Virus record (IMG/VR): IMGVR_UViG_3300037585_003252
Location: 1-25,266 of that record
DNA from: a virus
Reading direction: 5' to 3' (one strand)
Length of the DNA: 25,266 nucleotides
The notes below the pieces were generated by a model. It was not told the DNA's origin. It saw nothing but the letters and a program-made list of their open reading frames with translations, and made no database searches. Shown here in pieces: positions 1 to 25,266 of the stretch; position 1 is the stretch's first letter, and each line of letters opens with the position of its first letter. The position numbers and the translations under genes were made by a program.

Positions 1-138
1 GATCAAGTTATATTTCAAATAACAAAAGTTCAACATTCCATAAGCGATGCTGGTTGGGATACAAATATTAAAATGATGATGAGAATGACTCCAGCGGAAG
101 ATAAAAAGAAAGATGCATCATCAGAGCCGGAAGAATAA
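1..138 (+). CDS. C-terminal end of a phage protein, possibly tail/baseplate (5' end outside window)
   Basis: Frame 1 is open from the first base and encodes 45 residues before a TAA at 136-138. The readable part begins with hydrophobic beta-like segments (QVIFQITKVQHSIS, then GWDTNIKMMMRM) and ends in a charged tail rich in Lys, Asp, Glu and Ser. A final strand of the type 'F-V-T-x-V-x-H-S-I-S-x-x-x-W-x-T-x-I' is familiar to me from the C-termini of phage tail or baseplate-hub proteins, but this is a weak resemblance. The stop overlaps the ATG of the next gene (TAATG), so the two are translationally adjacent in one operon. The true N-terminus and total length cannot be seen. Confidence 0.6.
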   Translation, partial: DQVIFQITKVQHSISDAGWDTNIKMMMRMTPAEDKKKDASSEPEE

Positions 139-587
139 TGAATAAAAACGATAGATTACATAAAGAAATGTTAGAGGATATAGAGAGAGATGAAAAAATC
201 CTATCTCATCTCACAACTTATGGCGATGCCACGGGAGATGCCCCATCAAGACACGATGGAATACCTTCTCATGTTGCATCTCCAACAGATAAACAATACG
301 AAAAAGGATTCTTCCATAGAGCATTTGTATCAAGATACGATTCAAAATTCGCTACAGAGGTAACTGAAAAGTTTAGTAACAATGGAGCAAAGACCTTACC
401 AAAAGGTCTATATAAAACTGTTCGGATAAAGTGGTATTTGAATAACAATAAGCTTCCGAAAAATTTAATTGGGATGAAAACTTCAATTACAGCTCCAAAT
501 GTAAATGAATATTTAGTTATGAAGAATTCAAAAGAAATGCCTCAATTAATTCAAACTGTGAAAGATTTTGAACAATTCGTTCGATAA
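138..587 (+). CDS. Hypothetical phage protein, 149 aa
   Basis: I do not recognise the family. The 149-residue protein has a charged helical N-terminus (about residues 1-30), a Gly/Ser/Pro-rich linker containing GDATGDAPSRHDG (about 29-41), then a mixed region with FFHRAFVSRYDSKFATEV and KTVRIKWYLN that looks like a folded alpha/beta domain. There are no cysteines, signal peptide or membrane segment. The ATG overlaps the stop of the preceding probable tail gene, which hints at a structural or assembly role. Its own stop (585-587) lies inside the upstream box of the promoter that drives the next gene, so it is probably the last gene of its transcription unit. Function is unknown. Confidence 0.7.
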   Translation: MNKNDRLHKEMLEDIERDEKILSHLTTYGDATGDAPSRHDGIPSHVASPTDKQYEKGFFHRAFVSRYDSKFATEVTEKFSNNGAKTLPKGLYKTVRIKWYLNNNKLPKNLIGMKTSITAPNVNEYLVMKNSKEMPQLIQTVKDFEQFVR

Positions 588-610
588 GTCAAATATTTTT
601 ATTATATTAG
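579..610 (+). promoter_or_regulatory. Phage promoter P1 (leaderless type) for the family A polymerase gene
   Basis: The upstream box GTTCGATAAGTC (579-590) is followed by an A/T-only spacer and TATATTAG (603-610). The 24-base distance between the starts of the two boxes is the same in all seven copies in this window. The ATG of the next gene is at 615, only four bases past the downstream box, so transcription should begin at or beside the start codon. The upstream box overlaps the stop codon of the preceding gene. In this copy the TTTG core reads TTCG. Confidence 0.75.
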
Positions 611-614
611 AAAT

Positions 615-1640
615 ATGCAAATAAAAAAGGTTATATCAGATATAGAAAATAAGGTGCGGGTACAAACTTATATCAACAATGGAAAAACTGTTGAATTAGA
701 TTTATTAAAACCAGAAGCTTATAAATTCTTTAGTAGAATGTATTGGAATAGACCTGATATATTTGAAATCATACCAGACGTTAAACATTGTGAGTATCTA
801 GAACGTTTAAGAGCTTTCTTAGACGATTTCGAAATGGTAGATTATGATTCACAAGTGGCTGAAACTTACGAAAATCTCATAGTTCCATTATTTAATAGTA
901 TAGAGCAAAATGGCTTATATACAAAAGATGGTTTTGAATATTCCAAGTACAATTTATTCACAACTACTGGGAGACCATCTAACTCAAATAAGGGAATCAA
1001 TTATGCAGCATTAAATAAAGCTGATGGTTCAAGAGAAAGATTTACAAGCAGATTCTCAAATGGCTGTTTATTAGAAATGGACTTTGATGCATATCATATT
1101 AGATTAATTGCTGACCTAGTAGATTACAAATTACCAGATACATCCGTCCATGAATACTTTGCAAAACAGTTTTATGGTGTAGAAGTTGTAACTAAAGAAG
1201 AATATAAAACCTCAAAAGCTATGTCTTTTCAAGTTTTATATGGTGGTGTACCCAAAGAATTAGAAGGTATAGAATATTTTGATAAAGTAAAAGCTTACAT
1301 TTTCAAGCTTTGGGATATTTATAATAACAAGGGTTATATTCAGACACCGATATATAAAAGAAGGTTATATAAAAGAAATCTAGTAGAAATGAATCCCCAA
1401 AAATTATTTAACTATTTAATTCAGTCTTATGAAACTGAAAGAAATATAGAGATAATGGTAAAGGTTCAAAAGCTATTAAAGGATAAATCTTCTAAATTGA
1501 TATTGTATACTTATGATGCATTTTTATTTGATATCGACAAATCTGAATTATTTTTGAAAGATAAAATTAATGAAATAATGGAGTTACCAGTTAAAATGCA
1601 CATGGGTAATAACTATAATGATATGAAACTTTTAAGTTGA
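615..1640 (+). CDS. Minimal family A (Pol I-like) DNA polymerase domain protein
   Basis: This 341-residue protein carries a diverged family A polymerase palm. Residues 118-122 (TGRPS) match the Pol I 'TGRLSS' segment. Residues 154-163 (EMDFDAYHIR) match motif A with its catalytic Asp. Residues 196-210 match motif B (K201, F205, YG at 209-210). Residues 298-307 (YTYDAFLFDI) match motif C, with D301 in place. Two substitutions stand out: the motif A Glu is His, and the motif C His-Asp-Glu reads Tyr-Asp-Ala. No 3'-5' exonuclease domain and no 5' nuclease domain are present, so it is well short of full Pol I (about 900 aa). The replicative polymerase is probably the family B enzyme at 13730, leaving repair, gap filling or a specialised role for this one. 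It has its own promoter and no Shine-Dalgarno. The family call rests on ordered motifs; activity is uncertain. Confidence 0.75.
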   Translation: MQIKKVISDIENKVRVQTYINNGKTVELDLLKPEAYKFFSRMYWNRPDIFEIIPDVKHCEYLERLRAFLDDFEMVDYDSQVAETYENLIVPLFNSIEQNGLYTKDGFEYSKYNLFTTTGRPSNSNKGINYAALNKADGSRERFTSRFSNGCLLEMDFDAYHIRLIADLVDYKLPDTSVHEYFAKQFYGVEVVTKEEYKTSKAMSFQVLYGGVPKELEGIEYFDKVKAYIFKLWDIYNNKGYIQTPIYKRRLYKRNLVEMNPQKLFNYLIQSYETERNIEIMVKVQKLLKDKSSKLILYTYDAFLFDIDKSELFLKDKINEIMELPVKMHMGNNYNDMKLLS

Positions 1641-1647
1641 TTAGATG

Positions 1648-1656
1648 ATATTTATA
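1648..1656 (+). promoter_or_regulatory. ATATTTATA motif before the 687-aa gene (candidate late-type promoter)
   Basis: The 11-mer GATATTTATAC at 1647-1657 recurs exactly at 4135-4145, and the core TATTTATA appears at two other gene junctions (16191 and 21392). Here it ends four bases before the ATG at 1661, the same geometry as the leaderless promoters. The reverse complement contains TATAAATA, the T4 late promoter octamer, but no minus-strand gene is present for it to drive. A role as a second promoter class on the + strand is an inference from position alone. Confidence 0.3.
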
Positions 1657-1660
1657 CATA

Positions 1661-3724
1661 ATGAAAATGTTGATAGATAAACTAGTTAAAGATTGGGCTT
1701 GGCGCGTAAATGACGGTATGCCAGATCCTAGCAAGAAAGACCACTTGGAACTTCTTGAAAAAACGTTGCGTTCATATAATTACCCATCTAAATTTGTAAC
1801 AGAGTTTATGCAACAAATAACTGAAAGAGATAAAGTTTACTTTGACGGTAAACCTCCAAAAGGTGCTAAAGTTCAAGTTGGACCAAGAGGTGGGAAATAT
1901 TATTATGGAGATAATAAAACTGGTAAACCTGAACCAGAACCTAAAGCAGTAGATAAGAAAAAATCTGATAAAAAGGTTAAACCTTCTCCAGAAGAAAAAC
2001 TTCAAAAGAAAATCGAAACTCACATGCCTAAAGCATTAGAAGCTGCCAATGAAAAGATTGATAATGTAGCTTTTTCAAATGAACAAGATGAACAAACCTT
2101 CAAAGAAAACTTTCCAAAATTACTAAAAGGCGAGGACGTTAGTCCTGAATCTATAGATGTAATCAATAAATACGCAAGAATTAAGAAGTCTGAAAGTGCA
2201 GTTGAGATTTATATAGCAAATAAAGAACCCGGAGATTTCAGGCAAGGGGCTAGAGATAAAATAGAAATAAAGGGTGGAGCAGCTGGAAGAACTATATTGG
2301 GCAAGATGAAAGAAAAGGGTATGCAAGAAGCCGATCCTATTACATCTAAAGAATCAGTTCCGGTTAAAATTGGTACTAAAACTCTAACACTTGGAAAACT
2401 ATCTGGTGGTAAAACTGTTTCCAATCCAGTTGAAGTTGAAAAACTTCCATCGGGTATAATTACTCAAGTAAAAGTAGGTGATCATATAATGAGAAGGCAA
2501 CCAATGCCAGATAAGGAAAAGTTGATCAGTGAAATTATAGAAATGAAATCGCAAAACCCAGATGCTACAGATGAAGAAGTAAACTACAAGGTTGAACAAC
2601 TACAAAGTGGTATCATTAGATATAACAATCTTATAGATTCTTATGATGGTGTAGATAATTTAGAATCTGTATCACTAGTTGAAGGAGCAAATCCTGCAAC
2701 TGAGAAGGGTAGAGAAAAAATAGCAAAAGAAGGTCCTAGTATAGTAGCAGATGGTATTGAAAAAGCTCTTGGTGAAAACCCAACAAAAGCTGAAAAGCAA
2801 GTAGTAGATGATCTTAGGAAATTGGGAGATATTGATGACCCTGAAGAGTATACAAAAGAAGCAATGGCTATATTAGATAGAATGGGTTCAATTGCTTCTA
2901 TTAAAAAAGGAGCACCAGATGTAGCAGAATCGATTGTTTTACTTGCTATGAATAAACAAGGTAAACCTACAATTGCACCAGCTGGTGAAACCTTCCCAGT
3001 AGCAGATCTAATAGTAATGCCTACAGAGGATTTAGATCCACAAGACCCAGAATACGTTAAAAAAATAGCAGCTGGCGGTAAAACAATAATCTCGATGACA
3101 GATTCAGGAGGTTTAAGTGTTAAGAAGGATGGAGGAGCAGCTTCTGGTTTCACAGCAAAATTAGATATGACTACCTTTAAGAAAAAAGAAACGAAAGAAA
3201 GTTTAAGAAGTGTACTAAATCAACATAATAATTTTATAGGTGGTGCAAAGAAAGGATCAGAATTATCTAATGATAAAATTGAAAAGGGTAAGAAACAATT
3301 AGATCTGAATGAAAAACTAGCAATAAAAAATGGTTTAATAAAAGAGGGTGATATAGTATTCAAAGATGGTAGATCTCCAAGACAATGGGCTGAAGCCAAT
3401 CTTAAAAAATGGGAATCAGAAGGCGACTACAAAAACATGACACCAGAAAACAGAAAACTTTTACTAGATGGAATGGAGCAATATGCTAGAGGAGGTTTAT
3501 TATTAGAAAAGATTCATAATAAAGATTTAGCTTTTCAAGACTATTCTAATGCAAATGCAAATACCAAAACTGGTGAAATAGAAATGAGCGATGGTATAAA
3601 CTGTGTAAATCATATGGCATTCTCAGCTAACCCAGGTTTCAAACCGGCAAAGGATAAAAATGGAAATTGGGTTGCAAGACCTAACTCTGTATATGCTGGT
3701 AACCTTAAAAAGGTATGTAGATAG
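1661..3724 (+). CDS. Large probable virion-associated protein, 687 aa, function unknown
   Basis: The N-terminus (residues 5-60) is a helical module of the type 'WAWRVNDGMPDP..kdHLELL..tLRSYNY', which I associate with structural proteins of marine T4-like phages. A Gly-rich patch PKGAKVQVGPRGGKYYYGD (66-84) and a Lys/Glu/Pro linker (about 85-120) follow, then a long alpha/beta region to the end. Residues 442-457 and 483-496 (PVADLIVM ... GGLSVKKDGGAASG) could weakly resemble a D...SxK nuclease-type core, but the pattern is too loose to assign. No signal peptide or membrane helix is seen. The ATG at 1661 is chosen; a second in-frame ATG at 1667 is also possible, and neither has a Shine-Dalgarno. 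Existence as a gene is secure; the role is not. Confidence 0.7.
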   Translation: MKMLIDKLVKDWAWRVNDGMPDPSKKDHLELLEKTLRSYNYPSKFVTEFMQQITERDKVYFDGKPPKGAKVQVGPRGGKYYYGDNKTGKPEPEPKAVDKKKSDKKVKPSPEEKLQKKIETHMPKALEAANEKIDNVAFSNEQDEQTFKENFPKLLKGEDVSPESIDVINKYARIKKSESAVEIYIANKEPGDFRQGARDKIEIKGGAAGRTILGKMKEKGMQEADPITSKESVPVKIGTKTLTLGKLSGGKTVSNPVEVEKLPSGIITQVKVGDHIMRRQPMPDKEKLISEIIEMKSQNPDATDEEVNYKVEQLQSGIIRYNNLIDSYDGVDNLESVSLVEGANPATEKGREKIAKEGPSIVADGIEKALGENPTKAEKQVVDDLRKLGDIDDPEEYTKEAMAILDRMGSIASIKKGAPDVAESIVLLAMNKQGKPTIAPAGETFPVADLIVMPTEDLDPQDPEYVKKIAAGGKTIISMTDSGGLSVKKDGGAASGFTAKLDMTTFKKKETKESLRSVLNQHNNFIGGAKKGSELSNDKIEKGKKQLDLNEKLAIKNGLIKEGDIVFKDGRSPRQWAEANLKKWESEGDYKNMTPENRKLLLDGMEQYARGGLLLEKIHNKDLAFQDYSNANANTKTGEIEMSDGINCVNHMAFSANPGFKPAKDKNGNWVARPNSVYAGNLKKVCR

Positions 3725-3734
3725 AGGATAATAG

Positions 3735-4136
3735 ATGAGAACTAATTTACTATGCACATTTACTAATAAGAGAGATAAGAGAAAAACCTTAGATCTAATC
3801 ATAGAAAAATATGATATCTTATATAATAAAATATTTTTACTGAGAAATGTAGAAAATTCTAACGAGTTGATGTGCACATATAATATTTCCATAGATGAAA
3901 ATTACAGCGAATTAGATAATACTATTTTATTACACAGAAAAAAAGCAACTAACTCCTTATATACTATTAATGCATTAAATGCTTTAATAAAAGTTTTGAA
4001 TAATGGAGTATTAGATACGTCCTATCAGCTAGATTGGGAAAATTACAGAAATACAATGTTGTTAACTAATGAAGAAGGTTTGAAAAGAATCGAAACAGAA
4101 GTTGATGATATTATCTATATAAAGATCAAACGCTGA
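3735..4136 (+). CDS. Conserved-looking phage protein, 133 aa, unknown function
   Basis: The gene starts ten bases after the preceding stop, with AGAGGA upstream of the ATG, so it is co-transcribed with the 687-aa gene. The product starts MRTNLLCTFTNKRDKRKTL, has a central section with HRKKATNSLYTINALNALI, and ends in a charged segment. It looks like a small soluble alpha/beta protein. The N-terminal 'LLCTFTNK' and the 'TINALN.LI' stretch feel familiar from T4-like marine phage genomes, where the family has no assigned function. No catalytic motif, membrane segment or zinc site is visible. The stop overlaps the second GATATTTATAC motif. Confidence 0.7.
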   Translation: MRTNLLCTFTNKRDKRKTLDLIIEKYDILYNKIFLLRNVENSNELMCTYNISIDENYSELDNTILLHRKKATNSLYTINALNALIKVLNNGVLDTSYQLDWENYRNTMLLTNEEGLKRIETEVDDIIYIKIKR

Positions 4137-4144
4137 TATTTATA
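4136..4144 (+). promoter_or_regulatory. Second ATATTTATA motif at a gene end
   Basis: GATATTTATAC (4135-4145) is an exact copy of the 11-mer at 1647. It overlaps the stop codon of the 133-aa gene and lies 27 bases upstream of promoter P2, so the membrane-protein gene may have two promoters in tandem. Function is inferred only from recurrence and position. Confidence 0.3.
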
Positions 4145-4171
4145 CTATAAGGCAAAGTTTTTTAGAATTTC

Positions 4172-4203
4172 TTTGGATAAGTCAAAAAAAATTCTTATAT
4201 TAG
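4172..4203 (+). promoter_or_regulatory. Phage promoter P2
   Basis: TTTGGATAAGTC (4172-4183) and TATATTAG (4196-4203) are separated by an A/T-rich spacer, with starts 24 bases apart. The leader to the ATG at 4236 is about 30 bases and lacks a good Shine-Dalgarno. The architecture matches the TTTG / TAnnTTTG promoter layout of Bacteroidota, with GATAAGTC as an added conserved block. Confidence 0.8.
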
Positions 4204-4235
4204 ATAAATAACAATTAAAACGTAAAAACTGAAGT

Positions 4236-4580
4236 ATGTCAAAATTATTCTTAACAGTGTCACTGTTCCTTGTTGGACAAACGCTAATCTGGTTTCAAAC
4301 AAACGGTCAATTCCTTTGGAGTTGGTTCGCTAAGAATCCCCTAGTATTATCAATAGTAGGTGGAACAACAATATCCTATGCATTTATTACAGCAACAAGA
4401 TTTGCCTATGAGCACTTTGATGGTCTATTATGGCCAGGTAGATTCTTGGGTTTTGCATTAGGTATTTCTTCTTATGCAATTTTAACCTGGTATTTTATGG
4501 GAGAGGGTATAACCCTAAAAACTTTAACTTCGCTGATATTATCAGTGGGAATAATTTGTGTACAACTTTTTTGGAAATAA
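4236..4580 (+). CDS. Small four-helix inner-membrane protein, 114 aa
   Basis: Four hydrophobic segments are visible at about residues 4-20, 34-53, 68-88 and 93-113, with very few charged residues between them. A central motif, FDGLLWPGRFLGFALG (about 61-76), precedes the third helix. The layout resembles half of a DMT/EamA-type transporter or other short multi-spanning phage proteins, but I cannot name a family. It has its own promoter (P2) and is followed at once by promoter P3, so it forms a single-gene unit. Possible roles include membrane remodelling, superinfection exclusion or small-molecule transport; none is shown by the sequence. Confidence 0.7.
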   Translation: MSKLFLTVSLFLVGQTLIWFQTNGQFLWSWFAKNPLVLSIVGGTTISYAFITATRFAYEHFDGLLWPGRFLGFALGISSYAILTWYFMGEGITLKTLTSLILSVGIICVQLFWK

Positions 4581-4591
4581 TATGACAAATC

Positions 4592-4623
4592 TTTGGATAT
4601 GTCGTATTTTATTATTATATTAG
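4592..4623 (+). promoter_or_regulatory. Phage promoter P3, start of the replication/recombination block
   Basis: TTTGGATATGTC (4592-4603) and TATATTAG (4616-4623) have starts exactly 24 bases apart. A leader of about 28 bases with AAGAGG precedes the ATG at 4657. This promoter probably drives the Hc1-like, SSB, 46-aa and recombinase genes as one unit ending at the hairpins near 6933-7012. Confidence 0.8.
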
Positions 4624-4656
4624 TACTAACAATTAAAAAACAGAAAGAGGAACAAT

Positions 4657-4830
4657 ATGATTTCAATTGAAAATCTGCAAGAAACTCTAACAACTGTATT
4701 ATCAGATGTTGAAAAATTCAACAATGGAAACAAATCTGCTGGTACAAGAATTAGAAAAGCAATGCAAACATTAAAGGGTCAAGCACAAGACCTACGTAAA
4801 GAAGTGCAAGAAATTAAAAATAATAATTAA
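4657..4830 (+). CDS. Histone H1-like (Hc1 family) DNA-binding protein, 57 aa
   Basis: This short gene encodes 57 residues. The section FNNGNKSAGTRIRKAMQTLK (21-40) followed by GQAQDLRKEVQEIK matches the core of the small histone H1-like Hc1 proteins ('GNKAAGTRxRKAmqxLK'), which are widespread in Bacteroidota and also seen in phages. The usual length is 55-60 aa, so it is complete. The family is thought to bind DNA through a Lys/Arg-rich amphipathic helix and to compact or coat it. The gene sits directly under promoter P3 and 16 bases before the SSB gene, suggesting a role on replicating phage DNA or in remodelling the host nucleoid. The start is supported by AAGAGG nine bases upstream. Confidence 0.75.
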   Translation: MISIENLQETLTTVLSDVEKFNNGNKSAGTRIRKAMQTLKGQAQDLRKEVQEIKNNN

Positions 4831-4846
4831 AAAAGGAGAACTAAAC

Positions 4847-5599
4847 ATGGCAATTGATTTAGAAGCAATCCGTAAGAAATTACAAGGATTACAAACAACG
4901 ACGACTAGAACGTCAAATTTATGGAAGCCTGAACCAGGCAATAATACAGTAAGGATAGTACCTTATCAGTATGACAAAGATAACCCATTCCAAGAGTTAT
5001 TTTTTCATTATGGTTTAGGTAAAAGAAATTACCTTTCACCAACTACTTTCGGTGAAACAGACCCAGTAGTTGAATTTGCTGACAAACTTAAGCAAACTGG
5101 TAATAGAGATGACTGGACTTTAGCAAAAGGTCTAACTCCTAAGATGAGAACTTATGTTCCCGTATTAGTTAGAGGTCAAGAATCAGAAGGCGTTAAGCTT
5201 TGGGGATTCGGTAAAACAGTTTACCAAGAACTATTAACTTTTATCGCTGATCCTGACTATGGTGACATCACTGATCTAAAAGGTGGTAGAGATATTAAGG
5301 TTACATTCACACCTGCTGAAGGAGGAGAAAGATTCCCTAAAACTGCAATCATGGTTAAGCCGAATCAAACTCCGGCAACTGAGGATAAAGCAATAGCTGA
5401 TAATATCATGAATGGTCAAGAAGACTTATTGAATATTTTCAAGAAAGTATCTTATGACGATTTGAAAGCAGCACTAGAAGAATGGTTAAACCCGAGTGAT
5501 GAAAATCAAGAATCAAAACCAGCAGCTGTAGCAGCTCCAGCAGGAGTTAAGAAAACTGATGATATTGATACTGCATTTGATGACTTATTTAATCAATAG
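4847..5599 (+). CDS. gp32: Single-stranded DNA-binding protein (T4 gp32-like)
   Basis: The 250-residue product matches gp32-type SSBs of T4-like phages. A basic/hydroxyl N-terminus (KKLQGLQTTTTRTSNLWKP, about 9-27) fits the cooperative-binding region. An OB-type core includes VRIVPYQ, PFQELFFHYGLG, FGETDPVVEF and WGFGKTVYQELL. The acidic C-terminal tail (DDIDTAFDDLFNQ) fits the segment that recruits other replication proteins. T4 gp32 binds zinc through one His and three Cys; this protein has no cysteine at all, so it must fold without that zinc, as some marine phage homologues do. A strong AAGGAG precedes the start. It lies between the Hc1-like gene and the 46-aa gene, upstream of the recombinase. 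Confidence 0.88.
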   Translation: MAIDLEAIRKKLQGLQTTTTRTSNLWKPEPGNNTVRIVPYQYDKDNPFQELFFHYGLGKRNYLSPTTFGETDPVVEFADKLKQTGNRDDWTLAKGLTPKMRTYVPVLVRGQESEGVKLWGFGKTVYQELLTFIADPDYGDITDLKGGRDIKVTFTPAEGGERFPKTAIMVKPNQTPATEDKAIADNIMNGQEDLLNIFKKVSYDDLKAALEEWLNPSDENQESKPAAVAAPAGVKKTDDIDTAFDDLFNQ

Positions 5600-5608
5600 G
5601 AGAGTAAA

Positions 5609-5749
5609 ATGGATAAAGAACAAATTGAAAGATTAATTGAAAAACCTTTGACAACTTTAGCTACTGAATTACAGAAGCAAGGTTTAATGGAAGGAATAAC
5701 TCAAGAGATCATTTCTCATATTCTAAAGAATATTAGAGAAAACAAGTAA
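5609..5749 (+). CDS. Small protein, 46 aa, between SSB and recombinase
   Basis: The reading frame begins at an ATG six bases after TAGGAG and encodes MDKEQIERLIEKPLTTLATE followed by a helical second half ending NIRENK. It fits exactly between the SSB stop and the recombinase ribosome-binding site (AAGGAG at 5748-5753). It looks like two amphipathic helices with no motif I recognise. Location between gp32-like and UvsX-like genes suggests a partner of one of them, perhaps a loading or anti-SSB peptide in the role of T4 UvsY, although UvsY is about 137 aa. That role is a guess. Confidence 0.6.
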   Translation: MDKEQIERLIEKPLTTLATELQKQGLMEGITQEIISHILKNIRENK

Positions 5750-5759
5750 GGAGATAACA

Positions 5760-6905
5760 ATGGCTAGGAAAAGTAAAGCACAAAAACAAAGTATTGCAGA
5801 ACGAGATGAGCTAGCCGGAGTTATCGCAGACTCACTTAATAAGAAATTTAAGTCAATGAAGGTTGCATATTTCTTAGATGGAGCGGAGGATACACCAACA
5901 GATTTAACTGAATGGGTATCCACCGGTTCGTCTTTGTTAGACTTAGCAATCTCAAATAGACCTAATGGAGGAATACCAGTTGGAAGAATTACTGAATTAA
6001 CAGGGCTAGAAGCTTCTGGTAAATCTTTAATTGGTGCTCACTTATTAGCTAATACTCAGAAACAAGGTGGTTTGGCTGTTTATATTGATACAGAAAATGC
6101 AATGAATGAAGAATTCGCAAGAGCAATTGGTATTGATATAAAAAGTATGTTATACATTCAGCTAGAAGCCATTGAAGATATTTTTGAAGTTATTGAAAAT
6201 ATCATAATGAAGATTAGAGAGTCAGATAATAATCGGTTAGTTACAATAGTAGTAGATTCTGTAGCAGCTGCAACAACTAAAGTAGAACAAGAAGCAGATT
6301 TTGAAAAAGATGGTTGGGCAACATCAAAAGCAATCATCATTTCAAAGGCGATGAGAAAGGTAACACAATTGATAGGTAGACAAAGAATTTGTTTAGTGTT
6401 TACAAATCAATTAAGAGTTAGACTGGGAGTATCATTTGGTGATCCATATACAACTTCTGGTGGAAAAGCTCTAGGTTTCCATGCCTCTTGTAGATTAAGG
6501 TTAAAAGCTGCTGGACAAATCAAAGCTAAGATTGACGGCAAAGAGCATGTAGTTGGTATAAAAACTAAAGCTCAAGTAGTCAAGAATAGAATGGGGCCAC
6601 CATTAAGAACCGCAGAATTTCAAATACTTTTCGACAGAGGTATTGATGATTACGGTTCATGGTTACAAGTAATGAAGGACTACAATTTAGTCAAGCAAGG
6701 TGGCTCTTGGTATACCTATACTGATCAGAATGGAGAGGAACTAAAATTCATGTCGAAGGAATTTGAAAGTAAAATCCTATCCGATGAAACTAGAAAAGAG
6801 CGCATATATCAATCTATATGTAATGCTCTTTGTATGTCTTATCAAACTGATGATATTGGTATCGATGACGTTGAAATTGGGAACGATGATGTGCCTATAA
6901 ACTAA
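5760..6905 (+). CDS. uvsX: RecA/UvsX-type strand-exchange recombinase
   Basis: The protein has 381 residues and the RecA core in order: Walker A GLEASGKS (82-89), YIDTEN (108-113) with the catalytic Glu in the position of RecA 'DAEHA', Walker B VTIVVDS (161-167), and an L2 region with TNQLRVRLGVSFGDPYTTSG (215-234) leading into GGKALGFHAS (234-243). These last blocks resemble bacterial RecA ('INQIRxKIGVMFGxPETTTGGxALKFYAS') more than T4 UvsX. The acidic C-terminus (DDIGIDDVEIGNDD) is also RecA-like. It should polymerise on ssDNA coated by the upstream SSB and drive recombination-dependent replication and repair. The start is set by AAGGAG seven bases upstream. The gene ends the P3 unit. Confidence 0.9.
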   Translation: MARKSKAQKQSIAERDELAGVIADSLNKKFKSMKVAYFLDGAEDTPTDLTEWVSTGSSLLDLAISNRPNGGIPVGRITELTGLEASGKSLIGAHLLANTQKQGGLAVYIDTENAMNEEFARAIGIDIKSMLYIQLEAIEDIFEVIENIIMKIRESDNNRLVTIVVDSVAAATTKVEQEADFEKDGWATSKAIIISKAMRKVTQLIGRQRICLVFTNQLRVRLGVSFGDPYTTSGGKALGFHASCRLRLKAAGQIKAKIDGKEHVVGIKTKAQVVKNRMGPPLRTAEFQILFDRGIDDYGSWLQVMKDYNLVKQGGSWYTYTDQNGEELKFMSKEFESKILSDETRKERIYQSICNALCMSYQTDDIGIDDVEIGNDDVPIN

Positions 6906-6932
6906 TGCCAAGGGTTTTAGGTGAATTTCAAC

Positions 6933-6973
6933 TTCCGGAAAAAAATTGCTAACACATTTTTTTGTCCCGGGAA
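6933..6973 (+). terminator. A/T-armed imperfect hairpin after the recombinase gene
   Basis: Seven A residues (6939-6945) pair with seven T residues (6957-6963). This inner stem is extended by interrupted pairing of TTCCGG (6933-6938) with CCCGGGAA (6966-6973). The loop is about nine bases. A poly-T arm after an A-tract hairpin can act as a terminator in either direction. It is the first of two stacked hairpins in the 185-base gap 6906-7090. Confidence 0.45.
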
Positions 6974-6977
6974 TTTT

Positions 6978-7012
6978 CAATGGGAGGAGGGTTCATCCCC
7001 TCTTCTCCATTG
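6978..7012 (+). terminator. Strong G/C hairpin, probable terminator or RNA stability element
   Basis: CAATGGGAGGAGGG (6978-6991) pairs with CCCTCTTCTCCATTG (6998-7012) as a stem of about 14 pairs with one bulged T and one G-U pair, closed by a loop of about six bases. It is unusually G/C-rich for this genome. No clean U-tract follows (only TTAATAAC), so termination could depend on the neighbouring T-tract or on another factor. Promoter P4 starts 23 bases downstream. Confidence 0.55.
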
Positions 7013-7034
7013 TTAATAACTTTGTCCAATTTGA

Positions 7035-7066
7035 TTTGGATATCTCAAATATTTTTCTTATATTAG
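7035..7066 (+). promoter_or_regulatory. Phage promoter P4
   Basis: TTTGGATATCTC (7035-7046) and TATATTAG (7059-7066) have starts 24 bases apart. The leader to the ATG at 7091 is about 20 bases, A-rich and without a Shine-Dalgarno. It drives the 5' nuclease and helicase genes. Confidence 0.8.
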
Positions 7067-7090
7067 TATTAATAAAAAAGACCAACCTAA

Positions 7091-8125
7091 ATGAAGAAAT
7101 ACTATAGCGAATTATTAAGCAATCTTAAAGAAGATAATACTCCCTTGAAATTGAATGATAGGGTATTATTAATAGACGGCTTAAACACGTTCATCAGAGC
7201 ATTTGTAATGAATCCAACTACAAATGACGACGGAATACACGTTGGAGGTATCAAAGGTTTTATGCTTTCAATAGGTTATGCAATCAAAAATATAAAACCA
7301 ACTAGGGTTATTATTTGCTTTGATGGTGCCGGTGGTTCTCAAAGACGTAGAAAACTGCACCCTGAATATAAAGCAAATAGAAAAGTAAATAGAAAACTAT
7401 TAAGAGCTGCACATCAAGAGGGATCTTCTCACGATGATAGATTGGCTATGAAACAGCAATTGCAAAGATTAATTGGATATCTAAGTAATTGCCCTGTAAC
7501 ATTAGCAACTATAGATAAAATAGAAGCAGACGATTCTATAGCTTATATATGCAAACAGTTGTTACCAAAAAGTAAATGTTTCATAATGTCCTCTGATAAA
7601 GATTTCCTTCAATTGGTCGATGAAAGGATAACAGTTTGGTCTCCGACTAAAAAGAAATATTACTTCCCAAAAGATGTTAAAGAAGAATTTGAATTGTTAC
7701 CAGAGAATTATATATTATATAAATGCTTACTAGGTGACAAAGGCGATAATGTCCCTGGTATACGAGGTCTTGGTCATAAATCCCTAATAAAATATTTACC
7801 TATTCTATTTGGTCCTGATGTATTAACATTAGAAGATATTATAGAATATGCAAAAACTAATTCAATACCTTCAAGGCAATTGAATTTGATAAAAGATAAC
7901 GAAGAAAAGCTCTATCTTAATTACCAACTAATGCAATTACATGAAACAGAAATATCAGGTTCAGCAAAAGAAAGATTGCAAAATATAATGAAAGCAAATA
8001 TACCCTCTTTTGTAAAATACGACTTTATGAAAATGCTTTTAGAAGATAGAATGCTTATAGTAAAAAATATAGAATTTTGGATAAGGGATGTTTTCCTATC
8101 CTTAGACGCAAAGGCAAAAGAATGA
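7091..8125 (+). CDS. rnh: FEN-like 5'-3' exonuclease (T4 RNase H / Pol I 5' nuclease type)
   Basis: The 344-residue product shows the full 5'-nuclease motif set. These are LLIDGLN (27-33) with the first metal-binding Asp, CFDG (76-79), RRKLHPEYKANR (86-97), KIEADD (143-148) with the acidic cluster, MSSDKDF (166-172), and the H3TH motif GDKGDNVPGIRGLG (215-228). Such enzymes remove RNA primers and flaps during lagging-strand synthesis. Its length is close to T4 RNase H (305 aa), and it is separate from any polymerase domain. The product also complements the family A polymerase at 615, which has no 5' nuclease domain of its own. The stop overlaps the helicase start by four bases (ATGA), a sign of coupled translation. 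Confidence 0.9.
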   Translation: MKKYYSELLSNLKEDNTPLKLNDRVLLIDGLNTFIRAFVMNPTTNDDGIHVGGIKGFMLSIGYAIKNIKPTRVIICFDGAGGSQRRRKLHPEYKANRKVNRKLLRAAHQEGSSHDDRLAMKQQLQRLIGYLSNCPVTLATIDKIEADDSIAYICKQLLPKSKCFIMSSDKDFLQLVDERITVWSPTKKKYYFPKDVKEEFELLPENYILYKCLLGDKGDNVPGIRGLGHKSLIKYLPILFGPDVLTLEDIIEYAKTNSIPSRQLNLIKDNEEKLYLNYQLMQLHETEISGSAKERLQNIMKANIPSFVKYDFMKMLLEDRMLIVKNIEFWIRDVFLSLDAKAKE

Positions 8126-9468
8126 TTAAAAAACTCTCAGATTTCGGATATAACTTTCAAGTTAAATTAATAGCAGCTTTAATGACTGATAAGAATTTCT
8201 TGCAACAGATTTCAGATATATTAGATTATAGATATTTTGAATCGGAAGCAACTTCTTTTATAGTTAAGGCTATAAAGTCGCACATGATTGAATTCAAAGC
8301 AGCTCCTACATTAGAAGTTATGAAAGTAAAAATAAAGGAAATTTCAGATGAGGTATTAGAAACTTCTGTTGTATCTGCATTGAAAGATGCAATGAGAACA
8401 ATAGAATCATCTGACTTAGCCTTTATCAAAGAAGAATCTATAAAGTTTTGTAAAAATCAAAAATTAAAGGGTGCTATCGTAGAATCAGTTAACTTATTGG
8501 AAAGCGGAGAATTTGAAGCCATTAAGGTTAAGATTGATGAAGCAATGAAGGCTGGAGGAGATAGGAATATAGGTCACGAATACAATAAGGATATTGAAGA
8601 TAGATATAAGGAGAGTGTTCGTAATACGATTACAACAGGTTGGGAAGTAATCGATGATTTGGCCGATGGAGGATTGGGTTCTGGAGAGCTAGGAGTTATG
8701 GTAGCACCCGCAGGTATTGGTAAATCTTGGGCATTAGCAAATGTCGGAGCAAATGCTGTAAAAGCAGGTAAAACCGTATTACATTACACTTTAGAATTAA
8801 ATCAAGCTTACGTAGGTTTGAGATACGATTCAATCTTCACAGGTATAGCCGCTCAAGAATTAAAATATAATCTTGATGATGTTAAGAAAAGATTAAAAAC
8901 TATCTCTGGTGAACTGATAATAAAATACTATCCAACTAAAGGGGCAACAGTATTATCTATTGGTTCTCATATTGAAAAATGCATAATCCAAGGTAAAAAG
9001 CCTGATCTAGTTATTGTAGATTATGCAGATTTATTAAGAGGTAATGGTAGAGAAGTTAGACATGAGCTTGGAAATATCTACGAAGATTTAAGAGGTTTAG
9101 CTGGTGAATACGAAATACCAGTTTGGACAGCATCTCAAGCAAATAGGTCAGCACTACAAGAAGATGTAATACAAGCTGATAAAATTGCTGAATCTTATTC
9201 AAAGATAATGACTGCAGATTTCGTAGTATCATTATCAAGGAAGATAGAAGATAAGGCGGCTGGAACGGGTAGATGGCATGTTATTAAAAATAGATTTGGA
9301 CCAGATGGAATTACTTTACCATCTAAAATGAATGCTTCAAATGGTCAAATAGATATATACGATGGAGGCACAGTTCAAGGTCAATCTGCACAAGAAGATA
9401 TAAATAACAATTCGGAATATTTACGTAAAATGTTAGGTAAAAAGTTCGAAGAATTAAACACTAAGTAG
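8122..9468 (+). CDS. gp41: Replicative DnaB-family helicase (T4 gp41-like)
   Basis: With the ATG at 8122 the protein is 448 aa; an in-frame TTG at 8077 would add 15 residues inside the nuclease gene, and I reject it because of the ATGA overlap. The N-terminal helical domain (about 1-150) resembles the DnaB N-domain. The motor domain has TTGWEVIDDLADGGLGSGEL (171-190), Walker A APAGIGKS (195-202), and Walker B LVIVDYADLL (296-305). The arginine-rich later part includes ASQANRSA and KNRFGP. It should form the hexameric 5'-3' helicase at the fork. No separate primase or helicase loader is seen in the window. The gene is followed by an intrinsic terminator. Confidence 0.9.
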   Translation: MIKKLSDFGYNFQVKLIAALMTDKNFLQQISDILDYRYFESEATSFIVKAIKSHMIEFKAAPTLEVMKVKIKEISDEVLETSVVSALKDAMRTIESSDLAFIKEESIKFCKNQKLKGAIVESVNLLESGEFEAIKVKIDEAMKAGGDRNIGHEYNKDIEDRYKESVRNTITTGWEVIDDLADGGLGSGELGVMVAPAGIGKSWALANVGANAVKAGKTVLHYTLELNQAYVGLRYDSIFTGIAAQELKYNLDDVKKRLKTISGELIIKYYPTKGATVLSIGSHIEKCIIQGKKPDLVIVDYADLLRGNGREVRHELGNIYEDLRGLAGEYEIPVWTASQANRSALQEDVIQADKIAESYSKIMTADFVVSLSRKIEDKAAGTGRWHVIKNRFGPDGITLPSKMNASNGQIDIYDGGTVQGQSAQEDINNNSEYLRKMLGKKFEELNTK

Positions 9469-9475
9469 TGGTTAT

Positions 9476-9497
9476 ATAAATATATATGGATATTTAT
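9476..9497. repeat. A/T-only inverted repeat before the terminator
   Basis: ATAAATAT (9476-9483) and ATATTTAT (9490-9497) are perfect inverted repeats separated by six bases. The + strand also reads TATAAATA, the T4 late-promoter octamer, at 9475-9482. It could be a weak hairpin, a protein-binding site or a late promoter; the sequence alone does not decide. Confidence 0.35.
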
Positions 9498-9503
9498 TAT
9501 GGA

Positions 9504-9532
9504 GACTGGCACTAACCCTGCCGGTCCTTTTT
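9504..9532 (+). terminator. Rho-independent terminator after the helicase gene
   Basis: GACTGGCA (9504-9511) pairs with TGCCGGTC (9519-9526) over eight pairs with one G-U, closed by a seven-base loop, then CTTTTT follows. This is a classic intrinsic terminator and ends the nuclease-helicase unit. No copy of the 24-base promoter lies between it and the next gene, so the reductase gene must use another promoter or read-through. Confidence 0.8.
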
Positions 9533-9566
9533 ATCTATAGTAATTAAAAATAAAGGAAAGAAGGCA

Positions 9567-11426
9567 ATGGAGAAATCAAGTCAAATATTATCAGAAATAA
9601 CGGTTTATATGAAATATGCAAAATTCATACCAGAATTGAATAGAAGGGAAACATGGGAAGAATTGGTAACAAGAAATAAAAAAATGCACCAAAAAACCTA
9701 TCCAATGTTAAAAGATGAAATAGAAGAAAACTATAAACTAGTTTATGATAAAAAGGTATTACCTTCTATGAGATCCTTACAATTTGGTGGAAAACCTATT
9801 GAAATATCTCCAAACAGAATTTACAATTGTGCTTATTTACCTATAGATTCAATAGACTCGTTTAGTGAAACTATGTTTCTATTACTAGGGGGCACCGGCG
9901 TCGGTTACTCTGTTCAAAAACATCACGTTGAACAAATACCTACTATAAATAAACCTTACCCAAAAAGAAAAAGACGCTTCTTAATTGGTGATTCAATTGA
10001 AGGTTGGGCTGATGCAATAAAGGTGTTGATGAAATCTTATATGAACGGAGGAGGTTCAAGAGTTGAATTCGATTTCTCTGATATTAGACCTAAAGGAGCA
10101 AGACTAATTACTTCAGGTGGAAAAGCTCCAGGACCACAACCTCTTAAGGAATGTATATTAAAATTAACTGGTATACTAGAAGCAAAACAAACTGGTGATA
10201 AATTATCTACTTTAGAAGCTCACGATATGATTTGTCATATAGCCGATGCAGTATTAGCAGGTGGGATCAGAAGAGCTGCTTTAATTTCTTTGTTTAATGC
10301 GGATGATGATCAAATGATTGGTTGTAAAGCTGGTAATTGGTGGGAACTCAACCCTCAAAGAGGTAGAGCAAATAATTCAGCAGTTTTAATGAGACACAAA
10401 GTAACTAAAGATTTCTTTATGGATATATGGAAAAGAGTTGAATTATCAGGAGCAGGAGAACCAGGAATATATCTAAATAATGATAAAGATTGGGGAACCA
10501 ATCCTTGCTGTGAAATAGCTTTAAGACCGTATCAATTCTGTAACCTTTGCGAAGTAAATGCAAGTGATATAGAATCACAAGAGGATTTGAATGAAAGAGT
10601 AAAAGCTGCTGCATTTATAGGAACACTTCAAGCTGGCTATACTTCATTCCACTATCTAAGAGATATTTGGAGAGAAACTACCGAAAAGGATTCTTTAATT
10701 GGAGTATCAATGACTGGTATAGGTTCTGGTGTCGTTCTTGGTTATGATATGGAGGAATCTGCAAAAATAGTAAAGAAAGAAAATGCAAAAGTTGCAAAAC
10801 TTCTAGGCATCAATAAAGCTGCAAGAACAACAACAGTTAAACCTGCAGGAACAACATCATTAGCATTGGGTACTTCTTCTGGTATTCATGCTTGGCATAA
10901 CGATTATTATATTAGACGAATAAGAGTTGGAAAGAATGAAACAATTTACAATTATCTAAATACTAACCACCCCGAGCTAGTAGAAGATGAATACTTCAGA
11001 CCTCATGATACTGCAGTTATTCAAATTCCTCAAAAAGCTCCAGAGGGTGCAATTTTAAGAACAGAATCTCCATTCTCGCTATTAGAAAGAATAAAGAAAA
11101 TTGCAACTGAATGGGTAAGATCAGGTCACAGAAAGGGTTCTAATTCTCACAATGTATCAGCAACTGTCTCTTTGAAAAAAGAAGATTGGGATTTAGCTGG
11201 TCAATGGATGTGGGAAAATAGAAAACACTATAATGGTTTATCAGTATTACCTTACGATGGGGGAACATATACACAAGCTCCATTTGAAGATATTACTAAA
11301 GAAAAATACGAAGAAATGATGAAAGCCTTAACAGAGGTTAATTTATCAAACGTTATAGAAGTAGAAGATAATACAAATCTATCAGGTGAATTAGCATGTG
11401 CAGGAGGAAGCTGTGAAATATCATAA
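9567..11426 (+). CDS. nrdJ: Adenosylcobalamin-dependent (class II) ribonucleotide reductase, monomeric type
   Basis: The 619-residue product matches monomeric class II ribonucleoside-triphosphate reductases. Seen in order: IYNCAYLPID (85-94) with the first redox Cys, FLLLGGTGVGYSVQ (104-117), DIRPKGARLITSGGKAPGP (172-190), NPCCEI (312-317) with the active-site Cys314 and Glu316, FCNLCEV (324-330), and a C-terminal Cys pair (C611, C616) that shuttles reducing power. It makes deoxynucleotides with a B12-derived radical, so it needs cobalamin from the host and no oxygen or second subunit. It is shorter than the Lactobacillus enzyme (about 739 aa). AAGGAAAGAAGG precedes the start. It opens the nucleotide block that continues with the kinase, TS-family enzyme and dUTPase. 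Confidence 0.9.
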   Translation: MEKSSQILSEITVYMKYAKFIPELNRRETWEELVTRNKKMHQKTYPMLKDEIEENYKLVYDKKVLPSMRSLQFGGKPIEISPNRIYNCAYLPIDSIDSFSETMFLLLGGTGVGYSVQKHHVEQIPTINKPYPKRKRRFLIGDSIEGWADAIKVLMKSYMNGGGSRVEFDFSDIRPKGARLITSGGKAPGPQPLKECILKLTGILEAKQTGDKLSTLEAHDMICHIADAVLAGGIRRAALISLFNADDDQMIGCKAGNWWELNPQRGRANNSAVLMRHKVTKDFFMDIWKRVELSGAGEPGIYLNNDKDWGTNPCCEIALRPYQFCNLCEVNASDIESQEDLNERVKAAAFIGTLQAGYTSFHYLRDIWRETTEKDSLIGVSMTGIGSGVVLGYDMEESAKIVKKENAKVAKLLGINKAARTTTVKPAGTTSLALGTSSGIHAWHNDYYIRRIRVGKNETIYNYLNTNHPELVEDEYFRPHDTAVIQIPQKAPEGAILRTESPFSLLERIKKIATEWVRSGHRKGSNSHNVSATVSLKKEDWDLAGQWMWENRKHYNGLSVLPYDGGTYTQAPFEDITKEKYEEMMKALTEVNLSNVIEVEDNTNLSGELACAGGSCEIS

Positions 11427-11460
11427 TGATTGGATAGTAGATTTATATTATAGGGAAATG

Positions 11461-11489
11461 GTTATTGGGTCCAATAGGGAGAAAAACCA
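11461..11489 (+). promoter_or_regulatory. Hairpin spanning the ribosome-binding site of the zinc-ribbon gene
   Basis: The inverted repeat TATTGG/CCAATA (11463-11476) sits just upstream of AGGGAG, and an outer GGTT (11460-11463) can pair with AACC (11485-11488) just before the ATG at 11489. Folding would enclose the Shine-Dalgarno, so translation may be regulated. The stem is short and its stability has not been calculated. Confidence 0.35.
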
Positions 11490-11683
11490 TGATCAATATA
11501 AACGACCTAAACAAAAAGCTGAAGGATGTACAAAAAGAAATAGAAGAATTTCAAAAGACTTGCAAACATGAAAAAACTGCAATGAAAATGAATGAAAAAA
11601 ATGAAATTCGCTGGCACTGTATAAAGTGCGATAAATTTATAGGAATACCAACACCAAAGGAGGTTATAGAATGGCTGAAATAA
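11489..11683 (+). CDS. Small zinc-ribbon protein, 64 aa
   Basis: I choose the ATG at 11489, preceded by AGGGAG, over an upstream in-frame TTG at 11465 that would add eight residues within the hairpin region. The N-terminal third (1-24) is a charged helix, probably a coiled coil. A likely metal site is formed by C25 and H27 (TCKHE) with C44 and C47 (WHCIKC), followed by IGIPTPKEVIEWLK. Small proteins of this pattern are frequent in T4-like phages and are thought to be zinc-binding, but their role is unknown. The end overlaps the next gene by 13 bases, and that gene's AAGGAGG lies inside this coding region. Confidence 0.7.
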   Translation: MININDLNKKLKDVQKEIEEFQKTCKHEKTAMKMNEKNEIRWHCIKCDKFIGIPTPKEVIEWLK

Positions 11684-11916
11684 AAGAACAAAAAGATTTA
11701 GTTTTACAGAGAGTCCCACCAGGAGATCAATGGTCACCGGTGGATGGTGATACAAAAGTTATATTACCATCTTTAACAGAAGGTTTAGAATATATCTATC
11801 AAAGAGATGGTCATAGAGACTTCCACCTAGCTGCATTAGATGGAAAAGTATATACTGTAGAGGAAGTAGAAATAGCACCTCCTCCACCAAAAACTTTCAA
11901 CTTATACGGCGAATAA
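11671..11916 (+). CDS. Hypothetical protein, 81 aa
   Basis: I do not recognise this protein. It starts at an ATG eight bases after a strong AAGGAGG, overlapping the zinc-ribbon gene by 13 bases. The sequence has a region rich in charged and aromatic residues (RVPPGDQWSPVDGDTKV, EYIYQRDGHRDFH) and a Pro-rich end (APPPPKTFNLYGE), giving a compact beta-rich appearance. No cysteine or membrane segment is present. Its stop is followed at once by promoter P5, so it is the last gene of the reductase unit. Confidence 0.65.
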   Translation: MAEIKEQKDLVLQRVPPGDQWSPVDGDTKVILPSLTEGLEYIYQRDGHRDFHLAALDGKVYTVEEVEIAPPPPKTFNLYGE

Positions 11917-11949
11917 TTTCGATAAGTCAAATTTTTTTATTATATTTAG
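11917..11949 (+). promoter_or_regulatory. Phage promoter P5 (leaderless type) for the kinase-TS-dUTPase unit
   Basis: TTTCGATAAGTC (11917-11928) and TATATTTAG (11941-11949) have starts 24 bases apart. The downstream box has one extra T compared with the other copies, bringing it closer to the Bacteroidota TAnnTTTG. The ATG at 11953 follows after three bases, so the message is expected to have little or no leader. Confidence 0.75.
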
Positions 11950-11952
11950 AAT

Positions 11953-12471
11953 ATGATTACAATGATAGAAGGCCCGAGGAATACGGGGAAAACACACTTG
12001 TTACAACAAGCTGGAATTAAGGTTTATAAATTCCCATTTGCAAAATGGTATGATATCCTGGATTTAGGCAAAGATAAATTAGCTGCTAATGCTTTTGGCA
12101 TGGGTAGATTGATTCTTCAAGACCTCGACAATCAAGGATACATAGATAATATAGTAACAGACAGAAGTATTATCAGCCCATTAGCTTGGGGAGTAATTGA
12201 AGGTAGAATGAGTCAAAAAGATTCATACAAACTTTTAATGGAAATGATAAACAGTGGTATAATAAACTCAGATAACAAAATTATATACGTTAAGGGAATG
12301 AACCCTCATGGTAGAGAGAGAGGAGATCATTGGGACGAAGCTGACTATGAAATAGAAGACCGAATGTATTATCATATAATGGAAACTCTAGACAAGTATC
12401 TTGGTAACGTTATAGAATTCGAAAATAAATTTGACAAATTATCAATAGAATTATTCAAAAAAATAGTATGA
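11953..12471 (+). CDS. P-loop kinase, probable deoxynucleoside monophosphate kinase
   Basis: This 172-residue protein begins with a beta strand and the P-loop GPRNTGKT (7-14). It has a TDRSIISPLAWG segment (69-80) like the DR(S/Y) motif of thymidylate and deoxynucleoside kinases, and a charged lid region NPHGRERGDHWDE (117-129). The size fits a small NMP kinase. It overlaps the TS-family gene by four bases and both precede dUTPase, so I infer that it phosphorylates a deoxynucleoside monophosphate made by its neighbour, as T4 gp1 does for hydroxymethyl-dCMP. No Shine-Dalgarno is present; the promoter geometry suggests leaderless translation. A start at the ATG at 11962 (MIEGPRNTGKT) is also possible. 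Confidence 0.75.
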   Translation: MITMIEGPRNTGKTHLLQQAGIKVYKFPFAKWYDILDLGKDKLAANAFGMGRLILQDLDNQGYIDNIVTDRSIISPLAWGVIEGRMSQKDSYKLLMEMINSGIINSDNKIIYVKGMNPHGRERGDHWDEADYEIEDRMYYHIMETLDKYLGNVIEFENKFDKLSIELFKKIV

Positions 12472-13217
12472 GCTTTTCACAATATCCATCGCACGCAATC
12501 AAAAAGACCAAAGAGAAATTATACTCTTTAGGAAAAGAAGTATTCAGTGGAAAATGGCAATCTGTCGACGTTGACCATGCAATGTGGGAGTTATTCAATC
12601 ATAACTTCTCAACTGCAATGCCTCAAACTGTTCCAGAAATGGTTGATGAAATTAAACCCAATTTACCATGGGCAGATGACCACTTTCATGAAAGAATCGG
12701 AGGATTACCGCTAAACCCACCCCCAAGTAATGAATGGTGGCCATTCGCACAAAGAGGTAATAAACAGTTCAAAGCTGATAAAAAGTTTTCTCATACATAT
12801 CCGGAAAGATTATGGCCACCGATAAAAACTGGAATCAGGTTTAGCTATGGCGATATGGGAGATGTAATAGATTTATTAGAAAGAGAACCCTTTACTCGTC
12901 AAGCTTTTCTGCCAATATGGTATCCAGAAGATACTGGTGCTCATCATAAAGAAAGAGTACCATGTACAATAGGATATCATTTTATTAGAAGAGATGACTG
13001 GTTACATATGTTTTACTTTATTCGTTCATGCGATTATGTTAGACACTTTAGAGATGATATATACATGGCAATGAGAAAAGCAAGATTTATATTAGATGAA
13101 TTACAAACAAGAAATAAAGACTGGGCTAAAGTTAAGCTTGGTATTTATGATATGAAAATTGTCTCACTGCATTGCTTTGCTGGTGAGAAAGAAATATTAA
13201 AACAAAATAATAAATAG
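12468..13217 (+). CDS. Thymidylate synthase-family enzyme, predicted to act on dCMP (hydroxymethylase or methylase)
   Basis: The 249-residue product contains the thymidylate-synthase catalytic region. VPC (164-166) supplies the nucleophile Cys166, RSCD (186-189) binds phosphate, and SLHCF (233-237) matches the 'THLY' strand. The spacing from Cys to RSxD is 20 residues, as in E. coli TS (C146 to R166), without a gap. The residue aligned with E. coli N177, which selects uracil, is Asp197 (FRDDIY). The same Asn-to-Asp change is known in T4 dCMP hydroxymethylase, where it selects cytosine. I therefore predict a dCMP-modifying enzyme that makes 5-hydroxymethyl- or 5-methyl-dCMP. Many phage relatives are simply annotated thymidylate synthase, so the product is not proven. 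The gene overlaps the kinase (ATGA) and lies nine bases before dUTPase. Confidence 0.75.
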   Translation: MSFSQYPSHAIKKTKEKLYSLGKEVFSGKWQSVDVDHAMWELFNHNFSTAMPQTVPEMVDEIKPNLPWADDHFHERIGGLPLNPPPSNEWWPFAQRGNKQFKADKKFSHTYPERLWPPIKTGIRFSYGDMGDVIDLLEREPFTRQAFLPIWYPEDTGAHHKERVPCTIGYHFIRRDDWLHMFYFIRSCDYVRHFRDDIYMAMRKARFILDELQTRNKDWAKVKLGIYDMKIVSLHCFAGEKEILKQNNK

Positions 13218-13226
13218 GAGAAGAAA

Positions 13227-13664
13227 ATGAAGTTTACAAAAATTAGAGATGTAAAATCCCCAACTAGAGCAAACGCAACTGATGCGGGTATAGACTTTTT
13301 TATACCGAATACTGAACAACCAATATGCCTAAGCCCAGGTCACTCATGTGTAGTACCATCTGGTATCAAGGTTAATTGCCCAGAAGGATACGCTTTAATA
13401 GCATTTAATAAATCTGGAATTGCAGTTAAAAAATCTTTACATGTTGGTGCATGCGTAGTTGATCATGGCTATCAGGGTGAAGTACATATCAACTTAACTA
13501 ATGTTGGAACTGAAAATATAACATTAGAACCTGGTGATAAAATAGTACAATTCGTTCTATTACCATTAGGAGATCCTATAGTAGAAGAAGTATCAGAAGA
13601 AGATTTATATGCAGAAGTATCTTCAAGGGGTGAAGGTAAATTTGGTTCATCTGGTACAAAATAA
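13227..13664 (+). CDS. dut: dUTPase (trimeric dUTP diphosphatase)
   Basis: All five dUTPase motifs are visible in this 145-residue protein: ATDAGIDFF (17-25), FNKSGIA (60-66, where Lys replaces the usual Arg), ACVVDHGYQGEVHI (75-88) with catalytic Asp79, GDKIVQFVLLPL (103-114), and RGEGKFGSSG (134-143) carrying the stacking Phe. It hydrolyses dUTP to dUMP and pyrophosphate, keeping uracil out of DNA and feeding dTMP synthesis. Its length is typical of trimeric enzymes. A TAGGAGAAG ribosome-binding site precedes the ATG. It is the last gene of the P5 unit and sits just upstream of promoter P6 and the polymerase. Confidence 0.92.
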   Translation: MKFTKIRDVKSPTRANATDAGIDFFIPNTEQPICLSPGHSCVVPSGIKVNCPEGYALIAFNKSGIAVKKSLHVGACVVDHGYQGEVHINLTNVGTENITLEPGDKIVQFVLLPLGDPIVEEVSEEDLYAEVSSRGEGKFGSSGTK

Positions 13665-13675
13665 GTCTAAAAATA

Positions 13676-13707
13676 TTTGGATAAGTCAATTAAATTTCTT
13701 ATATTAG
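13676..13707 (+). promoter_or_regulatory. Phage promoter P6 for DNA polymerase B
   Basis: TTTGGATAAGTC (13676-13687) and TATATTAG (13700-13707) have starts 24 bases apart. A partial second copy of the upstream block (AATAAGTC) lies at 13660-13667, ending at the dUTPase stop. The leader to the ATG at 13730 is about 18 bases, A-rich, with no clear Shine-Dalgarno. Confidence 0.8.
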
Positions 13708-13729
13708 TATATAATAAAAAAGATAGAAT

Positions 13730-16177
13730 ATGCTTGATAAAATAAAGGTTTCAAAAATAACATCTCAATTCAATAAGGGTGAATGGGATATGCATTTGTC
13801 TGGGTATGACGAAGATGGTAAGAATGTAAAAGTAAAGCAAAAGTGCAAAGATTACTTTTACTATGATGCAGAACATATTTCAGATATAGATGATTTCCCA
13901 GGATTGAAAGCTACTGGTGATGAAATATTCAAATCAGTAGATGGTAAAGATCTTCTGAGAGTTTATTACACTTCTATTAAAAATAAGAATAAGCTTACAA
14001 AGAAATATATCAAACGTACATACCAAGCTGACTTATCACCAGAATTCAAATTCATGTTGGATAATAATCTAGAGTGGTCTTCGAAACGTCACTTTATGTA
14101 TTTGGATATTGAAACCTGGTATGACCCAGAGGATTCTTCTCAGAATAGACCTGATACACCCAATATGCCAATTACATCAATTGTTGCTTATTCTAGTGAA
14201 GCTAAAAAATATTTTGTATTTTCATGGCATCCAGAAAAAACTAAAAACTTTGATGAACCTAAATTCGTTGACAAGGATAATGTCACTTATGTATTTTGTA
14301 AAACTGAAGAAGAAGTTCTTTTAGGATTTATCAATTTGGTTAGAACAAGTAACCCCGATATTCTTTCTGGGTGGTACTCTTCTGGTTATGATATGCCTTA
14401 TATATTAAATAGGTCTAAAAGACTTGGTTTACCAATTGAAGATATATCGCCTGTAAAAGATTATTATATTAAGAAAAGAGGGGACTATTGGAAATTTCAA
14501 ATTAAAGGTTTGGACCATATTGATATGATGGAAGCTTTACAAGATTTGAAATACAATTTACCGAACTGGAAACTGGCAACAGCTGCAAAGGTTATTCTAA
14601 AGGATGAAGAATTTGGTAAACTTACGGCTGCAACATGGAAAGATTGGTTAGATGATTATGAAGGATTCTTAAAATATGCTGTACGTGATGTTGAGATTCT
14701 AAAAGAAATAAATGAAAAAGTACAAGTATTCGATTTATACATCTCAATGCAACAAATTGCAAATTTACAAACTTTGAATTTAGTTTTCTTCAAGTCTATG
14801 CTATGTGATAATTACATGTGCAAAGAATTTCATAATAAAACTATATTCCCAACAAGATATTCAAAGCGAAGAAGAGATTATCAGGGGGCTATTGTAATTG
14901 ACCCAACTGAACCTGGATTGAATGAGAATGTAACCGTTATGGATTATACTTCACTATATCCAACTACAATGATGGCTTTTAACATATCACCTGAAACTTT
15001 TATATGCTCCCAAGAACAGTGCGAGAAAGCTGGTATGGATATCGAAGAAGTAGTCCAGCAATTGAAAGATGATAATATAGATTATGTAGATACTGGATAT
15101 TCTCAGGATTTATTCGGTAGGAGATATTTGTTCTATGGTCATACTCATAAGGTTGGTATTATCCCTCAAATACTTAAAAAGATATTCGTTCAAAGGGTAG
15201 AGATTAACAGACAGCTTAAAGCTGGAGAAATATCTGATGAAAATTATGAAGCAATGCATAAAAGACAATGGTCATATAAAATTATTATGAACTCTGCTTA
15301 TGGTGCGATGGGATACTCATTATTCCGAATGTGTTTATTTGAATGTGCAGATGCCATTACCTTTTTTGCAAGACAAGCTTTGAAATTTGGATTGATTCAT
15401 TTCAATGAGAAAGGTCACAAACCTTTATACGCAGATACTGATTCTGTTTTTATCAAATCTAGAGGTAAAGACGAAGAGGGTATGAAAGGTATGCAAAAAG
15501 AATACAACGATTCTTTATATGAAAATTTCGTTAAGAAACATAATACAGGTCCGGTAAAAGAGTTCATGTTTCTTGATCTTAAGTTTGAGTACTATTTGGA
15601 TAGAATATATTTCGGAGATGTAAAGAAAAGGTATTATGGTATAGTAAAAGGTTCTGGTTACAAAGTAATCCGAGGAATGAATATTATACGTAAAGAAACA
15701 CCAGAATTCCTAAAGAAAAGGTTGAATGATATGGCTGAACTGGCTGTAACTAATAAGCTTACTTTAGATTGGATTCTGAATCTACGTAAAGAAGTGGAAT
15801 CACAGCCATATCAAAAAATTGGAATGGCAAAGGGATTTGGAAAACCATTTAATACTTATACAAAAACCATGCCTCAACATGTAAAAGCAGCAGTTTGGGC
15901 TAATGATATATTAGGCACTGAATTAACTAATATGGATAATCCTTATCTATTTTATGTTAAGTCTAAAATTGAAGATGATAAGAAAGTTAAACAAAGGCAT
16001 AAAGCAATATGCATCAATGAAGACGATTTACACTTGATTGACAAAAATAAGGATAAATTCGAAATTGACTATGATATATTATTTTATAAACAATGTATCG
16101 TTCCAGTAGAAGAATTTAAGCAAATGCCATATATAGTAGATTTACTAGAAAAATATAATGAAACAATCACAACTTGA
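13730..16177 (+). CDS. gp43: Family B replicative DNA polymerase (T4 gp43-like)
   Basis: The 815-residue enzyme has a complete set of exonuclease and polymerase motifs. Exo I is YLDIETW (124-130, D126/E128), exo II is SGWYSSGYD (213-221) and exo III is YAVRD (316-320). The linker DYQGAIVIDP (383-392) follows. Motif A is VMDYTSLYPT (403-412), motif B is KIIMNSAYG (517-525) and motif C is YADTDS (567-572). It is slightly shorter than T4 gp43 (898 aa). Proofreading should be active, since all exo acidic residues are kept. It synthesises the phage genome with the helicase and SSB encoded upstream; clamp, loader and primase are not in the window. It has its own promoter. The phage thus encodes both family B and family A polymerase domains. 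Confidence 0.95.
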   Translation: MLDKIKVSKITSQFNKGEWDMHLSGYDEDGKNVKVKQKCKDYFYYDAEHISDIDDFPGLKATGDEIFKSVDGKDLLRVYYTSIKNKNKLTKKYIKRTYQADLSPEFKFMLDNNLEWSSKRHFMYLDIETWYDPEDSSQNRPDTPNMPITSIVAYSSEAKKYFVFSWHPEKTKNFDEPKFVDKDNVTYVFCKTEEEVLLGFINLVRTSNPDILSGWYSSGYDMPYILNRSKRLGLPIEDISPVKDYYIKKRGDYWKFQIKGLDHIDMMEALQDLKYNLPNWKLATAAKVILKDEEFGKLTAATWKDWLDDYEGFLKYAVRDVEILKEINEKVQVFDLYISMQQIANLQTLNLVFFKSMLCDNYMCKEFHNKTIFPTRYSKRRRDYQGAIVIDPTEPGLNENVTVMDYTSLYPTTMMAFNISPETFICSQEQCEKAGMDIEEVVQQLKDDNIDYVDTGYSQDLFGRRYLFYGHTHKVGIIPQILKKIFVQRVEINRQLKAGEISDENYEAMHKRQWSYKIIMNSAYGAMGYSLFRMCLFECADAITFFARQALKFGLIHFNEKGHKPLYADTDSVFIKSRGKDEEGMKGMQKEYNDSLYENFVKKHNTGPVKEFMFLDLKFEYYLDRIYFGDVKKRYYGIVKGSGYKVIRGMNIIRKETPEFLKKRLNDMAELAVTNKLTLDWILNLRKEVESQPYQKIGMAKGFGKPFNTYTKTMPQHVKAAVWANDILGTELTNMDNPYLFYVKSKIEDDKKVKQRHKAICINEDDLHLIDKNKDKFEIDYDILFYKQCIVPVEEFKQMPYIVDLLEKYNETITT

Positions 16178-16188
16178 TTTGTCTTCTC

Positions 16189-16200
16189 TATATTTATATA
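16189..16200 (+). promoter_or_regulatory. TATATTTATATA motif upstream of the chaperonin genes
   Basis: TATATTTATATA (16189-16200), with core TATTTATA at 16191-16198, lies in the 65-base gap between the polymerase and GroES genes, where no copy of the 24-base promoter is found. It is the third junction carrying this core. It is a candidate promoter for the groES-groEL operon; no mapped start supports this. Confidence 0.35.
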
Positions 16201-16242
16201 AGTAAATAAAAAGTTATAAATTAAATTAAAATGGAGGTTATT

Positions 16243-16530
16243 ATGTTATACCCAATTAGCGACAAGGTCGTAATCAAAAAAACAGATGCGGATGAAGTTA
16301 CATCCGGGGGTGTTATTATGCCCGATACTACGCAAGAAGCAGTGATCACTGGTGAAGTAGTAGCTGTAGGTCCTGGGCAATTATTGTTATCGGGATCAAG
16401 AGGGCATATGCAATGTAAAGTTGGAGATACTGTAGTATTTCTAAAGCATAGCGCTAGAAAGACTGAAATAGAAGGCGAAGAATTCATGGTCATCAGAGAA
16501 CCAGATTTAGAAACAATTATAGGAGATTAA
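16243..16530 (+). CDS. groES: Co-chaperonin GroES-like protein
   Basis: I place the start at the ATG at 16243, because TGGAGG (16232-16237) is a good ribosome-binding site for it and GroES proteins begin just before the 'PLxDRVVxK' strand, here LYPISDKVVIKK. A start at the ATG at 16231 would add four residues. The 95-residue product has the Gly-rich mobile loop with GGVIMP (22-27) that contacts GroEL, the VAVGPG turn, and VGDTVVFLKHS, all GroES features. It forms the lid of the chaperonin. Unlike T4 gp31, which works with host GroEL, it is encoded with its own GroEL three bases downstream. Confidence 0.9.
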   Translation: MLYPISDKVVIKKTDADEVTSGGVIMPDTTQEAVITGEVVAVGPGQLLLSGSRGHMQCKVGDTVVFLKHSARKTEIEGEEFMVIREPDLETIIGD

Positions 16531-16533
16531 TAA

Positions 16534-18159
16534 ATGTCAAAGAAATTAGACTTTAGCACTGATGCAAGAACAGAATTGTTCAAAGGTGTTGATAAATTAG
16601 CAGAAGCAGTAAGAACTACCTTAGGACCTAGCGGTAGAAACGTTGTTATTGAAAAAGATTTTGGTCAATACCATTCAACCAAAGATGGTGTAACAGTAGC
16701 AAAAGAAATTGAATTAGAAGATCCAGTACAAAATGCTGGAGCTCAAATGGTAAAAGAAGTAGCAAATCAAGTTAACGATGAAGCTGGTGATGGAACAACT
16801 ACAGCAACAGTATTAGCACACTCAATTCTTAAAGAGGGTTATAGAAAAGTACTTAACGGTTCGAATCCAATAGAATTGAAAAGAGGAATGGATCTAGCAG
16901 TAAAGGGAATAGTTGAAGCAATTGATGATATTTCGATAGAGGTTACTTCCAATGAAGAAATTACTCAAGTTGGAACAATTTCAGCAAATAATGATAAAAC
17001 TATTGGTAATCTTATTTCATCTGCAATGGAAAAGGTTGGTAACGATGGCGTAATTACAGTAGAAGAATCAAGAACAGCTGATGATGAATTAGAAGTTGTT
17101 GAAGGTTTACAATTTGATAAGGGTTACTGCTCACCATATTTTATAACTAATCAGCAGTCAATGTTAGTTCAGATGGATGAACCTTTAATTTTATTATACG
17201 ATAGAAAACTTACATCGTTAAAGAGTTTAGTTAAAACTTTAGAATATTGTATAGCACAGTCAAAACCTCTAGTAATTATTGCAGAAGATATAGATGGAGA
17301 AGCATTAGCAGGTTTAATTGTAAACAAAGCAAGAGGAACACTTCAAGTTGCTGCTGCAAAAGCTCCAGGCTTTGGTGATAAGAGAAAAGATATGCTTGAA
17401 GATATTGCATGTCTAACTGGTGGTACTGTGGTATCTATTGATAAGGGTATGAAATTAGAAAACTTTGATCCTTCTTGGTTTGGTTCTGCAAAAGTTGTTA
17501 CAATGGATAATAAGCAAACTACTATTGTTGATGGGTTCGGAGAATCAGAAGCAATTCAAAAAAGATGCGAAGAGATTCAAGGAATGATTGATTCAGCAAG
17601 TTCTTCTTATGAAAGAGAGGGAATGCAAGAAAGACTCGGTAAACTAATAGGTGGAGTAGCAATAATGAAAATTGGAGCTGGTTCAGAATTAGAAATGAAA
17701 GAAAAGAAAGATAGAGTAGAAGATGCTTTAGCTGCAACTCGAGCAGCAATTGACGAGGGAATAGTTCCTGGTGGAGGAATTGCATTGATGAGAGCTAGAA
17801 CAGCAATTACAGATATGAAGGGCGAGAACTCAGATCAAATGGAAGGTGTATCAATAGTTCTTAGAGCTTGCTCATCTCCCTTCAATTCTATAATGGAAAA
17901 CGCCGGATTAAATGCAGAAGTAATTTGGAATAAGATTGATAGCTCTAAGAAAACTAATGGGTATGATGCAAGAAGCGAAGAGCTAGTGGATATGCTTGAA
18001 GCTGGTATCATTGATCCAGCAAAGGTAACTAGAGTAGCTTTAGAAAAAGCAGTTTCTGTAGCTGGTACAATGTTAACTACAGAATGTGTAGTATCAAAAA
18101 TTAAAACAGACGATAATAATAATAACGCAGCCAATCCAATGGCTGGAATGGGATTCTAA
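16534..18159 (+). CDS. groEL: Chaperonin GroEL
   Basis: The 541-residue protein is a full-length GroEL. The equatorial nucleotide site is intact: [13 protein letters not shown] (29-41), [10 protein letters not shown] (50-59) with Asp51, and GDGTTT (85-90). The catalytic segment [16 protein letters not shown] and the [10 protein letters not shown] loop are present. The apical domain lies between about 190 and 375 and is more diverged. The tail ends NPMAGMGF in place of the GGM repeats of many bacterial GroELs. It should assemble with the adjacent GroES to fold phage proteins such as the capsid protein or the large polymerase. Only three bases separate it from groES, so the two are co-expressed. 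A one-base gap follows before the next gene. Confidence 0.97.
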
Positions 18160-18160
18160 A

Positions 18161-18412
18161 ATGGCAAAAGAAATTAAAATGAACCAAAGTCAACAACAAG
18201 TAAATATTAATCCAGACGATTTAGTAGATGTAGTATGCAATGAGTGTGGAGGTCAAACCTTCGTTCAAGCATTCTTATTCAAAAAACTATCAGCAGTATT
18301 ATCACCGAATGGAAAAGAATCAATGATTCCATTGCAAATATTCAAGTGTGATAGCTGTGGACATATCAATGATGAATTTATACCTAATAAAGACGGTAAA
18401 AAAGTACTATAA
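18161..18412 (+). CDS. Zinc-ribbon protein, 83 aa
   Basis: Two Cys pairs, CNEC (26-29) and CDSC (63-66), form a probable four-cysteine zinc ribbon. They flank a helical stretch FVQAFLFKKLSAVLSPNGK (34-52) with a conserved-looking 'SPNGKE...P.Q.F.C..CGH' pattern that I have met in other phage proteins of unknown role. It could bind nucleic acid or a protein partner. The ATG lies one base after the GroEL stop, so translation is coupled to GroEL. The stop overlaps the next start by one base (TAATG). The function is unassigned. Confidence 0.75.
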   Translation: MAKEIKMNQSQQQVNINPDDLVDVVCNECGGQTFVQAFLFKKLSAVLSPNGKESMIPLQIFKCDSCGHINDEFIPNKDGKKVL

Positions 18413-18651
18413 TGCCTGTCAACTTCGATAGAAAAAAGCCACGCGAAAAGGTGGAACACCCAAACCATTACAATAAAGGTAAGATTGAAGTTTGGGATTT
18501 CATAGCTGATCAAGGTCTGGACTTCTTTGAAGGGAATATAGTAAAATATATTTGTAGATGGCGTACAAAAAATGGTATGGAAGATTTATTAAAGGTAAAA
18601 CAATATATCGATAAGTATATAGAAGAAGCTAGAAAAGATTATGAACTTTAA
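18412..18651 (+). CDS. DUF3310 family protein, 79 aa
   Basis: The segment HPNHYNKGKIEVWDFIADQG (16-35), followed by LDFFEGNIVKYICRWRTKNG and EDLLKVKQYIDKYI, matches the DUF3310 family ('HYn.gkiEviDfie..l.F..GN.iKYi.Ra..K....eDL.Ka..Yi'). This family is found in many phages, and some database entries name it SaV-like or nucleotide kinase without strong proof. It is small and helical and probably binds a nucleotide or a protein. It overlaps the previous stop by one base and the next gene by 11 bases, within a polymerase-chaperonin-nuclease cluster. Confidence 0.8.
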   Translation: MPVNFDRKKPREKVEHPNHYNKGKIEVWDFIADQGLDFFEGNIVKYICRWRTKNGMEDLLKVKQYIDKYIEEARKDYEL

Positions 18652-19585
18652 GACTGTAAATATCAAAGACCCATTAGCAATGTCTAGGGAGGCAAAGCGA
18701 TTAGGAAAGAAGATGATTTCTAATAGTCAAATTAAAACCTATACGCAGTGTAACCATAAATGGAAAACTATGTATATAGATGGTAACAAACAATACCAAC
18801 AATCCATATTCTTTACATTTGGTACAGCAATGCACGAAACTCTACAGCATTTTTTATCTGTTATGTATAATCAAACGGCAAAGGCTGCAGAATCTTTAGA
18901 TTTACCTAAACTTCTAAAAGATAATATGAGCATAGCTTATAAATCAGCATTGAAGAAAAACAAGGGTGAACATTTTACAAATAAATTTGACCTAGAAGAT
19001 ATATACAAACAAGGAGTTAATATCCTAGAAGAATTTGTAAAGAAAAGAGGCCAGCATTTTTCAAAGAAGAATACAGAATTATTAGGGATTGAAATTCCTA
19101 TACTTGTTGAATCTGATGTTAACGAGAATATATTGATTGGAGGTTTCCTTGATATAGTTATGAAAGAGCACGACAAGATAAAAATATATGATATCAAAAC
19201 TTCATATAAAACTTGGGATAAGAAAAAGAAAAAAGAAGGCTCTTTTCAATTAAGATTGTATAAGAAGTATTTCGCAAAGCAATATGGCGTAGAAGAAGAT
19301 GATATAGATATAGAATTCTTTATAGTTAAAAGAAACGTCTATGAAAATTGCGATTTCCCTCAAAGTAGAATACAAAGGTTTTCACCAGCTTCTGGTAAAC
19401 CAACTATGTCTAAAACTGCTAATGTAGCAAATGAATTTATATCTTCAGTTTTTAATGAAGATGGAAGTTATAATACAAATAGAAAATACGAGGCAACTGC
19501 AGGTGTTAAAGGGCACAACTGTAAATATTGCCCATTCAAAACAAATTATGATTTATGCCCTAAAGAAAATAGAATACGGAGTTAA
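18641..19585 (+). CDS. PD-(D/E)XK nuclease of the Cas4/RecB type with a probable 4Fe-4S cluster
   Basis: This 314-residue protein has the Cas4/RecB-nuclease layout. SNSQIKTYTQCNHKWK (27-42) supplies the first Cys (C37), and GTAMHETLQ (61-69) supplies the motif I His65. GGFLDIV (166-172, D170) and YDIKTS (182-187, D183 and K185) form the catalytic core. HNCKYCPFKTNYDLCP (292-307) gives C294, C297 and C306, so four Cys can bind an iron-sulfur cluster as in Cas4 and AddB. It probably processes DNA ends in recombination or replication. No CRISPR array, Cas1 or Cas2 is near, so a CRISPR role is not supported. It overlaps the DUF3310 gene by 11 bases. Confidence 0.85.
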   Translation: MNFKTVNIKDPLAMSREAKRLGKKMISNSQIKTYTQCNHKWKTMYIDGNKQYQQSIFFTFGTAMHETLQHFLSVMYNQTAKAAESLDLPKLLKDNMSIAYKSALKKNKGEHFTNKFDLEDIYKQGVNILEEFVKKRGQHFSKKNTELLGIEIPILVESDVNENILIGGFLDIVMKEHDKIKIYDIKTSYKTWDKKKKKEGSFQLRLYKKYFAKQYGVEEDDIDIEFFIVKRNVYENCDFPQSRIQRFSPASGKPTMSKTANVANEFISSVFNEDGSYNTNRKYEATAGVKGHNCKYCPFKTNYDLCPKENRIRS

Positions 19586-19587
19586 TT

Positions 19588-19827
19588 ATGACTATTAAAA
19601 TGATTGAATGTTTGATGAATATTGCAATTGCAGAGAAATCAAAAGCAACTGTAAATTTGAATATATACTTACAAAATCCGACCGCTGTAGGTGAACACCC
19701 AGATTTAGTATCTGAAGCTGATAAACTAGTAGAAGCAATTTCTGCTGCTGATGGGAAGATCGCTGTATTAAATGGAATGGTAGCCGAAATTAAAGCAGCA
19801 ACCACAAGTGAAACACCAACAACATAG
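19588..19827 (+). CDS. Hypothetical protein, 79 aa
   Basis: The gene starts two bases after the nuclease stop. The product, 79 residues with no Cys after the first 10, is mainly helical: an N-terminal helix (MTIKMIECLMNIAIAEKS), a short extended part (ATVNLNIYLQNPTAVG) and a second amphipathic helix (DLVSEADKLVEAISAADGKI), then a Thr-rich end. It is probably a small oligomeric, coiled-coil protein. I recognise no family. Its last 20 bases overlap the next gene, which starts with GTG. Confidence 0.6.
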   Translation: MTIKMIECLMNIAIAEKSKATVNLNIYLQNPTAVGEHPDLVSEADKLVEAISAADGKIAVLNGMVAEIKAATTSETPTT

Positions 19828-20038
19828 ACCAAAACTAGATTTACATGGTACATTTCACAGCGAGGTATTTGAAAAAGTCGATGAATTTATAAGTGCTAAC
19901 TTATATGCTAATGAAATAGAAATTGTAACTGGTTATAGCGATAGAATGAAAGATCTCGTTCAAAGCGTTCTTTCTGATTATAAACTTAAAGGCAACTGCC
20001 CTCCATATAATGATGGAACATTAGTAGTTAAATTATGA
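19808..20038 (+). CDS. Smr-domain protein, 76 aa (GTG start)
   Basis: LDLHGTF (10-16) and IEIVTGYSDRMKDLVQSVL (37-55) match the LDLHG and TGxG motifs of the Smr domain of MutS2-type proteins, which is a nuclease or nucleic-acid-binding domain. At 76 residues the protein is little more than the domain. The only start in frame before LDLHG is the GTG at 19808, inside the preceding gene. The stop overlaps the cysteine synthase start (ATGA), so the two are coupled. It could cleave or bind branched DNA during recombination, but a stand-alone Smr of this size has no certain role. Confidence 0.75.
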   Translation: MKHQQHRPKLDLHGTFHSEVFEKVDEFISANLYANEIEIVTGYSDRMKDLVQSVLSDYKLKGNCPPYNDGTLVVKL

Positions 20039-20928
20039 CTTTATCTAATTACGTTGGAAACACTCCACTAATACCAATAAGCCTAGGACCATATACAGTC
20101 TGGTGTAAATGCGAATTCATGAATCCAGGTGGGTCAGTTAAAGATAGGATGGCAACCTATATAATAAATGACGCAGAGAATAGAAGATTCATCAAAAGAG
20201 GTGATACTTTAATAGAAGCAACATCAGGCAACACTGGAATAGCATTTGCAATGTTAGCAGCTGAAAGAGGTTATAAAATGAAAATTGTTATGCCTTCAAA
20301 CATGTCTGAAGAACGCAAACAAATGTTAAAGTTTTATGGTGCAGAACTAATACAAGTTGAGCCGGGAGATTTTGATGGAGCTATAGCAATGAGAGATGAT
20401 CTAGCAAAGAGTAGAGGATATTTTAATTGCAATCAATTTCATAATCCATTAAATATAGAAGTACATTATAAAACTACTGGTCCAGAAATAAATAGGCAAT
20501 TTAGAAATGCAAATACTTATGAGACAATATGGCCTCAAGCATTTGTTGCTGGTACTGGTACAGGAGGTACTATAATGGGGGCAGGAAAATACTTACAAAA
20601 ACAATTCCCAGGTTTGGCGTTAGTAGCAGTTGAACCAGCAGAAAGTCCTGTAATGTCTGGAGGGGAACCAGGCTTACATGGTATACAAGGGATTGGAGAT
20701 GGTAGTAAGTTTTTAGTCAACTTGGAAAAGATTAGTAAAGTTAAAACTGTACATACTAATTGTGCAAAAAAGGTTGCAAAACATTTAGCTTTGAGATACG
20801 GTTTATTCGTAGGTATTAGTTCTGGAGCAAATGTAAAAGCTGCATTTGAACACTTAAGAGATACAGATCAAAAGAATGCTATAACTATCCTTTGCGATAG
20901 AGGCGAAAGATATTTAAGTTGCCTATAA
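20035..20928 (+). CDS. cysK: Cysteine synthase (O-acetylserine sulfhydrylase) family, PLP-dependent
   Basis: The 297-residue product has the beta-family PLP fold. YVGNTPLIPI (6-15), NPGGSVKDRMA (30-40) with the PLP Lys36, and TSGNTGIA (63-70), the substrate loop, are intact. VAGTGTGGTI binds the PLP phosphate, and FVGISSGAN carries the C-terminal Ser. It is close to the CysK/CysM length of about 300. It should make cysteine from O-acetylserine (or phosphoserine) and sulfide, supporting synthesis of Cys-rich or iron-sulfur proteins during infection. It is an auxiliary metabolic gene, rare enough in phages to be notable. Cystathionine beta-synthase activity is a less likely alternative, given the lack of extra domains. 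Confidence 0.9.
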   Translation: MTLSNYVGNTPLIPISLGPYTVWCKCEFMNPGGSVKDRMATYIINDAENRRFIKRGDTLIEATSGNTGIAFAMLAAERGYKMKIVMPSNMSEERKQMLKFYGAELIQVEPGDFDGAIAMRDDLAKSRGYFNCNQFHNPLNIEVHYKTTGPEINRQFRNANTYETIWPQAFVAGTGTGGTIMGAGKYLQKQFPGLALVAVEPAESPVMSGGEPGLHGIQGIGDGSKFLVNLEKISKVKTVHTNCAKKVAKHLALRYGLFVGISSGANVKAAFEHLRDTDQKNAITILCDRGERYLSCL

Positions 20929-20960
20929 TTTGGATAAGTCGAAAAAAATAGTTATATTAG
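20929..20960 (+). promoter_or_regulatory. Phage promoter P7 (leaderless type) for the SLOG gene
   Basis: TTTGGATAAGTC (20929-20940) begins at the base after the cysteine synthase stop. TATATTAG (20953-20960) starts 24 bases further on. The ATG at 20965 follows after four bases, the same geometry as P1, and no Shine-Dalgarno can fit. Confidence 0.8.
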
Positions 20961-20964
20961 TAAT

Positions 20965-21372
20965 ATGAAAAGAAAAATAGGTATAGTAGGAAGTAGAGAA
21001 TACTCTAATAAGAGAAGGGTCAAAGATACTATATTCAAATTGAAAAGAAAATTTGGAGAAGAGGTTGAAATAGTTTCAGGAGGATGTCCTCATGGAGCTG
21101 ATAAATATGCAAAGAAGTATGCATTAGATTTCCAATTAAGATACAAGGAATTTAACCCAGCTCATACAGTTCAGAATTTATACTCTGCTTTGAATGAGAA
21201 TTATTATAATAAAGAATATGCACCCAAAAATTTTTTCCATAGGAATAAACTTCTTGCTAGATACGTAGATTATATAATTGCTTTTATCCCAGAAGGTACT
21301 AATGCAAATGGTACAATGGACACAGTAAAGCATGCAAAGAAATTAGGTAAAAAAATAGTGATAATTACTTAA
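20965..21372 (+). CDS. SLOG-superfamily protein (DUF2493, YspA-like)
   Basis: This 135-residue Rossmann-like protein has IGIVGSREYSN (5-15), IVSGGCPHGADKYA (36-49), HRNKLLARYVDYIIAFIPEGT and a final HAKKLGKKIVIIT strand. This is the pattern of the DUF2493 branch of the SLOG superfamily, related to DprA and YpsA. SLOG proteins are thought to bind nucleotides or nucleotide-derived signals, and some work in defence systems. It has its own leaderless-type promoter and no operon partner upstream, which suggests independent, probably early, expression. A nucleotide-sensing or anti-defence role is an inference. Confidence 0.8.
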   Translation: MKRKIGIVGSREYSNKRRVKDTIFKLKRKFGEEVEIVSGGCPHGADKYAKKYALDFQLRYKEFNPAHTVQNLYSALNENYYNKEYAPKNFFHRNKLLARYVDYIIAFIPEGTNANGTMDTVKHAKKLGKKIVIIT

Positions 21373-21388
21373 CTTTCGATATATAGCT

Positions 21389-21400
21389 ATATATTTATAT
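21389..21400 (+). promoter_or_regulatory. TATATATTTATA motif before the RHH gene
   Basis: The core TATTTATA (21392-21399) sits within an A/T-only run, 16 bases upstream of the ATG at 21416, with GAAGGAAATGG between. It is the fourth gene junction in the window carrying this octamer. A promoter role is suggested but not shown. Confidence 0.35.
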
Positions 21401-21415
21401 ACGAAGGAAATGGTT

Positions 21416-21589
21416 ATGAAATACAAAGAAAATAAACTAACATCGGTTAACATTAACGATAATAATCGTAAAGAATTCAAGAAGCTTGCAATTGATGAAG
21501 AAATAACATTCCAAAAGCTTGTTAACATAGCTTTGGAGTTATATATAACTGATGTGAAATTTAGACGTCAAATCAATAAAAGGAGATAG
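21416..21589 (+). CDS. Small ribbon-helix-helix (Arc/CopG-like) regulator, 57 aa
   Basis: The short reading frame encodes a strand-helix-helix pattern. LTSVNINDNNRKEFKKLAID (8-27) gives a basic beta ribbon and first helix, and EEITFQKLVNIALELYITD (28-46) gives the second helix, followed by a basic tail. This is the layout of ribbon-helix-helix repressors, which act as dimers on short inverted repeats. It has a GGAA site before the start, and its last codons contain the AGGAG of the next gene, so it is cotranscribed with the glycosyltransferases and could autoregulate them. The family call rests on pattern, not on a signature motif. Confidence 0.6.
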   Translation: MKYKENKLTSVNINDNNRKEFKKLAIDEEITFQKLVNIALELYITDVKFRRQINKRR

Positions 21590-21593
21590 TTAT

Positions 21594-23036
21594 ATGCAGT
21601 TGCCATCGTTAAAGAAAGCAAAGAAGAAGTCGTACAAAAAGAAAATACTACTATTATCAGATGATCTGAGATTGAAGTCTGGAGTTGGTACGATGTCAAG
21701 AGAAATCGTTAGAGGAACAGTTCAAAAATACGACTGGTTTCAAATAGCAGGAGCACTTAATCATCCAGATGAAGGAAAGGGCATAATCGATATGTCAGAG
21801 GGATTCCAAAAAGGAACTGGAGTTAAAGATGCAAATGTCAGACTTTTACCAATAGCGGGTTACGGTAATCAAAATATATTAAGATCAATCATTAATCAGG
21901 AAAAGCCAGATGCAATCTGCCACTTCACAGACCCAAGGTTTTGGGAATGGTTATATGATATGGAACACGAGGTAAGACAAACTTGTCCGATTACGTATCT
22001 AAATATTTGGGATGATTTACCATTCCCTCATTGGAATGAAAATGCCTATGAATCTTGTGATTTATTAATGGCAATATCAAAACAAACTTACAACATCAAT
22101 AAGCACGTTTGCCAAAGAAAACCTAGAGTGGAAGAAAAAGATTTGTTTTATGTACAACATGGTATAGATGAAACAATGTATATGCCAATAGATAAAACTC
22201 AAAAAGAATATAAGGACTTTGCAAAAGATGTTCTAGGTGGAAAGGAAAAGGACTTTATATTATTCTTTAACTCAAGAAATATAAGAAGGAAATCTCCATC
22301 AGATTTAATGCTTGGCTATAAGAAATTCTGTGATATGTTAACCAAGGAGCAGGCAAGTAAATGCTTATTGTTAATGCACACAGATGCAGTTGATACAAAT
22401 GGTACAGATTTACCAGCAGTTATGAGAGCTTTATGTCCTGAATACGATGTAAGATTCAGCACAACTAAGATGGATGATAAATATCTAAATTACATGTACA
22501 ATTTAGCAGATGTAATTTGCAACCCTTCCTCAGCAGAAGGATTCGGTTTATCTCATATGGAAGGTATTATGTCCGGGACTCCAACGATTGCAACTGTATT
22601 GGGTGGTTTACAAGATCAAATGGGATTCAAAGTAAAAGGCGAAGAATTTAACGTTAAACATTTGTCAGCAGAATTTCCAAGTAATTCTACAAGTGAATTA
22701 TCTACTGATCATGGAGAATGGACTTTACCCTTATGGCCTCAATTGAATTTACAGGGGTCACCAGCCACGCCTTATATTTTTGACTCAAGACCTAGTATAT
22801 CTCAGATAACAAATCAAATGAAAGTTTGGTATGATTTAGGAAAAGAAGAAAGAGAGAGAAGAGGATTGATAGGTAGGAATTGGGCAATTGAAAATGGCTT
22901 TACTCACAAAGGAATGGCAGAAGCATTTATGAAAGCTGTTGATACATGCCTGGAAACTTGGGAACCGAAAGCAAATTATATATTAAAAAAGGTAGAACCT
23001 ATTAAAGAAGTATATCCAACAGGAGAATTAATATGA
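21594..23036 (+). CDS. GT4-type (GT-B fold) glycosyltransferase, 480 aa
   Basis: KILLLSDDLRLKSGVG (17-32) is an N-terminal Rossmann strand with the Gly-rich loop of GT-B enzymes. QHGIDETMY (188-196), NSRNIRRKSP (226-235), and the signature E-x7-E in SSAEGFGLSHMEGIMSGTP (E315, E323) are the donor-binding elements of family GT4. It moves a sugar from a nucleotide-sugar donor to an unknown acceptor. The N-terminus is rich in Lys (residues 7-17). A segment around residues 345-390 appears to be an insertion before the last helices. It follows the ribbon-helix-helix gene with AGGAG and overlaps the second glycosyltransferase by four bases (ATGA). Confidence 0.88.
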   Translation: MQLPSLKKAKKKSYKKKILLLSDDLRLKSGVGTMSREIVRGTVQKYDWFQIAGALNHPDEGKGIIDMSEGFQKGTGVKDANVRLLPIAGYGNQNILRSIINQEKPDAICHFTDPRFWEWLYDMEHEVRQTCPITYLNIWDDLPFPHWNENAYESCDLLMAISKQTYNINKHVCQRKPRVEEKDLFYVQHGIDETMYMPIDKTQKEYKDFAKDVLGGKEKDFILFFNSRNIRRKSPSDLMLGYKKFCDMLTKEQASKCLLLMHTDAVDTNGTDLPAVMRALCPEYDVRFSTTKMDDKYLNYMYNLADVICNPSSAEGFGLSHMEGIMSGTPTIATVLGGLQDQMGFKVKGEEFNVKHLSAEFPSNSTSELSTDHGEWTLPLWPQLNLQGSPATPYIFDSRPSISQITNQMKVWYDLGKEERERRGLIGRNWAIENGFTHKGMAEAFMKAVDTCLETWEPKANYILKKVEPIKEVYPTGELI

Positions 23037-24310
23037 AGCAAAATTTAGTTATAAGTTGCCCAGCAACATCTAGAAGTGGTTATGGTGATCACGCAAGAGA
23101 TCTAATTAGAAGTTTAATCTCTATGGATAAATTTAATATTAAAATATTAGATCAAAGATGGGGACAATGCCCTCAAAACTCTTTAACAAAAGAAGACGAA
23201 GATATATTTTCAAGATTAATAAAAGATGGTAAGTTAAGAACAAAACCTGATGTATGGATTCAAGTAACTGTACCGAATGAATTTCAACCGGTGGGTGAAT
23301 ACAATATAGGAATTACTGCTGGAATGGAAACTACCTTAGTAGATCCTACCTGGCTTGAAGGATGCAATAGAATGGATAGACTTATAGTACCATCTGTTCA
23401 TGCTAAACAAGTTTTTGAGCAATCAAAATATGATAAACATGATAAAGCCTCTAATACAAAGACTGGCGAATTGAAATGCGAAGTACCAATAGACGTTCTA
23501 TTTGAAGGTTCTGATATGAATATCTTTAAGAAGATTAAAAAAGATGAAATACCAGTAACAGTGATAAAAACTATGGAAGAAATAAAAGAAGAATTCTGTT
23601 TCCTATCAGTTGGTCATTGGCTTCAAGGCGATTTCGGCCATGATAGAAAAGATATTGGTGGGGTTATAAAAGTAATATGCGAATCTTTTAGTGGTAAGAA
23701 GAACAAACCAGCACTAATACTGAAAACTTCCGGAGCTACTTACTCAATTAAAGATAGAGAACAAATGCTTCACAAAATCAGAACTGTTATGCAAAGTGTC
23801 AAGAATAACGCGGTAAGCGTTTACCTTCTTCATGGTGATATGACACCAAACGAATTAAATGGTCTATACAATCATCCAAAAGTAAAAGCAATGGTTTCTT
23901 TTACTCACGGAGAAGGGTATGGAAGACCGCTACAAGAATTCAGCATTACAGGTAAGCCAGTAATAGCTCCAGGGTGGTCTGGTCAATTAGACTTTTTAAG
24001 CGAATATGGGATATTACTAAAAGGACAAGTTCAAGCTGTACATGAATCAGCTGCACAAGAAAAGATGATATTAAAAGAAGCTGGTTGGTTCTACTGTGAT
24101 GTAAATTATGCAACAGCTGTACTTAAAGATGTTTACAAGAATTATAAAAAGTATTTAGAATCAACAAGAAAGCAAACGCAATATATAAAAGAAAACTTTA
24201 CTTTAGAGCTAATGAAAGAGAAATTCAAAACTATGATGAATGAAGAAATTTCAAAAAGACCTAAACAAGTAGAATTAAAATTACCAAAATTGGAGACAAC
24301 AAATGCCTAA
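23033..24310 (+). CDS. GT4-type glycosyltransferase, second copy, 425 aa
   Basis: The start ATG overlaps the first glycosyltransferase stop by four bases. The protein opens with NLVISCPATSRSGYGDHARD (4-23), a GT-B N-terminal loop that binds the acceptor side, and has LSVGHWLQGDFGHDRKDIGG (191-210) at the start of the donor domain. THGEGYGRPLQEFSITGKP (291-309) has E294 and E302 in the E-x7-E spacing. It is diverged from its neighbour (different N-terminal sequence and length), so this is not a recent duplication. Acceptors could be phage DNA bases, a virion protein, or host surface sugars. The gene overlaps the next by eight bases. Confidence 0.85.
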   Translation: MKQNLVISCPATSRSGYGDHARDLIRSLISMDKFNIKILDQRWGQCPQNSLTKEDEDIFSRLIKDGKLRTKPDVWIQVTVPNEFQPVGEYNIGITAGMETTLVDPTWLEGCNRMDRLIVPSVHAKQVFEQSKYDKHDKASNTKTGELKCEVPIDVLFEGSDMNIFKKIKKDEIPVTVIKTMEEIKEEFCFLSVGHWLQGDFGHDRKDIGGVIKVICESFSGKKNKPALILKTSGATYSIKDREQMLHKIRTVMQSVKNNAVSVYLLHGDMTPNELNGLYNHPKVKAMVSFTHGEGYGRPLQEFSITGKPVIAPGWSGQLDFLSEYGILLKGQVQAVHESAAQEKMILKEAGWFYCDVNYATAVLKDVYKNYKKYLESTRKQTQYIKENFTLELMKEKFKTMMNEEISKRPKQVELKLPKLETTNA

Positions 24311-24767
24311 AGAACAAATAACAAAAGAAGATTGGGAATTAAGCCCGATTACAGATAGAAAAGAAGTATTAAAAGAAGTGCACGAAAGATATGGGGAAAG
24401 AAAAATGTGTATTGGAAGTGGGTACTTTACAAACGAATACCCATTAAATTACAAAAAGAACCCTGATTTCGAAATAGAAGGCTACGAAAAGAATATGCCA
24501 CAATTGATGAAAGATTTAAGATTTGATGATGGAGAATCTTATTGGTACCCGTCTACTATACAATTACAAGATGGCATCGTTTTCCCTGATGGAAAAAGTA
24601 AAGAAGATTGGAAATGGTGTTATGCTCCAATAGAACAACTTGAAGACAAAGATAAAGTTGGCGAGTATGAATCTAAGATAAATATGGAAAAAGCTGAAAG
24701 ATTTGATAGATTCTTAGAAGCTAGTAAAAAATTAAACGGCGTAGAGTTAGATGCATTAGATGAGTAG
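24303..24767 (+). CDS. Hypothetical protein, 154 aa
   Basis: I do not recognise the family. The protein is acidic and rich in aromatic residues: KMCIGSGYFTNEYPLNYK (34-51), GESYWYPSTIQLQDGIVFPD (77-96) and WKWCYAPIEQL (102-112), then a charged helical end. The YPSTIQLQDGIVFPDG stretch resembles hypothetical proteins in other marine T4-like phages. It overlaps the second glycosyltransferase by eight bases and the next gene by eight, so it belongs to the same unit. No membrane segment or clear catalytic motif is seen. Confidence 0.65.
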   Translation: MPKEQITKEDWELSPITDRKEVLKEVHERYGERKMCIGSGYFTNEYPLNYKKNPDFEIEGYEKNMPQLMKDLRFDDGESYWYPSTIQLQDGIVFPDGKSKEDWKWCYAPIEQLEDKDKVGEYESKINMEKAERFDRFLEASKKLNGVELDALDE

Positions 24768-25134
24768 TCACACTAATAATATTACCAGAAAAATAACAGT
24801 AGCTCCGAGCATGGTTGAAAGTGGGATGGTTGTCAAATGTGAATATACAAATAGGCATGGTCAAACTAAAGGGTATTTAGTTATTTGTATAACACCCAAT
24901 TATCAAGGGGAATTCCATTGTTACAAATTAAACAATTTCCCACCGAATCTTATTTTAGCTTGGGGGGTTTCTATGGGAACAAAAACTACTAGAGGAATAC
25001 AACATTTGAGCGTTGGAAACCCAAAATCATTTTACAATAAACTAAAGTCAGTTGGTAAAAGAGATTATAAAAGATTCGAGCATAAAAATATGAAAGCAGT
25101 TCAAATATGCTCATATAAATTTATAGAACAATAA
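24760..25134 (+). CDS. Hypothetical protein, 124 aa
   Basis: The product has an extended N-terminal half with alternating hydrophobic residues (GMVVKCEYTNRHGQTKGYLV, 22-41), a central EFHCYKLNNFPPNLIL segment, and a basic C-terminal third (KLKSVGKRDYKRFEHKNMK) that could bind nucleic acid or phosphate. It looks like a small beta-rich protein of the kind shared among marine phages without a known role. It overlaps the previous gene by eight bases and is followed after ten bases by the cytidylyltransferase-like gene, so it lies in the glycosyltransferase unit. Confidence 0.6.
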   Translation: MSSHTNNITRKITVAPSMVESGMVVKCEYTNRHGQTKGYLVICITPNYQGEFHCYKLNNFPPNLILAWGVSMGTKTTRGIQHLSVGNPKSFYNKLKSVGKRDYKRFEHKNMKAVQICSYKFIEQ

Positions 25135-25144
25135 GAGGTTAAAA

Positions 25145-25266
25145 ATGGTTACAGGATTTACAGCAGGGAACTTCGATATATTACACCCTGGTTACATAAA
25201 TTGTTTCAAAGAAGCTAAAAAGCATTGCGACAAATTCATAATATTTTTACAGAAAGATCCTTCTTT
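25145..25266 (+). CDS. Cytidylyltransferase-like nucleotidyltransferase, N-terminal part (3' end outside window)
   Basis: The readable 40 residues begin MVTGFTAGNFDILHPGYINC and continue FKEAKKHCDKFIIFLQKDPS. GNFDILHPGY is the 'G-x-F-D-x-x-H-x-G-H' signature of the nucleotidyltransferase fold used by TagD, HldE and similar enzymes, with Tyr in place of the second His. Such enzymes activate glycerol phosphate, sugar phosphates or cofactors with CTP or ATP. Downstream of two glycosyltransferases, making an activated precursor for them is a reasonable inference. AAGAGG precedes the ATG. The loss of the second His may change or weaken catalysis; relatives with HPGY are known to me in phages. Confidence 0.75.
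   Translation, partial: MVTGFTAGNFDILHPGYINCFKEAKKHCDKFIIFLQKDPS

Follow-up and report, generated by a model that had tools for sequence, protein, structure and literature searches.

The locus and its fold

The window, i.e. the whole stretch of DNA analyzed here, is an uncultivated virus record of 25,266 bases. It contains a gene of the thymidylate synthase (TS) superfamily preceded by a P-loop kinase-like gene and followed by genes of a dUTPase and a family B DNA polymerase (Table 1). The TS-like open reading frame is uninterrupted and encodes 249 amino acids. Its product matches phrog_160 'thymidylate synthase' (E 2e-22) and TIGR03283 (E 3e-7). The PF00303 score, 17.8 bits, is below the curated cut-off of 24.3, and thus the protein is a divergent member of the superfamily. 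The PDB matches of the family profile are MilA (E 3.5e-7), thymidylate synthases, the phage dCMP hydroxylase 9iqu/9iqc and the T4 dCMP hydroxymethylase.

Table 1. Genes and predicted active-site positions of the locus, and associated genes at related loci
Feature	Position	Strand	Evidence
P-loop kinase-like gene, overlaps the start of the TS-like gene (ATGA); candidate modified-dCMP kinase	11953..12471	+	
TS-superfamily gene with cytosine-type Asp, matches phrog_160; ATG at 12468, stop at 13217	12468..13217	+	ORF, profile, model, alignment
His109, where T4 has Ser94; 138/140	12792..12794	+	alignment
Tyr111 (E. coli Tyr94); 140/140	12798..12800	+	alignment
Arg163, three residues N-terminal of Cys; Arg in 140/140	12954..12956	+	alignment
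Cys166, nucleophile position (E. coli Cys146, T4 Cys148); 140/140	12963..12965	+	alignment
R186-S187-C188-D189 phosphate loop (E. coli R166-D169)	13023..13034	+	alignment
His193, replaces Gly173 of TS and hydroxymethylases (T4 Gly175); 134/140	13044..13046	+	alignment
Asp197, base-selecting position (E. coli Asn177, T4 Asp179); 140/140	13056..13058	+	alignment
dUTPase family gene, directly downstream of the TS-like gene	13227..13664	+	
Family B DNA polymerase; would need to accept the modified nucleotide	13730..16177	+	
Asparagine-synthetase-like amidotransferase gene of relatives	L007:8634-10004; L012:4156-5454; 12 more loci		
phrog_13667 'unknown function', a second protein of TS fold, encoded ahead of the TS-like gene	L188:4001-4891; 65 other loci (L136-L201)		

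The AlphaFold2 model of the protein (pLDDT 82, pTM 0.84) is poor at residues 81-130, a stretch that includes the equivalents of E58 and W80. In VIA-align it superimposes on TS-superfamily chains at Z 17-19. The top match is 9iqu, the dCMP hydroxylase AfhB of phage HY126 with dCMP (Z 18.8, rmsd 2.7, 203 residues aligned). The values for 9iqc with FAD (18.6), MilA (18.2), T4 gp42 (17.6) and E. coli TS (17.5) are all within about 1.3 of it, and thus Foldseek and VIA-align cannot tell a hydroxymethylase, a hydroxylase and a TS apart, and the fold does not assign the function. The protein does have the TS fold, as follows from these Z values and from the presence of the nucleophilic Cys and of Arg186 in all 140 relatives described below.

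Neither a dCTPase nor a dCMP deaminase was recognized in the window. On the contigs of the window clade (138 kb and 134 kb, possibly incomplete) there is no second TS and no ThyX, and thus the gene content of this clade is compatible with a role in dTMP supply.

Positions 16231-24767 of the window are collinear with Flavobacterium phage immuto (L217; GroEL 55%, two glycosyltransferases 45-46%), and the small ORF 11671-11916 has an immuto homologue adjoining QueF. Where the window has the kinase, the TS-like gene and the dUTPase, immuto has DpdA, a thymidylate kinase and QueF, in both cases before the polymerase and GroES-GroEL. DpdA and QueF belong to the 7-deazaguanine DNA modification set, with QueC, QueD and QueE encoded further upstream. 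The gene order suggests that the matching position in immuto is a DNA-modification slot. The glycosyltransferases of the window (21594-24310) were considered as candidate DNA glucosyltransferases. This reading was rejected, as they are collinear with the immuto pair, which lies in a sugar-nucleotide cluster, and the modification genes of immuto serve 7-deazaguanine.

The window also encodes a second DNA polymerase-type protein, a short one of family A (615-1640, 341 amino acids), in addition to the full family B enzyme, and a phage-encoded GroES and GroEL pair (16231-18159). The product of 20035-20928 is a cysteine-synthase-like PLP enzyme (TIGR01136, 310 bits at a cut-off of 344), and the 687-residue protein encoded by 1661-3724 has only a chance-level weak PHROG match.

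Conservation of the active site

Relatives were collected by tblastn against phages (113 GenBank records with a match at E 1e-3, including Mycobacterium phage Muddy), by scanning viral contigs on the basis of an alignment (503 loci, of which the best 80 were taken), from genome contigs (9 loci) and through the neighboring partner gene described below. Most of them are annotated just as 'thymidylate synthase'. The conservation counts cover 140 distinct proteins, each 200 amino acids long or longer, with 26-93% identity to the window protein. The patterns of the viral-contig scan favored Asp197, whereas the relatives from the partner gene, genome contigs and tblastn were not selected on it; Asp197 and Arg163 are present in 63/63 full-length TS-like proteins reached via the partner gene.

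The original prediction had aligned Cys166 and the RSCD loop with C146-N177 of E. coli TS without gaps and placed Asp197 at the N177 position. Both assignments are correct: the distance from the Cys is 31 residues in the two proteins, and the Asp occurs in 140/140 relatives. The other invariant residues are Tyr111, Arg144, Gln145, Arg163, Cys166, Arg186 and His235. Position 167 (147 in E. coli) is Thr in 117 proteins and Ser in 23. Asp189, retained in 136/140, corresponds to the Asp169 that binds the pterin in E. coli TS. Position 209 is Phe in the window protein (Phe237; Tyr218 in T4, Tyr209 in E. coli TS).

With characterized enzymes the family compares as follows (E. coli numbering). Position 177 is occupied by Asn in E. 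coli TS and the SPO1, M6, phiW-14 and ViI enzymes, and by Asp in T4 gp42, MilA, RB69 ORF048, ORM20, GodonK, Planchet and the family. At position 147 TS has His, the hmU phages have Asn, T4, RB69 and MilA have Thr, and the family has Thr or Ser. All examined enzymes of hmU phages (SPO1, M6, phiW-14, ViI) have Asn at both positions; the products of the M6, phiW-14 and ViI enzymes are assigned from the DNA chemistry of these phages. The third residue before the Cys (position -3) is Asp in T4, SPO1, M6, phiW-14, ViI, MilA, Planchet and GodonK, Glu in RB69 ORF048 and ORM20, Leu in E. coli TS, and Arg in the family. TS and the hydroxymethylases have Gly at position 173, RB69 and ORM20 have Val, and the family has His.

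The hallmarks of ThyA, Asn177, His147, Gly173, Tyr209 and a Pfam score above the cut-off, are replaced by Asp (140/140), Thr/Ser, His, Phe and a score below it. The T4-type dCMP hydroxymethylase is matched at Asp177 (T4 Asp179). It is not matched at the acidic -3 residue (T4 Asp145), which is Arg163 in 140/140. The dCMP 5-hydroxylase residues Glu at -3, Asn169 and Val173, as read from RB69 ORF048 and ORM20 and not from the AfhB chain, are replaced by Arg, Asp and His, with Asp177 present.

In a tree of 27 sequences the family and gut phage DP_SC6 form one clade (support 100/99), apart from the TS, T4, hmU, GodonK, Planchet and RB69/ORM20 lineages; because of the long branches of T4 gp42, E. 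coli TS and DP_SC6, the relations outside the clade are unsure. The window protein belongs to this clade both by its place in the tree and by its Cys, Arg at -3, Thr/Ser147, His173 and Asp177. Judging from the alignment and the tree, we consider the family to be an uncharacterized Arg-x-Pro-Cys/Asp177, candidate cytosine-type clade of the TS superfamily. The DP_SC6 protein (L206, gut phage DP SC_6) is a deep outgroup that retains the Arg and the Asp and has Tyr at position 209. A jumbo-phage-type member on a contig binned as Lokiarchaeota (L124) is probably viral or mis-binned.

Gene neighborhoods of the relatives

The TS-like gene of actinophages and of phages of Pseudomonas, Yersinia and Brevundimonas usually has as its neighbors a kinase, MazG or dUTPase, dCMP deaminase and Pol I. 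A phrog_13667/34294 protein is also usually encoded just upstream of it in these phages. The TS-like gene is present at 65/66 loci found from this partner, and the exception ends at a contig edge. The predicted structure of the partner (pLDDT 93) also has the TS fold (AfhB Z 16.2, MilA Z 15.4), and its invariant residues are Cys119, Arg138 and Asp149. In hhalign the TS-like and partner families have no significant match, and the TS likeness of the partner is visible only in its predicted fold. Given the gene pairing and the models, the two proteins likely form a heteromer in these phages.

At 14 sister loci, among which some contigs are represented more than once, the TS-like gene directly adjoins an asparagine-synthetase-like gene, which lies downstream of it in L012-L014 and upstream of it in L006-L011, L049, L052, L061, L072 and L087. 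The two placements represent two different phage lineages. Where complete, this gene encodes an N-terminal MCG[IF] and the motifs SGGLDS and [ST]GDGADELFGGY. Its product scores 200 bits with TIGR01536, below the cut-off of 267 for a true asparagine synthase. The association was rejected as a general rule: there is no such gene on the contigs of the window clade, and it is distant from the TS-like gene in 13/30 further contigs.

Of the 26 long viral contigs searched, most of them from jumbo-phage relatives, 18 have a separate canonical TS (ThyA), and ThyX was found in three isolates among the relatives. The six second TSs examined have canonical Leu143, His147, Gly173, Asn177 and Tyr209. Thus dTMP supply is not the role of the family in those phages. 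RB69, Enterococcus phage Planchet and Ochrobactrum phage ORM_20 likewise encode a kinase next to their TS-type modification genes or a short way from them.

Candidate substrate, mechanism and product

The comparison of MilA with CMP, dCMP and dUMP has cytosine enzymes marked by Asp and uracil enzymes by Asn (PMC5175136). In the MetaGPA analysis positions 177 and 147 were the best at separating modified-cytosine from unmodified contigs, and Asn to Asp at 177 shifts the preference of TS from dUMP to dCMP (PMC8670742). The reading of Asp177 as a mark of cytosine is supported by the N177D/N229D swaps in the literature and by the MetaGPA association (PMC8670742, PMC6400193, PMC5175136). As the family has Asp at 177 and cytosine-type Thr or Ser at 147, each in 140/140, its substrate is likely dCMP. 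The adjoining dUTPase is a point against this, as it yields dUMP and not dCMP. On balance, we assign a probability of about 0.7 to the reading that the gene product, a member of an uncharacterized clade, is a TS-fold enzyme that acts on dCMP and modifies it at C5. The enzyme probably provides modified cytosine for the virus DNA.

The putative mechanism is as follows. Cys166 would add to C6 of dCMP, with N3/N4 of the cytosine recognized and protonated by Asp197, and a group borne by a cofactor would be placed on C5 before replication. The overlapping P-loop kinase and the host NDP kinase could then phosphorylate the product up to the triphosphate, to be taken by the phage polymerase in place of dCTP or part of it. 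Methylene-tetrahydrofolate seems a slightly better candidate cofactor than flavin, since the pterin-binding Asp is kept where the RB69-type hydroxylase has Asn.

The last step cannot proceed in the way described for T4 gp42. In the latter, Asp145 activates water, and D145N forms no 5hm-dCMP (T4 ternary complex; PMC6400193). In the family this site is replaced by Arg163, His109 and His193, at the places of T4 Asp145, Ser94 and Gly175. The original prediction, which named 5-hydroxymethyl- or 5-methyl-dCMP as the product, is thus upheld as to the cytosine base, given Asp177, Thr/Ser147 and the Asn residues of the hmU enzymes, and lacks support, in the form given, as to the chemical step. Its likeness to dCMP hydroxymethylase holds at Asp177 and fails at the water-activating -3 residue, which it had left out. 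It had also omitted a third Asp-bearing chemistry of the TS fold, the FAD-dependent 5-hydroxylation of dCMP.

The last step may involve a histidine-activated water, giving 5-hydroxymethyl-dCMP, or another nucleophile. If dCMP is the substrate, 5-hydroxymethyl-dCMP is still the single likeliest product, albeit short of an even chance; another C1 adduct comes next at about one chance in four, 5-hydroxy-dCMP is somewhat less probable, and 5-methyl-dCMP is the least probable of the four.

An ordinary hydroxymethylase of the T4 gp42 type, with water activated by His109 or His193, is a possible though doubtful explanation of the whole. Like T4 gp42, the protein has Asp197, Thr167, Cys166 and Tyr111 and no long C-terminal tail, and the kinase is a neighbor as in modified-C phages. 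However, the place of Asp145 is occupied by Arg in every relative, Ser94 and Gly175 are replaced as well, and in the tree T4 gp42, L036, GodonK and Planchet are placed apart from the family.

A flavin-dependent 5-hydroxylase similar to AfhB of HY126 and the RB69 5-hydroxy-dCMP synthase, forming glycosylatable 5-hydroxy-dCMP, is distinctly less probable. Although AfhB provides the top structural matches and RB69 ORF048 also has Asp177, Thr147 and Phe209 and has lost Gly173, the Z values of MilA, TS and T4 gp42 are too close to the top, the Glu at -3 and Asn169 of the RB69 type are Arg and Asp in the family, and RB69/ORM20 fall outside the well-supported clade.

About as improbable is a pre-replicative route to cytosine hypermodification. 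A carboxylate-bearing nucleophile such as glycine, for which MnmE-MnmG acting on tRNA uridine is a precedent, might trap the C5 methylene of dCMP, held by Arg163 and His109 or His193; the amidotransferase of the sister loci would then amidate the adduct, and in actinophages the enzyme would be an obligate TS-fold pair.

Slightly weaker still is the case for a dCMP methylase forming 5-methyl-dCMP. Xanthomonas phage XP-12 is named as having such an enzyme (PMC5175136), N229D TS turns into a dCMP methylase according to a title cited in PMC8670742, and the -3 residue is not acidic, as in TS. However, this residue is Leu in TS and not Arg, and no dihydrofolate reductase for cofactor recycling turned up in the general annotation of the window.

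A diverged TS providing dTMP, for which one could cite the downstream dUTPase and the absence of other TS homologues from the contigs of the window clade, is very unlikely in view of the invariant Asp177, the loss of His147, Gly173 and Tyr209, and the separate TS or ThyX kept by relatives.

If all relatives act on dCMP, many cultured phages would carry an unrecognized cytosine modification, which would bear on restriction, CRISPR and sequencing. Literature screened at the level of titles and abstracts contains no nucleoside analysis for the carriers Muddy, GTE2, PMBT14, Emalyn and Serbin. As the charge is reversed at the hydroxymethylase residue and the carriers can be grown, the nature of the product is a directly testable question.

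Comparison with known systems

T4 gp42 (PDB 1b49, 1b5d, 6a9a) shares with the window protein the fold (Z 17.4-17.6), the Cys, the first Arg of the phosphate pair, Thr147, Asp177, Asp169 and the short C-terminus. It differs at Asp145/Arg163, Ser94/His109, Gly175/His193 and Tyr218/Phe237, is identical at about 15% of the structurally aligned positions, and belongs to a separate clade. E. coli ThyA has in common with the window protein the fold, Cys, RSCD, Tyr94, Arg126 and His207, whereas Asn177, Leu143, His147, Gly173, Tyr209 and the C-terminal tail are its own.

The AfhB (9iqu/9iqc) and RB69 ORF048 type is the best structural match and resembles the window protein in Asp177, Thr147 and the loss of Gly173; RB69 ORF048 further has Phe209 and a kinase gene nearby. 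However, it has Glu at -3 and Asn169 instead of Arg and Asp and forms a separate clade. In RB69-like phages 5-hydroxylation of dCMP on the TS fold provides the precursor of arabinosyl-cytosine (PMC13390438). The CMP hydroxymethylase MilA (5b6d), the best PDB sequence match of the family profile, shares Asp177 and Thr147 and differs at -3 (Asp), 173 (Gly) and 167 (Ala), as read from the alignment and PMC5175136.

Finally, CmoX/CmoY of Synechococcus phage S-B43 is a system in which an asparagine-synthetase-like gene teams with a cytosine C5 enzyme (PMC12783734), similar to the arrangement in the 14 sister loci. However, CmoX is a homologue of C5 DNA methyltransferases that acts on DNA with carboxy-SAM and does not have the TS fold (PMC12783734), and the window has no such ligase gene.
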